Shown here: piece by piece, positions 1 to 64,000 of the stretch | Numbering within the stretch: position 1 is the stretch's first letter | How the letters are laid out: the number at the start of each line of letters is the position of its first letter | Assembly: GCF_017357865.1 (NCBI RefSeq) | Contig: NZ_CP060096.1 | Coordinates: 806,001-870,000 of the forward strand | DNA length: 64,000 nt | Source: Aceticella autotrophica | Lineage (GTDB): Bacteria; Bacillota; Thermoanaerobacteria; Thermoanaerobacterales; Thermoanaerobacteraceae | Direction: 5' to 3' | The notes under the pieces: model-generated | The model's database searches: none | What the model was told of the DNA's origin: nothing | What the model saw: the letters and a program-made list of their open reading frames with translations, nothing else | Translations under genes and position numbers: made by a program

Positions 1-785
1 GTCATTACTGCATCAATTCATATATTGCCAAAAGTGATCCAAATGATGTTTTTGTGTTTAGATTAGAGCCTGAGAGAATTATTGATATAGCTAAAAAAAC
101 AGGATGTCATAATATCGTATTTGGTGTTAATGAGGTAACAGTTTCTTTGCCGTCTGCCGTAGAAGTAGGAAAACTGGCGAAAAAAGAGGGTATACCTATG
201 GGATGTCTTACGAATGGATACATCACAGAAGAAGTAGTTGAGATTTTCAAGGGAATCTTTCAATTTATTAATGTCAGTTTAAAGTCATTCAGTTCAGGTT
301 TTTATAAGAGGTATGTCGGTATAGATGATTTGTCGCCTATATTGCGTAATATAAGAGAGCTATCAAAAAAATGTCATATAGAAATTACAACACCTATAGT
401 TTCAGGCATAAATGATAAAGAAATTCCGCTTATTGCCGAATTTATAAGCGGCATAAATCCTGAAATACCATGGCATGTATTTAGACTTTTGCCGGAATAC
501 AAGATGCAGAATTTACAATATCCAAATATCTATGAGGTCAGCAATGCCTTGCAGGAGGCAAGAAAGGTTTTACCTTATATATATTTCAGTAATTTTGCAG
601 GTTCTGATTGGGTAAGTACCTTTTGTCCGGAATGTGGCGGGAAGATAATAAAGAGAATCGCTTTGGGGGGATGTGGCGCAAAATTAACGGAATATGCTTT
701 AAATAATGGTAAATGTCCGGTATGCGGCAAGACAATACCCCTGTATGGGGAATATATAGAATGGAATTCGAGGGAGGTAAGATAA
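1..785 (+). CDS. Radical SAM protein, 5'-truncated by window edge
   Basis: The reading frame is open from base 3, so the gene begins upstream of the window. The first residues read HYC, and bases 1-2 (gt) could complete a Cys codon, giving the last part of a CxxxCxxC iron-sulfur motif as in activating-enzyme-like radical SAM proteins. The middle looks like a TIM-barrel radical SAM core, with a TNGY segment and a SGIND segment. The C-terminus carries a CPECGG and CPVCG pair about 30 residues apart, which looks like a zinc ribbon. It is separated by 1 bp from the next gene, so the two are almost certainly cotranscribed. The substrate is unknown. The internal GTG at 54 is not the real start. Confidence 0.75.
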   Translation, partial: HYCINSYIAKSDPNDVFVFRLEPERIIDIAKKTGCHNIVFGVNEVTVSLPSAVEVGKLAKKEGIPMGCLTNGYITEEVVEIFKGIFQFINVSLKSFSSGFYKRYVGIDDLSPILRNIRELSKKCHIEITTPIVSGINDKEIPLIAEFISGINPEIPWHVFRLLPEYKMQNLQYPNIYEVSNALQEARKVLPYIYFSNFAGSDWVSTFCPECGGKIIKRIALGGCGAKLTEYALNNGKCPVCGKTIPLYGEYIEWNSREVR

Positions 786-786
786 A

Positions 787-1941
787 ATGGCGATTGGGAT
801 TATTGATGTCAGGGAATGGCAAACGATGGTTGATTTAAAAACCGGTGATAAGATTGATATTGATTTAAAATCTATTGATAAAATAAAAAAAATCATTGCA
901 CAGAATTATTATCCCGGAGACTTTGAATTAGAAAGCATTGATTGGGTAAGTGATATGGCAATGAGGATAAATGAGGTATATGAGCCTGATTTTATGTTGT
1001 TAAGTTATGCACAGCCTTACTTTATCTCTCGATTCAAAAAGATTTTCAACTATGAAATGATAGGAATAATAAATTATCTTTTTAAAAGCGTTGAGAATTT
1101 TTTAAAAAATACTGATTTTGTTCCGGTAATAATTGGACTTGGTGATTTAGTGCCGTTAAGGGGTTTTATAGATTTATCAAATATTGACGGAATTGCTTTT
1201 TGCGGCGGAATGTCCTCTTGCTATGGTGGATTATTTGATGCAACGTCAAAAGACCTTGATTATTTAGCTGGTATTCCGGAGATAGAAAAAATAATAAGCA
1301 AAAAAAAGTTTATGGATGAATTTGGTGGAAGAGAAGATTTTATTAAAAGATTTCCGGATTATTTGCTTATAGCTAAAGAAGGATATACATTTAAGGCATG
1401 TGGAAGCTTAGCAAGGACAGTTTATAAAGTTCCTGCAAAAAATACGACGATACCATTATATACATCGTTAGATGGTATTGATTCTATTGTTGATGTTAAA
1501 AAAGTCATTGAAGAAAATCTGGATAATCGAAAAATTGCTCTTATTCTTTTAGAGGGGATAGGGACAAGGGATTTTAAATGGCAATATACCTTGTGCAAAA
1601 ACAGCATAAAATGGTATACGTATGAGCAGGATGCAAATCAATATCTCGCAATAACCACAGGCAAACATCTTCAATATAATGGTTATCCACCCGGTTATAA
1701 ATATTATATAGAGGACGATGAAAATAAGCCATATCCTTATGAAGGACCTTTTATGGAAATACCGGAAAATACCATCGGGCAGATGAATAAAATAAAAAGT
1801 GCTGCCCTTGGCAGCAGAAGCATTATAACGCATGTTGCAAGTGGAGCCGACATCAGTATTGAATGTTTATGCAGGATGCTCTATAATTATGGGACAATGG
1901 CGGTTATAAAAGATATAGTTTATAAGCAGGAAATCCTTTAA
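787..1941 (+). CDS. Conserved-looking protein of unknown function, 384 aa
   Basis: I do not recognise this family. The ATG at 787 follows an AGGGAGG site at 771-777 and lies 1 bp after the radical SAM gene. No signal peptide or membrane segment is evident, so it is probably cytoplasmic. Visible landmarks are an aliphatic segment VPVIIGLGDL followed by FCGGMSSCYGG, a KACGSLART segment, and a C-terminal HVASGADISIECLCRM stretch. The grouped Cys residues could bind a metal or a cluster. Its place between a radical SAM gene and a DUF4213/DUF364 gene, next to a Moco-riboswitch-controlled transporter, suggests a role in metal or cofactor handling, but that is inference only. Confidence 0.6.
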   Translation: MAIGIIDVREWQTMVDLKTGDKIDIDLKSIDKIKKIIAQNYYPGDFELESIDWVSDMAMRINEVYEPDFMLLSYAQPYFISRFKKIFNYEMIGIINYLFKSVENFLKNTDFVPVIIGLGDLVPLRGFIDLSNIDGIAFCGGMSSCYGGLFDATSKDLDYLAGIPEIEKIISKKKFMDEFGGREDFIKRFPDYLLIAKEGYTFKACGSLARTVYKVPAKNTTIPLYTSLDGIDSIVDVKKVIEENLDNRKIALILLEGIGTRDFKWQYTLCKNSIKWYTYEQDANQYLAITTGKHLQYNGYPPGYKYYIEDDENKPYPYEGPFMEIPENTIGQMNKIKSAALGSRSIITHVASGADISIECLCRMLYNYGTMAVIKDIVYKQEIL

Positions 1942-2056
1942 TTATTAAATAATTCATTTTTCTTTAAGGATATAAATATTTTTGAAAGAAAAGCTCAAAC
2001 ATAGATTATAGAAATAAAATATTTATAAAAATCTAAGATAAAGAGGTGTAAATTTA

Positions 2057-2812
2057 ATGATAATTGATAAATTAATTGATATTGCCAATGAAAGGTCAAA
2101 TGGGAGAAAGATTAAGGATATTCGAATAGGTGTAGGTTATACCTGTGTTATGTTGGACGATGGAAGTTCGGGTTTGGCATATACTTTCGTTAATGAACTC
2201 GGACCTTGCTGTGGACAGTTGGAAGAAGCGGGAAGCATGATTGGACGGGATTGCACTTCAGTAATTAGCTGGGGAAAGAAGGATAATATATTAAAATCTA
2301 CAGTTGGAGTGGCAGCAATAAATGCTGTAATTCACAGTGGCATTCAAGAATATGAAACGGGTAATATTATCAACGAGGTAAAAAATTTAAATTCTTATGA
2401 TACATTTGGTATGGTAGGTTATTTCCGACCTATAATAAATGTTGTAAAGCAGACAGGAGCAAAAACTTATGTATTTGAACGTTCAGGGAAATATGAAGGA
2501 ACTACGGTTCCTGATTGGGCAATTGAAATGTACCTGCCGCAATGTGATGTGGTTATAATTACAGGTACTGCAATAATAAATAAGACAATCGATCATATTT
2601 TGGAGATGTGTAAAAATGCAAGGGAGGTTTATATAGTCGGTCCGTCAACCACCATGTCTTATGAAGCATTTGAAGGATATAATGTTACGAAACTTGCCGG
2701 AAGTTTAGTTGTTGAGCCCAAAAAGGCTCTTGAGGTAGTCAGTCAAGGGGGAGGTACTATGATGTTGAAGGATGCCATAAAAAATATATCTGTAAAAGTA
2801 AAGGGGAAATAA
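2057..2812 (+). CDS. DUF4213/DUF364 protein, putative heavy-metal chelation family
   Basis: The 251-aa protein matches my recollection of the DUF4213 plus DUF364 architecture: an enolase-N-like N-terminal part with conserved ELGPCCGQLEEAGS, then a Rossmann-like C-terminal part with VGYFRPIINV, VVIITGTAIINKTIDHIL and VGPSTTMS segments. Family members are soluble and are described as putative heavy-metal chelators from structural work, with no settled reaction. The start at 2057 has a GAGGTG site at 2042-2047. A 115-bp gap separates it from the 384-aa gene. The molybdate-type transporter and its riboswitch begin immediately downstream, which supports a link to molybdenum or tungsten. Confidence 0.7.
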   Translation: MIIDKLIDIANERSNGRKIKDIRIGVGYTCVMLDDGSSGLAYTFVNELGPCCGQLEEAGSMIGRDCTSVISWGKKDNILKSTVGVAAINAVIHSGIQEYETGNIINEVKNLNSYDTFGMVGYFRPIINVVKQTGAKTYVFERSGKYEGTTVPDWAIEMYLPQCDVVIITGTAIINKTIDHILEMCKNAREVYIVGPSTTMSYEAFEGYNVTKLAGSLVVEPKKALEVVSQGGGTMMLKDAIKNISVKVKGK

Positions 2813-2835
2813 CTGTTATAAATTGTAAAACATCC

Positions 2836-2862
2836 TTGACAAATATGATTAGTTGATATACT
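2836..2862 (+). promoter_or_regulatory. Promoter for riboswitch-modABC transcript
   Basis: TTGACA at 2836-2841 and TATACT at 2857-2862 are separated by 15 bp, slightly short of the usual 17. This places the start of transcription about 35 nt upstream of the Moco-type aptamer. Confidence 0.5.
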
Positions 2863-2904
2863 ATTATCAATAAGCTTAGAGAAAAATCAAAAATTGAAAA
2901 TATA

Positions 2905-3010
2905 AATCTCCGAGCCTTTATGTCTGTGGGGGATTATCCTATGAGATAAAGGCCGTCTTAGGGTATTAATGGAAACGTTAATGCCTCCCGTTTGAAAAGG
3001 AGAAGGATTT
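2905..3010 (+). promoter_or_regulatory. Moco-type riboswitch (molybdenum/tungsten cofactor RNA)
   Basis: Conserved blocks of the Moco RNA motif appear in order: CTCCGAGCC near 2908, AAGGCC near 2948, a GGAAAC loop near 2971, GCCTCCC near 2982 and GAAAAGGAGAAGG at the 3' end. In this class the RNA senses molybdenum cofactor, or tungsten cofactor in variants that lack one stem. I did not fold it well enough to decide between these. A terminator hairpin follows at 3046, so premature termination is the likely output. The gene controlled is the oxyanion transporter operon beginning at 3214. Confidence 0.85.
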
Positions 3011-3045
3011 TAGTGTTTGCACAACATTTGATATGATGTTTTTTG

Positions 3046-3069
3046 TGCCTTCTTCGGAAGGCATTTTTT
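3046..3069 (+). terminator. Intrinsic terminator, expression platform of the Moco-type riboswitch
   Basis: A perfect 7-bp stem, TGCCTTC / GAAGGCA, is closed by a TTCG tetraloop and followed by six T residues. The 5' arm CCTTCTTC can also pair with GGAGAAGG at about 2999-3006 at the end of the aptamer. This offers a plausible antiterminator switch. Confidence 0.8.
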
Positions 3070-3143
3070 AATCTATAAATAACTTACAGATATGATTATA
3101 AGCAACGAAAACGGAAAAATTGACTGAAAGGAGGTGATGATTA

Positions 3144-3209
3144 TTGCAGAGGTTTATAAAAAAATCTTATGTATTTTGTAAAGAATTTTTAGAAAGAGGG
3201 GGACAATAA
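3144..3209 (+). CDS. Short leader ORF, 21 aa, upstream of modA
   Basis: A TTG codon at 3144 follows AAAGGAGGTGAT at 3127-3138, an almost perfect anti-Shine-Dalgarno complement and stronger than the site of modA itself. It would encode a basic, aromatic peptide beginning MQRFIKKSYVFCKEF and stop at 3207-3209, only 4 nt before the modA ATG. The modA site GAGGGGG (3196-3202) lies inside this ORF, so translation could be coupled. No homologue is recognised and it may be regulatory rather than a functional peptide. Confidence 0.4.
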   Translation: MQRFIKKSYVFCKEFLERGGQ

Positions 3210-3213
3210 AAAA

Positions 3214-4065
3214 ATGTTAAAATTCGACAAAGCAGCAGGGAAAAAGATGTTTAATGTTAAAAACCTTTTACTTATTTTTTTAGTGACTGCAATGATTGTA
3301 TTTGGCGGGTGTAGTTCGAAAACTGATAAAAATTCAACAAATACAGTTAAAAACAACAAACAGGAAACAACAGCTTCATTTAAAGGTCAAAAACTTAATC
3401 TTTATGTAGCAGCAGGGCTTAAAAAACCTATGGATGAGGTTATCAATATCTTTGAAAAAGAAACCGGTGCAAAGGTAGTACCAAGTTATGGGGCTTCCGG
3501 TGGACTTTACACACAAATCAAAGAGGGGCAGCCTTGCGACCTCTATTTTTCGGCAGACTGGCTTTATGTAGACAAGCTTAAGGCTGATGGGAAACTGGCT
3601 GAAGGGCAAAAATTCTTGCAAGACAATTTGGTGCTTGCTGTGTCACAAACAGGTAAAAATAAAGTTAAAAGTGTAACAGATTTGATAAAACCGGGGGTTG
3701 TAGTTGGTGTATGTGACTTACAAGCTCCTGTTGGTACTTATTCTGAAAAAGCTTTTAAGACAATGAATATATGGGACAAATTAGTATCATCAGGCAATAT
3801 TAAAGCCCGTCCTGCAACGGTAAATCAGCTTGCGGTTATGATTGGCAAAAATGAGCTTGATGCAGGTTTAATTTACAGCAGTGTAGCCAAAGCAAATAAT
3901 TTAGAATATGTTGAAGAAATACCTCAAAAATATACGGGTGAGATTATTTTCGGTTCAGCTATCATTAAAGGTGGTAATGAAAAACTTGCTAAAGAATTTA
4001 TGAAGATTGCTAATAATAACATTGATAAATTTGAAAAATACGGTTGGAAGGCTGTAAAAGAATGA
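3214..4065 (+). CDS. modA: ModA-type molybdate/tungstate-binding lipoprotein
   Basis: The 283-aa protein has a basic N-terminus, a hydrophobic signal segment and a lipobox-like FGGC at about residues 29-32, so it should be an extracytoplasmic lipoprotein after Lgt and Lsp processing. The mature part shows the ModA pattern: LYVAAGLKKPMDEV, PSYGASGGLYTQIKEG, DLYFSAD, LVLAVS, and a C-terminal YTGEIIFGSAI. ModA proteins deliver molybdate, and often tungstate, to an ABC permease. It is the first main gene of a three-gene operon behind a Moco-type riboswitch and overlaps modB by ATGA. The sequence does not show whether molybdate or tungstate is preferred. Confidence 0.88.
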   Translation: MLKFDKAAGKKMFNVKNLLLIFLVTAMIVFGGCSSKTDKNSTNTVKNNKQETTASFKGQKLNLYVAAGLKKPMDEVINIFEKETGAKVVPSYGASGGLYTQIKEGQPCDLYFSADWLYVDKLKADGKLAEGQKFLQDNLVLAVSQTGKNKVKSVTDLIKPGVVVGVCDLQAPVGTYSEKAFKTMNIWDKLVSSGNIKARPATVNQLAVMIGKNELDAGLIYSSVAKANNLEYVEEIPQKYTGEIIFGSAIIKGGNEKLAKEFMKIANNNIDKFEKYGWKAVKE

Positions 4066-4838
4066 GAAATAATATTATCAGTGTTTTATTTATACCATTG
4101 TTTTTTCTATTGGTAATTTATCCTATTGCCGCGTTATTAGGGCATGTTAATAGTATGGGTATTATTAAAACCTTTCACGATATACTATTTTGGCAAAGTG
4201 TAAAAAATACTATAGAGGCTGCATTTGCAGCCTCTGTATTAGGTCTCATAACGGCTTTGGGATTTGGCTATTACCATCTTTTTGACAGAAATTCATATTT
4301 ATACAAAATTGCTAATTTTATGAATGACTTACCGGTTGCTTTACCGCATACCGTAGCCGGACTTGCCCTGCTTTTAGCCTTTGGACGTAATGCCTTTGGC
4401 TTTGTTGGCAATACGGGATTGGCGTTTATGATGATTTCTGTTGTATTAGCCATGTTTTTTGTTTCATATCCTCTGGCAGCAAGGGCTATATCTGCTGGTG
4501 TAGATCAAATAGAACCTGAGATAATTGATGTAGCCCGTACGCTGGGAGATACTCCCAATAAAGCATACCTGCGGGTTGTGGTTCCTTCTTTGGGAGAGGC
4601 TATATTCTCAGGTCTTGCATTAACCTTTGCCCGCTCAGTAAGCGAATTTGCTGCCGTAATAATGTTTGGGGGAAACATCCCGGGTGTTACTCAAGTTTTA
4701 GCATCTTATGTCTTTACTAAGGTTGAAGAAGGCGAAATTAATATGGCAGTAACAGCAAGTGCATTTTGTATTTTATTATCTTTGACAATCGTTGGGCTAT
4801 TAAGTTTAATAAATGCGAGGAGAAACAAAAATGCTTAA
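4062..4838 (+). CDS. modB: ModB-type ABC transporter permease
   Basis: The start is the ATG at 4062, which overlaps the modA stop codon, rather than the TTG at 4044. The 258-aa protein has about six membrane segments and the cytoplasmic EAA-like loop of binding-protein-dependent permeases (EIIDVARTLGDTPNKAYLRV), followed by VPSLGEAIFSGLALTFARS. It should form a homodimeric channel for the oxyanion bound by the upstream lipoprotein, energised by the next gene. It overlaps the ATPase gene by 8 bp. Confidence 0.88.
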   Translation: MRNNIISVLFIPLFFLLVIYPIAALLGHVNSMGIIKTFHDILFWQSVKNTIEAAFAASVLGLITALGFGYYHLFDRNSYLYKIANFMNDLPVALPHTVAGLALLLAFGRNAFGFVGNTGLAFMMISVVLAMFFVSYPLAARAISAGVDQIEPEIIDVARTLGDTPNKAYLRVVVPSLGEAIFSGLALTFARSVSEFAAVIMFGGNIPGVTQVLASYVFTKVEEGEINMAVTASAFCILLSLTIVGLLSLINARRNKNA

Positions 4839-5499
4839 GATTAATAATATAAGTAAATCTTTTGAAAATCGTAAGGTTTTGAAAGATGTAACAATAGAGG
4901 TGAAATCTGAGACAAAGGTTATTATAGGATTAAATGGAAGCGGAAAATCTACATTGCTTAAAATTGTTGCTGGTATAATAAGAGCTGATGAAGGTAGGGT
5001 AATTATAGGAGAAAGAGATGTAACATTACTTCCGCCGGAGGATCGAAAAATCGGTTATGTTCCACAACATACAGCCCTTTTTAATCACTTAACGATAAAG
5101 GAAAATATTACTTATTCTTTTAAAAATAGACGGGGTTCTAAGGAAACAATGGAAAAAACGATTGATATGCTGGGCTTAAAAGAATATCTTAATTGCAAAC
5201 CTTACGAATTAAGCGGCGGATATAAGAGCAGGGTATCAATGGCAAGGGCTTTAGTATCCGCTCCTCAAGTCATGCTTTTAGATGAACCTCTGAGTGACAT
5301 TGATGCCGCAACGAAGGAAAAACTTTTGCCGGAATTTCATTTTGTATTTAAAAATATTGACATACCTGTGTTATATGTTACACATGATGTACATGAAGCA
5401 GAAGCGATAGGAGATACATTTGCTGTCATGATTGATGGAAAACTCATTGACATTGATTCAGCTTCAAGAGCCTTTGATTTTATTAAAAATAAGTTATAG
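4831..5499 (+). CDS. modC: ModC-type ABC transporter ATP-binding protein, short form
   Basis: The chosen ATG at 4831 has GAGGAG at 4816-4821, whereas the ATG at 4813 has no upstream site. The 222-aa protein carries Walker A GLNGSGKST, a Q-loop VPQHTALFNH, signature LSGGYKSR (Tyr instead of the common Gln), Walker B VMLLDEP and the H-loop YVTHD. It ends right after the nucleotide-binding domain, so the C-terminal TOBE/MOP oxyanion-sensing domain of classical ModC (about 350 aa) is absent. Feedback may therefore rest on the riboswitch alone. It is the last gene of the operon, with a terminator following at 5545. Confidence 0.85.
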   Translation: MLKINNISKSFENRKVLKDVTIEVKSETKVIIGLNGSGKSTLLKIVAGIIRADEGRVIIGERDVTLLPPEDRKIGYVPQHTALFNHLTIKENITYSFKNRRGSKETMEKTIDMLGLKEYLNCKPYELSGGYKSRVSMARALVSAPQVMLLDEPLSDIDAATKEKLLPEFHFVFKNIDIPVLYVTHDVHEAEAIGDTFAVMIDGKLIDIDSASRAFDFIKNKL

Positions 5500-5544
5500 C
5501 ATTATGATATTATAAAAGTTTTGCATATATTTCTTTGTTCTTTA

Positions 5545-5578
5545 ATAATCCTTCTTTGTAGAAAGGATTATATTTTTT
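5545..5578 (+). terminator. Intrinsic terminator after modABC
   Basis: A 9-bp perfect stem, ATAATCCTT (5545-5553) / AAGGATTAT (5563-5571), is followed by a six-T run at 5573-5578. Confidence 0.75.
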
Positions 5579-5638
5579 CTTGCTTTTATCATTTCTATGT
5601 ATTAAAATATCACTAACATTGTTGTAAGGGGGTATAAT

Positions 5639-6463
5639 ATGCGGATATGCTATCTTGGTCCACAGGGTACATTTTCTGAAAAGGCTTTATTAATATATAC
5701 TAAAGATATTAAAAAATGTGATATAGAAGAGGTATCTTCAATACCCGATATAATTTCTCGTTTAAGCAGCAATGCTTGTGATGAGGCAATTGTACCGATA
5801 GAGAATTCAATTGAAGGTTCTGTTAATGTGACATTGGATATGCTGATAAATGATGCGGAAGATTTGATGATTAAAGGTGAAATAATTATACCAATATCCC
5901 ATTGCCTGATTGCTTGTGATTTTATCGATTTAAGTAATATCCGGTATATTATATCCCATCCTCAAGCATTGGCACAGTGCCGACAATTCATAAAAGAAAA
6001 TATACCTCAGGCACGGCTTATCACAGCTGAAAGTACTGCTAAAGCTGTTCTTGAAGCAAAATATAAAGGTACTGCTGCGGCAATCGGAAATGAAAGGTCG
6101 GCTGAAATTTATGGAATGAAGATACTAACAAGAGATATACAGGATGTTAAAGAAAATTATACAAGATTTATAGTCCTTTCACATAAGGATAGTGAAATCA
6201 CGGGGAATGACAAAACATCCCTTGTATTTTCGGTTAGCAACACACCGGGAAGCCTATACAAGGTACTTGGTGTATTTGCGGATGAAAATATAAACATGAC
6301 AAAAATAGAGTCAAGACCCTCAAGAAGAAAATTTGGTGAATATGTATTCTGGGTTGACATAGAAGGTCACAGATGCGATAATCATATTGTTACAGTATTA
6401 AACAAGTTAAATGGTAAAACGGATTTTCTTAAAATTTTAGGTTCTTACCCTAAATTTAAGTAA
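5639..6463 (+). CDS. pheA: Prephenate dehydratase
   Basis: PheA converts prephenate to phenylpyruvate in phenylalanine synthesis. The 274-aa protein has the monofunctional layout: a PDT domain beginning YLGPQGTFSEKA with VPIENSIEGSV, then a C-terminal ACT domain from about residue 195 (SVSNTPGSLYKVLGVFADEN, then KIESRPSRR). The ESRP motif is the phenylalanine-binding site in this family and suggests end-product inhibition. The ATG at 5639 follows AAGGGGG. It is the first gene of an aromatic amino acid operon, 10-25 bp from the next start. No T-box or leader attenuator is seen upstream. Confidence 0.93.
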   Translation: MRICYLGPQGTFSEKALLIYTKDIKKCDIEEVSSIPDIISRLSSNACDEAIVPIENSIEGSVNVTLDMLINDAEDLMIKGEIIIPISHCLIACDFIDLSNIRYIISHPQALAQCRQFIKENIPQARLITAESTAKAVLEAKYKGTAAAIGNERSAEIYGMKILTRDIQDVKENYTRFIVLSHKDSEITGNDKTSLVFSVSNTPGSLYKVLGVFADENINMTKIESRPSRRKFGEYVFWVDIEGHRCDNHIVTVLNKLNGKTDFLKILGSYPKFK

Positions 6464-6487
6464 AACGGTAGAATGGAGGAATTTGAA

Positions 6488-7504
6488 ATGGTAATTGTAA
6501 TGAAAGCAGATGCTACAGATAAGCAAATTTCTGAAATGTTGGATTTTTTAACATCACTCGAACTTAAAGTTCATATTTCCCGTGGTGAAGAACGTACTGT
6601 TATAGGTATAATTGGTGATAAAAAAAAGCTGAAGGATAAACCCCTTGAATTGATGGAGGGTGTTGAAAAAGTCGTTCCGATAGTAGAAAGTTATAAAATG
6701 GTCAGCAGGACCTTCAAACCGGAGTCTACCATTATAAATGTGGATGGCGTAGAAATAGGCGGTAAAGATATTATCATTATGGCAGGTCCATGTGCGGTTG
6801 AAAGCAGGGAGCAGCTTTTTGAAAGTGCTGAAGCAGTTAAAAAAGCCGGTGCAAGGTTTTTACGCGGCGGTGCATTTAAGCCGAGGACATCTCCATATTC
6901 TTTTCAGGGGCTTGAAGAAGAAGGTTTGAAGATGCTCCGTGAAGCAAGGGAACTTACAGGGTTGAAAATAGTTACGGAGGTAATGGATATACATTCAATT
7001 GATTTAGTTTCTGAATATGCAGATGTGCTACAGATTGGCGCAAGAAATATGCAGAATTTTTCCTTACTGAAAGAAATCGGGAAAATACAAAAGCCGGTAC
7101 TACTAAAAAGGGGGATTGCTGCGACAATAGATGAATGGCTGAATGCGGCAGAATATATTTTGAGCGAGGGCAATAAAAATGTTATTTTTTGTGAAAGAGG
7201 AATCAGGACATTTGAAACATATACAAGAAATACGCTTGATTTAAGTGCTGTTCCTATTATAAAAAAATTAAGCCACCTCCCTATTATAGTTGATCCAAGT
7301 CATGGGACAGGGAAATCCGAGCTTGTAGCTCCAATGTCAAAAGCAGCCATAGCGGCTGGTGCTGATGGTCTTATGATAGAGGTACATCCTGATCCTAAAA
7401 ATGCACTTTCTGATGGCGTACAATCTCTAACACCAGAGGCGTTTAAAATGCTTACAGATGAAATTAAAGCTATTTCACGCATCATAGGACGTGATTTTGA
7501 TTGA
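6488..7504 (+). CDS. aroF: 3-deoxy-7-phosphoheptulonate (DAHP) synthase, class I-beta
   Basis: This enzyme condenses phosphoenolpyruvate with erythrose 4-phosphate, the first shikimate-pathway step. The start is the ATG at 6488 ([13 protein letters not shown]), because GGAGGA at 6475-6480 lies ahead of it and inside the longer frame that opens at 6473. The 338-aa protein has an N-terminal ferredoxin-like regulatory domain (about residues 1-68), then the barrel: [42 protein letters not shown], and DPSHGTGK. This layout resembles the Thermotoga-type enzyme. It overlaps the next gene by 4 bp. Confidence 0.93.
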
Positions 7505-8343
7505 TAAAACACGTTTTAATAGTAGGTCTTGGCTTCATGGGAGGTTCCCTTGCAAAGTCAATCAAGAAATATACAGGGATAAAGATAACTGCTCTTGATA
7601 TAAATGAAGAATATTTAAATAAGGCATTGGAAGAAGGTATTATTTCAAAGGGAATTAAGCAAGTAGATTGTAATATTGATGCAGATGTGGTGTTTATATG
7701 TACACCTGTAGGAAAGATAATAGATTGTATTTATGAGATTATACCATATCTAAAAAAAGGCTGCATTATTACAGATATTGGCAGTACAAAAAAATTGATT
7801 ATGGAGAAAATTGAAAAGATATTGCCAGATGATATGTATTTTATTGGGGGACATCCGATGGCAGGTACGGAGAAATCCGGCTTTACAGCAAGTGTTTCGA
7901 ACCTTTTTAAAGATACAAGCTATTTTATAATGCCCATCAAGAATGTCCCAAATGATATAGTAAAATTATTTATAGATGAAATAATAATAAAAATAGGGGC
8001 AAAACCTGTGATTATAGATTATAATTTACATGATAGATTTACTGCTATAATAAGCCATGTACCACATATAGTATCTGCGGCACTTTCTAATTTTGCCTGT
8101 AGCGAAGGTCCTGATGCGATACAGTATGCTGCAGGCGGTTTTAAAGATACAACAAGAATTGCCATGTCGCAGACAGAGATGTGGAAGGATATAGTGATAA
8201 GTAATAAAGAAACAATAAAAGAATTACTTCTAAAATACAGTGAAATCCTTGCCGAATTTATATCATACCTTGATAAAGAGGATATAAAATCAATAGAAAA
8301 ATTTTTTGATGATGCAAGAATGTATCGCAGCAGCATAGAGTAA
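7501..8343 (+). CDS. tyrA: Prephenate dehydrogenase
   Basis: TyrA oxidatively decarboxylates prephenate to 4-hydroxyphenylpyruvate for tyrosine. The TTG start at 7501 overlaps the DAHP synthase stop codon, implying translational coupling. The 280-aa protein opens with a Rossmann motif [10 protein letters not shown] near residue 8, followed by [27 protein letters not shown] and [11 protein letters not shown], which hold the catalytic and substrate-binding His residues of the family. It lacks the C-terminal ACT domain found in many Gram-positive versions (about 365 aa), so tyrosine feedback may differ. Confidence 0.92.
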
Positions 8344-8376
8344 AGGATATTTAAAGGTAGATTTATGGAGGTAAAT

Positions 8377-9648
8377 ATGGAGATTCAAATAAATGCTAAA
8401 AAATCCCTTATGGGTTTAATTAAGGTGCCTGGTGACAAATCTATATCACATAGAGCGATAATGATTGGCTCAATTGCTGAAGGCATAACGGAAATAGAAG
8501 GCTTCTTGAGGGGGCAGGATTGCCTTTCAACAATTGAATGTATGCGGAAACTTGGTGTGGATATTGATTTAAATGAAAAGCTGGTTAAAATTAAAGGAAA
8601 GGGTTTATATTTAAAAGAAAGCAATTCTATTCTCGATGTTGGTAATTCCGGTACAACCCTAAGACTTATAATGGGCATATTAGCTGGACAAAATTTTGAA
8701 ACCACATTGACCGGTGATGAATCCATAAAAAAAAGACCTATGGGAAGGATAATAAAGCCTTTAAGCATGATGGGAGCAGATATCAAGAGTCGAGAAAACA
8801 ACTTTGCCCCTATAAGAATAAGGGGAGGAAAATTAAAAGGAATAAATTATAAAATGCCCATAGCAAGTGCACAGGTTAAGTCATGCATTATGCTTGCAAG
8901 TCTTTATGCTGATAAAAAAACCTTAATAGAAGAGCCCTATCCATCTCGGAATCACAGTGAATTAATGCTTAATTGTTTTGGAGCCGATATCAAGGTGGAC
9001 AAAAATATCATCAGCTGTTACCCCGTTTCAAAACTTTACGGACAAAAGATATCAGTTCCCGGAGATATATCCTCTGCTGCATATTTTATAGTCGCTTCAA
9101 GCATTGTGCCGGGGTCTGATGTAACAATTACGGGTGTAAATATCAATCCGACAAGAACAGGCATAATAGATGTAATTCAAAAAATGGGCGGGAATATTAA
9201 AATATCAAATCGAAAAATTATAAATAATGAGCCTGTTGCAGATATTACTGTGAAAACCTCATCATTAAAGGGAATTGAAATTTCCGGTGAAATAATACCG
9301 CGCCTGATAGATGAAATTCCTATTATTGCGGTTGCGGCAGTATTTGCTGATGGCACAACCGTAATAAAAAATGCTGAAGAACTGAAGGTAAAAGAGAGCA
9401 ATCGTATAAAGACAATGACTCGGGAACTGAAAAAGATGGGTGCTGATATTATAGAAACAGAAGATGGTATGATTATTAACGGTACCCATTGTTTAAGCGG
9501 TGCTGAAGTTGAAAGCTATAATGACCATAGGGTTGCCATGTCTTTATCTATTGCCGGAATTATGGCTGAAGGTAAAACAATAATTAAAAATGCAGAATGT
9601 GTGGATATTTCTTATCCCGGATTTTATGATACACTTAATAAGCTATAA
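8377..9648 (+). CDS. aroA: 3-phosphoshikimate 1-carboxyvinyltransferase (EPSP synthase)
   Basis: The enzyme adds an enolpyruvyl group to shikimate 3-phosphate. The start is the ATG at 8377, because GGAGG (8367-8371) lies between it and the in-frame ATG at 8365. The 423-aa protein shows the family motifs [55 protein letters not shown], and [10 protein letters not shown] with DHRVAMS near the end. KSISHRA with GNSGTT are the phosphate and phosphoenolpyruvate binding loops. It is the fourth gene of the aromatic operon, and the next gene starts only 17 bp downstream. Confidence 0.94.
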
Positions 9649-9665
9649 ATATAGGTGGGTTATTA

Positions 9666-10352
9666 ATGAAGAAAAAAGTATTGATTATCGAAGATGAAAA
9701 GCAGATAGCCCGTTTTTTACAATTGGAGTTTGAGCATGAAGGTTATATTGTAGCTATTGAATACAATGGACATTCAGGACTAAAAAATGCCTTGGAAAAT
9801 AATTATGATTTAATAATACTTGATATAATGCTTCCCGGATTAAACGGCATAGAGGTTTTGAAAAAGATAAGAGAAACATCGGACATGCCTGTTATTATGC
9901 TAACCGCAAAAGATGAAGTGAAAGATAAGGTTACAGGTCTTGATACAGGTGCCGATGATTATTTGACAAAGCCTTTTTCAATTGAGGAATTATTTGCAAG
10001 GGTAAGGGCAGCCCTCAGAAAAAAAGGAAAAATAAATCCGGATATTTTACAATACAATGATATTGTTATGGATTTATTAAAATATGAGGTAATAAGAGAT
10101 GGAAAGGTTATTGAACTTACTAAAAAAGAATTTGACTTATTGAAATACCTTATTCTAAATAAGAATATTGTTCTTTCAAGAGAACAGATACTTGAAAATG
10201 TTTGGGGATATAACTATTTTGGTGAAACAAATGTTGTAGATGTATACATCAGATATTTAAGAAGCAAAATAGATGACCCTTTTGATAAGAAGCTTATACA
10301 AACCGTAAGAGGTGTCGGATACACTTTGAGGGATGAAAATAATGAAACTTAG
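9666..10352 (+). CDS. OmpR/PhoB-family response regulator
   Basis: The 228-aa protein has an N-terminal receiver domain with the acidic pair EDE near residue 9, a phosphoacceptor Asp in LIILDIMLPG (about residue 53) and the conserved Lys in LTKPFS, then a winged-helix DNA-binding domain with LTKKEFDLLKYL and TVRGVGYTLR. It sits 17 bp after aroA with no terminator between, so it may share that transcript. It overlaps the kinase gene that follows by 11 bp. The signal and target genes are not evident. Confidence 0.92.
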   Translation: MKKKVLIIEDEKQIARFLQLEFEHEGYIVAIEYNGHSGLKNALENNYDLIILDIMLPGLNGIEVLKKIRETSDMPVIMLTAKDEVKDKVTGLDTGADDYLTKPFSIEELFARVRAALRKKGKINPDILQYNDIVMDLLKYEVIRDGKVIELTKKEFDLLKYLILNKNIVLSREQILENVWGYNYFGETNVVDVYIRYLRSKIDDPFDKKLIQTVRGVGYTLRDENNET

Positions 10353-11706
10353 ATTTATGTTACCTTCTATAAAAATAAGGATTGCCTTATTATATTCTTT
10401 GATATTCTCAGTTATATTAATTGTTTTAAATGCTTCTGTGCTTTATGGCTTAAAGTATTATTTAATATATCAATCTTTTGCAGATATTTCAAATCAAGCC
10501 GAAACAATATTAAACAAATTGTCGGTTGTCAAGGGTGATATTGATTTCTCCAACGAAAATTTAGTATTTTCGATACCTGAAAATACATATTTAAAAGTAA
10601 TTGATAAAAATGGCAAAGTAGTTTATAAATCAAGGGAAACGGAGGATATTAATATACCTTACAAATCAGATATAAATATACCGGTAAAAATTGAAAAAGA
10701 TGGTATGCATCTTACATACATAAATGAAATTTATAACAGAGACGGCAAGATATTTTATATACAGATTATAAAAAACATGGAAAGCCAATATTTGTTTTTA
10801 AAATTGCTTTTTGTGTTAATGGCTTTTGCTGATGCGGTGGGAATTTTGATATCCTTGATAGCAGGCTATTTTGTAACAAGGCAGGCTATAAAACCTGTTG
10901 ATTATATGGTCAAAGAAGTTAATGACATAGATGCGAGAAAGCTTAACAAAAGGTTAAAAGTTTATGGGAATAAAGATGAATTTACAAGACTTGCCGTTAC
11001 CTTTAACAGCATGCTGGACAGACTGGAGGATTCATTTAGAAGACAGAATACATTTATATCAGATGCTTCACATGAATTAAGGACGCCTCTTTCCATTATA
11101 AAAGGATATGTTGATATACTTGATAGATGGGGGAAATATGATAAAAATGTATTACAGGAAGGGATTGAGGCATTAAAAAAAGAAGAGGCAGAAATGGAAA
11201 AGCTTATAGAGCGTCTTTTACTAATAGCAAGGGGAGACAGCAGAAACTTAAAACTTAACAAAGAAACCTTCATATTAAATGATATTCTCAATGAGGTTAT
11301 AAAAGAAACATCAATGTTAAACAGGGATAGAAATATAGTTTTAAATATGGATGATGAAATTGATATCTTTGCGGATAAAAGCTTGATTAAAGAACTTTTG
11401 AGAATACTTCTTGATAATGCGGTTAAATATACGGAAACAGACGGTAAAATAGAGGTGATTTGTAAGAGAGAAGGACAAAATACTGTTATCAAGGTTAAAG
11501 ATGATGGGATAGGTATCCCATCCGATGAAATACCATATATTTTTGACAGGTTTTACCGGGTTGATAAAGCAAGAACAAAAGAAACAGGTGGTGCGGGGCT
11601 TGGGCTTTCGATTGCAAAAATTATTGTAGAAGCACATAAGGGCAGTATTATTGTTGATAGTAAAATACACAAGGGCACAGAATTCACTATTATATTTCCA
11701 TTCTGA
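10342..11706 (+). CDS. Sensor histidine kinase, HAMP-type
   Basis: The ATG at 10342 is preferred over 10333 because GAGGG at 10328-10332 is correctly spaced only for it. The 454-aa protein has two membrane segments (about residues 11-36 and 155-178) flanking an extracytoplasmic sensor domain, then HAMP, an H-box SHELRTPLS, N-box LLDNAVKYTE, G1 DDGIGIP, an F-box FDRFYRV and G2 GGAGLGLS. It should autophosphorylate and pass phosphate to the upstream regulator. The sensor region has no motif I recognise. Confidence 0.92.
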   Translation: MKLRFMLPSIKIRIALLYSLIFSVILIVLNASVLYGLKYYLIYQSFADISNQAETILNKLSVVKGDIDFSNENLVFSIPENTYLKVIDKNGKVVYKSRETEDINIPYKSDINIPVKIEKDGMHLTYINEIYNRDGKIFYIQIIKNMESQYLFLKLLFVLMAFADAVGILISLIAGYFVTRQAIKPVDYMVKEVNDIDARKLNKRLKVYGNKDEFTRLAVTFNSMLDRLEDSFRRQNTFISDASHELRTPLSIIKGYVDILDRWGKYDKNVLQEGIEALKKEEAEMEKLIERLLLIARGDSRNLKLNKETFILNDILNEVIKETSMLNRDRNIVLNMDDEIDIFADKSLIKELLRILLDNAVKYTETDGKIEVICKREGQNTVIKVKDDGIGIPSDEIPYIFDRFYRVDKARTKETGGAGLGLSIAKIIVEAHKGSIIVDSKIHKGTEFTIIFPF

Positions 11707-11794
11707 TAATCCTTTGAGAATCCCACTATATACCTCCATTACCACCAATTTAATATAGACATACAGGTATAATACGTTTATAATGTGTAATTGA

Positions 11795-11905
11795 AATATG
11801 CCGAATCCCCAGAAAAAGGGGTACGGGGGAATTTTTATGGGGTGAATCCATTATTATGGTAGGGTGACCCTTTACCCAAACCCGTCAACTAACCTCGGAG
11901 GCAAA
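11795..11905 (+). promoter_or_regulatory. c-di-AMP riboswitch (ydaO/yuaA type)
   Basis: Conserved blocks of the class are present: GCCGAATCC, GGGGTACGGGGGAA, GGGGTGAATCC, TAGGGTGACC, and at the 3' end AACCCGTCAACTAACCTCGG. The class usually turns expression off at high c-di-AMP. A TATAAT at 11768-11773 lies just upstream. The riboswitch leads directly to the SleB-type hydrolase gene. No separate terminator hairpin with a T run was seen before the ATG, so control may act at ribosome access: the SD AGGGGG begins right after the aptamer. Confidence 0.9.
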
Positions 11906-11918
11906 AGGGGGAAAATTA

Positions 11919-12728
11919 ATGTCAAATTTACGTATTAAGATTAAGCCTCTCATTGCATCTGTAATAGCAGGATTATTTTTAACACAGTCTGTTTTTGCTG
12001 CAACATATACTGTACTTCCAGGGGATAGCCTTTGGAAAATCAGCCAGAAATTCGGCACATCATATAATCAAATAATGTCATTAAACGGTCTTAATGATGT
12101 TCTTATTTATCCGGGACAGGTTCTTCAAGTACCGGGTAACGACAACACATACACAGTACAGAAGGGTGATAGTTTATACTTAATAGCTGTAGAATATGGT
12201 ATTACTGTAGATTCACTTAAAGCTGCAAATGGATATTACAATGATATTATATATCCGGGACAGGTATTAACAATACCAAACGATACAGATCAAACAGCTA
12301 AAAGAAGTACCCCGATCGTTAGCAGAGGGGCAATAAATAGAGGCGTAATTTCATACACAAATGATGATTTAGATCTTCTTGCAAGACTTATAACTGCTGA
12401 AGCAGGCGGTGTATCCTATAAAGCTAAAATTGCAGTAGGGGCTGTAATTGTAAACAGGGTAAAAAGCGGTAAGTTTCCTGCTTCAATCAAAGATGTAATA
12501 TATCAGGTTGACAGCAATGGATATTATCAATTTACACCTGTTGAAAATGGATGGATAAATAAACCAGCAACGGCAGATTCCATTAGTGCGGCAAGGGAGG
12601 CATTAAGCGGTAGTGATCCCACAAATGGTTCACTTTACTATTTTGATGACAGTGCAACAAACGGTTGGCTCTGGTCATTACCTGTTGCAGCAAGGATAGA
12701 CAATATGGTGTTTTCTTACGCAAGGTAA
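11919..12728 (+). CDS. LysM-SleB/CwlJ-type cell wall hydrolase
   Basis: The 269-aa protein has a signal peptide ending around VFAA (residue 28), two LysM domains (TYTVLPGDSLWKISQKFG and TYTVQKGDSLYLIAVEYG), and a C-terminal Hydrolase_2 (SleB/CwlJ) domain from about residue 150, beginning LDLLARLITAEAGG. SleB-type enzymes are lytic transglycosylases of spore cortex or vegetative peptidoglycan, and LysM domains bind the glycan. The catalytic Glu is probably that of ITAEAGG. Because it sits behind a c-di-AMP riboswitch, it is probably tuned to cell wall stress or osmotic state rather than being germination-only. Confidence 0.9.
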   Translation: MSNLRIKIKPLIASVIAGLFLTQSVFAATYTVLPGDSLWKISQKFGTSYNQIMSLNGLNDVLIYPGQVLQVPGNDNTYTVQKGDSLYLIAVEYGITVDSLKAANGYYNDIIYPGQVLTIPNDTDQTAKRSTPIVSRGAINRGVISYTNDDLDLLARLITAEAGGVSYKAKIAVGAVIVNRVKSGKFPASIKDVIYQVDSNGYYQFTPVENGWINKPATADSISAAREALSGSDPTNGSLYYFDDSATNGWLWSLPVAARIDNMVFSYAR

Positions 12729-12757
12729 AATAATGCAAATATGAGAGGCAAAGAATC

Positions 12758-12797
12758 AGCAAAGGGGATACCTTAGAAGGAGGGTATCCCCTTTGCT
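12758..12797. terminator. Hairpin between convergent genes
   Basis: A 15-bp perfect inverted repeat, AGCAAAGGGGATACC (12758-12772) / GGTATCCCCTTTGCT (12783-12797), lies between the convergent hydrolase and transporter genes. The T tract is weak on both strands, but its position suggests bidirectional termination. Confidence 0.6.
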
Positions 12798-12815
12798 GTG
12801 GTAAGCAGTGTTATT

Positions 12816-13379
12816 TCACATGAATCTGGATTTGTACAAAGTTATAAAACCAAATATTATAAACATTCCTGCTGAAATATAATGTAAAATCTTTGAAGGG
12901 ATTTTTTTATTAAGATATACCCCAATTAAAATTCCTATAACATCGGCAGTAAAAATGCCAAGGGTTGTTCCTACCAATACATTTATTGGATTTTTATATG
13001 CTGCTGTTAATGCTATAGCTGCAAGCTGAGTTTTATCACCAAATTCAGAAAAAAAATATGTACTTATTATAGTTGCAGCAGAGCCGTATTTCGATTTTAT
13101 TATTTTTTTATCTTCTGTTTGATCATTTTTTAATGCAAGCAAACCAAATACAAGAAAGGAAATCGCAGCAAGGATTCTTATGTATTTTATGGGTATGTAT
13201 TCAGTTAAATATGTACCGAATAAGACAGCGATACCGTTATTTATTACCGCTGCGATAAAAATACTTATAAGTACGGTCCTTACCTTTATAAAAGTGGCAA
13301 ATGCTATTGACATCAGCTGTGATTTATCACCCATTTCTGAAGTAAAAACAAGTATAAAAGATGATATTAATGCATCCAT
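12816..13379 (-). CDS. GDT1/TMEM165 (UPF0016) family cation transporter
   Basis: The 187-aa membrane protein has the two hallmark repeats of the family, EMGDKSQL near residue 16 and EFGDKTQL near residue 112, each at the start of a three-helix half. Relatives transport Mn2+ or Ca2+, often as exporters. The gene is alone on the - strand, convergent to the LysM-SleB gene and divergent from rlmD. I saw no yybP-ykoY manganese riboswitch upstream. Confidence 0.85.
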   Translation of the reverse strand: MDALISSFILVFTSEMGDKSQLMSIAFATFIKVRTVLISIFIAAVINNGIAVLFGTYLTEYIPIKYIRILAAISFLVFGLLALKNDQTEDKKIIKSKYGSAATIISTYFFSEFGDKTQLAAIALTAAYKNPINVLVGTTLGIFTADVIGILIGVYLNKKIPSKILHYISAGMFIIFGFITLYKSRFM

Positions 13380-13556
13380 TTCAGCGTGCCTCCTTACACC
13401 TTATTATACCTAAAATAAACTCAATTTAAAAATATATCATAAAAGATTATATGTATTAAAAAGCACAATAATATGATAAAATACATTTTGTAGTTAAATT
13501 TAAAAGAATAAATGTCTTAGGGCAGTGAATTTTAAAGGGTATATAGGTGATATATT

Positions 13557-14918
13557 GTGAAAAAAAACGAAGAATTGATAATTGATATAACTGATATGGA
13601 GTTTAACGGATACGGTATTTCTTATATTGATGACAAAAAAGTCAAAGTAAAGGGTTGCTCAATAACAGGGCAAAAAGTCATGGCACGGATTAAAAGAATA
13701 AAAGGTTGTGTAATTGAAGCAGATTTGCTTGATATCATTGAGAAATCATCCTTAGAGCATGAAAATGTCTGCCAATATTTTGGTGAATGCGGCGGTTGCA
13801 CATATTTAAACATGTATTATAAAGACCAGCTTAAAATGAAAGAAAACATTGTAAAAAAACTTCTTGATAATGCCGGAATTGAGGGTTATGAGTATATGGG
13901 TATTGAAGGAAGCCCGAAGGAATTTGCCTACAGAAATAAAATGGAATACACCTTTGGGAAAGGGAAAAATGGGGAATTAGCACTGGGACTTCATAAAAGG
14001 GGCAGGTTTAATGAAATTATAACAACAGAAAACTGCTTAATTGTTGATGGAGATTTTATAAAATTGCTTAAATCAGTATTAAACTATGCCATTGAAAATA
14101 AATTGCCTGTTTATGAAGGGAAAAAACGTGAAGGGTATTTAAGACATTTGGTTATAAGAAAGGCATTAAAATCAGGCGAGATTTTAGTAAACATTGTTAC
14201 AACAACAGAAATATTGCATGATTTTACCCCTCTTACGGAAATACTCAAGAATTTAGATTATGAAGGTAAACTTGTCGGTATATTGCACACCTTAAATAAT
14301 AGTCTTTCAGATGCGGTGGTATGTGATAAACTCGAAATACTTTATGGCAGGGATTATTTTATTGAAGAATTACTTGAACTGAAATTTAGAATAAGCGCTT
14401 TTTCATTTTTTCAGACAAATCCATATGGAGCAGAAAGGCTTTACAGTACAGCAAGGGAATTTGCCGGAGACATTTCCGATAAAGTTGTTTTTGACCTTTA
14501 TTGTGGGACAGGGACCATCAGTATCATAATAGCACCGCTTGCTAAAAGGGTAATCGGCATAGAACTTGTGAGTGAAGCGGTTGAAGCGGCGAAAGAAAAT
14601 GCTGAACTTAACGGGCTTAAAAACTGCACTTTTATCGCTGGAGATGTTGCACAAAAGCTAAAAGAAATAAACGAAAAGCCTGATGTTGTTATTTTAGATC
14701 CGCCAAGAGCAGGTGTCAATCCAAAAGCTATTATGGATATCATAAAATTTAATCCTGAAACAATTGTTTATGTATCATGCAATCCCGAATCCCTTGCAAG
14801 AGACTTAAAGATGCTTTGCGGAAGGCAGTATAAGGTGGAAAAGGTAAAATGTGTAGACATGTTCCCGCATACATATCACGTTGAGTGCGTGGTATTGATG
14901 TCAAGGGTTAAGAAATAG
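13557..14918 (+). CDS. rlmD: 23S rRNA (uracil-C5)-methyltransferase, RlmD/RumA family
   Basis: The 453-aa protein has an N-terminal TRAM-like region, four Cys positions for a 4Fe-4S cluster (CQYFGECGGC at about residues 72-81, and the Cys of ENCLIVDG), and a C-terminal methyltransferase fold with DLYCGTGTIS, LDPPRAGVNP and the catalytic Cys in VYVSCNP. It uses SAM to make 5-methyluridine in 23S rRNA. Bacillus-type paralogues (RlmCD) modify two positions, so the exact site is not certain. The start is the GTG at 13557 after AGGTGAT. Confidence 0.9.
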   Translation: MKKNEELIIDITDMEFNGYGISYIDDKKVKVKGCSITGQKVMARIKRIKGCVIEADLLDIIEKSSLEHENVCQYFGECGGCTYLNMYYKDQLKMKENIVKKLLDNAGIEGYEYMGIEGSPKEFAYRNKMEYTFGKGKNGELALGLHKRGRFNEIITTENCLIVDGDFIKLLKSVLNYAIENKLPVYEGKKREGYLRHLVIRKALKSGEILVNIVTTTEILHDFTPLTEILKNLDYEGKLVGILHTLNNSLSDAVVCDKLEILYGRDYFIEELLELKFRISAFSFFQTNPYGAERLYSTAREFAGDISDKVVFDLYCGTGTISIIIAPLAKRVIGIELVSEAVEAAKENAELNGLKNCTFIAGDVAQKLKEINEKPDVVILDPPRAGVNPKAIMDIIKFNPETIVYVSCNPESLARDLKMLCGRQYKVEKVKCVDMFPHTYHVECVVLMSRVKK

Positions 14919-15054
14919 AAGGCTCAAAATAATGATGGAAATTCTTTTATCTTTATTGCTTTATCTTGTGTTTTGTAATAAACTAAAGGTACATAATTTA
15001 ATTTGCAAGGAATACAAATGATTAATAAAAAATGTATGAATAGGAGGAATAAAT

Positions 15055-15603
15055 ATGGGATGGATAATTTTAATTGGGATTCTTGTTATTGTAGTTCTGT
15101 GGTATGTTTTAACTTATAACAATTTTGTAAATTTAAGGAACAGGGCAGAGAATGGATGGGCACAGATTGATGTACAGCTTAAAAGAAGATATGACCTTAT
15201 ACCTAATCTTGTAAATACGGTAAAAGGTTATGCTGCACATGAAAAAGAAATTTTTGAAAAACTTGCTGATTTAAGAGCAAGGGCTATGGGAGCACAGTCA
15301 GTTAAAGATGTTGGGGAAACAAATAATCAAATTACAGAAGCTCTTAAAACGGTTTTTGCTATTGCAGAAAATTATCCGGATTTAAAGGCAAATCAAAATT
15401 TTTTAAGCCTTCAAGAGGAATTAACTAATACAGAAAATAAGATAGCTTTTGCAAGGCAGTTTTACAATGATGTTGTTATGCAGTATAATGCTGCACAACA
15501 AAGAATACCTGCATCTATTGTTGCAAATATGATGGGATTAACACAAAAAGAATATTATCCGGTTGATGAAGGAGAAAGAGGCCCTGTTAACGTTCAATTT
15601 TAA
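15055..15603 (+). CDS. lemA: LemA family membrane protein
   Basis: The 182-aa protein has one N-terminal membrane segment and the LemA core with conserved WAQIDVQLKRRYDLIPNLV, VKGYAAHEK, LKANQNFLSLQEELTNTENK and FAR.FYNDVV segments; it is an all-alpha bundle facing the outside. The start is the ATG at 15055 with AGGAGG at 15042-15047. The htpX-like protease gene follows 32 bp later, a common pairing that suggests a role in membrane-protein quality control. A second lemA lies at 34031. The molecular function of LemA is not established. Confidence 0.92.
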   Translation: MGWIILIGILVIVVLWYVLTYNNFVNLRNRAENGWAQIDVQLKRRYDLIPNLVNTVKGYAAHEKEIFEKLADLRARAMGAQSVKDVGETNNQITEALKTVFAIAENYPDLKANQNFLSLQEELTNTENKIAFARQFYNDVVMQYNAAQQRIPASIVANMMGLTQKEYYPVDEGERGPVNVQF

Positions 15604-15635
15604 TGAATTTTAATGGACAGAGGTGTTGAGATATA

Positions 15636-16538
15636 ATGGAGAAAAAAACCCTGTATGAATTACAAACAGAAAATGTAAGAAAAACCTATCTATTTTTAGT
15701 GCTTTTTTCCATGATACTTTTTGCAATAGGATATTTCTTCGTATGGTATTTTAACTGGGGAATATCCGGGCTAATTCTTTTAGCTGTTTTCATAATTATA
15801 TATAACTGGATATCTTACGAGAATTCAGATAAAATTGCTCTTACTTCCGTCAGAGCTGTTTTAGCAGACCCAAATCAATATCAGGTTCTAAATAATGTTG
15901 TAGAAGAGGTTGCACTTGCAGCAGGTATACCAAAGCCGAAGGTTTATATAATGAATGAGCCTCAGCCAAATGCATTTGCAACAGGTAAGGATCCTCAGCA
16001 TGCATCAGTGTGTGTTACGACAGGTTTACTCCAAATGATGAATAGGGAAGAGCTTCAAGGAGTAATAGCTCATGAGATATCTCATATAAGAAACAGGGAT
16101 ATATTACTTATGACAGTTGTGGCAATTGTTGCAGGGCTTATAATTTTATTGAGAGATGTAATGTTTCGCAGCATGTGGTTTGGATTAGGTGGAGGAGGAA
16201 GGAAAAGAGCAAAAAATGATAATGGCGCTATTGTACTTGTTATTGTAGGATTGATTCTTTCGATAGTGGCTCCTCTTATTGTCATGATTATTAGATCATT
16301 TATTTCAAGGCAGAGAGAATATCTTGCAGATGCTACAGGTGCCTACATTGTGAGAGACCCCTATGGACTTGCTTCTGCTCTTGAAAAAATCGGAGGTTAT
16401 TCTAAACCAATGAGGACTGCATCTAATGCCACAGCTCATATGTTTATATCAAACCCTTTTGGACATGTTGAAAAATTATTTGCAACACATCCTCCAATTC
16501 AGCAGAGAATAGAAAGATTAAAAAATCTCACAATGTAA
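15636..16538 (+). CDS. htpX: HtpX-like M48 membrane zinc metalloprotease
   Basis: The 300-aa protein has two membrane helices near the N-terminus, the zinc motif HEISH at about residue 145 followed by RNRD, two further helices and a third-ligand region [13 protein letters not shown]. HtpX enzymes cleave misfolded membrane proteins on the cytoplasmic side. It is cotranscribed with lemA, 32 bp apart. The length is typical of the family. Confidence 0.92.
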
Positions 16539-16584
16539 AAAACAGAAAAAACAGAGGTATGATAACTTGTACGTTAATAAGATA

Positions 16585-16631
16585 TTGTAATGTATACTTA
16601 AAAAAGGTATAATTTTATTAAAAAAGTATAC
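16585..16631 (+). promoter_or_regulatory. Promoter with operator-like inverted repeat upstream of DUF151 gene
   Basis: TTGTAA (16585-16590) and TATAAT (16608-16613) are 17 bp apart. Two inverted half-sites, GTATACTT (16592-16599) in the spacer and AAGTATAC (16624-16631) just past the -10, flank the -10 box 32 bp apart, about three helical turns. This is the expected geometry for a repressor that would block RNA polymerase. The factor is unknown. Confidence 0.55.
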
Positions 16632-16725
16632 TAAATTTAAAAATGGCGGTCATTAAAAACAGATTGCTTGCTCTATTTTCTTAATATATGGATAGACAAG
16701 GAATTCTGTAAAGAGGTGAATAAGA

Positions 16726-17121
16726 ATGATTAAATTTAAAGTCAAGACGATTGTAACAGATAATACGGGAGAATTTTCGGTATTATTAGTTGACGAAGAA
16801 GAAAAAAAGACATTGCCCATAGCAATAGGAGCATTGGAAGCCCAAAATATTGCTATACCCATACAAGGGGTTAATCCTCCGCGTCCATTAACACATGATT
16901 TGCTAAAATCAGCTATAGAGGCTCTTGGAGGCAAGATTGAAGAAATAGTGATTACCGATTTAAAGGATAACACCTATTATGCTGAAATACACATAAAGCA
17001 AGACGGACGTCTTATTACATTGGATGCAAGACCCAGTGATGCAATAGCTCTTGCTGTGAGGTGCGATATGCCCATATACATCGATATAAAACTAACAGAA
17101 TTTACTTATGATGTATCATAA
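16726..17121 (+). CDS. Bifunctional nuclease domain (DUF151) protein
   Basis: The 131-aa protein shows the DUF151 signature: LPIAIGALEAQNIAIPI.G, RPLTHDLL, and DARPSDAIALAVR near the C-terminus. The plant and archaeal relatives have been reported as combined RNase/DNase proteins, but the role in bacteria is not settled. It is a single-gene unit behind the operator-containing promoter at 16585 and ends at a hairpin shared with the convergent hydrolase gene. Confidence 0.88.
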   Translation: MIKFKVKTIVTDNTGEFSVLLVDEEEKKTLPIAIGALEAQNIAIPIQGVNPPRPLTHDLLKSAIEALGGKIEEIVITDLKDNTYYAEIHIKQDGRLITLDARPSDAIALAVRCDMPIYIDIKLTEFTYDVS

Positions 17122-17122
17122 A

Positions 17123-17150
17123 AATAGCCAAGCGATTTTGCTTGGCTATT
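17123..17150. terminator. Bidirectional intrinsic terminator
   Basis: An 11-bp perfect stem, AATAGCCAAGC (17123-17133) / GCTTGGCTATT (17140-17150), is followed by a T run when read on the - strand and by TCTGCTCTTT on the + strand. It separates two convergent genes. Confidence 0.75.
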
Positions 17151-17157
17151 CTGCTCT

Positions 17158-17823
17158 TTATAGATATCTTCTTGCGCCGATATAATTTTCTCTGAACCAC
17201 CCGCTGAAATCAGATATACATGCTCTTTGGGCTGAAAAACTCATATGCATCAATTGATTATTGCCGAGATAAATCGCAACATGTGTTGGACTACCACCGG
17301 AGGTTGAAAAGAATAATAGGTCGCCAGGCTGTAAATTATTAAGGCTTACTGCCCTTCCGTTATAAAATTGATCCTCTGCAGTTCTGCCAATGTTATAACC
17401 TATTTGATTATAGACATATGATGTAAAGCCTGAACAATCAAAACCGGAAGGCGATGTGCCGCCGTATATGTAAGGTGTTCCTACATACTGTTTTGCAATA
17501 TAAACGATTTTATAATTTGATATACGCCGGTATCCGCCTCTTGATGCGGTATTAAGTCTTTCTAATATAGACATTGTTTCAGGACCTACTATTCCGTCAA
17601 CAGAAATATTATATTTTTTCTGGAACTCAATTACGGCATTTTGAGTACATGGTCCGAAAACACCGTCTATACCACCGGTATCATACCCAAGATTTGTGAG
17701 TTCTTCTTGAAGTGAATATACTGCTTGTCCCTGTGAGCCATAAGACATTAGCTCCATAGCCATGGCAGTAGGCATTTGCAAAAGCATAAAAGCAATTACT
17801 GCCGCCGCAAATATTTTCTTCAA
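17158..17823 (-). CDS. Peptidoglycan-binding and NlpC/P60 endopeptidase
   Basis: The start is taken as the TTG at 17823, giving MKKIFAAAVIAFMLLQ, with AGAAAGGA 9 nt upstream; TTG at 17832 and GTG at 17829 sit too close to that site. After the signal peptide comes a PG_binding_1 domain (LQEELTNLGYDTGGIDGVFG, then GIVGPETM), then an NlpC/P60 domain with the catalytic Cys in FDCSGFTSYVY, His in THVAIYLG and a third polar residue in LMHMS. It should cut stem peptides of the cell wall. A c-di-AMP riboswitch precedes it, as for the SleB-type gene 5 kb away. Confidence 0.9.
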   Translation of the reverse strand: MKKIFAAAVIAFMLLQMPTAMAMELMSYGSQGQAVYSLQEELTNLGYDTGGIDGVFGPCTQNAVIEFQKKYNISVDGIVGPETMSILERLNTASRGGYRRISNYKIVYIAKQYVGTPYIYGGTSPSGFDCSGFTSYVYNQIGYNIGRTAEDQFYNGRAVSLNNLQPGDLLFFSTSGGSPTHVAIYLGNNQLMHMSFSAQRACISDFSGWFRENYIGARRYL

Positions 17824-17845
17824 TAGCACCAATCCTTTCTCTTTT

Positions 17846-17945
17846 AGCCTACGAGGTTAGTTGACGGGTTCGGTAAAGAGCAACCCTATCGTATAAAATA
17901 CGAATTCACCCCAAAATAAATCCCCCGCTTATTCAAATTCGGCAC
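17846..17945 (-). promoter_or_regulatory. c-di-AMP riboswitch (ydaO/yuaA type), minus strand
   Basis: Read on the - strand, the blocks GCCGAATTTG, GCGGGGGA, GGGGTGAATTC, AGGGTTGC and ACCCGTCAACTAACCTCGTAGGC match the class and closely resemble the + strand copy at 11795. It precedes the NlpC/P60 gene with only about 20 nt between aptamer and start codon. Confidence 0.9.
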
Positions 17946-18128
17946 ATAAATATTTTACAATAAAAAATTAATAAATGCAAATTATTTCACAACAAATTTT
18001 GATTAATAACATAACAGTATTAAAATACATGAACAGCATAAGAAAAGAGGTTTTATGATATAATGATAAAAATATGCAAATTAAATCCATAAATAATGTT
18101 GATAAAAATTTTTTGAGGAGGTTTTTTA

Positions 18129-19766
18129 ATGAAAATTACATTTTTAGGAGCAGCAAAAGAAGTTACAGGTTCATGCTATCTTGTAGAAACAGGTAATACA
18201 AGATTTCTTGTAGATTGCGGGATGTTTCAGGGGGGAGAAGTCGAAGAGGAGTTAAATTATCAGGAGTTTGGATTTGATATTAAGGATATAAATTTTATGC
18301 TTTTGACACATGCGCATATTGACCACAGTGGAAGAATCCCTCTCTTATATAAAAGGGGATACAGAGAAAAGATTTATGCGACAAAAGGCACTGTGGATTT
18401 ATGCAGGTATATGCTTCCGGACAGCGGATATATACAGCAGATGGAGAATGAATGGAAAAACAGAAAACGTAAAAGAGCAGGTAAACCTATGAGAATGCCC
18501 TTATATACATCAGATGATGCAAATGAATCTTTAAGTATATTTTATGGAATTGATTATGGTCAATTAATAAAACCATCAGATGATGTAAAGGTAATTTTTA
18601 ATGATGCCGGTCATATGCTGGGCTCATCAATTCTTGAGGTTTATATTACTGAAAATGAAAAGGAGACAAAATTAGTTTTTTCAGGTGACCTTGGCAATAG
18701 AAACATACCTATTCTAAGGGACCCGTCAATAATCGAGAAAGCAGATTATGTGATATGTGAATCTACATATGGTGACAGGCTTCATGAGAATAACGAAGAT
18801 AAAGCAAAAAAATTAATGGATATAATGATGAAAACAATTAAAAGGGGAGGAAATGTAGTTATACCTTCTTTTGCAGTCGAAAGAACACAGGAACTGCTTT
18901 ATGAAATACATAGAAACAGGGAACTTTACAAAGATGAAATAGAATTTATTAATAAAGTACCTGTATATGTGGATAGTCCGCTTGCCACATCTGTTACAAC
19001 TGTTTTTAAAGAACATATTGAATATTTTGATACTGAGGCACAGGAATATATAAAAAAAGGAGATTATCCTCTTGATTTTCCAAATCTTCATTTTACACGC
19101 AGCGTAGATGAATCAAAAAGTTTAAATGAAATCAAAACCCCTGTTGTAATAATATCTGCCAGTGGAATGTGCGAAGCCGGACGGATAAAACACCATTTAA
19201 AACATAATTTATGGAGACCTGAATGTACAATTTTATTTGTAGGATATCAGGCTAAGGGAACACTTGGAAGAAGATTGTTAGAAGGGGAAAAGAATGTCAA
19301 AATATTTGGCGAAGATATAAATGTAAAAGCTGAAATTGAATACATTGAAAGCTTTTCCGGTCATGCAGATCAAAAAGGTATTATGGATTGGTTATCTTCA
19401 TTTAAAAAGGCTCCTAAAAAAATATTTATTGTTCATGGGGAAGATGAGGCTATGACAGTGTTGTCAGATAAAATCAATAAAGAGCTTAATATACCAACAA
19501 TAATCCCATCACGATATGATACTTATGATTTCATCGGTGATGAATTAGTTGCTGTGGGTGTAGTAGGTATTGAACAATTAAAAAGAGAACTTGCAAATAA
19601 AATAGAAGAGATGGAATTAAGAAGTGATAAAGTGTTAACGAGGCTTAAAGAATTTAAAAACATAAAAAATGAGGGAAAGGCTATTCAATCTCTTATAAAG
19701 AATATAAATGTAATAAATGAAAGCCTGATGAGGCTTTATACAGAATTAAGGGAATGTAGTGATTGA
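18129..19766 (+). CDS. Metallo-beta-lactamase/beta-CASP RNA-processing nuclease
   Basis: The 545-aa protein has the zinc motif THAHIDHSGR near residue 60, a DAGHMLGSS motif, FSGDLG, and a beta-CASP insertion with ASGMCEAGRIKHHL, then FSGHADQKG. This is the CPSF/YSH1-like architecture of bacterial RNA exonucleases. The C-terminal 90 residues are a charged helical extension beyond the usual ~460 aa catalytic unit, with coiled-coil character. It is monocistronic, with its own SD GAGGAGG before 18129. Confidence 0.88.
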   Translation: MKITFLGAAKEVTGSCYLVETGNTRFLVDCGMFQGGEVEEELNYQEFGFDIKDINFMLLTHAHIDHSGRIPLLYKRGYREKIYATKGTVDLCRYMLPDSGYIQQMENEWKNRKRKRAGKPMRMPLYTSDDANESLSIFYGIDYGQLIKPSDDVKVIFNDAGHMLGSSILEVYITENEKETKLVFSGDLGNRNIPILRDPSIIEKADYVICESTYGDRLHENNEDKAKKLMDIMMKTIKRGGNVVIPSFAVERTQELLYEIHRNRELYKDEIEFINKVPVYVDSPLATSVTTVFKEHIEYFDTEAQEYIKKGDYPLDFPNLHFTRSVDESKSLNEIKTPVVIISASGMCEAGRIKHHLKHNLWRPECTILFVGYQAKGTLGRRLLEGEKNVKIFGEDINVKAEIEYIESFSGHADQKGIMDWLSSFKKAPKKIFIVHGEDEAMTVLSDKINKELNIPTIIPSRYDTYDFIGDELVAVGVVGIEQLKRELANKIEEMELRSDKVLTRLKEFKNIKNEGKAIQSLIKNINVINESLMRLYTELRECSD

Positions 19767-19844
19767 CTTATCCTTATTAAAAAGATACAATTAATATAAG
19801 AAATAAAATTCAATCAAGAACAATCTTAGGAGGAAATGTCAATA

Positions 19845-20723
19845 ATGAATGAAAGGTATGAATTAAATAAAAACCTTGCACAAATGCTTAAAGGCGGAGT
19901 AATAATGGATGTTACAACACCGGAAGAGGCAGTTATTGCTGAAAAAGCCGGAGCTGTTGCTGTTATGGCACTTGAAAGGGTTCCTGCTGATATCAGGGCA
20001 AGGGGAGGCGTTGCCAGGATGTCAGACCCCAAAATTGTTAAAGAAATAAAATCTTCTGTATCTATTCCGGTAATGGCAAAGGTAAGGATAGGTCATTTTG
20101 TAGAGGCACAGGTTTTAGAAGCACTGAAAATAGATTATATTGATGAAAGTGAGGTACTTACACCTGCTGATGAAATGTATCACATTGATAAATGGGCTTT
20201 TAAGATACCTTTTGTCTGTGGTGCAAGAAACTTAGGTGAAGCATTAAGAAGAATAGGTGAAGGTGCATCAATGATAAGAACAAAGGGCGAAGCCGGCACA
20301 GGCAATGTTGTTGAAGCAGTAAGACATATGAGGACAATAACTGCCGAGATAAAAAAACTTACGACATTGGGGAAAGAGGAATTTATGACAGCAGCAAAAG
20401 AACTGCAGGCACCCTTTGAGCTTGTAAAATATGTTGCGGAAAATGGGAAATTGCCGGTAGTAAATTTCGCCGCAGGAGGAATTGCAACACCTGCAGATGC
20501 AGCGCTTATGATGCAGCTTGGAGCAGAAGGTGTATTTGTAGGTTCAGGTATATTTAAATCAGAAAATCCAGAAAAACGTGCGGCTGCAATTGTAAAGGCT
20601 ACAACATACTATGATAAGCCTGAAATCATTGCAGAAGTTTCGGAAGGTCTTGGAGAAGCTATGAACAGTATTGATATAAGACAGCTTGAGGAGAAAGACC
20701 TCTATGCCTCAAGGGGATGGTAA
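19845..20723 (+). CDS. pdxS: Pyridoxal 5'-phosphate synthase lyase subunit
   Basis: PdxS builds PLP from ribose 5-phosphate, glyceraldehyde 3-phosphate and ammonia supplied by PdxT. The ATG at 19845 ([15 protein letters not shown]) is preferred to 19836, because AGGAGG ends only 2 nt before the latter. Conserved segments are [21 protein letters not shown], the catalytic Lys in [20 protein letters not shown] and [12 protein letters not shown]. The length of 292 aa is normal. The pdxT start lies at its 3' end, so they form a coupled operon. Confidence 0.94.
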
Positions 20724-20725
20724 TA

Positions 20726-21295
20726 TTGCGTGTTGGTGTACTGTCCATACAGGGGTCTGTTAGGGAACATATCGAAAAATTAAAACAAATCGAAGGTGTG
20801 GAACCAATAGAAACAAAGGGCAAAGAAACATTGTTAAGTCTTGATGCACTTATAATACCAGGCGGAGAAAGTTCGGCAATAGGTAAAATGATAGAAGATT
20901 TTGATTTAAAAGATGCAATAATAGAACTTAATAACAGAGGTATACCTATATGGGGAACATGTGCAGGTATGATACTTATGGCAAAACATATCGTCAATGA
21001 TGATAAGGTATATCTTGGTATAATGGATATTACGGTTAAGAGAAATGCCTATGGAAGTCAGCTTGACAGTTTCAAGGCAAAACTTATGATACCTGCTGTT
21101 TCAAACAATGAAATTGAAGCCGTTTTTATAAGGGCACCATATATAGAAGGTGTTGGTGAGGATGTAAGAATCCTTGCGAAATACGATAATAAAATTGTTG
21201 CGGCACAACAGGCAAATCTTCTTGCAACATCATTTCATCCGGAACTTACTGATGATTTAAGCTTTTACAGATTTTTTTTGGGGATTAATCGATAA
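20726..21295 (+). CDS. pdxT: Pyridoxal 5'-phosphate synthase glutaminase subunit
   Basis: The TTG at 20726 (MRVGVLSIQGSVREH) is chosen because AAGGGG at 20711-20716 is ideally placed for it and abuts the alternative ATG at 20717. The 189-aa glutamine amidotransferase has the triad Cys in WGTCAGM and the His-Glu pair in SFHPELT, and the GGESSAIGKM loop. It releases ammonia for PdxS. Its stop codon lies in a hairpin (21276-21307) that probably ends the transcript. Confidence 0.93.
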   Translation: MRVGVLSIQGSVREHIEKLKQIEGVEPIETKGKETLLSLDALIIPGGESSAIGKMIEDFDLKDAIIELNNRGIPIWGTCAGMILMAKHIVNDDKVYLGIMDITVKRNAYGSQLDSFKAKLMIPAVSNNEIEAVFIRAPYIEGVGEDVRILAKYDNKIVAAQQANLLATSFHPELTDDLSFYRFFLGINR

Positions 21296-21307
21296 TAGTC
21301 CCCAAAA
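21276..21307 (+). terminator. Hairpin overlapping the pdxT stop
   Basis: TTTTGGGGA (21276-21284) pairs with TCCCCAAAA (21299-21307). The following T content is modest (TAATTTTC). Confidence 0.5.
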
Positions 21308-21434
21308 TAATTTTCACTATAATTCTGGTTTATTTTCAAGAAAAATTTTTAATAAAATATCATAACAAAAGAAGGGATTTTTGAGAATCCTGTCGAATAT
21401 TATAATTAAATTAAAAAGAGAAGGTGCAGTAAGC

Positions 21435-21971
21435 GTGGAAGAATGGTATGTCATTTTTACCAAAACAGGTGAAGAGGAAAAATTGGGCAAGATACTTGAA
21501 ATATTTTTTTGTAAAAAGGAATTAAAGGTATTAATTCCAAGAAGGAAGATTATTGAAAGAAAAGAAAAGCAAAAAACAGAAAAAATCAAACTTTTATTTC
21601 CCGGTTATGTATTTATTAAAACAAAAATGTGTAATGAAGTATATCATAGGATAAATAATATATATAAGTTTGCTAAGCTGTTAAAAGAGGAATTAGAGCC
21701 TGCTGTAGTTAGAGAGGATGAAATGCGGATTATTTTATCACTTACAGGAAATTCTGATTTAATTGGATTTTCTAAAGGTATTGATGTTGGCGGCAGGATA
21801 AAAATAATAGATGGACCGTTAAAGGGCTATGAGGGTCTTATAGAAAAGATAGACAGGCGTAAAAACAGGGCAAAGATAAGGCTTAACATAATTGGGGATT
21901 GCAAGTTAATTGATGTTGGCATACATATTATTGATACCGATGATAATAAAATATTAAATGATGCTTCATAA
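21435..21971 (+). CDS. loaP: NusG paralogue, LoaP-type transcription antiterminator
   Basis: The start is the GTG at 21435 (VEEWYVIFTKTGEEEK), matching how this family begins and served by GAAGGTG; a TTG at 21381 would add 18 basic residues. The 178-aa protein has an N-terminal NGN domain with LFPGYVFIKTKM and a C-terminal KOW domain with VGGRIKIIDGPLKGYEGLIEKID. LoaP proteins are specialised NusG paralogues that let polymerase read through terminators in long biosynthetic operons, often polysaccharide or metabolite clusters. Its neighbours here are phosphohexomutase and galU genes that supply sugar nucleotides, but no long polysaccharide operon lies in the window. Confidence 0.75.
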   Translation: MEEWYVIFTKTGEEEKLGKILEIFFCKKELKVLIPRRKIIERKEKQKTEKIKLLFPGYVFIKTKMCNEVYHRINNIYKFAKLLKEELEPAVVREDEMRIILSLTGNSDLIGFSKGIDVGGRIKIIDGPLKGYEGLIEKIDRRKNRAKIRLNIIGDCKLIDVGIHIIDTDDNKILNDAS

Positions 21972-22046
21972 ATTCAATATATGAACCATTGTAAATTTTT
22001 CAAACTTTATTATAAATAAAGTTAAAATAATAAAACAGGAGGAGTT

Positions 22047-23417
22047 ATGATGGCATTAAATCAAAATATGTTTAGAATGTATGACATCAGAGGGGTATGG
22101 CAGGAAGATTTAACCGAAGAAGCAGTAGAGCTTATTGCTAAAGCATTTGGCACATATATTCAAAATGAAAAAGGCATAAAAAATGTATTGATTGGCAGAG
22201 ATAACAGAATATCCTCAAAACCAATAAGAAATATTATGATTAAAGGGCTTAATTCAACAGGCTGCAATGTTGTCGATGCCGGAGTATTATCAACCCCTGC
22301 TTTTTATTATTCTCGCATATTATATAATATTGATGCAGGTATTATGATTACAGCAAGTCATAATCCTTCGCAATTTAATGGATTTAAAGTTGCTGTTGGT
22401 TCTTCTACTATATTCGGTGATGACCTTATGAAACTTTATCACATCGCAGAAGAAGGAAATTTCAAGCATGGGTCCGGGGATTTAAAATATGTTTATCCGG
22501 TGCATGATTATATAGATATGATAAAAGACAAGATAAAACTTGGAAGCAGGAAGCTTAAAGTAGTTGTAGATTGTGGAAATGGGACAGGTTCATATTTTTA
22601 TCCTGATATTATATATGGACTCGGCTGTGATGTATATCCTATTTATTGTGAGTCAGATCCCACATTTCCTAACCATTTTCCTGATCCTGTTAAGACAGAA
22701 AATCTGCAGGACCTTATAAAAGAGGTTAAAAGGCTTAAGGCAGACCTTGGTGTAGCTTTTGATGGTGATGGCGATAGGATAGGTGTTGTTGATGAGAAAG
22801 GCAATATAATTTGGGGCGATATGTTGATGATTCTATATTGGAGAGAGATCATGAAAAAACATCCGGGTGCTGATGCGATTGTAGAAGTAAAATGCTCGCA
22901 GGCGCTGCCGGAAGAAATCAAAAAGCTTGGAGGACATCCGATATTTTATAAAACGGGACATTCTCTTATAAAAGCTAAAATGAAGGAGATTAATGCTGTA
23001 TTTACAGGAGAAATGTCAGGACATATGTTTTTTGCCGATGAATATTATGGTTATGATGATGCTGCATATGCGGCTGCAAGGCTGTTAAGAATATTGTCAA
23101 ATACAAACAAAACATTATCTGAGCTTTTTGCTGATGTTCCAAAGTATCCCTCTACACCAGAGTTAAGATTACATTGCGATGACGAAAAGAAATTTGATGT
23201 TGTCAAGGGTATAACAAAGTATTTCAAGGAAAGAGGTTACGACATTATAGATATAGATGGCGCAAGGGTTTTGTTTGATGGAGGCTGGGGGCTTGTCAGG
23301 GCTTCTAATACAGGACCGGAGCTTATAGTTAGATGTGAGGCTAAAACCGAAAAAAGACTTGAAGAAATAAAAACAGAAATGGCGGAGGTTTTAAACCAAT
23401 TCGGTGTTAAACTTTAA
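22047..23417 (+). CDS. Phosphomannomutase/phosphoglucomutase
   Basis: The 456-aa enzyme has the alpha-D-phosphohexomutase layout: MYDIRGVW near the N-terminus, the catalytic phosphoserine loop TASHNPSQFNG, the metal loop DGDGDRIG, the sugar-binding GEMSGHMFF, and a C-terminal phosphate-binding RASNTGPELIVR. It interconverts hexose 1- and 6-phosphates and feeds GalU. An AGGAGG site precedes two adjacent ATG codons (22047 and 22050). A 9-bp AT-rich hairpin lies at 22003-22023, between loaP and this gene. Confidence 0.9.
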   Translation: MMALNQNMFRMYDIRGVWQEDLTEEAVELIAKAFGTYIQNEKGIKNVLIGRDNRISSKPIRNIMIKGLNSTGCNVVDAGVLSTPAFYYSRILYNIDAGIMITASHNPSQFNGFKVAVGSSTIFGDDLMKLYHIAEEGNFKHGSGDLKYVYPVHDYIDMIKDKIKLGSRKLKVVVDCGNGTGSYFYPDIIYGLGCDVYPIYCESDPTFPNHFPDPVKTENLQDLIKEVKRLKADLGVAFDGDGDRIGVVDEKGNIIWGDMLMILYWREIMKKHPGADAIVEVKCSQALPEEIKKLGGHPIFYKTGHSLIKAKMKEINAVFTGEMSGHMFFADEYYGYDDAAYAAARLLRILSNTNKTLSELFADVPKYPSTPELRLHCDDEKKFDVVKGITKYFKERGYDIIDIDGARVLFDGGWGLVRASNTGPELIVRCEAKTEKRLEEIKTEMAEVLNQFGVKL

Positions 23418-23454
23418 CAAATATTAAGCTAAAATAAAAGATGGGGTGGGAATA

Positions 23455-24360
23455 TTGAAAATTAAAAAAGCTATTATTCCGGCGGCAGGTCTTGGTACGA
23501 GGTTTTTACCCGCTACCAAGGCACTGCCGAAGGAAATGCTTCCGATTGTAGACAAGCCAACAATACAATTTATAGTTGAGGAGGCTGTTAATTCAGGGAT
23601 TGAAGATATACTTATTATTACCGGGCGCAACAAAAGAGCGATAGAAGACCATTTTGACAAATCCGTAGAATTGGAACTTGAGCTTGAGAAAAAAGGCAAA
23701 GAAGGTTTGCTAAATCTTGTGGAAGACATTACAAATATGGTTGATATACATTACATAAGACAAAAAGAACCTAAGGGATTGGGACATGCCATACATTGTG
23801 CACATGCCTTTGTTGGCAATGAGCCTTTTGCTGTTTTATTAGGAGATGATATTGTTGATGCTGAGGTTCCTGTTTTAAAGCAGATGATTGATCAATATGA
23901 ACGATACAATTGTTCTATAATAGGGGTTCAAGAAGTACGGCAGGAAGATGTTAATAAATACGGTATTATTGATGCAAGTCCTATTGGGGAAAGGGTTTAT
24001 AATGTAAATAATCTTGTGGAAAAACCAGATAAAAACGATGCGCCTTCAAATATGGCAATACTTGGAAGGTACATAATATCACCAAAGATATTTGATATTC
24101 TTGAAAATACAAAACCCGGTGCCGGAGGCGAGATACAGCTTACAGATGCATTAAAAGAACTTTTAAATTATGAGGCAATATATGCATATGATTTTGAGGG
24201 GAAGAGATACGATGTAGGAGATAAGCTTGGCTACCTCACGGCATGTATAGAATTTGCATTAAAGAGAGACGACTTGAAGGAGGATTTCATAGAATATTTA
24301 ACCAAACTTATGTCAAATAAGGAAAAATTCTTACGAGAAGCAGCCATAACACACGTTTAA
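23455..24360 (+). CDS. galU: UTP-glucose-1-phosphate uridylyltransferase
   Basis: GalU makes UDP-glucose for glycans and lipids. The TTG at 23455 ([20 protein letters not shown]) is preferred to GTG 23446, which lies inside the SD GGGGTGG. The protein of about 301 aa shows the nucleotide-binding loop [49 protein letters not shown] and [11 protein letters not shown]. It follows the phosphohexomutase by 37 bp, and they are probably cotranscribed. A terminator at 24404 follows. Confidence 0.93.
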
Positions 24361-24403
24361 ATAAAGAAGGTAATATTATATATAAAAAAGAATAATAATT
24401 TAT

Positions 24404-24448
24404 ATCCCGCTTAAAATATACTTGTATTAAGAAAGGCGGGATTTTTTT
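24404..24448 (+). terminator. Terminator hairpin abutting the next gene's TTG start
   Basis: ATCCCG with CTTAA (24404-24414) pairs with TTAAG (24427-24431) and CGGGAT (24437-24442), with a bulged AAAGG, followed by a T tract whose last bases belong to the next gene's TTG start. It would stop galU transcription and also bury the ribosome site AAAGGCGGG of the next gene. Confidence 0.65.
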
Positions 24449-25505
24449 GAAAAAAAAAGGCTTATCAATTTTTTCTATTTCTGCCACATATATCGGTACG
24501 GTTGTAGGAGCCGGATTTGCATCAGGTCAGGAGGTTTTACAGTTTTTTGCCTATCATGGAGCTAAAGGATTTGCAGGACTTATAACAGCTACAATTATGT
24601 TTATAGTTTATGGATATATTATACTTATATTGGGCTTAAAGCTTAATGCATCTTCTTACTATGAGGTTATTATAAAAGCTGTGGGACCAATACTTGGCAA
24701 GGTAGTTGATTGGATAGTTATTTTTTTCTTATTTGGTGCTTTGACAGCCATGATAGCAGGTTCTGGAGCTATATTCAAAGAGCAGTACGGACTTCCGACT
24801 GCCTTGGGTTCTGCTGCAATGGCAATAATATCGGTTTTTACAGTGCTTACAGGTATTGCCGGTGTTATTTCTGCTATTTCCTTTGTTGTCCCATTATTAC
24901 TTTTGAGTGTTTTTACCATAAGTATACTAACGATTTTCTATTCACCTGATATTACAGTTATAAGCAGCGTAAGCATATCTGTAAATGCAGCTGTTAAGAA
25001 TTTCCTTATATCAGGAATTGTATATGCATCATATAATTTAATAATGTCTGTTGCTATACTTGCTCCCTTAGGGAAACAGGCAAAGGATAAGAAAAAGCTT
25101 AAATGGGGTGCCTTGCTTGGAGGTACAGGTCTTGGAATTGGTGCTGCCCTGATATTATCAGCGCTGCTTACAAATATGCCTCAGGCAGCTCATTATCAAA
25201 TTCCAATGCTCTTTATTGCAGGAAGATTTTCAGGTTCTTTAAAACTTATCTATAGTTTCATACTTATTGCAGAAATATATACGACAGCTGTTGGCAATCT
25301 TTATGGATTTTCAGCGAGACTTACAAATGCCGGAACAATAAAATATAAAGCATATACTATTGTAACAGGCGGTATCGCACTAATAGCCAGCAGATTCGGA
25401 TTTTCTAAGCTTGTACATTATCTTTATCCTATTGCAGGATATGCAGGGATAGTAATGCTTATAGGTTTAACATTTAGTCTTATAAAGAAAAAAAATTATG
25501 TTTAA
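24447..25505 (+). CDS. YkvI-like multi-spanning membrane protein
   Basis: The 352-aa protein has about ten hydrophobic segments and begins with IGTVVGAGFASGQEVLQFF, the signature of the YkvI family, which is distantly related to amino acid and sodium-coupled transporters (LeuT fold). The substrate is unknown. The start is the TTG at 24447, which lies at the end of a T tract just after a terminator-like hairpin, an unusual arrangement. The SD GAAAGGCGGG is within that hairpin. It is monocistronic. Confidence 0.8.
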   Translation: MKKKGLSIFSISATYIGTVVGAGFASGQEVLQFFAYHGAKGFAGLITATIMFIVYGYIILILGLKLNASSYYEVIIKAVGPILGKVVDWIVIFFLFGALTAMIAGSGAIFKEQYGLPTALGSAAMAIISVFTVLTGIAGVISAISFVVPLLLLSVFTISILTIFYSPDITVISSVSISVNAAVKNFLISGIVYASYNLIMSVAILAPLGKQAKDKKKLKWGALLGGTGLGIGAALILSALLTNMPQAAHYQIPMLFIAGRFSGSLKLIYSFILIAEIYTTAVGNLYGFSARLTNAGTIKYKAYTIVTGGIALIASRFGFSKLVHYLYPIAGYAGIVMLIGLTFSLIKKKNYV

Positions 25506-25612
25506 ACCATGTACCAAACTTTTAAATTATAATTTATATTCTTTCATAGAATACCGAAAATATAAATGTATTATAAATCATTTCAGCAAATTTTGACAGA
25601 GGTGATGGGATT

Positions 25613-26263
25613 TTGAATAAATATTTATATGATAAAAAAATAATTTGTCCTGTATGTAAAGGGGAATTTATCATGACAAAAGTCAAGACATCGCAATTAA
25701 AAGTTATAGAAAGGAAAAGTGATTTTTATACAAAATATGAAGGCATAGAACCATTTTTCTATGATGTTATTGTATGCTCAAATTGTGGTTATGCTGCTTT
25801 AGAGTCGGAATTTGACAAAATAACTGATATATCGCGAAATGAAATTTTATCGAAGGTTACAGCAAATTGGGTCAAGAGGGAATTTTCAGGTGAAAGGACA
25901 CCACAAAAAGCATTAGAAGCATATCTTTTATCATTGTATTGTTCGCAATTAAAGAAGGATAAAGATATAGTATTTGCAAAGACATGTTTGAGAATAGCAT
26001 GGATATATAGGATGCTGCTTGATAAAGATAACGAAAACAAGTATTTAAAGTTTTCCCTTGACTTCTATATTAAGGCATATAATGGAATAGACGTATATGA
26101 TGAAATACAGCTAACATATATGATTGGGGAGCTTAACAAAATGCTTGATAACAAGGAGGAGGCAAAGAAGTGGTTTAGCAAGGTTATAAGCCATCCAGAT
26201 AGGCATAAAAACAATTTGATAGTAAATTTATCCAGAGATGAATGGCAAAGTTTAAAAGAATGA
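25613..26263 (+). CDS. DUF2225 family protein
   Basis: The 216-aa soluble protein begins with a zinc-ribbon-like pair, CPVCKGEF and CSNCGYAA, separated by about 45 residues, followed by a TPR-like helical region (ALEAYLLSLYCSQL, then KWFSKVISHPDRHKN). This matches DUF2225, whose function is unknown. The TTG start at 25613 follows GAGGTGATGGG. The next gene, a P-type ATPase, starts 63 bp downstream. Confidence 0.8.
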   Translation: MNKYLYDKKIICPVCKGEFIMTKVKTSQLKVIERKSDFYTKYEGIEPFFYDVIVCSNCGYAALESEFDKITDISRNEILSKVTANWVKREFSGERTPQKALEAYLLSLYCSQLKKDKDIVFAKTCLRIAWIYRMLLDKDNENKYLKFSLDFYIKAYNGIDVYDEIQLTYMIGELNKMLDNKEEAKKWFSKVISHPDRHKNNLIVNLSRDEWQSLKE

Positions 26264-26326
26264 GGGCATGTTTTTATGTGTACCCTCATATTTTTATACT
26301 ATGAGAAATAAAAAAGGAGGGTACAA

Positions 26327-29023
26327 ATGTTTTCAATGCAAAAACCGAAGCAGGATACGATTTATTATTTAAATGACGATCTAAATTTAAATGGTCTAAC
26401 TGAACAGGAGGCTCAAAAGAGATTTTTAAAATTCGGACCTAATGTATTGGAAGGCAGTAAAAAGATTACACCATTTGAGATTTTCCTTGACCAGTTTAAA
26501 GATTTTATTGTTATGGTTTTATTGGCTGCAACATTGTTCTCTGCATTAATGGGAGAAGTAGCGGATGCTCTTACAATAACGATTATAGTAATACTGAATG
26601 CAATTTTAGGTTTCATTCAGGAATACAGGACTGAGCAATCTTTAGAAGCTTTAAAAAAACTTGCAGCACCTACAACAAAAGTAATTAGAAATGGTGTACA
26701 GAAAGAAATATCGGTAGAAAGGGTTGTAATGGACGATATAATAATACTTGAAGCAGGTGACAGAATACCGGCAGATGCTATAATCATAGAAAGCCATAAC
26801 TTAGAAGTAGATGAGTCAATATTAACCGGTGAGTCAATACCTGTACATAAGGAATCTGCACGTGTTAAAGGAAGAGGGATAAAAGGGAAACAAAATCTTA
26901 TTTATATGGGAACAGTCGTCATAAATGGAAGATGCAAGGCGGTTGTCAAAGATACAGGTATGGAAACTGAAATGGGCAAAATTGCCGGCATGATAAAAAA
27001 TATCGACAATAATGAAACACCACTTCAAAAAAGGCTTGATAAGCTTGGCAAAATTCTTGTAACAGGTTCTCTTATTATATGTGCGGCTGTTACGATACTT
27101 GGTATAATTAGAGGAGAATCCATATATTATATGTTTTTATCTGGGGTGAGTCTTGCTGTTGCAGCAATACCGGAAGGGCTTCCTGCGGTTGTTACCGTAT
27201 CATTGGCAATAGGAGTACAAAGGATGCTTAAAAGGAATGCTATTATAAGAAAACTTCCAGCAGTCGAAACACTGGGATGTGTTAATATAATTTGTACGGA
27301 TAAAACAGGTACACTGACTGAAAACAAAATGACAGTTAAAAAAATATATGCAGATAATAAAGAGATTGAAGTGAAAGGGAGAGGCTTTAGAGGTTTGTTT
27401 TCATTACAAGATAAAAATATTAATCCATTGAACAGTCCTGTTTTGAAAAGGCTTTTAGAAATAGGTGCGGTTTGTAACAATGCTGATGTTAGATTTAAGA
27501 AAATAAAAGTCAGAAGAGAAATGATAGATGAGATAGAGTGCATAGGGGATCCTACAGAAGCGGCTATTTTAATTGCATCAATTAAAGGTGGTATTTTACC
27601 AAAAGATTTATCAAAACATATTACAAGAATTGAAGAAATTCCCTTTAATTCCGATAGAAAAAGGATGAGCGTTATCGTTGAAGAAGGAGGAACTAATTTT
27701 GTTTTTACAAAAGGAGCACCTGATGTAATCCTTGATATATGTACCATGATATATATGAATGATAAGGAAGTCCCCTTAACATCTTTTGATAAAAAAAGAA
27801 TTCTTGATATAAACGCTAAGTTTGGCGAAAATGCATTAAGGGTTCTTGCCTTTGCATATAGAAAAATACCAAAGGGCAGTCGCTCTAATCCTGAAAGTGT
27901 TGAAAGAGATTTAGTCTTTGTAGGGCTTGAAGGCATGATGGATCCTCCAAGGAGGGAAGTATATGATGCGGTTTTAAAATGCAAAATGGCAGGTATAAAG
28001 CCTGTTATGATAACAGGGGACCACAAGATTACAGCATCAGCTATTGCAAAAGAGTTAAATATTCTTGGCAAAGGTGATAGTATATTGTCAGGTGCCGAGA
28101 TGGATCATATGGATGAAAAGGCATTAGAAAATATCTGTGAAAATACAACGGTTTATGCAAGGGTTACTCCCAAACATAAGCTTCGCATTGTAAAAGCATT
28201 GAAAAAAAGGGGTTATACTGTTGCAATGACGGGAGATGGGGTTAATGATGCACCTGCTATTAAAGAAGCTGACATTGGCATATCAATGGGTAAGGAAGGT
28301 ACAGATGTAGCAAAGGAAGCTTCCTCTATGATATTGACGGATGATAATTTTGCTTCGATTGTTGCTGCAATTGAAGAAGGAAGGATGATATATGATAATA
28401 TCAGGAAGTTTATTAGATACCTGCTGTCATGTAATATAGGTGAAGTTATAACAATGTTTCTTGCGGTACTTACTTCACTGGAACTTCCACTTATACCCAT
28501 ACAGATACTTATGGTAAATCTTGTTACAGATGGTCTCCCGGCTTTAGCACTTGGACTCGACCCTCCGGATAAAGATATAATGGAGATGAAACCGAGAGGG
28601 GCACACGAAAGCGTATTTTCAAGAGGGCTTGGAATAAGGATAGGTATAGTGGGTTTTTTGATGGCGCTATGCACCCTTGGAGCATATATTTTTTCATTAA
28701 ACTATGATAATCTATATAAAGCAAGGACTATTGCCTTTGCAACACTTGTAATGATAGAATTAATTCATGCGTTTGAATGCAGGTCAGAAAGGCATTTGAT
28801 TTTTGAGATAGGTTTATTTAGCAATATATATTTAGTTATAGCATGTTTAGTATCATTTTTCATATTTGTATCTACGATATATGTTCCGGCTCTAAGTGCA
28901 ATTTTTAAGACTACTGTATTAACCGGTTTTGATTGGCTTGTAATTATATTCTTTTCATCAATTGAATTTGTGTTCAACAATCTGTATACGGCGTTTATAT
29001 TGCCGTCCAAAAAGGTGGAGTAA
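26327..29023 (+). CDS. Cation P-type ATPase, PMR1/SERCA-like (probably calcium)
   Basis: The 898-aa pump has an N-terminal cation ATPase domain (LTEQEAQKRFLKFGPNVLEG), the actuator loop LTGESIPV, the phosphorylation site CTDKTGTLTENKMT near residue 325, MTGDGVNDAPAIKEADIG, and about ten membrane helices. The M4 motif PEGLPAVVT and M6 region NLVTDGLPALALG are those of type II Ca2+ pumps, so Ca2+ (possibly Mn2+) export is most likely. The start follows GGAGGG. A long hairpin overlaps the stop codon. Confidence 0.9.
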   Translation: MFSMQKPKQDTIYYLNDDLNLNGLTEQEAQKRFLKFGPNVLEGSKKITPFEIFLDQFKDFIVMVLLAATLFSALMGEVADALTITIIVILNAILGFIQEYRTEQSLEALKKLAAPTTKVIRNGVQKEISVERVVMDDIIILEAGDRIPADAIIIESHNLEVDESILTGESIPVHKESARVKGRGIKGKQNLIYMGTVVINGRCKAVVKDTGMETEMGKIAGMIKNIDNNETPLQKRLDKLGKILVTGSLIICAAVTILGIIRGESIYYMFLSGVSLAVAAIPEGLPAVVTVSLAIGVQRMLKRNAIIRKLPAVETLGCVNIICTDKTGTLTENKMTVKKIYADNKEIEVKGRGFRGLFSLQDKNINPLNSPVLKRLLEIGAVCNNADVRFKKIKVRREMIDEIECIGDPTEAAILIASIKGGILPKDLSKHITRIEEIPFNSDRKRMSVIVEEGGTNFVFTKGAPDVILDICTMIYMNDKEVPLTSFDKKRILDINAKFGENALRVLAFAYRKIPKGSRSNPESVERDLVFVGLEGMMDPPRREVYDAVLKCKMAGIKPVMITGDHKITASAIAKELNILGKGDSILSGAEMDHMDEKALENICENTTVYARVTPKHKLRIVKALKKRGYTVAMTGDGVNDAPAIKEADIGISMGKEGTDVAKEASSMILTDDNFASIVAAIEEGRMIYDNIRKFIRYLLSCNIGEVITMFLAVLTSLELPLIPIQILMVNLVTDGLPALALGLDPPDKDIMEMKPRGAHESVFSRGLGIRIGIVGFLMALCTLGAYIFSLNYDNLYKARTIAFATLVMIELIHAFECRSERHLIFEIGLFSNIYLVIACLVSFFIFVSTIYVPALSAIFKTTVLTGFDWLVIIFFSSIEFVFNNLYTAFILPSKKVE

Positions 29024-29046
29024 TTTTTTTACTTCACCTTTTTGGA
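29006..29046. terminator. Long hairpin between convergent ATPase and ndk
   Basis: An 18-bp stem with one G-T pair (29006-29023 / 29029-29046) has a five-T loop. It includes the ATPase stop codon. Neither strand has a clear downstream T tract, but the convergent position supports termination. Confidence 0.55.
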
Positions 29047-29059
29047 CTTGTGTCTTGTC

Positions 29060-29485
29060 CTAAAATTTATCTATAATTTCTGGAAACCATAATAATATTT
29101 CTTTTTTTGCATTCTCTATACTATCAGATCCATGTATAAGATTGAATGTTGTGCATGTAGCATAATCCCCTCTTATGGTACCGGGTTGGGCATCCTCTAT
29201 TTTAGTCGCTCCATTAATAAGTCTTACTATTTTTATTGCGTTTTCTCCCTCTAAAACCATTGCGAAAACAGGACCTGATGTCATATATTTTATAAGCCCT
29301 TTGTAGAAAGGTTTTTCTTTATGTTCTGCATAATGCCTTCCAATAAGTTCTGTATCAGGTGTAATAATTTTGGCTGCAACAAGCCTTAATCCCTTATTTT
29401 CATATCTTTTTAATATTTCTCCTATAAGACCTCTTTTTACACCATCAGGTTTAACAATAGCAAGAGTCTTTTCCACATCATTCAT
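29060..29485 (-). CDS. ndk: Nucleoside diphosphate kinase
   Basis: Ndk moves the terminal phosphate between nucleoside triphosphates and diphosphates. The 141-aa protein has TLAIVKPDGVKRGL at the N-terminus, the P-loop-like RGDYATCTTFNLIHGSDS with the phosphorylated His in IHGSDS, and EIKLWFPE-like ending (EILLWFPEII). The length is slightly below the typical 148-150 aa. It is alone on the - strand. Confidence 0.93.
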   Translation of the reverse strand: MNDVEKTLAIVKPDGVKRGLIGEILKRYENKGLRLVAAKIITPDTELIGRHYAEHKEKPFYKGLIKYMTSGPVFAMVLEGENAIKIVRLINGATKIEDAQPGTIRGDYATCTTFNLIHGSDSIENAKKEILLWFPEIIDKF

Positions 29486-29606
29486 TCCTTTCTATCAGTG
29501 ATATATAGATTATAGCACATTGCATTTAAAGATATAAATATTGCTTTTTTTATACAATAAAATTATAATCTAATAAGAATTAAATTTAGAAATAGGATGT
29601 GTATAA

Positions 29607-30416
29607 ATGATAGATGCTAAAAGACTTTTGATTGTATGCTTTTTTACAGTAATAATAAATTTAGTAGATACCCTTTCATATTCCATAAGACCTTCCGGTG
29701 TAATGACACGGAAACTGGCTGTTGCACTATCACTTTTCAATATAATGGCTGTAATGTCGAGGCTGTCCAATATGGTACAGGCTCCTTTTTTGGGCAGCTT
29801 AGTGGATTTGGCTATTAAAACCGAGAAAGTGCATCTTTTAGGAACGGATATGAGGTTTGTACTGATGTCAGCCACTTTGGGAGCTTTGATTGGGGCACCT
29901 TTAATGCCAACATTTGTTTCACTTTTTACGGTAGCAATAAACGGAATGGAGGATGCAGGTACTGTTCCTAAACTTATTATTCAATTATTCAGGTGGAAGA
30001 ATTTCAAAAATCTTAGAAAAAAGATTGTCTTGCCGAGGCTTTCTATGTTAAAGGGTATATGGGAAGCAGATATTCCCAAAAGTTTCCTTATATATAATGT
30101 TATAATAACATCAATATATACAACAGGTATTGTATCTTCCCTTTATGCAGGGGCTATTATACCTGAATACAGGATAACGGCAAGTCAGTTGTCTGGAATA
30201 GTAAACGGTTTTGCAACCATATTATTGACTGTTATTGTTGACCCTGTTGCCGCTTTGATTACAGATCAGGCATTAAACGGTAAAAAGACACAAAATGATG
30301 TTAATAAAATGGTTATACTTCTTGTATTTGGCAAAATATTAGGAACCTTACTTGCACAGCTTGTATTTATTCCGGCAGCATATATCATATTATATGCAAC
30401 AAAATTAATAGTTTAA
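29607..30416 (+). CDS. amj: Lipid II flippase, Amj family (DUF2837)
   Basis: The 269-aa membrane protein has the family pattern: an N-terminal helix ending LVDTLSYSIRPSGV, then LSLFNIMAVMSRLSNMVQAPFLG, later ITASQLSGIVNGFATILLT and DPVAALITDQALNGK. Amj (YdaH in Bacillus) is an alternative flippase able to replace MurJ in moving lipid II across the membrane. In Bacillus it is induced by envelope stress; no such regulatory site is visible here. It is monocistronic. Confidence 0.85.
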   Translation: MIDAKRLLIVCFFTVIINLVDTLSYSIRPSGVMTRKLAVALSLFNIMAVMSRLSNMVQAPFLGSLVDLAIKTEKVHLLGTDMRFVLMSATLGALIGAPLMPTFVSLFTVAINGMEDAGTVPKLIIQLFRWKNFKNLRKKIVLPRLSMLKGIWEADIPKSFLIYNVIITSIYTTGIVSSLYAGAIIPEYRITASQLSGIVNGFATILLTVIVDPVAALITDQALNGKKTQNDVNKMVILLVFGKILGTLLAQLVFIPAAYIILYATKLIV

Positions 30417-30510
30417 CAAAACCATAAAAAATTTTTAACACAAATTTAACGGATTTGGTGTATAATAAAAAATATACGTTGTTTCAATCTATAAATTAAA
30501 GGAGATGGGT

Positions 30511-31002
30511 ATGTTGAATTTCGTAAACCCAACTAAGGGTCGAATGGATATCAATAAAATGTTTCAGGATATAATGGAGTTTGTAGAAGAAGACCGAAAT
30601 TCAAACTATAAATTGATGGTAGGGACAGATTCGCAGCCCGGCAAAATTATCTGTTTTGTAACTGCTATAATAATATACCGTGAAGGAAATGGAGCAAGGT
30701 ATTATTACAGAAAGTTTTCCAACAGAAGAATTCCATCCTTTAAACAGAGAATTTTTATGGAAGCAAATTATAGTATAGAATTGGCAAATCAGCTTCTTGA
30801 AAAGCTTAGCAAGACCGGCAGAAAAGACCTTAATATTGAGATACATCTTGATGTTGGCGAAAATGGGAAGACAAAAGAAATCATAAAAGAAGTTGTGGGA
30901 ATGGTAACAGGCTGCGGCTTTGAAGCACAGGTAAAGCCGGATTCATATGGAGCAAGCAAAGTTGCCGACAAATACACAAAATCCATGACAAACATTATTT
31001 AA
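30511..31002 (+). CDS. YkuK-like (DUF458) RNase H-fold protein
   Basis: The ATG at 30511 has AAAGGAGATG correctly spaced, so it is chosen over 30505. The 163-aa protein starts MLNFVNPTKGRMD and has GTDSQ, ARYYYRKF and a C-terminal VKPDSYGASKVADKYTK, which are the DUF458/YkuK hallmarks. The acidic residues of VGTDSQ and LDVGENG suit an RNase H-like fold. The biological role is unknown, although family members are common in spore formers. Confidence 0.85.
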   Translation: MLNFVNPTKGRMDINKMFQDIMEFVEEDRNSNYKLMVGTDSQPGKIICFVTAIIIYREGNGARYYYRKFSNRRIPSFKQRIFMEANYSIELANQLLEKLSKTGRKDLNIEIHLDVGENGKTKEIIKEVVGMVTGCGFEAQVKPDSYGASKVADKYTKSMTNII

Positions 31003-31008
31003 GATAAA

Positions 31009-31036
31009 AAAAGAACCTTTTTAGAGGTTCTTTTAG
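31009..31036. terminator. Bidirectional terminator
   Basis: AAAAGAACCT (31009-31018) pairs with AGGTTCTTTT (31025-31034), with T-rich flanks on both strands. It overlaps the stop of the convergent PAP2 gene. Confidence 0.75.
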
Positions 31037-31908
31037 TTTATGGTTTTTGAGCATAGTTTTAATTTATAGAAAACCCATGGTGCTCCTAATGACAGCCATA
31101 AACCGCTTGCACCATATCTTATCATATTAAAAATATTTGTATACGGAAAAATTAATTTAAGTCCTGTCTGCAATGAAAAAAATATAACAATACCTATTAT
31201 TAATTTGATAAAATGATTAGTAAGTATATTTTCGACTGTAAAGCCAAAATATTTTTGGTCAATAAAATATCCTAAAAGGACCCCTGACATAATCCCCATG
31301 TATTCAAAGTTGTCTTTATAAGGGAATAATATTATTAAAATGATGGGGATTAATAAGGATAATAATATTTTATATCTAAAAGGTATGTCTATTTTACCTT
31401 CGATGATTATACTGTCTGTAAGTTCCCCAACAAATACAATTAATAAGGCGATAAGTATACCGCCGACTATGTCCATAGGCCAATGGACTCCCAGATAAAG
31501 CCTTGACAAGGATATTAGAAGAACAAGAGTGATTCCTATAATATTAATTGTTTTGTTTTTATAATGTACCATTATTGTGCCCCATAATGTTGCAGAACCT
31601 TGTGCATGACCACTGGGAAAAGAATACCCTCCGGCAGATTGTGTAAATATTGACCTTATTCCGGGATAGCCTATAGGTCTTGCTATCATTGTAACTTCTT
31701 TTATTACGGTATTTACATAAATTGAAGATATGAGCATCAGCCCCAGTTTAAGTCCAAATCTTTTGTCGATGCACCAATAGAATATGGGAAGTAGGAGAAA
31801 ATAGAAACCGGAGCTCCCCAGCAATGTTATTACAATAAAAAAATAATCAAGTATAGGATTTGATAAAAGTTGTATATCTTTTATTATATTTGCTTGCAAA
31901 TTAAACAC
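31033..31908 (-). CDS. PAP2-family membrane phosphatase
   Basis: The 291-aa protein has about seven membrane segments and the three phosphatase motifs: KEVTMIARP, YSFPSGHAQGSA and SRLYLGVHWPMDIVGG. The two His residues act in phosphoenzyme chemistry. Relatives dephosphorylate undecaprenyl pyrophosphate, phosphatidic acid or phosphatidylglycerophosphate; the substrate cannot be assigned here. The upstream region shared with the pfkB-type gene contains a long inverted repeat (31996-32082). Confidence 0.85.
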   Translation of the reverse strand: MFNLQANIIKDIQLLSNPILDYFFIVITLLGSSGFYFLLLPIFYWCIDKRFGLKLGLMLISSIYVNTVIKEVTMIARPIGYPGIRSIFTQSAGGYSFPSGHAQGSATLWGTIMVHYKNKTINIIGITLVLLISLSRLYLGVHWPMDIVGGILIALLIVFVGELTDSIIIEGKIDIPFRYKILLSLLIPIILIILFPYKDNFEYMGIMSGVLLGYFIDQKYFGFTVENILTNHFIKLIIGIVIFFSLQTGLKLIFPYTNIFNMIRYGASGLWLSLGAPWVFYKLKLCSKTIN

Positions 31909-31995
31909 CTCATCATATATATTTTTATATTTATATATTCTACATAATAATTCTTTTTCCTTTATAAGTGAAAAAAATTTTTACTTGATTGATTA

Positions 31996-32082
31996 GCTGC
32001 TTTTACAATGCCTTTCGCTCTCTGTGCTGCTTTGCCATACCTTTGTGGCAAGGAGTGTGTCTTATAATATTGTAAGTGCAGC
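31996..32082. repeat. 87-nt imperfect stem-loop in divergent intergenic region
   Basis: GCTGCTTTTACAAT (31996-32009) and ATTGTAAGTGCAGC (32069-32082) are inverted copies with 12 of 14 positions pairing, and enclose a second hairpin, TTTGCCA / TGGCAA, near 32031-32050. It lies between the divergent PAP2 and PfkB-type genes and could be a structured leader, a small RNA or a miniature element. Confidence 0.5.
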
Positions 32083-32136
32083 ATTAAAAGATTATAATTA
32101 ATAAAAAAGAAGTAAAAATAAAAGGGGGAGAGATTA

Positions 32137-33057
32137 TTGATTTTTACACTTACGATGAATCCTAGCTTAGATAGATATCTATATGTTGATGACCTTATTT
32201 TAGATGATACAATACGCGTTAAGAAGGTTGAAGAATATGCTGCAGGAAAGGGTATAGATGTTTCAAGGGTTATTAGAGAAATGGGAGGTACATCTGTTGC
32301 TATATGCCCTCTGGGAGGCGATAATGGAATTAAAATCGAGTTTTTGCTTGATAATGAAAGAGTGCTTTACTCAGCTGTGAGGATAAAGAAAGAAACAAGA
32401 ATGAACATTATAGTACAAAGTCTAAAAGGTCAATACAGGATGAGTTTACCGGGTGCTTCACTTACACGTTTTGAATATGAACTTATTATGGATATGATAA
32501 AGGCTGTTCCAAGAAGTGGGGATACCCTGATTGCATCCGGCAGTTTACCTGAAGGACTTTTGCCATCAGCATATTTTGAGATTGTAAAACTTTGCAAGGA
32601 TATGGGATTGCGAGTTTATGTTGATACTGATAGTGAAAATCTTAAAGAAGCTGTAAAAGCAAGCCCGTTTGGAATAAAACCAAATATTTATGAACTTTCA
32701 CGATTAATAGGTAAAGATTTAAAAAAAGATGAGGTCGGTGAGGCTGTAAAAGAGATAAGCGAAAAATATGGTATAACCGATGTTCTTGTTACACTTGGAA
32801 AGGACGGAGCCATTGCATATGTAGATAAAAAGTTGTATAAAATGGAGCCTATAGAAGTTGAAGTTAAAAGCAGTGTTGGAGCAGGAGATTCTTTTCTTGC
32901 AGGCTTTGTACATAAAAGGGATAATTCAATTGAAGATGCGTTAAAACTTGCTATGGCATGCGGTTCAGCATCAGTTATGAACGAAGGAACAACCCTATGC
33001 AAGAAAAAAGACGTCAAAAAACTTTTAAAAGAGGTAGTTATTGAGAGGATTTCTTGA
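32137..33057 (+). CDS. PfkB-family hexose-phosphate kinase (1-phosphofructokinase type)
   Basis: The 306-aa protein starts at TTG 32137 after GGGGGAGAG. It opens with the LacC/FruK N-terminus MIFTLTMNPSLDRYLYVD, then YAAGKGIDVSRVI, LIASGSLPEGL, KPNIYEL and the anion-hole signature VGAGDSFLAGFVHK. Such enzymes phosphorylate fructose 1-phosphate or tagatose 6-phosphate. There is no PTS or DeoR-type gene next to it, so the substrate remains open. It stands alone upstream of lgt. Confidence 0.87.
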   Translation: MIFTLTMNPSLDRYLYVDDLILDDTIRVKKVEEYAAGKGIDVSRVIREMGGTSVAICPLGGDNGIKIEFLLDNERVLYSAVRIKKETRMNIIVQSLKGQYRMSLPGASLTRFEYELIMDMIKAVPRSGDTLIASGSLPEGLLPSAYFEIVKLCKDMGLRVYVDTDSENLKEAVKASPFGIKPNIYELSRLIGKDLKKDEVGEAVKEISEKYGITDVLVTLGKDGAIAYVDKKLYKMEPIEVEVKSSVGAGDSFLAGFVHKRDNSIEDALKLAMACGSASVMNEGTTLCKKKDVKKLLKEVVIERIS

Positions 33058-33180
33058 ATTAAAAATACCGGATAAGCCGCTTACAAAATTATGTAACAAA
33101 ATACGATGTGATTGACTAAATTTCACAATACTAATATAATCAAATAAGCATCTTATGCAAATAATAAATGGAGGTAGACT

Positions 33181-33951
33181 ATGTATATACCATCAATTAG
33201 TCCTTATGCATTAAAAATAGGTCCTTTCGCAGTACACTGGTATGGAATCTTTATGGCTTTATCTATTGCAGCCGGTGCATATTATATGTATATTAAGGCG
33301 CGTGAATTAGATTATAATGAAGATTTCCTTGTGAATCTTTTGGTGATTGTTGTCATATTTGGTGTTATAGGTGCAAGGTTAATGTATGTTCTTGCTAATT
33401 CTCCTGAATGGTTTATTAAAGACCCTGTGCAAATATTAAAAACTTACCAAGGAGGACTCTCATGGCATGGCGGTATATTGGGCGGATTTTTATCCGGATT
33501 TTATTATTGCCGTAAAAAAGGTGTTCGGATGAATCCACTTGCAGATTATGCTGTCATTGGTCTTGCAATAGGAAATATGCTGGTGAGGATTGGTAATATT
33601 TTTAACCAAGAAGTTCTCGGAAGAAGTACAAGTTTTGCTTTTGGAAGATGGCCGGCACAGTTGGTAGGTGTAACAATGGGGATAATTTTGCTTGTCAGAT
33701 ATTTCTATATTGAACGAAAGCATATGCCTTATGGATACCAATTCTGGTCATTTATATTTTATTATCAGTTAATGAGAGGTTTAATTGAAGAAACAGTCAG
33801 GGATAACCCGTTATTTATTCATGCATATCTTAATAAAAATTGGGGAATTGGATTTTTCACCTTAACACAAATAGTAACACCATTTATCCTTATACTTTCA
33901 TTTTGGATGATGAAACGTGTTCTAAATGACCCTGAAAACAAAAAAAATTAA
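33181..33951 (+). CDS. lgt: Prolipoprotein diacylglyceryl transferase
   Basis: Lgt moves diacylglycerol from phosphatidylglycerol to the lipobox Cys of prelipoproteins at the outer face of the membrane. The 256-aa protein has about seven membrane helices, the N-terminal VHWYGIFMALSI, the SWHGGILGGF motif and the signature GNMLVRIGNIFNQEVLG with the essential Arg. SD GGAGGT precedes the ATG at 33181. The partner lspA is at 48077, and the ModA lipoprotein at 3214 is a likely client. Confidence 0.94.
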   Translation: MYIPSISPYALKIGPFAVHWYGIFMALSIAAGAYYMYIKARELDYNEDFLVNLLVIVVIFGVIGARLMYVLANSPEWFIKDPVQILKTYQGGLSWHGGILGGFLSGFYYCRKKGVRMNPLADYAVIGLAIGNMLVRIGNIFNQEVLGRSTSFAFGRWPAQLVGVTMGIILLVRYFYIERKHMPYGYQFWSFIFYYQLMRGLIEETVRDNPLFIHAYLNKNWGIGFFTLTQIVTPFILILSFWMMKRVLNDPENKKN

Positions 33952-34030
33952 TTAAACAGCTTAATTGTAATAAGGTGTTTAATATTATATAATATTAAAC
34001 AGATAGTAATATTTGAAAGGGGAATTCAAT

Positions 34031-34600
34031 GTGAAAAAATCAGCAATAATATTAATTGCAATAATAGCTGTTATTGTAATATTTGCAGGGATGTTTTTTG
34101 GAAGTTACAATTCACTTGTCAAACAACAGGAGGATGTAAACAGCAAATGGAGTCAGATAGATAATCAATTGCAAAGAAGAGCAGATTTGATACCTAATCT
34201 TATTGAGACCGTAAAAGGATATGCAAAACATGAAGAAGCTGTTTTTGATAGTGTAAATAAAGCAAGAGAAAAATTATTGTCAGCAAATACTGTTCAAGAA
34301 AAAGCAAATGCAAACGACCAACTGGGTACAGCCCTTGGAAGATTGTTGGCGATTTCTGAAAATTATCCAACATTAAAGGCAGATCAGAATTTCAGACAGT
34401 TAAGTGATGAACTTGCTGGAACAGAAAATAGAATTGCAGTTGCAAGGATGGATTACAATAATGCTGTACAACAGTACAATACAAGTATCAGACAGTTTCC
34501 GACGGTAATAATTGCAAGAATGTTTGGATTCAATGAAAAACAATATTTTAAAGCACAGGCGAATGCAAAAGAGGTGCCAAAAGTAGACTTTTCCAAATAA
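34031..34600 (+). CDS. LemA family membrane protein (second copy)
   Basis: The GTG at 34031 (MKKSAIILIAIIAVIVIF) has AAAGGGG at 34016-34022, whereas the TTG at 34013 has no site. The 189-aa protein has one membrane helix, then SKWSQIDNQLQRRADLIPNL, VKGYAKHEE, LKADQNFRQLSDELAGTENR and an RMDYNNAV segment, closely parallel to the lemA at 15055. It pairs with a TPM-domain gene 13 bp downstream rather than with htpX, so the two copies probably serve different partners. Confidence 0.92.
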   Translation: MKKSAIILIAIIAVIVIFAGMFFGSYNSLVKQQEDVNSKWSQIDNQLQRRADLIPNLIETVKGYAKHEEAVFDSVNKAREKLLSANTVQEKANANDQLGTALGRLLAISENYPTLKADQNFRQLSDELAGTENRIAVARMDYNNAVQQYNTSIRQFPTVIIARMFGFNEKQYFKAQANAKEVPKVDFSK

Positions 34601-34613
34601 AGGAGGTTAAGAT

Positions 34614-35393
34614 TTGCTTAAAACTAAAAGATTATTTTTAGTTGTTATGTTGTTTTTAATGTTTCTTCAGGTCGTCTATTCAGCGCCTAATATACCTCCT
34701 AAACCTTCTTCAAAAAACTATGTTTATGATTATGCAGGTCTTATAAATCCTAATGACTCAGCACAGATTGAAAAAATAGGCAATGCGATTGAAAGTGCCA
34801 GCGGTGCGCAGGTTGTTGTGGTTACAGTAAATGATATAGGAGAATACCCTATAGAGGACTATGCATTACAGCTTTTCAGAAACTGGGGCATAGGACAGAA
34901 GGATAAAAATAATGGAGTTTTATTATTAGTCGATAAAAAAAGACTTTTAGAGGGTAAAAGCGGCAAAGTTAGAATAGAGGTGGGCTATGGTCTTGAAGGG
35001 GCAATACCGGATTCCGTAGCCGGCAGTATATTGGATGATTATGTATTACCCTCATGGGATAAAAAAAATTATTCTGAAGGGATTTTAAATGGTTATAAAG
35101 CAATTTCAGCAAAGGTAGCCAAGGAATACAATATAAATATTAATGAATTTAACACAGATAATTATGCGGTTAAAACAACTGAAACAAATAGCAATTTAAA
35201 GAATATTATTGCTACAATTATTTTACTTATTATTTTACTTAGTATATTTGGCGGAGGTAGAAAGGGCCGTTTCTGGTGGACCGGTGGTGGCGGCTTTGGA
35301 GGTTTCGGTGGAGGCGGCGGCTTCGGAGGTTTCGGCGGAAGTGGCGGAGGCTTTGGAGGCGGCTCAGCCGGTGGAGGCGGAGCCAGTCGTTAA
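34614..35393 (+). CDS. TPM-domain membrane protein with glycine-rich tail
   Basis: The 259-aa protein begins at TTG 34614 after AAGGAGG. It has a signal peptide, a TPM domain outside the membrane (about residues 33-165) with VYDYAGLINPND, VVVVTVNDIGEYPIEDYA, GIGQKDKNNGVLLLV and VEVGYGLEGAIPD-like segments, one membrane helix near residues 195-212, and a Gly/Phe/Ser-rich tail of about 45 residues ending GGGGASR. This YgcG-like layout is known next to lemA in many bacteria. The function is unknown, with links suggested to membrane protein repair. Confidence 0.88.
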   Translation: MLKTKRLFLVVMLFLMFLQVVYSAPNIPPKPSSKNYVYDYAGLINPNDSAQIEKIGNAIESASGAQVVVVTVNDIGEYPIEDYALQLFRNWGIGQKDKNNGVLLLVDKKRLLEGKSGKVRIEVGYGLEGAIPDSVAGSILDDYVLPSWDKKNYSEGILNGYKAISAKVAKEYNININEFNTDNYAVKTTETNSNLKNIIATIILLIILLSIFGGGRKGRFWWTGGGGFGGFGGGGGFGGFGGSGGGFGGGSAGGGGASR

Positions 35394-35553
35394 AGTAAAA
35401 AAATTTTGATTTATTTTGTGCAGGATGTTTTATTATATTAATTTATGTGTTATAATAACTATCAAAAGACAAAAGATTATATAGGAGGTGAAAAGCCTGT
35501 TTTATAATATTGGATAATATTAATGCCAAATATTTTAAAAATCAGGTAACATT

Positions 35554-35775
35554 ATGAAAGAAGAAGTAGAAAAAATTATTAATCGTTTAAGACCTTCATT
35601 ACAAGCAGATGGAGGCGATGTTGAACTCGTAGATGTAACTTCTGATGGCGTTGTCAGTGTCAAATTAAAAGGTGCATGCGGTGGTTGTCCGTTTGCAATG
35701 ATAACACTAAAAGAAGGCATAGAAAAAGCATTGAAAGAAGAAATACCCGGAATAAAGGAAGTAATTTCAATATAA
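35554..35775 (+). CDS. NifU C-terminal-domain iron-sulfur scaffold protein
   Basis: The 73-aa protein is a stand-alone Nfu-type domain: VEKIINRLRPSLQADGGDVE and the cluster-binding GACGGCPFAM. It should hold or deliver an Fe-S cluster. An AGGAGGTGAAAAG site lies about 70 nt upstream of the ATG at 35554 and probably belongs to something else, so the translation signal is weak. A palindromic terminator follows immediately. Confidence 0.9.
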   Translation: MKEEVEKIINRLRPSLQADGGDVELVDVTSDGVVSVKLKGACGGCPFAMITLKEGIEKALKEEIPGIKEVISI

Positions 35776-35800
35776 GATAGGAATTCCTATCTTATTTTTT
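35774..35800 (+). terminator. Intrinsic terminator after nifU-like gene
   Basis: AAGATAGG / CCTATCTT with an AATT loop (35774-35793) is followed by ATTTTTT. Confidence 0.8.
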
Positions 35801-35896
35801 ATGAAAAAAATTAATTCCTTTTATTTATAGTATTAAATATTAAAATTAAGATAAAATATTTAATGACATTAAAAATTAAATTTATTTGTGCCTTAT

Positions 35897-35966
35897 ATGA
35901 TAAAAGAGGCGGTTAAAAAAAGGCAAATTAAAGCTTGAGGCTGCTAAGGAGCTTGGATTGTTTTAA
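35897..35966 (+). pseudogene. Possible remnant of an alpha/beta-type small acid-soluble spore protein
   Basis: One frame (35904-35966) reads KRRLKKGKLKLEAAKELGLF and stops. The LKLEAAKELGLF stretch resembles the N-terminal helix of clostridial small acid-soluble spore proteins, but the rest of the protein is missing. An ATG at 35897 is in another frame (MIKEAVKKRQIKA). No functional gene is proposed. Confidence 0.35.
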
Positions 35967-35988
35967 AAAAATTATTTGATAAAAAAAT

Positions 35989-36017
35989 TTGACAACAGGT
36001 AAAGTGAGTGCTATTAT
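35989..36017 (+). promoter_or_regulatory. Promoter of the cold-shock gene
   Basis: TTGACA (35989-35994) and TATTAT (36012-36017) are 17 bp apart, about 40 nt upstream of the csp start. Confidence 0.65.
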
Positions 36018-36057
36018 AAAGAAGTAAATTATATATCATGTTTGGAGGAAGATATAA

Positions 36058-36261
36058 ATGGTAAGAGGTAAAGTAAAATGGTTCAATGCTGAAAAAGGTT
36101 ATGGCTTTTTAGAAAGAGAAGATGGCACAGACGTATTTGTACATTATTCAGCTATTGAACAAGATGGATTTAAGACATTAGAGGAAGGTCAGGAGGTAGA
36201 ATTTGAAATCGTTGAGGCTGCAAAAGGTCCACAGGCAGCAAATGTTAAAAGAGTTTCATAA
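36058..36261 (+). CDS. csp: Cold-shock domain protein
   Basis: The 67-aa protein is a single OB-fold cold-shock domain with [15 protein letters not shown] (RNP1) and VFVHYSAI (RNP2), then [21 protein letters not shown]. It binds single-stranded RNA or DNA as a chaperone. The ATG at 36058 follows GGAGG. It has its own promoter at 35989 and terminator at 36274. Confidence 0.95.
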
Positions 36262-36273
36262 ATAAGTAAACTT

Positions 36274-36310
36274 ACCCTAACAGACTATGTTAGGGTTTCA
36301 TATTTTTTTT
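36274..36310 (+). terminator. Terminator after csp
   Basis: ACCCTAACA (36274-36282) pairs with TGTTAGGGT (36288-36296), followed by a T-rich tract ending in eight T residues. Confidence 0.8.
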
Positions 36311-36431
36311 GCAGCATCTTTATTTTTCGAAAACCTTATAGCAAAAGTAAGGATTTTAAAGGTTGATTTAGTTTTTGTGTGGTATTTTAATTTATTTAAG
36401 TATTAGCATGAAAAATTTTTTTAAAAATGTA

Positions 36432-36460
36432 TTGACGAAACCAACATTTTTATGTATACT
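36432..36460 (+). promoter_or_regulatory. Promoter of the tRNA operon
   Basis: TTGACG (36432-36437) and TATACT (36455-36460) are separated by exactly 17 bp, and the first tRNA begins 20 nt after the -10 box. Confidence 0.8.
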
Positions 36461-36479
36461 ATTATTTGTCGCAAGACAT

Positions 36480-36555
36480 GGTCGTATAGCTCAGCTGGGA
36501 GAGCACCTGCCTTACAAGCAGGGGGTCATAGGTTCGAGCCCTATTGCGACCACCA
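36480..36555 (+). tRNA. tRNA-Val (anticodon TAC)
   Basis: The acceptor stem GGTCGTA / TGCGACC, a TAGCTCAG D-arm, anticodon loop CTTACAA, a GGTTCGAGCC T-arm and an encoded CCA end are all present. Confidence 0.95.
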
Positions 36556-36556
36556 T

Positions 36557-36633
36557 GGCCCAATAGCTCAGTTGGTTAGAGCGCCAGCCTGTCACGCTGG
36601 AGGTCGAGGGTTCGAGCCCCTTTTGGGTCGCCA
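36557..36633 (+). tRNA. tRNA-Asp (anticodon GTC)
   Basis: The acceptor stem GGCCCAA / TTGGGTC, anticodon loop CTGTCAC, a GGTTCGAGCC T-arm and an encoded CCA are seen. It starts one base after tRNA-Val ends. Confidence 0.95.
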
Positions 36634-36639
36634 TAATAT

Positions 36640-36715
36640 GCCTCGATAGCTCAGTCGGTAGAGCAAGGGACTGAAAATCCCTGTGTCAGTGGTTCGATTC
36701 CACTTCGAGGCACCA
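36640..36715 (+). tRNA. tRNA-Phe (anticodon GAA)
   Basis: The acceptor stem GCCTCGA / TCGAGGC, anticodon loop CTGAAAA, a GGTTCGATTCC T-arm and an encoded CCA are seen. Confidence 0.95.
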
Positions 36716-36728
36716 TCAATATTTTTTT

Positions 36729-36804
36729 GCGGACATAGCTCAGTTGGTAGAGCATCACCTTGCCAAGGTGAGGGTCGCGAGTTCGAGTCTCGTTGTCCGC
36801 TCCA
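36729..36804 (+). tRNA. tRNA-Gly (anticodon GCC)
   Basis: The acceptor stem GCGGACA / TGTCCGC, anticodon loop TTGCCAA, a AGTTCGAGTCT T-arm and an encoded CCA are seen. Confidence 0.95.
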
Positions 36805-36812
36805 TTTATTAT

Positions 36813-36886
<74 letters not shown>

Positions 36887-36904
36887 TAAAAATACTGCAA
36901 AATC

Positions 36905-36930
36905 AAGCCTTTCGGGGCTTTTATTTTTTT
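36905..36930 (+). terminator. Terminator of the tRNA operon
   Basis: AAGCC / GGCTT with a TTTCGG loop is followed by TTATTTTTTT. Confidence 0.75.
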
Positions 36931-36981
36931 GCATTTTGTTTTTAAAAAATGTTATAATAAAAAAAGGAAATAATAAAAAGG

Positions 36982-37010
36982 TGACATTTGGGGACGTACC
37001 TGAATTGTCA
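36982..37010. repeat. REP-like imperfect hairpin
   Basis: TGACATTTGGGGACGTACC and TGAATTGTCA form an imperfect palindrome with a GGGGAC-GTACC core. A related element with a perfect 9-bp stem occurs at 40673-40699. Such GGGGACAGGTACC palindromes are scattered through many Firmicutes genomes. Confidence 0.5.
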
Positions 37011-37047
37011 TGTTTTGTTTTCTGTATAGAAAAAGTGCAGCAAGTTG

Positions 37048-37079
37048 AAGTATAAGTAGCCCACCCTTACTGCTGCAAA
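37048..37079. repeat. 32-nt direct repeat, copy 1 (left of relBE)
   Basis: The sequence begins AAGTATAAGTAGCCCACCC and ends CTTACTGCTGCAAA, and is identical over 32 nt to 37834-37865. Here TGCAGCA (37037-37043) upstream forms an inverted match to TGCTGCA inside the repeat. Confidence 0.85.
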
Positions 37080-37275
37080 ATAAGTATGATGGTATTTAAG
37101 TTTTGCATTAAACAAAAATAAATATTACTCTATTTTTGGAAGATTTTTCAACGAGGAATATTATAAAAATCCAAATAAGGTAGGCTCTAATCCTAAATTC
37201 CTTGTCCCTCCTTTTTTTTATTTTAAAATAATGTTATAATAAAAGAAGGAAATAATAAAAATGGTGGTGGTAGAA

Positions 37276-37515
37276 ATGAGTGTACTAAAAGAGAAAGCTC
37301 ATAAAATAATTGATCAATTGCCCGATAATAAAATGGCAAAAGTAATAAATATATTGATTAATATAAAGGAAATTCTAGAAAACTCTGAAGAAATAGACGC
37401 TTATGATATGCAATTAATTGAAGAAGCTGAACAAGAACGTAAAAAGGGTGAATATGTCTCCTTTGAAGAAGTTTTAAAGGAGGCAGGATTAAGTGAAAAA
37501 GACTTACAATATTGA
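37276..37515 (+). CDS. relB: RelB-like antitoxin
   Basis: The ATG at 37276 is chosen, because TGGTGGTGG (37262-37270) serves as its SD and lies inside the longer frame from 37261. The 79-aa acidic protein has an N-terminal helical dimerisation part (LKEKAHKIIDQLPDNKMAKV) and a C-terminal acidic region with EEAEQERKKGEYVSFEEVL, a common toxin-wrapping motif. It overlaps the toxin gene by 23 bp, the usual arrangement for type II modules, and would repress its own promoter at about 37232-37260. Confidence 0.8.
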   Translation: MSVLKEKAHKIIDQLPDNKMAKVINILINIKEILENSEEIDAYDMQLIEEAEQERKKGEYVSFEEVLKEAGLSEKDLQY

Positions 37516-37750
37516 ATTATCTAAAAAGGCATCAAAGTTTATATTAAATCAATCAAAAAATCAACAAAAAAGATTATTAAAAGCAATATATAAATTGCCT
37601 GAAGGTATTATAAATCCGCTTAAGGGATATGAACCTATGCAAAAAATAAGAGTTGGAGATTATAGAATAATATTTGAAATCAATGAAAAACAATCTTTGA
37701 TTCGTATTTATACCATTGGAAATCGTGGTGATGTATATAAGAAAATATAA
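37493..37750 (+). CDS. relE: RelE/ParE-family toxin
   Basis: The GTG at 37493 follows AAAGGAGG inside the antitoxin gene. The 85-aa basic protein has the RelE fold pattern: an N-terminal strand YNIELSKKASKFI, helices, LKGYEPMQKIRVGDYRIIFEI and IRIYTIGNRGDVYKKI. The RVGDYRIIFE and RGDVY motifs are typical of mRNA-interferase members that act at the ribosome. A terminator follows at 37780, and the module is flanked by 32-nt direct repeats. Confidence 0.88.
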   Translation: MKKTYNIELSKKASKFILNQSKNQQKRLLKAIYKLPEGIINPLKGYEPMQKIRVGDYRIIFEINEKQSLIRIYTIGNRGDVYKKI

Positions 37751-37779
37751 TAACTAAAAATGTGAACTCACCTCAAATC

Positions 37780-37825
37780 AAGGCATATCCAAAACTTTCA
37801 AAAAAGTTTTTAGATATGCCTTTTT
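37780..37825 (+). terminator. Terminator after relBE
   Basis: AAGGCATATC plus AAAACTT pairs with AAGTTTT plus GATATGCCTT, with one-base internal asymmetries, followed by a T run. Confidence 0.8.
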
Positions 37826-37833
37826 GTGACATA

Positions 37834-37865
37834 AAGTATAAGTAGCCCACCCTTACTGCTGCAAA
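37834..37865. repeat. 32-nt direct repeat, copy 2 (right of relBE)
   Basis: It is identical to 37048-37079, and starts 786 bp after it. This copy leads into nested palindromes at 37852-37907. Confidence 0.85.
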
Positions 37866-37960
37866 TGTAAATACATTTATATATTTACATAGAGCTTAGC
37901 AGTAAGCCTCGACACTTGCGGAGGGGAGTAGGTCATGACAGATATGACCAAGGATATTAT
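37852..37960 (+). mobile_element. Nested palindromes resembling an IS200/IS605-type end
   Basis: CTTACTGCT (37852-37860) and AGCAGTAAG (about 37899-37907) enclose ATGTAAATA / TATTTACAT. The following GCTTAGCAG, AAGCCTCG and CACTTG, then GGGGA, closely match the - strand sequence at about 52370-52415. After that comes a GGTCAT / ATGACC hairpin. Repeated subterminal hairpins of this kind are typical of IS200/IS605 ends, but no transposase gene remains. Confidence 0.4.
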
Positions 37961-38022
37961 AAAAGTGCTTGCCGATAATATCATTTGAGATTATAATAAA
38001 AATAACAGGAGAACTTATAATT

Positions 38023-38115
38023 GTGAAACGACCTGAATCATATACTGATGCTTTGGCTGGACCGAGTAAAAATATGTGGAAACAGGTTGTTAGAACAAAA
38101 ATATTGAAGAAATGA
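38023..38115 (+). CDS. Small ORF, 30 aa, uncertain
   Basis: A GTG at 38023 follows AGGAG at about 38007-38011 and encodes MKRPESYTDALAGPSK followed by NMWKQVVRTKILKK. I recognise no family. It could be the remnant of a longer gene, since the surrounding 37.9-38.15 kb stretch has no other open frame. Confidence 0.25.
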   Translation: MKRPESYTDALAGPSKNMWKQVVRTKILKK

Positions 38116-38161
38116 AAAGTCAGTAGAATTAATTTAATTAAAAAAGGAGATATTTGTTTTA

Positions 38162-38413
38162 ATGGTTAACGATTTAAATGAGAAAATAAAAGAGCTAACA
38201 CTGATTTTGTTGTACTTAACATCATGGGAAGAGAAAATTTTAGACATAAAATATCACAGAAGCTGGAAAGGATATGACTTTGATATATTAGATGAGCTTG
38301 CCGATGATGACTTAATTAGCAAGGAACACAGATCAAAATCTGTTGCCATTACTGATGCAGGAATAAATAAGGCTAAGGAGTTATTAAAAAAATACAAAAT
38401 AGAAGATAATTAA
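38162..38413 (+). CDS. DUF6429-like small protein
   Basis: The 83-aa protein has LTLILLYLTSWEE, HRSWKGYDFDILDELADDDLI and SKSVAITDAGINKAKELL, matching my memory of DUF6429, a winged-helix-like family often found in accessory DNA. The ATG at 38162 follows AAGGAGAT. A DUF6930-like gene follows after 26 bp, so they probably form one operon. The function is unknown. Confidence 0.65.
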   Translation: MVNDLNEKIKELTLILLYLTSWEEKILDIKYHRSWKGYDFDILDELADDDLISKEHRSKSVAITDAGINKAKELLKKYKIEDN

Positions 38414-38439
38414 AAACTATGGAGGAGAAAAGATTTATA

Positions 38440-39441
38440 ATGAGAAATGAAGCAACTTTAGATGAATGGAAAGAATTGTATGATATTGCTATTAAAATAA
38501 AAGAGTTAAAGCCATGGGAATATTTATACGATATGGATATAATAACAATAATACTTTCTGACTCGGATGAACCTATTTATAGTAGCATAATGGGCAAGGC
38601 AGGAGAATTTTTTGGCATTGGCAGTTATGTGGGATATGATGCAATAAACGATTTTTACATGATGGCGAAAAGAGATGATGTGCCTGGTATACAAAAAATA
38701 AGATTTCAAGATGATAACGTGCTTATGTGTCATTTTGGGAACAGGGAAGAATTAACGAAGGAAGAGTTGAAGCTTGTGAAAGATTTGGGACTTAAATTTC
38801 GCGGTAGAAACAACTGGATTTATTTTCATTCATTTAAAAAGGGTTACATACCATATTTATTGAATAAAGAAGAAGTATTGCTGGAAACGAAAATATTTAA
38901 ACAGTTATTTCTTGCACTTAAGGATTATATTGAAGGAAATGTAAAAGTCAATTTTGAAAAGGGGAATACTTTGCTTAGAATGCACAATAAAATAAAGAAT
39001 TTATGGATAAGTCAAGAAACACCGATTCTTTTGCCTGAACCAGACTATGCACGGCTTATTTTGCAGGATGAATTGCTCATAGAAAGGATTAATAGACAAA
39101 AAATCAATAAAAGCAAAATGGAAGTTGATATAGCTTATTTGAATGGTGCCATAAGAGATAAAAAATATGATGTTCCGATTTCAGAGAGATTATGCATTTT
39201 TGCAGAAAATATATCAGGATTGATAATTGATCAACATTTCATTTTTCCAGACGATGACGAAAAAGAAATTGTATTGGGTATGACGGTTGATTATATTTTA
39301 ACTTATGGCAAACCTGACACTATCATTGTAAGAGATAATTATATTTTAAATTTATTATACGATTTGTGCAAAAGAGCTGGCATAAAGTTAAAAGTCAGCG
39401 GAAGGCTTAAAACCATTGATTACTTTGTAGAAAATTTTTAA
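38440..39441 (+). CDS. DUF6930/DUF7309-like protein of unknown function
   Basis: The start at ATG 38440 (MRNEATLDEWKELYDIA) is preferred because GGAGGAG at 38421-38427 lies before it. The 333-aa soluble protein has an N-terminal WKELYDIAIKIKELKPWEYLY part with IMGKAGEFFGIGSYVGYDA, which I associate with DUF7309, and a C-terminal part with YGKPDTIIVRD and LYDLCKRAGIKLKVSG, which I associate with DUF6930. No catalytic motif is clear. It pairs with the DUF6429-like gene and no terminator is visible between them. Confidence 0.6.
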   Translation: MRNEATLDEWKELYDIAIKIKELKPWEYLYDMDIITIILSDSDEPIYSSIMGKAGEFFGIGSYVGYDAINDFYMMAKRDDVPGIQKIRFQDDNVLMCHFGNREELTKEELKLVKDLGLKFRGRNNWIYFHSFKKGYIPYLLNKEEVLLETKIFKQLFLALKDYIEGNVKVNFEKGNTLLRMHNKIKNLWISQETPILLPEPDYARLILQDELLIERINRQKINKSKMEVDIAYLNGAIRDKKYDVPISERLCIFAENISGLIIDQHFIFPDDDEKEIVLGMTVDYILTYGKPDTIIVRDNYILNLLYDLCKRAGIKLKVSGRLKTIDYFVENF

Positions 39442-39758
39442 GATATAGATTATAGGGGGCATATTAATTTATTTTTCTGCTTATCTATGTATAACTTTTT
39501 TAAGGGAAGATGATTCTGTAAATAAGGTTCACAAAGAGCTGATAAATTAATGTATATGAGTAAATATAAAGGCAAAAACAGTTTTACAATAGAAACTGAT
39601 GATATAATAATACATTATCTTATTATAAATTTATGGCATATTGTTATATAATTAATATATATTATGATTGTTTAAGAATGAATGGTATATGTGGTTCTTT
39701 ATAGAGCAAAAGCTATTTTGTAGCTATTATTAAGAAATTTCAGAAAGGAGTTTTATGA
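39442..39758. other. AT-rich gap without a convincing gene
   Basis: I see no gene or clear RNA here. A 33-codon ORF at 39550 lacks a ribosome site. A small AGCTA / TAGCT hairpin lies near 39710-39724, and GAAAGGAG at about 39740-39748 serves the next gene. Confidence 0.5.
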
Positions 39759-39965
39759 ATGAAATATGGTATAAGGAAACCGAGTCTTAAAAAAAGCATA
39801 GCAGCAAGAACAAGTTTGAAAAGATTTGTAAGGCATAATCTTGGCATAAAAGCCCCAAGAGGATATGGATGGCTGACAAATCCTAAAAAGGCGGTTTATA
39901 ACAGGGTTTACAATAAAACAAGCGTAAGTTTATTTAAATTATTAAAAAAATTTTTGCCATTTTGA
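39759..39965 (+). CDS. Small, highly basic conserved protein
   Basis: The 68-aa protein is rich in Lys and Arg: MKYGIRKPSLKKSIAARTS, then HNLGIKAPRGYGWLTNPKK and AVYNRVYNKTSVS. I recall similar uncharacterised proteins across Firmicutes, often in accessory DNA and with the conserved R.PS.KK.I.ART and NPKKA.YN..YNKT pattern. The function is unknown; nucleic acid binding is suggested by charge only. A GAAAGGAG site precedes it, and the SdpI-like gene follows 32 bp later. Confidence 0.65.
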   Translation: MKYGIRKPSLKKSIAARTSLKRFVRHNLGIKAPRGYGWLTNPKKAVYNRVYNKTSVSLFKLLKKFLPF

Positions 39966-39997
39966 AGTTTGATATAATATGAAGGGGTGTGAATGTT

Positions 39998-40660
39998 ATG
40001 AATGAAAACTATAATGTGAAATACGAAATCAAAAAAGATTGGTGGTTAATCGGGATTATCATATTGATATGGATTTTCACATTTGCTGTTTTCCACCGTT
40101 TACCAGACAAAATCCCAATGCATTGGAATATTTCTGGGCAAGTCGATAGTTTTGGCTGCAAACGTGATATATTTGTTCTTCCTTCTATCATTACTATAAT
40201 ATATTTTGCAATGTTATGTACACCTAAAATAGACCCTAAGAAAGTCAATTATATGAAGTTTATTGGAGCATATAGGTTGATAAGAGCAGTTTTGGTAATT
40301 ATTTTTTCAGCATTATATTTTTCTGCTACATTTTTTGCATTAGGATATAATATTGATATGAATAGAATCGGCAGTCTTATTATTCCTGTTATATTGATTG
40401 CATTTGGAAGTGTAATGGGCAGACTTCGATACAATTATTTTGTAGGCATAAGAACCCCATGGACGTTATCAGATGAAGAGGTATGGGATAAGACGCATCA
40501 GATGGGCGGAAAACTATGGCTTATTACGGGTATTATCGCTTTATTTGCTTCTTTTTTCAACGCTACATGGGCGGCTGTTTTGATGTTTGTGCTGTTAATT
40601 ATTGCTATTATAGTACCGGTTCTTTATTCTTATATAATTTTCAAGAATAAAGGTAAATAG
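39998..40660 (+). CDS. SdpI/DUF1648 family membrane protein
   Basis: The ATG at 39998 (MNENYNVKYEIKKDWW) is correctly spaced from AAGGGG (39982-39987); the GTG at 39989 is too close. The 220-aa protein has a DUF1648 part (HRLPDKIPMHWNISGQVD) and an SdpI-like part with GRLRYNYFVGIRTPWTLSDEEVW and six or so membrane helices. SdpI in Bacillus is the immunity protein and receptor for the SdpC cannibalism toxin, but most family members have no proven toxin. No sdpC homologue is seen nearby. Confidence 0.82.
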   Translation: MNENYNVKYEIKKDWWLIGIIILIWIFTFAVFHRLPDKIPMHWNISGQVDSFGCKRDIFVLPSIITIIYFAMLCTPKIDPKKVNYMKFIGAYRLIRAVLVIIFSALYFSATFFALGYNIDMNRIGSLIIPVILIAFGSVMGRLRYNYFVGIRTPWTLSDEEVWDKTHQMGGKLWLITGIIALFASFFNATWAAVLMFVLLIIAIIVPVLYSYIIFKNKGK

Positions 40661-40672
40661 CGGGTTTGATGT

Positions 40673-40699
40673 CAGACAAGGTACCTGTCCCCTTGTCTG
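40673..40699. repeat. REP-like hairpin
   Basis: CAGACAAGG (40673-40681) and CCTTGTCTG (40691-40699) form a perfect 9-bp stem around TACCTGTCC. On the - strand the core reads GGGGACAGGTACC. It lies just before the DUF6391-like gene. Confidence 0.6.
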
Positions 40700-40740
40700 C
40701 TTGTCTGAAACAAAATAAAAAGATTGAAAAGGGTGATATT

Positions 40741-41439
40741 ATGCCAATTATATTATTATTAATAATACTCTTTATTTTATTTCCTTATTTAATAATGCCA
40801 TTTTTTATATTTTTTGTTATTGGAATGATATTTTTATTGCCGTATCTTTTAATTTTCAATTCCTTTTATAATATAATAACAATTCCTTGGCAAATAATAA
40901 AAATTGCAACAGATAAAAGAGTAAGGAAAAATCACAGTCTTGAACATGCCACAATAAATGTATTAGAGGAAAGATTCGGAAGAAATTTGAGGATCGGTGG
41001 ATTATCTTATTCGAATGGTTTTACCTTGTCAGGTCCGGACCTTCCAAATCCTCAAGTGATTGTAGATGCTGCACACGAAGGGTTAAATAGGATGAAACAA
41101 GGGGAGAAAAATTTAGCGATTCATAAAAGATGCGGGACGTCTATAGCAGCTGCAAATTTTTTATTTTCCTTGGCATTTATTTTAATTCTGTTATTTTACC
41201 AACATTTTAATATATTGAATATCATTGCGGTATTTTTATTGGCAGCTGTCATTGCAAAACCCTTTGGTTTGATTCTTCAAAAATTTTTCACTACACATCC
41301 TGATGTTAAGGAAATGGAGATATTGGATATATCCACCAAACCCAGTCAGCATGAATCACCCTTTGAGATAATGATTAACCCAAGCAGGACTTACTTTATA
41401 AGAACAAGTTATGCTAATTCAGGATACAGGATTTTTTAA
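40741..41439 (+). CDS. DUF6391-like membrane protein
   Basis: The ATG at 40741 follows AAGGGTGAT; the longer frame from 40666 would run through the REP-like hairpin and is rejected. The 232-aa protein has two N-terminal membrane segments, a cytoplasmic or luminal core KNHSLEHATINVLEERFG, GLSYSNGFTLSG and LAIHKRCGTSIAAANF, then two further hydrophobic segments and THPDVKEMEI. The LEHATINVL and AIH.RCGT motifs match DUF6391. The function is unknown. Confidence 0.7.
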   Translation: MPIILLLIILFILFPYLIMPFFIFFVIGMIFLLPYLLIFNSFYNIITIPWQIIKIATDKRVRKNHSLEHATINVLEERFGRNLRIGGLSYSNGFTLSGPDLPNPQVIVDAAHEGLNRMKQGEKNLAIHKRCGTSIAAANFLFSLAFILILLFYQHFNILNIIAVFLLAAVIAKPFGLILQKFFTTHPDVKEMEILDISTKPSQHESPFEIMINPSRTYFIRTSYANSGYRIF

Positions 41440-41544
41440 TATTGAAATGTAAGAAAAGTAATAAAGTACAATCTCTATTTTGTTATATATTAATATAATA
41501 GAAGGGAGGGTAGAATTAATTTTTCCGTAGGGAGTGAAACAGTC

Positions 41545-41679
41545 ATGTCTGAAGATTATAAAATTATTATTTTAGCAGTTATTACATTACTTTTAATATT
41601 GCGATTTATGTCAGGACTTGCATTGCCTCCTGAAAAACCCTTTATTCCAATAGTTATACCTATACCTCGTAATCAGTAG
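41545..41679 (+). CDS. 44-aa single-span membrane peptide
   Basis: An ATG at 41545 with GGGAG at 41530-41534 encodes MSEDYKIIILAVITLLLILR followed by FMSGLALPPEKPF and a Pro/Ile-rich tail ending RNQ. It has one membrane helix. The next gene begins 15 bp after its stop with its own GGAGGG, which supports a real two-gene operon. The function is unknown. Confidence 0.5.
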   Translation: MSEDYKIIILAVITLLLILRFMSGLALPPEKPFIPIVIPIPRNQ

Positions 41680-41694
41680 AGTGGAGGGATTTTA

Positions 41695-42015
41695 ATGGAT
41701 GATAATGTAGATTTGCATTTAAATAAATTATATGGTGTTTTACAAGGTCTAAAGAAAAATATAGTTGAAGATGACAAAGAAAAAAAATCATCAGATGAAA
41801 TTATAGAAATAACCCCATCAGGACTGCTTGTTATTTTAGGGTTATTATTAGGGGTATTGACGCCGGAATCTGTTATTGTTGATAGAAACCAATGCGTACA
41901 AATAGTTTTGATGGGGTCTTTAAAGAAAAAAACCGATATAGGAGAAATGCTTAAAAATGCAAATGTCATATCCTTTGATGATATGATGAAATTCTTGATT
42001 AAAAATGCCGAATGA
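41695..42015 (+). CDS. Small acidic protein of unknown function
   Basis: The 106-aa protein has a charged N-terminus (HLNKLYGVLQGLKKNIVEDD), a hydrophobic stretch ITPSGLLVILGLLLGVLTPE, and a C-terminal FDDMMKFLIKNAE. I do not recognise it. GGAGGG (41682-41688) serves its ATG. Its last 17 bp overlap the end of the convergent MFS gene, so the two share no untranslated terminator. Confidence 0.55.
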   Translation: MDDNVDLHLNKLYGVLQGLKKNIVEDDKEKKSSDEIIEITPSGLLVILGLLLGVLTPESVIVDRNQCVQIVLMGSLKKKTDIGEMLKNANVISFDDMMKFLIKNAE

Positions 42016-43201
42016 TATTTTTATTTACAAAATCCCTCATTATTTTTGACAAAAACGAAATAAGTAAAAACATTATTATAACACCGACTATAACACCATG
42101 CCAGTAAAATTTGGAATACAAAAGTCCCAAAGCCACACCGCCAAGTCCTCCCCCTATATAGAAAAAGATTAAATAGAGGGAAGAAGCGCTGCCTTTTGCC
42201 TCTTTTGCATGAAGACTTACCCATGAACAGGCTGAAGAATGAGCACCGAAAAACCCAAAGCAGAAAAACAGGAGACCTAAAACAAAGAAAAACAGATTGT
42301 TTATATATGTAAGCGATATTCCTATGATACCGATAATACAGTCAAATATAAGGGTTTTAGGAATACCCATCTTTTTGTATAAACTTCCCGAATATGCAGA
42401 ACTAAAAGTACCTGCAAGGTATGTCAAATATATCCACCCAATTTGGGCAGAACCCAAATTATAGGGAGGGCTGCTAAGCTTGAAGCCTACGAAATTAAAA
42501 ACCCCGACAAAATTAAACATAAGACAAAATCCTAAGACAAAACCTAATATAAGAGCAGGTTTTTTCAGATGTTTTGCCATATCTGATAATGCCGTTTTGA
42601 TGTTAAATCTTGTAGGATGAAAATTTTTTGATTCGGGCAGCAACAATATAAAAATCACAGCACCTATGAGGTTGAGAAAAGCAAATATAAAAAAAACATA
42701 GTGCCATGAAAGCAATTCTTCAATGTATCCGCTTATAATCCGTCCAGCCATACCTCCTATGGAATTTCCGCTTACAAACAAACCCATAGCAAGGGGCAGG
42801 CTGTTTTTCTCGATTTCCTCACCTATGTATGCCATTGCAATTGATTGTATACCACCAAGGAGCAGACCTTGAAAAAACCGCATTATCAACAGGAAATGAT
42901 AACTATTTGACATACCTGCCAAAACCATAGGCAATACTGAAATAAAAAGCACAAAACTCATTATGTTTTTTCTGCCGATGGAATCGGATAAAGGTCCATA
43001 TATTAAAAGAGAAACAGCAATCGCAATAATGGTAATCGAAATTGCCAAACCTGACAAGGCAACAGAAATATTAAAATATTTTATAAACACCGGTAATAAA
43101 GGCTGAATACTGTAAATATCGGCAAATGTAATAAAAGAACTTACAAATAGGGCTATAAGCGTATTAGTAAAACTATGCTTTGCGTGAATCAAGTAAGCCA
43201 C
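41999..43201 (-). CDS. Major facilitator superfamily exporter
   Basis: The 400-aa protein has twelve predicted membrane segments and the motif A-like loop GPLSDSIGRKNIM between the second and third. A conserved FFQGLLLGGIQSIAMAYIGE follows. It resembles the YnfM/AraJ type of drug or metabolite exporters, but the substrate is unknown. It is transcribed away from the MgtA-type gene, and its 3' end overlaps the convergent 106-aa gene. Confidence 0.85.
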   Translation of the reverse strand: MAYLIHAKHSFTNTLIALFVSSFITFADIYSIQPLLPVFIKYFNISVALSGLAISITIIAIAVSLLIYGPLSDSIGRKNIMSFVLFISVLPMVLAGMSNSYHFLLIMRFFQGLLLGGIQSIAMAYIGEEIEKNSLPLAMGLFVSGNSIGGMAGRIISGYIEELLSWHYVFFIFAFLNLIGAVIFILLLPESKNFHPTRFNIKTALSDMAKHLKKPALILGFVLGFCLMFNFVGVFNFVGFKLSSPPYNLGSAQIGWIYLTYLAGTFSSAYSGSLYKKMGIPKTLIFDCIIGIIGISLTYINNLFFFVLGLLFFCFGFFGAHSSACSWVSLHAKEAKGSASSLYLIFFYIGGGLGGVALGLLYSKFYWHGVIVGVIIMFLLISFLSKIMRDFVNKNIIRHF

Positions 43202-43374
43202 TCCTTTTTTGTCATTATACTATTGATTATAAATGATATAATGTATCTATAATTATATCATTGACCCTTTTAATTGCAAAACTTAAAATGTAAAGAAGCA
43301 ATATGTGTTTTTGCTAAACCAATATTTTAAGGAGGTGCTTTCACACGAAAGATTTAAGACAAAGTTTTTGGTCA

Positions 43375-45885
43375 ATGCCGGCAGAAGATGTTTTTAAAAA
43401 CCTTCAAACGAGTAAAGATGGCTTATCAAGCAATGAAGCCAAAAAAAGAATCGCTACATATGGTTATAATTCAATAAAACCAAAAAAAAGCAACAATGCT
43501 TTGGAACTTTTTATATCCCAATTCAAAAGCCCCATAATTTTAATCTTATTTTTTGCTGTGGGACTTTCATTTTTTCTTCATGATACGGTTGATGCAATAA
43601 TCATTTTAACAATAATTCTTGTAAGCGGTCTTTTGAGTTTCTGGCAGGAATATGACGCAAATAATGCGGTTCAAAAATTACTTGAGATAGTACAGATTAA
43701 ATCAACAGTGCTTCGTGATGGAAAACCTGTAGAAATCACTGTGGAGGAAATAGTCCCCGGTGACATTGTACTGTTAAAAGCGGGTGCGGTTATACCCGGA
43801 GATGGTTTGATACTGGAATCAAATTCACTAAGTGTCGACGAAGCTATGTTGACAGGCGAAACCTTTCCGGCAGATAAAGAGGTCGGTGTTTTGCCTCTTG
43901 AAACTCCCCTCAGCCGGAGGAAGAATTGTTTATGGATGGGAACACATGTTGTCAGCGGAACCGCAAAAGCCATGGTTATAAGCACAGGGAAAACAACAGA
44001 ATTCGGTAAGATTTCGGAAAGGCTGAAAATCAGACCCTTAGAAACTGAATTTGAACGCGGAGTTAAGCAGTTTGGCTATTTTTTAATGGAGATTACATTG
44101 ATATTAACAATAGCTATTTTTGCCATTAACGTATTTTTAAAGCGTCCTGTTCTTGACTCCTTCCTCTTTTCTCTTGCAATTGCTGTTGGCTTAACCCCTC
44201 AGCTGCTTCCTGCCATCATCAGCATAAATCTTGCACATGGAGCTAAAATGATGGCACGGGTAAAAGTCATTGTAAAACGGCTTGCTTCTATTGAAAACTT
44301 TGGAAGTATGGATGTGTTATGTTCGGATAAAACAGGTACTCTGACTGAAGGAACCGTTAAACTTCAATCAACCTTTGATGTTAACGGAAATCAAAGCGAT
44401 AAGGTTCTTTTTTATGCTTTTCTTAATGCATACTTTGAATCAGGTTTTATAAATCCCATTGACGAAGCAATAAGAACATTTAAAGAATTTGATACAAGGG
44501 ACTATACAAAACTGGATGAACGTCCTTATGATTTTGTTAGGAAAAGATTAAGCATAATATTAAGTAAATCTGATAAAAGTATTAAGGAGACTCAGCCTCA
44601 TATAATGGTTACAAAGGGTGCCTTGGATAATGTTATAGAGGTATGCAAAAATGCTGAAATTGAAGACGGGAAAGTCGTTGATATAAAAACAGTTCAAGAT
44701 TCTATTCAAAAACAATACAGGGATTACAGCGATAAGGGATACAGGACCCTCGGTGTTGCATATAAAAATATTGGAACTGAAACAACGGTAGAAGATGAAA
44801 TAGAATCAGATATGACCTTTTTAGGTTTTATCACCTTTTTTGATCCTCTTAAGAAAAATATAACTAAGACGATAGAGGACCTTAAAGCACTGGGGATTTC
44901 ATTAAAAATAATCACGGGAGATAATAAACTGATTGCTTCTAACATTGTGCAGCAACTGGGGATAAGAGGTATGAAAATTTTAACCGGTTCTGAAATACAT
45001 GATATCAGCGATGGAGCACTTATCGAAAAAGTTAAGGAAGTCGCTGTCTTTGCAGAAGTTGAGCCAAATGAAAAAGAACGCATAATAATTGCTTTAAAAA
45101 AAGCAGGTTGCGTTGTAGGATATATGGGTGACGGTATAAATGACGCATCGGCTCTCCATGCTGCGGACGTGAGCATTTCTGTGGATAGTGCTGTCGATGT
45201 GGCAAAAAGAGCAGCAGATATTGTCTTGCTGGAGAAAGACTTAAATGTCTTGATAGAAGGTGTTAAAGCTGGAAGAATAACATTTGCCAACACATTGAAA
45301 TATGTGTTTATGGCTACCAGTGCGAATTTCGGCAACATGTTCAGTATGGCCGGAGCATCATTGTTTTTGCCGTTTCTTCCGTTGCTGCCTAAACAAATTT
45401 TGCTGACTAATCTATTGACAGATTTTCCGGAGATGACAATTGCGACAGATTCTGTAGATAAAGATATGATTATGATGCCAAGACGTTGGGATATAGGTTT
45501 TATTCGCCGCTTCATGATTGTATTTGGTTTAATCAGCTCTATTTTTGATTATTTAACATTTGCTGTGCTTATGTTCATCGTTCATGCCTCAGATGTGCAG
45601 TTTAGAACGGGCTGGTTTATTGAGTCGGTTGTATCGGCTTCATTAATTGTTTTGGTTATAAGGAGCAAAAAGCCGTTTTTTAAAAGCATTCCTGGGAAAT
45701 ATTTAGTAATTGCAACCTCCTGTGTCGGTATTGCGACGCTAATTATACCTTATTCTCCCATGGCAGGAATCTTAGGATTTCAGGCAATTCCTTTTTGGGT
45801 GCTGTTCCTTATCGCGGCTGTGATAATGTTGTATGTCTTAACGGCTGAAATCGTTAAGAAGCTGTTCTATAAAAACAAAAACTAA
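43375..45885 (+). CDS. mgtA: Magnesium-type (MgtA-like, P3B) P-type ATPase
   Basis: The pump has FISQFKSPIILILFF, the actuator motif MLTGETFPADK, a GLTPQLLPAI M4 motif near that of MgtA (GLTPEMLP), VKRLASIENFGSMDVLCSDKTGTLT with the phosphorylated Asp, and MGDGINDASALHAADVSIS. MgtA/MgtB pumps bring Mg2+ into the cell. ATG 43375 has no SD. A perfect AAGGAGGT at 43329-43336 lies 8 nt before an in-frame ACG at 43345, and the extra residues (KDLRQSFWS) fit the family N-terminus, so translation probably starts at ACG and gives 846 aa. Confidence 0.85.
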   Translation: MPAEDVFKNLQTSKDGLSSNEAKKRIATYGYNSIKPKKSNNALELFISQFKSPIILILFFAVGLSFFLHDTVDAIIILTIILVSGLLSFWQEYDANNAVQKLLEIVQIKSTVLRDGKPVEITVEEIVPGDIVLLKAGAVIPGDGLILESNSLSVDEAMLTGETFPADKEVGVLPLETPLSRRKNCLWMGTHVVSGTAKAMVISTGKTTEFGKISERLKIRPLETEFERGVKQFGYFLMEITLILTIAIFAINVFLKRPVLDSFLFSLAIAVGLTPQLLPAIISINLAHGAKMMARVKVIVKRLASIENFGSMDVLCSDKTGTLTEGTVKLQSTFDVNGNQSDKVLFYAFLNAYFESGFINPIDEAIRTFKEFDTRDYTKLDERPYDFVRKRLSIILSKSDKSIKETQPHIMVTKGALDNVIEVCKNAEIEDGKVVDIKTVQDSIQKQYRDYSDKGYRTLGVAYKNIGTETTVEDEIESDMTFLGFITFFDPLKKNITKTIEDLKALGISLKIITGDNKLIASNIVQQLGIRGMKILTGSEIHDISDGALIEKVKEVAVFAEVEPNEKERIIIALKKAGCVVGYMGDGINDASALHAADVSISVDSAVDVAKRAADIVLLEKDLNVLIEGVKAGRITFANTLKYVFMATSANFGNMFSMAGASLFLPFLPLLPKQILLTNLLTDFPEMTIATDSVDKDMIMMPRRWDIGFIRRFMIVFGLISSIFDYLTFAVLMFIVHASDVQFRTGWFIESVVSASLIVLVIRSKKPFFKSIPGKYLVIATSCVGIATLIIPYSPMAGILGFQAIPFWVLFLIAAVIMLYVLTAEIVKKLFYKNKN

Positions 45886-45981
45886 GTTCTTAAATTGCAT
45901 GTTCACTCATGATATGCTAAAATGGTCTTAAAAGAGGCAGAATTAAGAAGGATAAACAGTAAAAAAGAAGGAGCGCTGAAT

Positions 45982-47982
45982 ATGAACAAAATTGATGAAT
46001 TAACGATTAATACGATGCGAATCTTATCCATAGAAGAGATTCAGAAAGCAAAGTCGGGACATCCGGGGATGCCGATGGGAGCTGCCCCTATGGCATATAC
46101 CCTGTGGGCAAAATACTTGAAACATAATCCTGAAAATCCTGATTGGGTGAATAGAGACAGATTCATATTGTCTGCCGGGCATGGTTCTGCCTTGTTATAT
46201 TCCCTTTTATATTTGTTTGGCTATGGACTGACAATAAATGACCTTAAAAATTTCCGCCAATGGGGGAGCAAAACACCCGGTCATCCGGAATACGGTGTGA
46301 CTCCCGGTGTCGAAGTAACAACAGGACCGCTTGGACAGGGCATATCCAATGCTGTCGGCATGGCGATTGCCGAAACATATATGGCTGCAAAATTCAACCG
46401 CCCCGGATATAATATAATAGACCACAATACATATACGATTGTCGGTGATGGCTGTTTAATGGAGGGAATATCATCAGAAGCAGCTTCACTGGCAGGTTCA
46501 TTAAAACTTGGGAAATTAATTGCTTTATACGATTCAAACAATATTTCCATTGAAGGTGGAACAGATATAGCATTTACAGAAGATGTAGGAAAACGCTTTG
46601 AGGCATATGGCTGGCAGGTTTTAACGGTACAGGATGGGAATAATATCGATGAAATCGGCAAGGCAATAGAAAAAGCCAAGTTCGAGTCAGATAGACCTTC
46701 GTTGATAATAGTAAAGACCGTAATAGGCTACGGCTGTCTTAAAAAACAGGGGACTCCTTCTGCTCATGGGGAACCCCTTGGTGAAGAAAATATAAAAGAT
46801 ACAAAAAAATTCCTTGGGTGGGATTACAAAGAAGAATTTTATGTTCCCCAAGAGGTAAAAAAATACATGACAGATTTAAAGGAAAAACTTAGATTTGAAT
46901 ATAATAAATGGGTTAAACTTTTCAATAAGTACAGAGAAGAATACCCTGATCTTGCGAAAGAATGGGATATCTGGCATAGCGAAGAAATGCCGACTGACCT
47001 TATGAATGACGATAAATTCTGGAGTTTTGATTTAAAAACAGCAACGCGGTCATCATCAGGCGAAATCTTAAATTATCTTTCAAATATTGTAAAAAATTTG
47101 ATAGGCGGGTCGGCAGACCTCGCACCATCAACAAAGACATATATGAAAGGCAAGGGCGATTATTCGGCAAAGAACAGAGGAGGCGCCAATCTGCATTTTG
47201 GAGTAAGGGAGCACGCTATGGGGGCAATAGCAAACGGAATTGCGGCATATGGCGGTTTAAAACCTTATGTTTCCACATTCTTGGTTTTCAGTGATTATAT
47301 GAAGGGTTCTGTCAGGCTTTCAGCATTAATGAAGCTGCCTGTCATATATATATTTACACATGACAGCATAGGAGTAGGCGAAGACGGACCTACACATGAA
47401 CCGATAGAACACCTTATAATGTTGAGAAGTATACCCAATATGACGGTGATAAGACCTGCCGATGCAAAGGAGGTATCGGCTGCTTGGTATTCGGCATTAA
47501 GCAAAAAAGACGGTCCTACTGCCATAGTATTAACACGTCAGAACGTACCCTTATACGATGAAACATCGAAGAATGCTTTAAAAGGCGGATATATTTTACT
47601 TCGCGAGGAAAATGACAAGCCGGATATCATATTGATGGCAAGCGGCTCGGAGGTTAAGCTGATTTATGAGGCGCATAAGGCATTGAAAGAAAAGGGTATC
47701 GATGCAAGGGTTGTAAGCATGCCGTCAATGGAATTATTTGATGAACAGCCCGAAGAATATAGAAAATCAATCCTGCCTGACAATGTAAGGCGCAGATTGG
47801 CTGTTGAAGCCGCATCCTCATACAGCTGGCATAAATATGTCGGTCTTGACGGCGCAGTAATAGCAATAGACCATTTTGGAGCATCAGCGCCCGGAGATAT
47901 TCTTTTTAAAGAATTTGGCTTTACAATTGAAAATGTTGTGGAGAAGGCTTTAAGCCTCTTGGATGATAAGGACGCAAAATAA
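45982..47982 (+). CDS. tkt: Transketolase
   Basis: The ATG at 45982 has AAGGAG at 45967-45973; the frame from 45922 has none. The 666-aa enzyme has the full-length layout: [30 protein letters not shown], the thiamine diphosphate motif GDGCLMEGI through [26 protein letters not shown] and [16 protein letters not shown]. It transfers two-carbon units in the pentose phosphate pathway and makes erythrose 4-phosphate, the co-substrate of the DAHP synthase at 6488. A terminator follows. Confidence 0.94.
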
Positions 47983-47987
47983 TGTTG

Positions 47988-48026
47988 CATATCCTGACAA
48001 GTTCAGGCAGGTCAGGATATGTTTTT
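47988..48026 (+). terminator. Terminator after transketolase
   Basis: CATATCCTGAC (47988-47998) pairs with GTCAGGATATG (48011-48021), followed by TTTTT. Confidence 0.85.
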
Positions 48027-48076
48027 AATCCTTATGAAAAATAGTAATAATGCTTAAAAAGCGGGAGGAATAATAC

Positions 48077-48511
48077 TTGGAGGCAATTATAATTGTATTA
48101 GCGGTAATTTTAGATCAACTGTCAAAATATTTTGTGGTAAAATATTTAAAGCCAATCGGCACCTTTCCTGTAATAAAAAAATTCTTCTATCTAACATATA
48201 TACAAAATCGTGGGGCTGCTTTTGGCATAATGCAGAACAAGACCCTCTTTTTTATAATAATAACAACAATAGTCGGAATAGCATTGATATATTCGATTGT
48301 AAAGATACCGGGAAGCACTGCTTATAAATTTACCCTTTCAATGATTCTCGGCGGTGCCATAGGGAATCTGATTGACAGAATAAGACTCGGATATGTTGTG
48401 GATTTTGTGGATTTTAGGGTTTTCCCCGCGGTTTTCAATCTTGCGGATTCCTTTATTGTTGTCGGTTCGTTTATCTTAGCATATTTTATTATTTTCAAAG
48501 GCATCAAATAG
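48077..48511 (+). CDS. lspA: Lipoprotein signal peptidase (signal peptidase II)
   Basis: The 144-aa protein has four membrane helices, the conserved NRGAAFGI segment and the two catalytic Asp motifs, GNLIDRIRLGYVVDF and NLADSFIVVG. It removes signal peptides from Lgt-modified prolipoproteins. The TTG start at 48077 follows GGGAGGA. It lies 16 bp before rluD, an order common in Firmicutes. Confidence 0.95.
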   Translation: MEAIIIVLAVILDQLSKYFVVKYLKPIGTFPVIKKFFYLTYIQNRGAAFGIMQNKTLFFIIITTIVGIALIYSIVKIPGSTAYKFTLSMILGGAIGNLIDRIRLGYVVDFVDFRVFPAVFNLADSFIVVGSFILAYFIIFKGIK

Positions 48512-48527
48512 AGGTATAGGGGGAATT

Positions 48528-49448
48528 ATGTTGAAGGAAGTAGCCAGACAAAACGTCCCCTTGGCTGACATCGGCAAAAGGATCGATGTATTTTTAGCAT
48601 CAGAGATGGATTATACCCGTTCTTATATAAAAAAGCTTATACTTGAAGGACTTGTTTTGGTAAATGATGATACTGTAAAACCAAATTACAAGCTGAAGGA
48701 AAACGATAAAATAACAGTAAATATTCCTGAGGCGGAAAAAATTGATATTGAACCTGAAAATATTCCGCTGGATATCTTATATGAAGATGAAGATATTATC
48801 GTAATAAACAAGCCGCAGGGAATGGTGGTGCATCCTGCGCCGGGAAATTACAGCGGAACACTTGTAAATGCGCTTTTATACCACTGCAAGAATTTATCCG
48901 GAATAAATGGTGTTTTAAGACCGGGGATTGTCCACAGGCTTGATAAGGATACATCGGGTGTTATGGTTGTTGCTAAAAATGATAAGGCGCATTTGAGTCT
49001 TGCAAGTCAGATAAAGGACAGGAAGATATTGAAAAAATATGTTGCCGTAGTTGAAGGGGTCATCAAGGAAGATGAAGGGTATGTAGAGGCGCCGATAGGA
49101 AGGCATCATGCTGACAGGAAGAAGATGGCGGTTGTTGAAGACGGGCGGTATGCCCTGACCCTTTACAAGGTTTTAGAGAGATTTAAAAACAATACATATG
49201 TAGAAGCCGTCATAAAAACAGGAAGAACACATCAAATACGGGTACATATGGCGTATATCGGGCATCCGATCGTTGGTGATACCGTATACGGCTATAAAAA
49301 ACAAAAATTCAATCTTAAGGGACAGGTGCTTCATGCAAGGCTTTTGGGGATTATACATCCTGCAAAAAACGAATACATGGAATTTGAAGCGCCCCTGCCC
49401 GAATATTTTGTCAAACTCATCGAAAAAATTCGCTTGACAGAGATGTGA
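48528..49448 (+). CDS. rluD: RluD-family 23S rRNA pseudouridine synthase
   Basis: The 306-aa protein has an N-terminal S4 RNA-binding domain (DVFLASEMDYTRSYIKKLI), then the synthase domain with DIIVINKPQGMVVHPAPG, the catalytic Asp in GIVHRLDKDTSGVMVVAK, and RTHQIRVHM. It converts uridines to pseudouridine in large-subunit rRNA. SD GGGGG precedes the ATG. It is cotranscribed with lspA. Confidence 0.92.
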   Translation: MLKEVARQNVPLADIGKRIDVFLASEMDYTRSYIKKLILEGLVLVNDDTVKPNYKLKENDKITVNIPEAEKIDIEPENIPLDILYEDEDIIVINKPQGMVVHPAPGNYSGTLVNALLYHCKNLSGINGVLRPGIVHRLDKDTSGVMVVAKNDKAHLSLASQIKDRKILKKYVAVVEGVIKEDEGYVEAPIGRHHADRKKMAVVEDGRYALTLYKVLERFKNNTYVEAVIKTGRTHQIRVHMAYIGHPIVGDTVYGYKKQKFNLKGQVLHARLLGIIHPAKNEYMEFEAPLPEYFVKLIEKIRLTEM

Positions 49449-49533
49449 AATACACTATTATTTTATAAAAATCGATGTTAATATTATATTAATAAAAAGT
49501 TTTTAATATATTAGTTCTAAAGGAGGGATAATA

Positions 49534-50880
49534 GTGTATGCGCAACTTCCTCAAATATCCCCTCAATTGCCGGCAGGTAAAGATAAATACGTAAGCGTTG
49601 ATAAAAAATTTTGGATTTGTCATTTTTTCGCATTTATATGGATGCTTTTTTCTATTATTGTTTCGATACCTTGGGTAAAAGACCTTGGCAATTTAGTCAG
49701 CATACCGGTTGCAATTTTAATAATTGCAGGTATTGGATACATACCCGGATATCTTATTTGTTTTATAGTTTTCAGTATCATTTTAGACCGTCAACCGTCT
49801 TTTAAAACGCTAAATCCGATAGACTCCCTTACAATAATTATTCCTTGCAGAAATGAAGAACATAATATAGAAAAAACCTTGCAATATATTAAAAATCAAG
49901 ATTATGAAGGTGAGATTTTCATTATAGTAGTAGATAACGGTTCTACCGATAATACGGCAAATACGGCTATTGAAGCAGGGAAATCCTTAAATTTAAAGCT
50001 TAAAGTTTTGTCCGAAGATAAGCCGGGGAAGTCTTATGCTTTGAATAATGCTTTAAATTATGCGGAAACCGACTATATAATTACCTTAGATGCTGATACA
50101 TTGCTTCATAAGTCTTCTGTACGTTACATCATGTCCCGCATGAAATCATCACCGAAAAACGTATGTGCGGTAGCCGGTGCTGTGCTTGTGCGAAACAGCA
50201 GACAGACATTAATGGCAAGACTTCAAGAATGGGTTATTTTTTAGGGATTGCAAGCGTCAAACGTATGCAGGGATTGTATCAGGGAACCTTAGTAGCTCAA
50301 GGAGCTTATTCGATATATAAAACTGAAGCAGTAAAGCTTGTTGGAGGATGGCCTGATGCCATTGGCGAGGATATTGTTTTAACATGGAAATTTTTAAAAC
50401 AAAATATGAAGGTTTATTTTGAACCGTTAGCAGTGGCATTTACTGAGGTTGCCAGTTAGTTTAAGACACCTTTTGCGTCAGCGAAGCCGGTGGGCGAGAG
50501 GCATGATTGAGGCTTTGAAAATCATCAAGCCATGGCAATATGAGGAAAAATATGTGAAATATTTAACAGCTATTAATTTAATCATGCCTTATTTAGATGT
50601 GGTTTATACCTTTTGTTGGATACCCGGCTTAGTGCTTGCATTTTTCGGCAAATTTTGGATTGTCGGTCCGTTTACATTGCTTGTGGTTCCTATTGCATTA
50701 GTAGAAAATTATATACTATATACTCATCAATGCAATATTTTTAAAACCCTCGGCTTAAAAATTCGCAGGAATCGGTTTGGATACATATTGTATGTATTAT
50801 TTTATCAAATGTTAATGAGTCCGATGTCTGTATATGGTTATATTCAAGAAATATTTAATTTTAAACGGGTTTGGGAATAA
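49534..50880 (+). pseudogene. Family 2 glycosyltransferase (PgaC/IcaA-like) with two frameshifts
   Basis: Three overlapping frames together encode one processive glycosyltransferase of about 448 aa. The first ends at MARLQEWVIF (stop near 50244), the second covers GYFLGIASVK to FTEVAS, and the third starts in VSLRHLLRQRSRWARG. A base appears lost near 50233 and one gained near 50451, so the original frame is restored. All catalytic motifs remain: DNGST, the DAD of LDADTL, GEDIVLTW and the QRSRW box, plus N- and C-terminal membrane helices. It could be a recent pseudogene, or two sequencing errors. Family members polymerise surface polysaccharide. GTG 49534 follows AAAGGAGGG. Confidence 0.8.
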
Positions 50881-50944
50881 AGGCACATTGTTTTATGGTT
50901 ATAATTTAAAAGACATGGCAATACTTAAAAATGGAGGTGTTGAC

Positions 50945-51460
50945 ATGTCTTTTAAGCTTTCATGGAAGGTACATGTGTTATGTTTTTTAATATCTTTTGT
51001 ATTCTGCTTTTTGACACAGAAATATTTAAGCATTTTATTTATAAACATATTATTTGAAAACAAAATGCTGAGTATAACGGGTAATATTATCTTGAACCTA
51101 TATATTTTTATCCTTATTATTTTCATACCCTTGACATTTTTTCATGAAGTAATGCATGGCGCTGCATATAAGATATTTGGCGGCAAGGTAAAATACGGTT
51201 TTAAGGGCTTATATGCTTATGCACAGGAAACCTCTGGCATAGCACTAAGCAGAACCGAATTTCTCATTGTGCTTTTGGCGCCTGTCACCTGTATTTCCGT
51301 AATTTCAATGCTTATTCCGGGAAATATCGGGGGTATGGTTTTCTTTTTGAATCTTTTAAGCAGCATGGGGGATTTATTGATGTCTTTTTATTTATGTAAA
51401 ACCCATGAAAACAGCCGTATTATCGATAAAAGTTATGGGTTTGACGTAATAGAAAATTGA
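50945..51460 (+). CDS. DUF3267-like membrane protein with HExxH motif
   Basis: The ATG at 50945 has GGAGGTG at 50933-50939; upstream codons in the frame belong to the glycosyltransferase overlap. The 171-aa protein has about four membrane helices and FFHEVMHGAAYKIFGG, the zinc-metalloprotease-like HEVMH motif of the DUF3267 family, with a later LLAPVTCISVI helix. Site-2-protease-like activity is possible but unproven in this family. Confidence 0.72.
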   Translation: MSFKLSWKVHVLCFLISFVFCFLTQKYLSILFINILFENKMLSITGNIILNLYIFILIIFIPLTFFHEVMHGAAYKIFGGKVKYGFKGLYAYAQETSGIALSRTEFLIVLLAPVTCISVISMLIPGNIGGMVFFLNLLSSMGDLLMSFYLCKTHENSRIIDKSYGFDVIEN

Positions 51461-51470
51461 AAAAATTTTC

Positions 51471-51498
51471 TTGACAGTAATAGTTATAATGGTATATT
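51471..51498 (+). promoter_or_regulatory. Promoter of first prepilin gene
   Basis: TTGACA (51471-51476) and TATATT (51493-51498) are 16 bp apart. The transcript would start near 51505, which rules out the GTG at 51502 as the translation start. The sequence between the boxes resembles the promoter of the second prepilin. Confidence 0.7.
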
Positions 51499-51549
51499 AT
51501 TGTGAATATAATGAAAAAATTGAAATCAGGGAAAGGCAGAAGTGATTTT

Positions 51550-52068
51550 ATGCCAAAATTATTGAAAAAGGTACATATATCTCACAGCCAACAAGGTTTT
51601 ACGCTTGTGGAACTTATAGTTGTAGTTGCAATAGTTGCCATACTGACAGCAGTATTATTTCCCAAGCTCCTTGTTTATACTGAAAATGCCAGGGCAAGCA
51701 AAACCATGGGGGACCTTTCATCAATGAAAAGCATAGTCGAGGCGTTTGCAGCAGACCATGATTATGGCTATTATCCCACAGCCGATACAGGTAAAGCCAC
51801 CAGTGTCGGTACCGTTCTTCAGGACAAAGGGATACAGTGGTATGATGGTACAAAAGGGGAGGTAAAAGACCCATGGGGAAATCCATATTATTACGGTACG
51901 GCTCCCGACAGCAGAGGTGTGGCAAATCAGCTTTATTTGATCATATCCTTCGGACCTGACGGAAAAGAGGGCACAGATGATGACATATGGATTTCCAGCG
52001 GCGGTTCGCCGACACAAAGCAAAAACCCAAATGTGGTACCGACATCAAAGGTTGCTTCCGCCCCCTGA
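51550..52068 (+). CDS. Type IV prepilin / GspG-like pseudopilin, copy 1
   Basis: The ATG at 51550 (MPKLLKKVHISHSQQG) gives a 16-residue basic leader ending in Gly before FTLVELIVVVAIVAIL, with Glu at mature position 5. A prepilin peptidase would cut after the Gly. The 172-aa protein has the GspG-like region VKDPWGNPYYYGTAP and FGPDGKEGTDDDIW, an Asp-rich loop of the sort that binds Ca2+ in GspG. It is a paralogue of the gene at 52569. The C-terminal end is Ser/Pro/Lys-rich. Confidence 0.88.
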   Translation: MPKLLKKVHISHSQQGFTLVELIVVVAIVAILTAVLFPKLLVYTENARASKTMGDLSSMKSIVEAFAADHDYGYYPTADTGKATSVGTVLQDKGIQWYDGTKGEVKDPWGNPYYYGTAPDSRGVANQLYLIISFGPDGKEGTDDDIWISSGGSPTQSKNPNVVPTSKVASAP

Positions 52069-52430
52069 CTGCTCTCCGCCACAAGTAACGGAGGTTCTGT
52101 TTACTTGCAGGTTTCTTCTGCACTCTCAAGATGCGTTGTAGGATTAATCTGTCTATTGCATCTTCTACAACATACAGGCACTAACCTGTTTCAACAGACT
52201 TTACTATCTATACCTCTTACGAGATATTAGCGATAGCATAAGGCAATGAGTCTAATTCCCTGGGATTAACTTTATATCACCATACTGCTTATCAATTTCT
52301 TTGTTTTCTTTAATATTATTATATCATTATAACTTGTGAAAATCAAATGCTAATATAAGCATTCATCCCCGTCACAAGTGGCGAGGCTTTCTGCTAAGCT
52401 ATTGGTAAATTCCGACAGAAAACGGCATAG
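52069..52430 (-). mobile_element. Probable IS200/IS605-derived remnant (PATE-like) between prepilins
   Basis: No open frame is present. On the - strand, one end carries GCTTAGCAGAAAGCCTCG, CACTTGTGACGGGGA and an AATGCT / AGCATT hairpin (about 52335-52415), and the other end carries a similar CCTCCG, TTACTTGTGG, CGGAG hairpin (52074-52094). Similar hairpins at both ends are expected for IS200/IS605 family elements, and internally deleted forms are known. The first end also matches 37895-37925. Part of the interior may come from the guide-RNA-like 3' end of a tnpB element. Confidence 0.42.
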
Positions 52431-52490
52431 AAACAATGTGTAGAAAAATAAAAAAATTTATAAATATTTGCTGAAAAAGCATATTTTTTC

Positions 52491-52518
52491 TTGACATTTA
52501 TAATTATTATGGTATAAA
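52491..52518 (+). promoter_or_regulatory. Promoter of second prepilin gene
   Basis: TTGACA (52491-52496) and TATAAA (52513-52518) are 16 bp apart, with TTATTATGG before the -10 box, parallel to TTATAATGG in the first promoter. Confidence 0.7.
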
Positions 52519-52568
52519 ATGAATTTAATACCAATATTAAAATTTAAGAAAGGTTGAGGTGGTTTTTT

Positions 52569-53084
52569 ATGCAAAGCTTATTAAAAAGGGTACATAATGT
52601 ATCACGCAATGAGAAGGGCTTCACGCTTGTAGAACTCATAGTTGTTGTGGCAATCATAGCAATACTGACAGCAGTGCTTCTTCCAAAACTTTTGGGTTAT
52701 ACAGACAATGCAAGAGAAAGCAGGGCAAAGGGTGATTTGGCATCAATGAAAAGCGTTGTAGAGGCATATGCGGCAGACCAAGGAAATGGCAAATATCCTG
52801 CTGCTGGCAATTCTGGTACACCGGGGACTATTGGACAAGTACTTTCAGAACATGGTATTAAGACACCAACAGATCCATGGGGTAACTCTTACTATTATGC
52901 AGTAAGTACAGATCAAAGTTCATATGTAATATTATCAAAAGGGAAAGGCGGAGCTGGAGCTGCAGAAACTATTTATGTGACAGGGAGCACATCGCCGAAA
53001 AAGGGTGATCCTAATCCAAGTGCAACAGGTAGTACACCAGCACCTGGTTATCCTTCAGACGGTACTTTAGCACCGATACAATAA
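52569..53084 (+). CDS. Type IV prepilin / GspG-like pseudopilin, copy 2
   Basis: The ATG at 52569 follows GAGGTGG. A 17-residue leader (MQSLLKRVHNVSRNEKG) precedes FTLVELIVVVAIIAIL with Glu at mature position 5. The 171-aa protein contains TDPWGNSYYYAV, as in the first copy, and ends in a Pro/Ser/Gly-rich tail (PSATGSTPAPGYPSDG). It is very similar to copy 1 over the first 70 mature residues and diverges afterwards. A strong hairpin at 53100 follows, so it is probably made as its own abundant mRNA. Confidence 0.9.
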   Translation: MQSLLKRVHNVSRNEKGFTLVELIVVVAIIAILTAVLLPKLLGYTDNARESRAKGDLASMKSVVEAYAADQGNGKYPAAGNSGTPGTIGQVLSEHGIKTPTDPWGNSYYYAVSTDQSSYVILSKGKGGAGAAETIYVTGSTSPKKGDPNPSATGSTPAPGYPSDGTLAPIQ

Positions 53085-53099
53085 TACAATAACAGCATC

Positions 53100-53136
53100 A
53101 AAAGACTATGACATAATCTTATGTCATAGTCTTTTG
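53100..53136 (+). terminator. Strong terminator after second prepilin
   Basis: A 16-bp perfect stem, 53100-53115 with 53120-53135, has an ATCT loop; the T-rich part forms the 3' arm. Confidence 0.75.
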
Positions 53137-53223
53137 TACCATAATATAAAAATTTGTGTAATTTTTTATAAAAATATGTTATAATTACGTATATATTCCT
53201 TAATATTTTGGTGGTGATGATTT

Positions 53224-54435
53224 GTGATATATAAGGTGGCGGTACATGCTTCCGGCGCACAGCGCAATATAGTTGTTGATGCCGGCAGTCCCGGGGAAGC
53301 GGCGCTCCAGGTGAAAAAACGTCTTGGGGACAACAGGGCTGTTATAATAAAGGTTACTCAGGTGAAAGGAAGCAGCTTTAAAGGTCTGAAGTTATTCGGC
53401 AGAGTAGGACCCCGGGACCTTGCGATTTTATGCAAGAACATAACCGTACTTATTCAAGCCGGTGTAACTGCCCTCGAGGCGATAGAAACCGTATCAAGCC
53501 ATATAGGCAAAAAGGCAATAGCCGATGCATTAAATTCGGTGGCTGAAAATGTCAAGGAAGGTTTCTCATTAAGCAGCGCTTTTCGAGGGTCGCCGGATGT
53601 ATTTCCCGAATTATTCTGTCAGGTATTGGAGGCATCCGAGGAAGCGGGCGCCTTGGAAGAAGGTTTAAATGCCTTATCATCTCATTATGAAAGAGAGGCT
53701 AACTTTAAAGAAAAAATAAGGCAGGCAATGTCTTACCCGTCCTTTGTTGCGGGCTTTGCCGTAGTAATATCCCTTGCATTATTCATATTTGTTATTCCTA
53801 AATTTGCCTTGCTGCTTAACAGCGCAAATGTTCCCCTGCCGCTTCCTACCAGACTCATGCTCTATTTCTCGTCACATGCATGGCAGACGCTTTTGATTTT
53901 GGCAATATCGATATTTATTATTGTCAGGGTCATAAAGATGTTGTGGAAGGCGCATGCCACAAGGCTGAAGATGGAACTTATACTGTCAAAGATACCTTAT
54001 GTCGGCACGCTGTATACAAGAACGGCGCAATCGCGTGTGTGTACAATGTTTGCATTGCTTTTGAATGTCGGCATACCTGTTGTTACCGCACTGGAAACGG
54101 TTGAAAAATCATGCTCTATAGTATCTCTTCAGGATGAACTTAAGGTTGTGCGTTCGGTTGTTCGAAACGGCGGCTCTTTATCCAATGCACTGAGCATGTG
54201 CAAGTGGCTGCCAAAGGTAGTCGGCAGAATGGCTTCCATAGGTGAACGTTCCGGCGCACTGCCGGAGATGTTTGAAAATACGGCATCATTGTTTGATAAT
54301 GAAGTTGACAATATAATACAAAAGCTGCCTACGTTGGTAGAATCAGCAATGATTATTTGTGTCGGAGCCCTTGTGCTGTTTGTATTATTATCATTGTTTT
54401 TGCCAATCTTCTCAATGTACCAAACAATAAAATAA
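53224..54435 (+). CDS. pilC: Type IV pilus inner-membrane platform protein PilC
   Basis: The 403-aa protein has a short N-terminal beta region, then two GspF domains: GPRDLAILCKNITVLIQAGVTA, QVLEASEEAGALEEGLNALS, FKEKIRQAMSYPSFVAG and, in the second, TRTAQSRVCTMFALLLNVGIP and GERSGALPEMFENTA. Three membrane segments anchor it. It is the platform on which PilB acts. GTG 53224 is preceded by GGTGGTGATGA. It starts the pilus assembly operon, with pilB 58 bp downstream. Confidence 0.93.
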   Translation: MIYKVAVHASGAQRNIVVDAGSPGEAALQVKKRLGDNRAVIIKVTQVKGSSFKGLKLFGRVGPRDLAILCKNITVLIQAGVTALEAIETVSSHIGKKAIADALNSVAENVKEGFSLSSAFRGSPDVFPELFCQVLEASEEAGALEEGLNALSSHYEREANFKEKIRQAMSYPSFVAGFAVVISLALFIFVIPKFALLLNSANVPLPLPTRLMLYFSSHAWQTLLILAISIFIIVRVIKMLWKAHATRLKMELILSKIPYVGTLYTRTAQSRVCTMFALLLNVGIPVVTALETVEKSCSIVSLQDELKVVRSVVRNGGSLSNALSMCKWLPKVVGRMASIGERSGALPEMFENTASLFDNEVDNIIQKLPTLVESAMIICVGALVLFVLLSLFLPIFSMYQTIK

Positions 54436-54493
54436 TATTTCACGATATCAACAACAAAAGATGAATCAATAGAATAAGCTGAGGTGTTACAGT

Positions 54494-56158
54494 TTGAACA
54501 ATGTATATGACGGTCATGTTTATCTGGGAAAAATACTTATCGAAAATGGGGTTATAAACAGCCAACAGCTTGAAGATGCATTGAAAATACAAAAAGAAAC
54601 CGGCAGGAGGCTTGGGGATATCCTGATATCAATTGGGGCATGCAGTCAGGAAGCGATAGCCGATGCACTTGCTGTCCAGATGGGGCTTAACAGGGCGCCT
54701 GAAGGCTTTTGGGAAAATCCTCCGGACCCCTCGGTCAAAGGGGAAATTGCCCGTAAATACAAATTTTTTCCCTTAAAATTGGAAAACGGTAAACTCCATG
54801 TCGCCATATCCGACCCTCTTAATATTACAACCATTGATGAAAGCAGATATGTAACCGGCTATAAAATAATACCTGAAATCGCAACACAAACCGAGATTGA
54901 CAGGGCAATAAGACGCTGGTACGGTATAAGCAGTGATGAGTCTTTGGGAATTGAAGAAGGCTTCGATGATGAGGATGCGGAGGAGGATAATGCGGAAGGT
55001 CCTACCGTAAGAGCAGTAATCGATATAATAAACGGAGCATTATCTGAAAGAGCAAGTGATATACATATAGAACCAAGAAAAGATGCTACATTAGTAAGAT
55101 ACCGTATTGACGGCGCTCTTCGGGACATTATGAGGATGCCGAAAAAGATGCATTACAGCATCGTATCACGAATCAAGGTAATGGCAGGGCTTGATATAGC
55201 CGACAGGAGAGTGCCTCAGGACGGGCGAATAAAACTGCGGGAACCCCATGAGATAGACCTGAGGGTATCAACACTTCCCACAACACTGGGAGAGGCTGTC
55301 GTGCTCCGAATATTGGACAAGTCCCGCGTACTGCCTAAACTGGAGGTTTTAGGATATGAGGGAGAAGATTTGTCAAGGATTAGAAGGGCAATCGGCATGC
55401 CTTACGGTCTTGTGCTTTTAACAGGACCTACGGGTTCAGGCAAGACCACCACCCTTTATGCAGCCTTATCGGAGGTTGTGACGCCATCAATAAATGTTAT
55501 AACGGTTGAAGACCCGCCGGAATACGAATTGGAAGGCATAAGACAGGTGGCTGTAAATGTGAAGGCGGATTTGACCTTTGCTACGGCATTAAGGTCTATA
55601 CTAAGGCAGGACCCGGATGTTGTTATGATTGGTGAAATAAGGGATTCGGAAACCGCAAAGATAGCTGTTCAGGCGGCAATGACCGGTCATTTGGTATTGT
55701 CAACACTTCATACAAATGATGTTGCATCGGCACCGGCAAGACTGGTCGACATGGGGGTAGAACCTTATCTTGTGGCTTCATGCCTGCTTTGTGTCGTGGC
55801 GCAGAGATTAGTCAGGAGGGTATGCCATGAATGTGCCGAACCATATCAGCCTCCGGTGGATTCGCCGGTTTGGGGTTTTCTCAATACAAACGGGACACCG
55901 GCAGTTTCATTGAAGCATGGCAGAGGATGTCCGTCATGCGGTCGTACCGGTTACAGAGGACGCATAGCAATTGTAGAAGTAATGACGGCATCACGGGAAA
56001 TACGTGAGCTTATAAGGCAGAATTCCACTGCCGATAAAATAAGGGACCTTGCTGTTCGTGACGGCATGACGACTCTTTTGGAAAATGCAAGAAGCAAGGC
56101 ATTGGAAGGTATAACTACACCCGAGGAGGCGATGAGGGTTGCATCATCTTTTGATTAA
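54494..56158 (+). CDS. pilB: Type IV pilus extension ATPase PilB
   Basis: The 554-aa hexameric ATPase has an N-terminal MshEN-type domain (LGKILIENGVINSQQLEDAL), the second N-terminal domain, then the motor with Walker A LTGPTGSGKTTTLYA, Asp box, Walker B DPDVVMIGEIRD and His box GHLVLSTLHTNDV. The zinc tetra-Cys is CHEC with CPSC about 50 residues apart. MshEN domains bind c-di-GMP in several species, but I cannot judge binding here. The TTG at 54494 follows GAGGTG. Confidence 0.94.
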   Translation: MNNVYDGHVYLGKILIENGVINSQQLEDALKIQKETGRRLGDILISIGACSQEAIADALAVQMGLNRAPEGFWENPPDPSVKGEIARKYKFFPLKLENGKLHVAISDPLNITTIDESRYVTGYKIIPEIATQTEIDRAIRRWYGISSDESLGIEEGFDDEDAEEDNAEGPTVRAVIDIINGALSERASDIHIEPRKDATLVRYRIDGALRDIMRMPKKMHYSIVSRIKVMAGLDIADRRVPQDGRIKLREPHEIDLRVSTLPTTLGEAVVLRILDKSRVLPKLEVLGYEGEDLSRIRRAIGMPYGLVLLTGPTGSGKTTTLYAALSEVVTPSINVITVEDPPEYELEGIRQVAVNVKADLTFATALRSILRQDPDVVMIGEIRDSETAKIAVQAAMTGHLVLSTLHTNDVASAPARLVDMGVEPYLVASCLLCVVAQRLVRRVCHECAEPYQPPVDSPVWGFLNTNGTPAVSLKHGRGCPSCGRTGYRGRIAIVEVMTASREIRELIRQNSTADKIRDLAVRDGMTTLLENARSKALEGITTPEEAMRVASSFD

Positions 56159-56540
56159 GAAGTTAAATAATAAGGGATTTACATTGATTGAACTGGTCGT
56201 GACGGTGGCAATAGTTGTAGTGGCTGCATTTATGCTTGCATATGCTATGATTTATCCTCTTCAAACACAGGCAGATTCAGAGAAGGCGTCGACGGCTGCC
56301 TTTTTGGCACAGGAGAAGGCTGAGCAGCTTAAGGCAGATTCATATGACAATTTAGATTCATATAATAGCAAACCTCCTGAAACTGATGTGGATGGATATA
56401 AGGGGTTTAATCGTACAGTTACAGTAGAAAAAAATATTCCTGACAAAAATACAAAGCAGATAACAGTGGAGGTAACATATCCTCTGATACACGGTGGGAC
56501 TGGAACTCAAATGGTTGTATTTGAAAGGACGGTGGAATAG
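56139..56540 (+). CDS. Minor prepilin (PilV/GspI-like)
   Basis: The TTG at 56139 lies 9 nt after AGGAGG and overlaps pilB by 20 bp; a TTG at 56151 (MIKKLNNKG) is an alternative. The 133-aa protein has the leader end LNNKG before FTLIELVVTVAIVVVAAFML, with Glu at mature position 5. The remainder is a small beta-rich domain (FNRTVTVEKN, QITVEVTYP). It would join the pilus tip with the next two genes. Confidence 0.85.
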   Translation: MHHLLIKKLNNKGFTLIELVVTVAIVVVAAFMLAYAMIYPLQTQADSEKASTAAFLAQEKAEQLKADSYDNLDSYNSKPPETDVDGYKGFNRTVTVEKNIPDKNTKQITVEVTYPLIHGGTGTQMVVFERTVE

Positions 56541-56542
56541 TG

Positions 56543-57052
56543 ATGCGCAGGATTTCCTCACGTCTTAAAGATAAGAAGGGATTGACGCTCTTAGAAGTTG
56601 TTGTGGCATCAAGTCTTGCCATGGTGCTGCTTATTGTTGTGCTTGAAATGTCTTGGCATGTATGGGGTGTATTCGGTAAAAGTAAGGTACACTTTGATGA
56701 AACATCTGAACTGCGTAAGGCAATTTACTGGGTTACAAGAGATTTGCGCTCTGCGGATAAAAATACTATTGTCATAGTTGATGCAAAAGGTATTGAACCA
56801 CATACCCTGACAATGAAAATTGGAACGGCGGATGTAGTTACATATAAAATAGACAGCAGCAATAATCTTGTTCGTATTGAGAACAATATTATTCAACGTA
56901 CGATAGCATCAGGTATAGCATTTGACAAAGATGAGTTTAATTTTAAAGAGGAAGATAAAGTAAGCGGCACATTGGTAACAGTGACGTTTAACGGTGTAGA
57001 AAGAGCTAAGGAAGGAAAGGAAGGTTTGCAATCATGTATAATGGTTTATTGA
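56543..57052 (+). CDS. Minor prepilin (PilW/GspJ-like)
   Basis: The ATG at 56543 has GGTGG 7 nt upstream, with GTG 56540 as an alternative. The 169-aa protein has the leader end LKDKKG before LTLLEVVVASSLAMVLLIVV, where Leu replaces the usual Phe at +1 and Glu is at mature position 5. WVTRDLRSADKN and ITYKI-like strands fit a GspJ/PilW fold. It overlaps the next gene by 19 bp. Confidence 0.85.
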   Translation: MRRISSRLKDKKGLTLLEVVVASSLAMVLLIVVLEMSWHVWGVFGKSKVHFDETSELRKAIYWVTRDLRSADKNTIVIVDAKGIEPHTLTMKIGTADVVTYKIDSSNNLVRIENNIIQRTIASGIAFDKDEFNFKEEDKVSGTLVTVTFNGVERAKEGKEGLQSCIMVY

Positions 57053-58128
57053 AAAGCCTGAAAAAAAACGAAGACGGTTTTACACTTGCTCTTGTTCTTG
57101 TTGTTTTATCCGCTCTTTTGATATTGGCAGGAACAATGTCTTATATTTCCGTAAGAACCTCAAGAGCGGCAATTGATGACAGGTCATTGGTACAGGCGCG
57201 GTGTGCGGCGGATACGGGTATCGAACGTGCAAGATTATATTTATCGGCAGACCCTTCGTTGAGGGGAAATATAATTACAAATTATAAAGTTGACGACACA
57301 TCAGTGGTAGAAAAAGTTACAGTTGCTGATGATGACCGCACACCCTCTGATCCTGATGTAGTTAAAGTTACTTCTATAGGTAAGTGCCGTGATTTCGAAA
57401 AAACGGTTACAGCTTATATGCGGATGGGAAAGGGAACGTTATTTAATTTATTCAGACCGGGAATGACACAAATAGGAGCTGGAAAGATGGACTTTAGTGG
57501 TAATGCTCATATAAACTCAGACATATATGCAAATGGATATGTGATTCCAAATCATAATGGTATAAATGGAACTGTATATGCAGTAGACCCTTTAACACAT
57601 ATACCGACTCCTAATTGGAATGGAGTATTTCCTCAAATTAGTGATATTAATAATTTAATTGTCAGTGCCGGTAATATTGCACAGGCAATGGGTAATTATT
57701 ATGACAGTTCTCAGACATTTGATGTATCAAATCTCAAAGAAGGATTTTATTTTGTCAATGGAGATGTGACAATAAACGGAGGTTCAACAAATAATAAAAT
57801 ATGCATTGTTGCCACAGGTAATATCAATGTGAATAAAGTTCCTCTATATGCATCGAACCTGTCGCTTTTGACGAAAGGGACTATTAAATTTGATGCTGGA
57901 AATGGTGATTATAAAATAGCGCTTGGTGTGGCTTCTGATTCTATAGATTTCAGCGGACCGGGGGGCGGTAATTCCTCATTGACATATGGTGCTTTGGTAG
58001 CGAATAATACAGTTAATGGTGGATTCTTGCGTGGAAATGTAACTTTAACTCAGGATAATAATGTTGACTTCAATACTATACCGGCACCGGGACATACAAC
58101 AAAAATTATTTCACGCACCGAAAAATAG
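57034..58128 (+). CDS. PilX-like pilus protein with beta-rich C-terminal domain
   Basis: The 364-aa protein has a leader MYNGLLKSLKKNEDG and FTLALVLVVLSALLILAG, so the usual Glu at mature position 5 is replaced. Residues 40-130 follow the PilX N-terminal pattern (AADTGIERARLYLS). The C-terminal two-thirds repeats short GxxNxN and xINGG segments (MDFSGNAHINSDIYANGYVI, GDVTINGG, GNINVN), suggesting a beta-helix. SD GGAAAGGAAGG precedes the ATG. A lack of Glu5 is common in tip-adjacent PilX/GspK pilins. Confidence 0.78.
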   Translation: MYNGLLKSLKKNEDGFTLALVLVVLSALLILAGTMSYISVRTSRAAIDDRSLVQARCAADTGIERARLYLSADPSLRGNIITNYKVDDTSVVEKVTVADDDRTPSDPDVVKVTSIGKCRDFEKTVTAYMRMGKGTLFNLFRPGMTQIGAGKMDFSGNAHINSDIYANGYVIPNHNGINGTVYAVDPLTHIPTPNWNGVFPQISDINNLIVSAGNIAQAMGNYYDSSQTFDVSNLKEGFYFVNGDVTINGGSTNNKICIVATGNINVNKVPLYASNLSLLTKGTIKFDAGNGDYKIALGVASDSIDFSGPGGGNSSLTYGALVANNTVNGGFLRGNVTLTQDNNVDFNTIPAPGHTTKIISRTEK

Positions 58129-58151
58129 TGATTTTTAAAGGGGGGATACTG

Positions 58152-58718
58152 ATGTATAAAAAGCCGGTATTTATATTATCTCCGATAATTGCTGCTTTAA
58201 TTACAGGATGTATATCTTGGTTTTTTGGAGGCGCAATGCCGAATGTAGCCTTTTTATATGGCATATCGGTAGCTATAGGAGCTGCCGCAGGAATATTGAC
58301 TGTCTTTGTGCCTCTGAACGGCATGTTTAAAGAATTAGAATCAGCAAGAGAAAATATATCAGTATTGAATAAAAAGATTAATGAAAGTCAAAAAAATGCT
58401 CAGGAATTGGAATCATTAAGGGCAAAAGTCTCGGAATTAAATGATAAACTAAATGAAAATCAAAAAGCCTCTCAAGAGATTAGTGCCGCAAAGGAAGATA
58501 AATTCACGGATATAAAGGAAATGAAGGGTTTGGTTGAAGGATTTGCAAAGGCTGTAAAAACGGTGCAGGAAATTGATGAAATGCGCAGCATAGAGCTTGA
58601 CAAGGCTATTAATGATGCGTCAGTAGAATTATCAGAACTTGAAAAGCTTATGAAAAATGTAACGGACAAGGTTTCAGATGTCAAGAATGTTCTGAATAAA
58701 GTTGGCGGAGGTGCTTGA
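58152..58718 (+). CDS. Coiled-coil membrane protein of the pilus locus
   Basis: The ATG at 58152 follows AAAGGGGGG; the frame from 58128 includes that site. The 188-aa protein has two N-terminal membrane helices (about residues 5-22 and 30-55), then coiled coil from about residue 60 to the end, with repeats like LESARENISVLNKKINESQ and LNDKLNENQ. I recognise no family. It sits between the PilX-like gene and the PilM-PilN fusion, so it may couple the inner-membrane alignment complex to another part. Confidence 0.65.
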   Translation: MYKKPVFILSPIIAALITGCISWFFGGAMPNVAFLYGISVAIGAAAGILTVFVPLNGMFKELESARENISVLNKKINESQKNAQELESLRAKVSELNDKLNENQKASQEISAAKEDKFTDIKEMKGLVEGFAKAVKTVQEIDEMRSIELDKAINDASVELSELEKLMKNVTDKVSDVKNVLNKVGGGA

Positions 58719-58719
58719 T

Positions 58720-60021
58720 GTGTCATTTAAGAAGGCAGCAGGAATAGATACGGAAAAAGGTATAGCGGCAATATCGAAGGTGTCAGGCAGAGATGTAACG
58801 GTGGAAGTTTTCAAGGATTTTATGGGAAAAAGTTTAGATGAGATTATTAAGGATTTGCATGTTATTGAGAGGGCTGTAGTCATAGGAATTGGTGGCTCTC
58901 AGACATATATGAAAATAATGAAGCTGCCTGTCGACCTTGATAATAGGGCTGTTGCCGAAACGATAAAATGGCAGTTAACAGACGTCGTCGGCGACAGGAT
59001 AGTAAGGCATTACATAACGGGTAAAACAAGCGAATATCTATGTACACTTGTAGGCGGTGTAAATAAGGATGAAGTACAAAATGTAAAAGCCGGTGCAATC
59101 GACTTGCGTGTTGCGGCTTTATGGCGCGGAGCCATGCATTTTTTGAAGGATGACAATAATGGACCGAAGGTTGTGGTTGAAAAATCAAATTCAGGGTGCA
59201 GGATTGTAGGAGGAAACGGTTTTTTATCATTTGCCCGTGAATTGGCTGACGACTCCGATGCTGAAATCCAGCGTACCTTGCTGTACTGCAGGTCTGAGCT
59301 TGGGGAAAATATTAAGGTTTATTATGTCGGAAGCGATTTGCCTGATGAAACAACGGCGGTTGGTTTATCACTGCATTATTATTCAGAGCCCCGTTTTAAT
59401 TTTTTGGTAAAGGAAAAACGGTCATTAAATGGTATTGCTATCGGCAGTCAGTTTTTAAAAATTGCCGCTGCCAGTATTATTTTGGCTTTACTTCCTTATA
59501 TAGCGGTATTAGGTTACGGCATACAGACAAATATATATACAAAAAGGACTGATGCGCTTGCCCCACAGGTGCAAAGATATAACACACTAAAAAACGAATG
59601 TAAAAAATATCATGACTGGGCAGCTATAGCCGAATCCTTTAAAGTATCTCCAGCGTATCCATATTTGGAGGATATACGCCATGCAGTACCGTCAAAATGC
59701 TGGCTTACGGCGATGAATGCGGTAAGTACGGATAAAAACGCGTCAGGAACAAGCACGAACAATGCGCAGACAAGCAATACCGCATCAGGAACAGCCGCCA
59801 AAAATACACAGACAAAGATAATAGACAAGGCTTCGCAGATAGATTTGGAGGGGTATTCCCTTGATGCGGCTTCAGTCGGTCTTATGCGGGACAATCTTGC
59901 GGCATTGCCTTGGTGCAGTGAAGTAAAAGCCGTATCATTGCAATGGGATGATAAGGTTGGTGCATATAAATTTAAACTATCGGCTGCAATAAAGCAGTCA
60001 CAGGCAGGTGATAAAAAATGA
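58720..60021 (+). CDS. PilM-PilN fusion (GspL-like) alignment protein
   Basis: The GTG at 58720 is placed after GGAGGTG (58707-58713) and right after the previous stop codon. The 433-aa protein has an N-terminal actin-like PilM part (AAGIDTEKGIAAISKV, VVIGIGGSQTYMKIMKLP), one membrane helix near residues 244-266, and an extracytoplasmic PilN-like part (YNTLKNECKKYHDWA, DIRHAVPSKCWLTAMN) with an Asn/Thr/Ser-rich insertion. PilM and PilN are usually separate, and the GspL-like fusion is plausible. It overlaps the PilO-like gene by 4 bp. Confidence 0.82.
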   Translation: MSFKKAAGIDTEKGIAAISKVSGRDVTVEVFKDFMGKSLDEIIKDLHVIERAVVIGIGGSQTYMKIMKLPVDLDNRAVAETIKWQLTDVVGDRIVRHYITGKTSEYLCTLVGGVNKDEVQNVKAGAIDLRVAALWRGAMHFLKDDNNGPKVVVEKSNSGCRIVGGNGFLSFARELADDSDAEIQRTLLYCRSELGENIKVYYVGSDLPDETTAVGLSLHYYSEPRFNFLVKEKRSLNGIAIGSQFLKIAAASIILALLPYIAVLGYGIQTNIYTKRTDALAPQVQRYNTLKNECKKYHDWAAIAESFKVSPAYPYLEDIRHAVPSKCWLTAMNAVSTDKNASGTSTNNAQTSNTASGTAAKNTQTKIIDKASQIDLEGYSLDAASVGLMRDNLAALPWCSEVKAVSLQWDDKVGAYKFKLSAAIKQSQAGDKK

Positions 60022-60869
60022 TGGATGTTAAGTTTGATAAAAGCACAGATGAAAAAAAAGGCATGGGAAGTTTAATAATATTGATAGGAATAATTGTTTT
60101 ATCTCTTTTGCTTTTGGGATTTGGTGTAGAAAAGATGCTGCAAGCCAGAGCAAGTTTGATGAGCGCACATGATGAATATGAAAAGGCGCAGTCGGAAGCC
60201 GCAGCTATACCTAAGGCAGAAAGGGACCTTAATAATGCATTGCAAAAATGGAATGACGATAAAAGATATCTTTGGAGGTCTGCTGAAACAGGTATAATGT
60301 TTAAGGACGTTGAGGATGCGGCTAAAAACCACGGGGTGCAGCTTATATCTATGGAACCTCAAAATTCGATTAAATCGTTTTACAGGGGACATCTCATAGC
60401 CGTACCGGTTAAGATTTCCTTTAAAGGTACTTTTCCGGGAGTCCTGTCGGCTGTGGCAGACATAGAAAAGTTAGCAAGTCCGGGAGAGGTGAGGCAGTTT
60501 AATATATCTGTCCCTCAAAATTCTCAGCAAACCGATGCTGTCGGTACTGTAGATGCAAAATTAGAAGCGGTATTTTATTCTCTTAATCCTCCCGAGATGT
60601 TCGGCAAGGTAAATGGAAGTTCAGGCAGGTATGACCCCTTCTTTCCCCTGATTATACCGGAGCAAAATCAGCAGCCCAAGGATGCTACAAAGGCGAATAC
60701 GCCAAGCAATACCTCAAATTTTTTTGACCAGATATTTAATATGATTTTTGGAACAGAGAATAAAAATAATACAAGCAATACCCCGAGCAATACTTCAAGC
60801 AATTCACAGAGCAATAAGCCAAATAATACCACAAATAATACTCCAAATACGTCATCAAAATCAAACTGA
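60018..60869 (+). CDS. PilO-like pilus alignment protein with Asn/Ser-rich tail
   Basis: The 283-aa protein has a short cytoplasmic start, one membrane helix (about residues 18-38), a coiled coil (AHDEYEKAQSEAAAIPKAER) and a ferredoxin-like domain (VPVKISFKGTFPGVLSAVAD). This is the PilO pattern. The last 65 residues are Asn/Thr/Ser/Pro-rich low-complexity sequence with NTSN and NTPN repeats, unusual for PilO, perhaps reaching into the wall. The ATGA overlap with the preceding gene supports coupling. Confidence 0.8.
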   Translation: MMDVKFDKSTDEKKGMGSLIILIGIIVLSLLLLGFGVEKMLQARASLMSAHDEYEKAQSEAAAIPKAERDLNNALQKWNDDKRYLWRSAETGIMFKDVEDAAKNHGVQLISMEPQNSIKSFYRGHLIAVPVKISFKGTFPGVLSAVADIEKLASPGEVRQFNISVPQNSQQTDAVGTVDAKLEAVFYSLNPPEMFGKVNGSSGRYDPFFPLIIPEQNQQPKDATKANTPSNTSNFFDQIFNMIFGTENKNNTSNTPSNTSSNSQSNKPNNTTNNTPNTSSKSN

Positions 60870-60907
60870 TAGAATATTTGTTAATGTTTTGAACAGGAGG
60901 TGGTAAT

Positions 60908-62032
60908 TTGTCGGGTATTAAAAATCTATTCATGTTTTTAAAAAGGGTTCTTATAAATAAAAAAATATGCAGGATTCTCACAATTTGGGGAATAGTTATA
61001 ACTGCAATTATCTTATCAATAAATGCGGCTGTAAAAGCACAATCAAATGGAACAAATACAAAACATGAGGTTATTAAAAATACGGTTAATATAGATAACA
61101 GTGAAATTCATGGAAAAGCCGACATTGAGCCGGAAAATGTAATTCAGCAGTACGGATTTACGGACGGTTCTTATAGGTCTTATGCGGTAGTGAAGTTTAA
61201 CAGCAATATTATAGGTGCGCCATCTTCCGGCAGTATAACATATGCAGACGGTAAAACTGTAGCATTAAAGCTGAATGACGGGACTATGCTTTATTGCAGC
61301 GGATTCAGCAAAACAGGAGTTAAGATTGGTCAATATGTAAATACCGGTTATCCGATAGGAGTGGCGGAAGGAGCGGTGACTGTCAGCGCCGAATACGACG
61401 GGAAAATGATTGACCCTGTAGCCTTATTGTGGAACGATAAATCGCAATTCATTGATGAAGCAAAACAAGTAGAGGAAGAACGAATGAAAATAACGGATGA
61501 ACTGCGGCAAAAGGAGGAACAGAAACAGGCAGAAGAAGAATTGCGGCGGAAGGAACTGCTTCAACAATTAGAGAATATGCTTAAAGCTCAAGCCAGCCCC
61601 GATATTGTCGATACATCAATTAATAACACGGCAAACAGGGAAGAAATAAGGAAAATGATAAATAATGTTTCTTTGGAGATTGGAATAGACCCCGATCTTA
61701 TAACGGCTGTAGCATCGGCAGAATCCGATTTCAATCCAAATGTGGTATCAGATAAGGGAGCTCAGGGGGTAATGCAGTTGATGCCTGAAACGGCGAAATC
61801 TCTCAGGGTACTTAATCCCTTTGATTCATATCAGAATATTCGCGGCGGCGCGATATATTTAAAAAGTCTGCTTTCAATGTATAATGGGGATATCAAGTTG
61901 GCATTGGCGGCGTATAATGCAGGACCGGAAGCTGTAAAACAATATGGCGGGATTCCGCCGTATAGTGAAACACAGGCATATGTGCAGTCAGTCCTTATAA
62001 AATATCAAAATCTAAGAATGATGAAAAATTAG
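60908..62032 (+). CDS. Degenerate LytM-like domain fused to lytic transglycosylase
   Basis: The TTG at 60908 follows GGAGGTGG. The 374-aa protein has a membrane anchor (about residues 25-45), a domain at about 75-175 resembling an M23/LytM fold (VKIGQYVNTGYPIGVAEG, DGKMIDPVALLW) but without the HxH zinc residues, a charged coiled coil (about 180-225, EEERMKITDELRQKEE), and a C-terminal SLT domain (AVASAESDFNPNVVSDKGA, MQLMPETAK, AAYNAGPEAVKQYGG) with catalytic Glu in SAESDFNP. It probably opens peptidoglycan for the pilus, with the dead LytM domain as an activator or binder. Confidence 0.8.
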   Translation: MSGIKNLFMFLKRVLINKKICRILTIWGIVITAIILSINAAVKAQSNGTNTKHEVIKNTVNIDNSEIHGKADIEPENVIQQYGFTDGSYRSYAVVKFNSNIIGAPSSGSITYADGKTVALKLNDGTMLYCSGFSKTGVKIGQYVNTGYPIGVAEGAVTVSAEYDGKMIDPVALLWNDKSQFIDEAKQVEEERMKITDELRQKEEQKQAEEELRRKELLQQLENMLKAQASPDIVDTSINNTANREEIRKMINNVSLEIGIDPDLITAVASAESDFNPNVVSDKGAQGVMQLMPETAKSLRVLNPFDSYQNIRGGAIYLKSLLSMYNGDIKLALAAYNAGPEAVKQYGGIPPYSETQAYVQSVLIKYQNLRMMKN

Positions 62033-62053
62033 TGCATTATAGGAAGGGGTTAT

Positions 62054-63247
62054 TTGGATATGTCAGATTTAAAAGAGGATTTTCCTTACAAAGGCGAAAA
62101 CTTAGTCGATGATTTATTAACACTTGCCGTAAGATGTAAGGCGTCGGATTTGCATATTACAGCGGGTACATATCCGGTACTGCGCTTGCATGGCAGATTG
62201 CGAAAACTTGGTGATTTGCTTGACTCTGATTCGCCGGAGATTAAAAATGAAATTGAAGCCGTATTAACACAATGGCCTGAATTGCGAGACAAGGTTTCGC
62301 CTGAGCTTGCAAATCGAATAGCTAATCTGACGTTAAGAAACGACAGATTTATCGATGATTTTAACAAGCGCTGGAATACAGACTTAGCCATATCGGTGCC
62401 CGGGGTTTCACGTTTCAGGGTGAATGTTTTCAGACAGAGAGGAAACTGTGCCGTAGCCTTTCGTGTTCTTTCTAATAAGGCGCCTAATTTGGATGAATTA
62501 TTTGCACATTCCCCGAAGACGGCTGAGGTGTTAAAAGGATTTGCGGAACTTCCAAGGGGGTTAATACTTGTAACGGGTCCGACCGGTTCGGGTAAGTCTA
62601 CCACCTTAGCAGCAATGATAGACCATATAAGTAAAACCTCCGAACGTCATATAATTACGCTGGAGGACCCTATCGAATATTTGTATCAACATCAAAAAGG
62701 AGTTGTTAATCAGCGTGAGGTAGGAGAGGATGTTTTATCTTTTGCCGAAGGTTTGCGCGCGGCATTGCGTGAAGACCCCGATGTTATACTTGTGGGAGAG
62801 ATGAGGGACTTAGATACTATTTCTACTGCTATATCTGCGGCAGAAACAGGACATTTGGTGCTGTCGACACTTCATACAATTACCGCGGCAGAAACGGTTG
62901 AAAGGATTATTGATACATTTCCACCATCTCAGCAACAACAGATTAGGGTACAACTATCGGGTGTATTAAGAGGAGTATCGTCACAGCAGCTTCTTCCGAG
63001 AAAGGACGGCAGCGGAAGGGTATGCGCCGCTGAAATATTAGTTGCCGTACATGCTGTACGCTCCCTTATAAGGGAAAGTAAAACACATCAAATACCTACA
63101 ACCATACAGACGGGTTCGGCTGATGGAATGGTATCAATGGATAAGGCTCTGGCGGATTTGGTATTATATGGTTTGGTTTCACGGGAAGAAGCAGAGGAGC
63201 GTGTAGTGGAATATAAGGTTTTTGAAAAATACCTCGGCATGATGTAG
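62054..63247 (+). CDS. pilT: Pilus retraction ATPase PilT
   Basis: The 397-aa protein has a PAS-like N-terminal part (ASDLHITAGTYPVLRLHGRL), Walker A VTGPTGSGKSTTLAA, Walker B DPDVILVGEMRD, His box GHLVLSTLHTITA and a C-terminal VHAVRSLIRESKTHQI resembling the AIRNLIRE motif for retraction. It is about 45 residues longer than typical PilT because of a charged insertion between the N-terminal strands (about residues 60-100). It is the last pilus gene in the window; pilB and pilT are separated by seven genes. Confidence 0.93.
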   Translation: MDMSDLKEDFPYKGENLVDDLLTLAVRCKASDLHITAGTYPVLRLHGRLRKLGDLLDSDSPEIKNEIEAVLTQWPELRDKVSPELANRIANLTLRNDRFIDDFNKRWNTDLAISVPGVSRFRVNVFRQRGNCAVAFRVLSNKAPNLDELFAHSPKTAEVLKGFAELPRGLILVTGPTGSGKSTTLAAMIDHISKTSERHIITLEDPIEYLYQHQKGVVNQREVGEDVLSFAEGLRAALREDPDVILVGEMRDLDTISTAISAAETGHLVLSTLHTITAAETVERIIDTFPPSQQQQIRVQLSGVLRGVSSQQLLPRKDGSGRVCAAEILVAVHAVRSLIRESKTHQIPTTIQTGSADGMVSMDKALADLVLYGLVSREEAEERVVEYKVFEKYLGMM

Positions 63248-63261
63248 TTATTTTTTTTGAG

Positions 63262-63341
63262 CAATCCCTATAGTAGCCTGCCCTTAGTGTTGGGAAGTAG
63301 CAATTTTTATAAAACTTTCTTTTTAAATATTAAGGGTTGCT
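63262..63341. repeat. Inverted repeat downstream of pilT
   Basis: AGCAATCCCT (63262-63271) and AAGGGTTGCT (63332-63341) are imperfect inverted copies flanking an AT-rich interior. The segment between also contains TAGTAGCC, distantly similar to the 32-nt repeat at 37048. It could be a terminator-like structure or an element boundary. Confidence 0.35.
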
Positions 63342-63498
63342 AACAAATTCATGCGTTCTCTGTAAAAACTGCGTAAAGACTTGTCCCATGAATTCAATTT
63401 TAGACGCAGGAACGTCTTATGAGATTGATTATAAGGAATGTATTACCTGCGGTGATTGTATTAATAGCTGCCCTGAAAACAGGAAAAAACTTCAATAA
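63337..63498 (+). CDS. Short 2[4Fe-4S] ferredoxin-like ORF, possibly a remnant
   Basis: The frame from a TTG at 63337 encodes 53 aa with CVLCKNCVKTCPMNS and CITCGDCINSCPENRK, two complete CxxCxxCxxxCP clusters with the correct spacing for a small ferredoxin. The start is poor: AAGGG directly abuts the TTG, and a stop codon lies just upstream. It may be a real short ferredoxin or the C-terminal end of a larger iron-sulfur protein cut by rearrangement near the IS30 element. Confidence 0.45.
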   Translation: MLTNSCVLCKNCVKTCPMNSILDAGTSYEIDYKECITCGDCINSCPENRKKLQ

Positions 63499-63605
63499 CA
63501 TTTACTGATGAAGAAAAAAAAGAAAAAAGAAATTAGTGGGAATTCTTTTAATAATATTTTTCATGAAAGGTAAGTTGTAAAATAAAGTGACGGAACAAGC
63601 AAAAA

Positions 63606-63634
63606 TTGGACTCATGGTAAATCCGATGTATAAT
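63606..63634 (+). promoter_or_regulatory. Promoter of IS30-family transposase
   Basis: TTGGAC (63606-63611) and TATAAT (63629-63634) are 17 bp apart. The predicted start of transcription is about 63641, downstream of the left arm of the repeat at 63609-63619. Confidence 0.65.
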
Positions 63635-63674
63635 ATTAAGTGAGAAAACAAAACAATACAAAGGAGATTATACC

Positions 63675-64000
63675 ATGAGTCAATATGATAATATCATAGA
63701 ATTGAGAAAATATAAACACCTTACAGCAAAAGAAAGATACAAAATAGAGATATTGCTGAAGGAAGGACTAAAACCTTATGAAATTGCACAACGAATGGGA
63801 AGAGGGACCAGGACAATTGAAAGAGAAGTAAATAGAGGGAAGGTAAGACTTCTAAATTCTGATTTAACATATAGAGAAGAGTACTGTGCAGATGCAGGAC
63901 AGCGCATATATAATGAAAATGCAAAGAATAAAGGACCTGGTCTAAAGATAGGGAAAGACCATAAACTGGTTAAATATATAGAAAACAAGATAATCAAAGA
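63675..64000 (+). CDS. IS30-family transposase, 3'-truncated by window edge
   Basis: The ATG at 63675 has AAGGAG (63661-63666) upstream. The visible 108 residues contain the IS30 N-terminal helix-turn-helix: LTAKERYKIEILLKEGLKPY, EIAQRMGRGTRTIEREVNRG, then a GPGLKIGKDHKLVKYIE segment before the DDE domain, which lies beyond the window. It should drive transposition of its element. The left end of the element probably lies in 63585-63610, but I cannot fix the terminal inverted repeat without the right end. Confidence 0.88.
   Translation, partial: MSQYDNIIELRKYKHLTAKERYKIEILLKEGLKPYEIAQRMGRGTRTIEREVNRGKVRLLNSDLTYREEYCADAGQRIYNENAKNKGPGLKIGKDHKLVKYIENKIIK

Follow-up and report, generated by a model that had tools for sequence, protein, structure and literature searches.

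The window, the whole stretch of DNA that was analysed, comprises 64,000 nucleotides of a complete 2.27 Mb genome (G000:C1:806001-870000). At its 5' end lie the three plus-strand genes described by an earlier note, and all of them were found at the given positions: the C-terminal part of a radical SAM (rSAM) protein (window 1..785, ORF 3-785), a 384-residue protein of no known family, termed P384 here (window 787..1941), and a 251-residue DUF4213-DUF364 protein (window 2057..2812). The rSAM stop codon ends at position 785 and P384 starts at 787, which confirms the 1-bp gap between them. The operon extends 5' past the window edge, and DNA was fetched to include this region (L004, numbered as window position + 12001). 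The full rSAM gene starts 213 bp before the window and encodes 332 residues (L004 11788-12786, G000:C1:805787-806785), of which the window covers the C-terminal 260. P384 and the DUF364 protein follow at L004 12788-13942 and 14058-14813. Ahead of the rSAM gene are the genes of a Fec-type importer: a FecB-like lipoprotein (SBP, L004 8941-10008), a FecCD/BtuC-like permease (L004 10042-10995) and an ATPase (L004 10931-11770). A Moco riboswitch aptamer (RF01055, L004 8668-8811) is located about 130 nt 5' of the first gene and is followed by a terminator-like hairpin (L004 8839-8858, consensus match only).

The modABC genes are located downstream of the DUF364 gene on the same strand. They encode an oxyanion-binding lipoprotein (modA, window 3214..4065; TIGR01256 108 bits, cut-off 62.5), a permease (modB, 4062..4838) and an ATPase (modC, 4831..5499). 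A second RF01055 aptamer (2896..3018) precedes them. Because it has its own promoter-like site (TTGACA-17-TACTAT, 2836..2864) and a terminator-like hairpin 3' of the aptamer as expression platform (3045..3064), both plus-strand consensus matches only, this riboswitch is assigned to modABC. Both aptamers score above the RF01055 gathering threshold of 36 bits (61.2 bits ahead of the rSAM-P384 operon, 75.3 bits ahead of modABC). Judged from these sequence signals, rSAM-P384-DUF364 and modABC are two adjacent units under separate control, with the three genes in the upstream unit. The riboswitch and oxyanion importer reported directly downstream of the three genes are therefore real, but they form a unit of their own. 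Two c-di-AMP riboswitches (RF00379) are also present in the window, at 11789-11918 on the plus strand (93.8 bits) and at 17830-17954 on the minus strand (83.8 bits).

There are three RF01055 aptamers in the genome; the third heads a second operon at 1.70 Mb. P3 is aligned in the aptamer of the rSAM-P384 operon and absent from the Moco/Tuco aptamers of modABC and of the 1.70-Mb operon. The inspected aptamers of the module in other genomes also have no P3 (linker read by eye). Regulski et al. 2008 (PMC2408646) link Moco to aptamers that contain P3 and Tuco to those that lack it. Because P3 is found only in the aptamer of this operon among those compared, W may be the metal supplied by the module in most hosts and Mo the one in this host, as far as this correlation goes. 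In E. coli the Moco aptamer represses when Moco is plentiful (PMC2408646), and by analogy Moco or Tuco would repress the module, a direction in keeping with acquisition or synthesis.

The second operon has the order modA-modB-DUF364-modC-FecCD-ATPase-FecB-methyltransferase-rSAM594 and is convergent with moeA. Its last gene, rSAM594 (L038 13240-15024, G000:C1 about 1.709 Mb), encodes an AmmeMemoRadiSam-like rSAM protein whose C-terminal domain is FecB-like. It is related to the module rSAM (31% identity). The FecB-like domain matches the IsdE model (7.7e-9) and is 29% identical to the module SBP. Since it is fused to a protein that starts with the rSAM Cys motif, the domain is presumably cytosolic. 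The fusion suggests contact between the enzyme and whatever ligand the importer carries.

A formate-dehydrogenase-like molybdopterin oxidoreductase gene (G000:C1:1712999-1716187, L085 816-4871) lies beside moeA and the second operon. It is interrupted by the gene of a 531-residue transposase-like protein (L085 2504-4099), and its first part has an in-frame TGA, possibly a selenocysteine codon. Molybdopterin oxidoreductases of family PF00384, one with an in-frame TGA, are present in this genome. The tungsten oxidoreductase/aldehyde:ferredoxin oxidoreductase family (PF01314) is absent from it, so there is no such link here. All six genomes of the same family in the sample described below (G001-G005, G007) have neither a MoaA nor an RF01055 match. 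Thus, Moco metabolism may have been gained by transfer in the present organism.

In a sample of 398 Bacillota genomes, P384 is present in 14, this one counted, and its relatives are 28-53% identical. A single-sequence peptide-pattern scan of genome contigs yielded no relatives; they were found by whole-genome search and an alignment-based scan. The latter also detected P384 in MAGs named Dethiobacter alkaliphilus, Syntrophomonas and Thermacetogenium and in two labelled Chloroflexi. Among the 37 genomes of the same class that were compared, no other has P384. Accordingly, the module is patchy and was probably moved horizontally. MoaA is present in 14/14 genomes with P384 compared with 267/398 overall (Fisher p 0.003) and RF01055 in 14/14 compared with 217/398 (Fisher p 0.0002); both tests ignore shared ancestry.

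The gene neighborhood was compared at 22 distinct P384 loci. An rSAM gene is part of the cluster at all 21 readable loci (the contig of L041 is cut) and adjoins P384 at 20 of them; P384 has the divergent orientation in L037. Fec-type importer genes are found at 20/22 loci. They are missing from L048, a short contig, and from L026, where none occur within 19.8 kb and the riboswitch is directly followed by rSAM-P384. The Moco riboswitch heads the cluster at 14 of the 17 loci with visible upstream sequence. L031 and L053 have no RF01055 at gathering score, and L043 is possibly cut. Counted by genome, an RF01055 on the right strand precedes the first gene by at most 500 nt in 11/12 cases. The chance expectation, based on 2 to 17 RF01055 per genome, is 0.010 of 12, an estimate that ignores shared ancestry. 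modABC is found in the same run twice, as part of a shared operon in L033 and in the cluster of L043. The distance matrices of rSAM and P384 correlate with r = 0.89, a value reached by 0/2000 permutations. Thus, rSAM and P384 are an obligate pair that is accompanied by a Fec/BtuCD-type importer at nearly all loci. DUF364 occurs at only 4/22 loci; it was rejected as a core member and is accessory. Of the three-gene set in the earlier note, two genes occur together and with Mo/W genes in other genomes, whereas DUF364 often does not accompany them. In some MAGs (L025/L040, L041 and L042) the module appears to have undergone an internal duplication, with a copy of P384 on either side of a FecB and a FecCD gene.

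The rSAM protein matches PF04055 (3.8e-15). Twelve cysteines are invariant in 20 homologues (C3, C6, C10, C20, C68, C72, C75, C280, C283, C296, C310 and C313). C68, C72 and C75 form the CxxxCxxC motif (20/20), and the last five include the zinc-ribbon-like pairs already noticed at the C-terminus. The best NCBIfam model is TIGR04337 (AmmeMemoRadiSam) with 173 bits, below its curated cut-off of 220. By its pattern of N- and C-terminal Cys groups, the protein is AmmeMemoRadiSam-like in architecture and not a member by that cut-off. Weak matches to glycyl-radical-activase and tungsten-oxidoreductase-maturase models are found in NCBIfam. No model of haem-utilisation rSAM proteins (HutW/ChuW) is among the NCBIfam matches at 1e-4.

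The closest characterised relative of the SBP with a solved structure is MolA (HI1472, 2.4e-24). Two structures without assigned ligand score higher (4ovk, 4hn9). MolBC-A is a low-affinity molybdate transporter, and MolA binds tungstate (PMC4031551). The operon could thus be nothing but a MolABC-like molybdate/tungstate importer to which rSAM and P384 are loosely connected, for instance as activators of a Mo/W enzyme. The similarity to MolA and the weak activase and maturase matches of rSAM agree with this. The obligate pairing of rSAM with P384, the near-constant linkage to the importer over many families and the FecB-like domain fused to rSAM594 do not, and no Mo/W enzyme gene is constant in the cluster. 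A plain importer is therefore quite improbable.

The assignment of the DUF4213-DUF364 protein is clear (1.1e-21 and 9.8e-40). Both Pfam gathering scores are exceeded (136 bits with a cut-off of 23 and 77.3 bits with a cut-off of 23.5), and the protein matches 3npg (1.1e-18) and 3l5o (9e-13). All three DUF364 genes of the genome are in clusters with FecB-like genes. The third (L039 7586-9614) adjoins a FecB-like binding-protein gene and has no Moco riboswitch. The usual cargo of Fec-type importers are metal chelates. Thus, rSAM, P384 and DUF364, together with the methyltransferase of the second locus, might make a small Mo/W-binding metallophore that the importer retrieves in its loaded form. 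Repression by the cofactor would fit. From the transport genes for Mo, W, V and Fe in the genomic surroundings, the paper on 3l5o proposed synthesis of a pterin, flavin or siderophore-like chelator (PMC2954201). However, the pair has only two obligate proteins, and there are neither precursor-building enzymes nor a consistent exporter next to it; a MATE-like gene adjoins it in L026 alone. Synthesis of a metallophore is therefore rather unlikely.

P384 of the window has no match in Pfam or NCBIfam, and the 14 members have no consistent Pfam match. The earlier view that it belongs to no recognised family holds, and no known family of unrelated function was found in these databases. A Pfam scan with the rotated sequence gave no match, and nothing credible was obtained with the native or rotated profile against PDB sequences. 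AlphaFold2 models were calculated for the window protein (pLDDT 83.7, pTM 0.88) and a 44%-identical homologue (pLDDT 88.6, pTM 0.91). For both models the top Foldseek match is phosphonoacetate hydrolase (1ei6; E 2e-4 and 3.5e-5, probability 1.00), followed by ENPP phosphodiesterases. About 60-70% of the chain is aligned, with TM-scores of only 0.34-0.40.

Profile-profile comparison offers a reason for the low TM-scores in a permuted segment order. Residues 16-262 of P384 match positions 130-452 of the PF01663 alignment (E 2.3e-7), with a score of 62.1 compared with 15.7 +/- 2.4 for 60 column shuffles. The C-terminal part (240-384) alone matches positions 1-152 of PF01663 with a score of 22.1 (shuffle maximum 18.4). 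The segments do not follow the canonical order of the alkaline phosphatase superfamily; with residue 246 as the first position of a rotated P384 alignment, the match becomes collinear over 341 columns. P384 apparently has a circularly permuted alkaline-phosphatase-superfamily fold, as far as the models indicate, with strong homology in the N-terminal and moderate homology in the C-terminal part.

The metal sites for which a structure prediction had been suggested are largely absent from this predicted fold. Among the metal ligands and nucleophile of the superfamily, only the acid of the first strand (β1) is kept (E256; E or D in 23/23). The position of the Thr nucleophile is occupied by G, S or D, mostly G or S. 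The Asp-His pair of M2 corresponds to L118-G119 and the His of M1 to Y78, and the other M1 ligands are unaligned. With the nucleophile and almost every catalytic metal ligand lost, P384 probably does not work as a standard two-metal hydrolase. A conserved stretch (R344, T348, H349, D355, E359 and C360) is a candidate new site. The grouped cysteines, which had been taken as a hint at a metal site, are not conserved among 20 homologues (C139, C145 and C205 in 1/20), and a Cys-rich metal site was rejected for this reason. C360 is found in 19/20.

These data bear on two further explanations. In one, the pair modifies or salvages a pterin cofactor, for example by trimming or altering imported Moco, Tuco or a pterin precursor. 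rSAM chemistry serves Moco synthesis (MoaA), the operon is controlled by the riboswitch of the cofactor itself, and the fold of P384 is akin to phosphodiesterases and phosphonoacetate hydrolase. P384 is, however, devoid of nearly all catalytic residues of that fold, and MoaA is kept in all 14 genomes, so de novo cofactor synthesis persists; salvage is likewise unlikely. The other is storage of Mo or W, an alternative named in the earlier note. P384 could in principle bind oxyanions, but its cysteines are not conserved and it matches no known family, storage proteins included. Storage also needs the opposite of repression at plentiful cofactor, and the module sits behind an aptamer class for which such repression is known in E. 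coli (PMC2408646). Storage is therefore very improbable. The broader proposal of an undescribed Mo/W system fares better, since the module has its own riboswitch, conserved synteny and MoaA and RF01055 in 14/14 genomes.

rSAM and P384 are always found together, usually beside the importer and a Moco/Tuco riboswitch, and so probably belong to an undescribed route of Mo/W acquisition in anaerobes. The preferred explanation, which stands at about even chances, is a cofactor-repressed acquisition module, in which a Mo/W species would enter through the importer and be processed in the cytosol by rSAM and P384. At low levels of Moco or Tuco, the leader riboswitch would allow transcription to continue past the terminator, and FecB-FecCD-ATPase-rSAM-P384(-DUF364) would be made. 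The BtuCD-type importer would take up the Mo/W species as the oxyanion or in a complex. rSAM and P384 would then act on it as one cytosolic unit, probably to release the metal or convert it for use in cofactor synthesis. In P384, a phosphatase-like fold may have been adapted to hold the oxyanion or ligand, with no phosphatase chemistry. This explanation agrees with the riboswitch and terminator, the synteny, the co-occurrence with MoaA and RF01055, the correlated distances of the pair, the match to MolA and the FecB-like domain of rSAM594. The locus without importer (L026), the two without riboswitch (L031, L053), the almost complete loss of ancestral catalytic residues in P384 and the SBP's closest PDB matches without assigned ligand count against it. 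Furthermore, it is conceivable that the importer simply pumps oxyanions, as MolABC does, which would leave the enzymes unexplained. A more specific version is tentative and rather doubtful. According to it, the Mo or W imported by anaerobes is bound in an organic or sulfur-rich complex, from which rSAM chemistry releases the metal, all under feedback by the finished cofactor. The obligate partner that holds the oxyanion or ligand would be a phosphatase fold, circularly permuted and emptied of its catalytic function.

Accounts of Mo/W uptake usually describe no more than the import of an oxyanion. The module connects a cofactor riboswitch with an uncharacterised rSAM protein and with a protein family that neither Pfam nor NCBIfam contains, and it is conserved well enough for direct knockout and metal-uptake tests. 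DUF364, whose role was merely proposed in the 2010 structure paper, gains a regulated pathway in which it can be tested. A permuted member of the alkaline phosphatase superfamily without metal sites, which P384 appears to be from its predicted model, would be unusual in itself. No description of an rSAM-P384 pair or of such a permuted fold was found in the literature, with few subscription papers within reach.

Several known systems resemble parts of the module. It shares with MolBC-A (HI1470-HI1472), a BtuCD-type molybdate/tungstate importer, the type II ABC architecture, the related SBP and a Mo/W regulon. This likeness is one of sequence similarity only, and the passages of PMC4031551 that were consulted mention no rSAM or P384 partner of MolBC-A. 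The DUF364 proteins 3l5o and 3npg have the DUF364 domain in common with the module, and Mo/W/V transport genes are the context of their family (PMC2954201); their enzymatic role is a proposal only, and DUF364 is accessory in the P384 module. HutW/ChuW, the rSAM proteins of anaerobic haem utilisation, provide an analogy only, in that an rSAM enzyme frees metal from an imported ligand (PMC10035031). No membership of the module rSAM in their family was seen by sequence, and both metal and regulator differ. P384 resembles PhnA (1ei6) and the PF01663/ENPP phosphodiesterases in its predicted fold but differs in the apparently permuted segment order and in the loss of metal ligands and nucleophile except E256. 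The AmmeMemoRadiSam rSAM proteins match the module rSAM over nearly its whole length, whereas the module protein stays below their curated cut-off and has P384 as its partner.

Follow-up and report, generated by a model that had tools for sequence, protein, structure and literature searches.

A transposon-derived element of 340 bp that contains no open reading frame (ORF) retains, in its right part, a sequence that folds as a covarying RNA, as a TnpB guide (omega/re)RNA should; this RNA is a candidate guide. The element lies within the window (the whole 64,000-nucleotide stretch of Aceticella autotrophica DNA analysed here), and its left end shares a 25-base block, GCTTAGCAGNAAGCCTCGNCACTTG, with a second copy at 37.8 kb. 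Comparison with relatives supports the identification of this block as the left end (LE) of an IS200/IS605-type transposon. The account that we consider probable is that of a single family inserting after TTAC: the short copies would be deletion derivatives of the kind known as PATEs, carrying an omega/reRNA for TnpB supplied in trans, and the 37.8-kb copy would be an inert chimeric relic.

The block occurs exactly twice in the window, at 37894-37918 on the + strand and at 52375-52399 on the - strand, the latter within the left end of the 340-bp element. Both copies were recovered without mismatch in a 25-mer search that allowed up to three, and 100 dinucleotide shuffles returned a mean of 0.00. 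As the original prediction had described, GGGGA stands a few bases 3' of the block in each copy, and the small hairpin that follows differs between the two (GGTCATgacagATATGACC in the 37.9-kb copy; GAATGCTTATATTAGCATTT, on the - strand, in the 52.3-kb copy). A degenerate form of the 25-mer has 16 matches in the whole 2.27-Mb host genome (G000, a single contig of 2,267,618 bp), whereas the reversed pattern, as control, has 0. The 16 comprise seven of the eight left ends present in the tnpB-only and 340-341 bp copies described below, three right ends, five bare ends (at 843.9 kb, which is in the window, and at 877, 1229, 1324 and 1517 kb) and one CRISPR spacer (293 kb); the left end missed by the scan, at 979 kb, has a more regular palindrome and a diverged sequence.

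Elements with this left end are of three kinds in the host genome: tnpB-only copies, with an ORF for a 483-aa TnpB-like protein and without tnpA (n = 4, at 572, 979, 1173 and 1990 kb); ORF-less copies of 340-341 bp (n = 4, at 339, 492, 858 and 2211 kb, the third being that in the window); and the bare ends. The intact layout, LE-tnpA-tnpB-right end (RE), is found in relatives, where a left end of this kind precedes an intact Y1 tnpA, itself upstream of tnpB, in genomes G017 and G002 and in JASGMM010000053 (L069) and JAOARV010000033 (L070), the left end of the last being more diverged than in the other three; at least two metagenome-assembled relatives, namely the latter two, are thus represented among the matches listed. 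The proposal that the two copies are ends of a single IS200/IS605-type family had been made to depend on whether any transposase in this or related genomes is flanked by the block, and these four tnpA-tnpB pairs bear the proposal out. Protein searches gave four matches among 20 genomes of the family (three of full length, the host included, and one 50-residue fragment), five at 1e-50 among 37 genomes of the class, and nine, mostly distant, among 398 genomes drawn from the phylum. The TnpA of G017 is 77% identical to that of G002, 79% to that of L069 and 42% to that of L070. No Y1 (HUH) transposase lies between the same ends in the host genome, and since the Y1 ORFs there that come nearest to the G017 TnpA are 33% and 30% identical to it (plus a 39-residue stretch at 41%), the cognate transposase is gone from this genome; the final bases of tnpA survive 5' of tnpB in the 979-kb copy. 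A tnpA at 1518 kb was considered as the owner of the 1517-kb end and was ruled out, the end facing away from it and the ORF having an internal stop. (The host also carries a different IS605-like pair at G000:C1:1671422-1673086, with other end hairpins, in which a Y1 tnpA and a TnpB with a PF07282 match are divergently oriented.)

The ends conform to the IS200/IS605 pattern, and the target resembles that of IS608. TTAC is found at the outer end of 12/12 left ends and GTCAG terminates 14/14 right ends; TTAC is repeated at the start of the right flank in 0/12 cases, so that there is no target duplication, and the subterminal hairpins of LE and RE have the same orientation. (Taken in isolation as DNA, the LE and RE hairpins of the 52-kb element fold no better than shuffles, with z of -0.92 and -0.49.) The target of IS608 is likewise given as TTAC, and the RNA of ISDra2 is described as lying at the 3' end of tnpB and in the right end, as in this family (PMC8612924). 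In contrast to IS608/IS605 and ISDra2, however, the present family has no cognate tnpA in the genome, a divergent TnpB without CxxC, and short copies without any gene.

The TnpB-like protein matches the NCBIfam model guided_TnpB (NF040570) over nearly its full length (E 7e-16 and 3e-19), with 58.5 and 69.4 bits against a cut-off of 100; the claim is therefore held to TnpB-like, related over nearly the full length. With Pfam at 0.001 nothing was found on this protein, the best match being OrfB_IS605 at E 0.093, and a PDB sequence search found no TnpB. An AlphaFold model of the TnpB from L069, built together with one homologue, is too poor to use, at pLDDT 43. D, E and D residues are invariant in 7/7 homologues, and are read here as the RuvC motifs. 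A CxxC zinc finger is typical of ISDra2-type TnpB; inspection by eye of four TnpB-like sequences found no CxxC. Purifying selection acts on the protein (dN/dS about 0.1): values are 0.10-0.11 between the 979-kb tnpB and the other three host copies and 0.09-0.10 between the four host copies and G017, and, with few changes to count, 0.16-0.31 among the three near-identical copies. It is probably an active nuclease, as predicted from these features, of a divergent TnpB clade.

The ORF-less element in the window occupies 52065-52404 on the - strand, with its TTAC target at 52405-52408, and is one of the four near-identical copies, which lie at unrelated sites. These are identical at 327-336 of 340 positions (96-99%) and are therefore young. 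They have near-terminal palindromes, no inverted terminal repeats and no target duplication, and are too short for a transposase, all as in the definition of PATEs in PMC3119063; most likely, then, they are PATE-type derivatives, a known kind. No DNA like the element was found in the phages and plasmids searched. What it retains is the left end, a promoter-like sequence and the whole 197-nt region formed by the tnpB 3' part and the right end, about 20 nt of the tnpB end being kept before the scaffold in the host short copies. The promoter-like sequence, TTGATT-N17-TATAAT (52318-52346, - strand), lies in the left end and agrees with the consensus at 10/12 positions, as do or better 34/500 shuffles; boxes at a similar distance are found in six element types, each individually weak (34, 22, 16, 65, 54 and 225 of 500 shuffles as good). 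The insertion used a GTAA that holds the stop codon of a prepilin-like ORF (51502-52068, + strand; T2SSG and N_methyl matches), and the stop codon now comes from the right end of the element; the prepilin protein has the same last residue with the element as with the flanks joined. A second, paralogous prepilin-like ORF with the same matches (52554-53084) is adjacent to the first, with the element between them.

The region of interest for a guide function is the omega/reRNA-like scaffold at 52065-52261 (- strand), which spans the tnpB end region and the right end. Twelve elements were extracted and that of L070, the most divergent, was set aside; the other 11, from four genomes, were aligned over the 197 nt that begin directly behind tnpB and end in GTCAG. 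The aligned structure has 50 predicted pairs, with two-sided changes in 15 at prediction and in 16 by the named-structure count; the latter (16/50) compares with a shuffled mean of 5.7 (sd 1.5; 0/500 shuffles as high), in an alignment where near-identical copies make up four of 11 rows. Paired cells amount to 97.6%, against 36-47% in slid controls, a control that is lenient because the structure derives from the same alignment. The covariance model built from it, R1, scores the window's scaffold at 243 bits, this sequence being in the training set, and has 10 matches in the host genome, eight of them also training sequences: the four tnpB copies, the four short copies, a fifth tnpB-less scaffold that has no left end (342903-343100) and one weak match. 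Across the class, 9/37 genomes have matches, two of them weak (E 0.001 and 0.004). No Rfam family matched the block or the scaffold in the window at gathering thresholds; at E 0.1, L039, L058, L063 and L064 gave three matches, none above the family's gathering score. The alternative in the original prediction, that the two copies are omega-RNA-like scaffolds left without a nuclease gene, therefore holds for the 52-kb copy, with the qualification that the scaffold is the 197-nt right half, the shared block being the left end; it is not supported for 37852-37960, since R1 finds no guide-RNA scaffold at the 37.8-kb copy.

A separate derivative is found in genome G012. This complete 301-bp element consists of TTAC, the left-end hairpin, TTGAAG-N17-TATAAT, directly thereafter the RNA, and GTCAG, a junction unlike that of the host copies with their remainder of tnpB. 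It is identical to the host short copies at 233-237 of 299 positions. Because the junction differs and identity is lower between the two kinds than within the host, it is most likely, as judged from these sequences, that the gene was lost at least twice, with the promoter-like boxes and the RNA kept each time. The protein searches of the family and class genomes gave no TnpB-family match in G012, so the RNA appears to be orphaned there.

A way in which such elements might persist is suggested by work on ISDra2, whose TnpB is described as using an RNA made of the tnpB end, the right end and about 16 nt of flank, as needing the target motif as its TAM, and as proposed to cut the emptied site, with repair restoring the element; separate plasmids have also been used to co-express TnpB and reRNA (PMC8612924). 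By extension, the short elements would be PATE-kind deletion derivatives that transcribe an omega/reRNA from the left-end promoter, the guide being the stretch of host DNA immediately beyond the right end and hence each short copy's own flank. TnpB from the tnpB-only copies would load this RNA in trans and, after excision, cut the emptied site (TTAC plus guide), whereupon repair would restore the short element. Mobilisation would once have depended on the cognate TnpA acting in trans, before that protein was lost from the genome. Retention of its transposon by TnpB was reportedly the subject of a 2023 paper in Nature. We put forward only tentatively, with rather more doubt than belief, the full claim that the short elements are trans-acting guide-RNA genes which survive by guiding a TnpB made elsewhere, have at least two origins in this bacterial family, and have terminal-only scars of which the host CRISPR array, too, keeps a record.

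The most serious rival to this claim, whose chances we put only just short of even, is that the derivatives are passive: ordinary PATEs without guide function, in which the RNA region survives only because it belongs to the right end or because little time has passed since the deletions. Such a reading fits the youth of the four copies at 96-99% identity, and it fits a PATE of Halanaerobium that has the same layout, with 28 nt of LE, the last 58 nt of tnpB and 160 nt of RE (PMC7290912). Against it, terminal-only elements of ~52 bp are described as possibly still mobile (PMC3119063), so that mobility does not obviously call for a long right end, and the promoter-like boxes and the RNA were kept in two separate deletions.

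PATEs as described for Haloquadratum walsbyi and Halanaerobium hydrogeniformans are likewise short and transposase-free, with IS605-type subterminal palindromes and no target duplication, and both forms in question, the LE-tnpB end-RE layout and the terminal-only form, are in print (PMC7290912, PMC3119063). The present elements differ in that the right part is a covarying RNA, the promoter-like boxes are kept, a tnpB under selection resides in the same genome, and separate derivatives occur in two genera. Among IscB systems there are standalone omega-RNAs, guide-RNA scaffolds without an adjacent nuclease gene; the likeness to these is in the lack of a nearby nuclease gene, whereas here the scaffold is of the TnpB type and sits within a transposon with both ends. 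ORF-less IS605 elements that keep a promoter and a guide-RNA scaffold were found described nowhere in the open-licence literature searched, and may have been reported elsewhere. What is new is the covarying scaffold and promoter-like boxes in ORF-less copies, their origin at least twice, the divergent TnpB without CxxC, and a scar-like CRISPR spacer. These observations link PATEs, long described from DNA alone, to the guide RNAs of TnpB. Should the ORF-less copies guide TnpB in trans, the long right end of such miniatures would be explained, and a single 2.27-Mb chromosome, with four short copies and their four flanking guides, four tnpB copies and no cognate transposase, would offer a natural multi-guide test of the TnpB-retention model.

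The copy at 37.8 kb is a terminal-only remnant of ~48 bp (37889-37936, + strand, the bounds being taken from alignment to other ends), with its TTAC target at 37885-37888 at normal spacing. By position-weight scores (profiles that left out three of the four short copies as near-duplicates), its 5' half is LE-like (LE5 24.6 vs RE5 -14.9) and its 3' half RE-like (RE3 20.4 vs LE3 7.8). The solo end at 1517 kb is similar (27.0 LE vs -22.2 RE on the 5' side, 14.2 RE vs 8.3 LE on the 3' side); the 877-kb end is left-end-like on both sides, and the 1324-kb end right-end-like on its 3' side. Such a split is what deletion between two near-identical hairpins would leave, in keeping with the 52-bp terminal-only elements of Haloquadratum, described as arising by repeat-mediated deletion (PMC3119063). 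The 37.8-kb copy would accordingly be a product of recombination between its near-identical left and right hairpins, now inert. Less likely, the block is instead a left end cut short, from a copy that has diverged. In favour of this, the left ends at 572 and 1173 kb likewise run on into GAGTAG, and as a left end the 3' half still scores above most background (6/4000 as high); as a right end, however, that half scores higher.

Nested palindromes had been predicted at 37852-37960, and the fold agrees, 37845-37960 as single-stranded DNA reaching -19.5 kcal/mol where shuffles average -8.88 (z -4.76; 0/200 shuffles as good). Its long hairpin (37852-37906, + strand) pairs half of a REP-like repeat with left-end sequence. 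That repeat, at 37834-37865 (+ strand), has the GTAG foot and only half of the palindrome, and an exact 32-bp copy of it lies at 37048-37079; with this GTAG-led half palindrome, repeated in the genome, the left part of the 37.8-kb structure resembles the GTAG REP/RAYT systems described in PMC3733652, although the shared block itself is outside the repeat. That the block belongs to a REP-like palindrome family moved by RAYT-type transposases, and is not an IS605 end, is highly improbable, for although the left part does consist of this half palindrome, with a fuller form elsewhere, and intact Y1 ORFs of the 249 aa type are in the genome, the 25-mer match greatly exceeds chance expectation, TTAC stands at the same distance as at the other ends, and the fuller REP-like palindromes (401, 420 and 425 kb) are all without the block. 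The intact Y1 ORFs of RAYT-like length are at 1339 and 1783 kb. The 32-bp direct repeats flank a ParE-type toxin-antitoxin pair (37261-37750), and five tRNA genes (36480-36883) lie just upstream of this region, a possible integration hot spot.

On its other side the remnant is followed by the degraded later part of an antitoxin-like gene (37940-38118, + strand; 81-83% DNA identity, frame broken), which is intact at 1229 kb in the host genome and in G013. An ORF start at 38023 belongs to this degraded gene and was ruled out as a transposase start. The left flank does not fit a simple empty site; since it is not the start of the antitoxin-like gene, further rearrangement must have occurred here. 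About 100 bp upstream of the intact gene in the host there is a diverged bare end (G000:C1:1229269-1229293, - strand).

A possible trace of the element ends is found in the host CRISPR array (G000:C1:288501-295036), which has at least 98 spacers. Spacer 69 (36 nt, 293044-293079) agrees with the left end at 572 kb at 28/36 positions and with both chimeric solo ends at 27/36; no other of the 98 spacers exceeds 58%, and the best of 300 shuffles of spacer 69 attains 67%. A pattern scan of viral contigs for the scar found none. Against a typed LE/RE composite the score of spacer 69 rises to 31/36, so that foreign DNA may have carried terminal-only ends. Elsewhere in the window are a molybdenum riboswitch (2896-3018) and two c-di-AMP riboswitches about 6 kb apart (11789-11918, + strand; 17830-17954, - strand).
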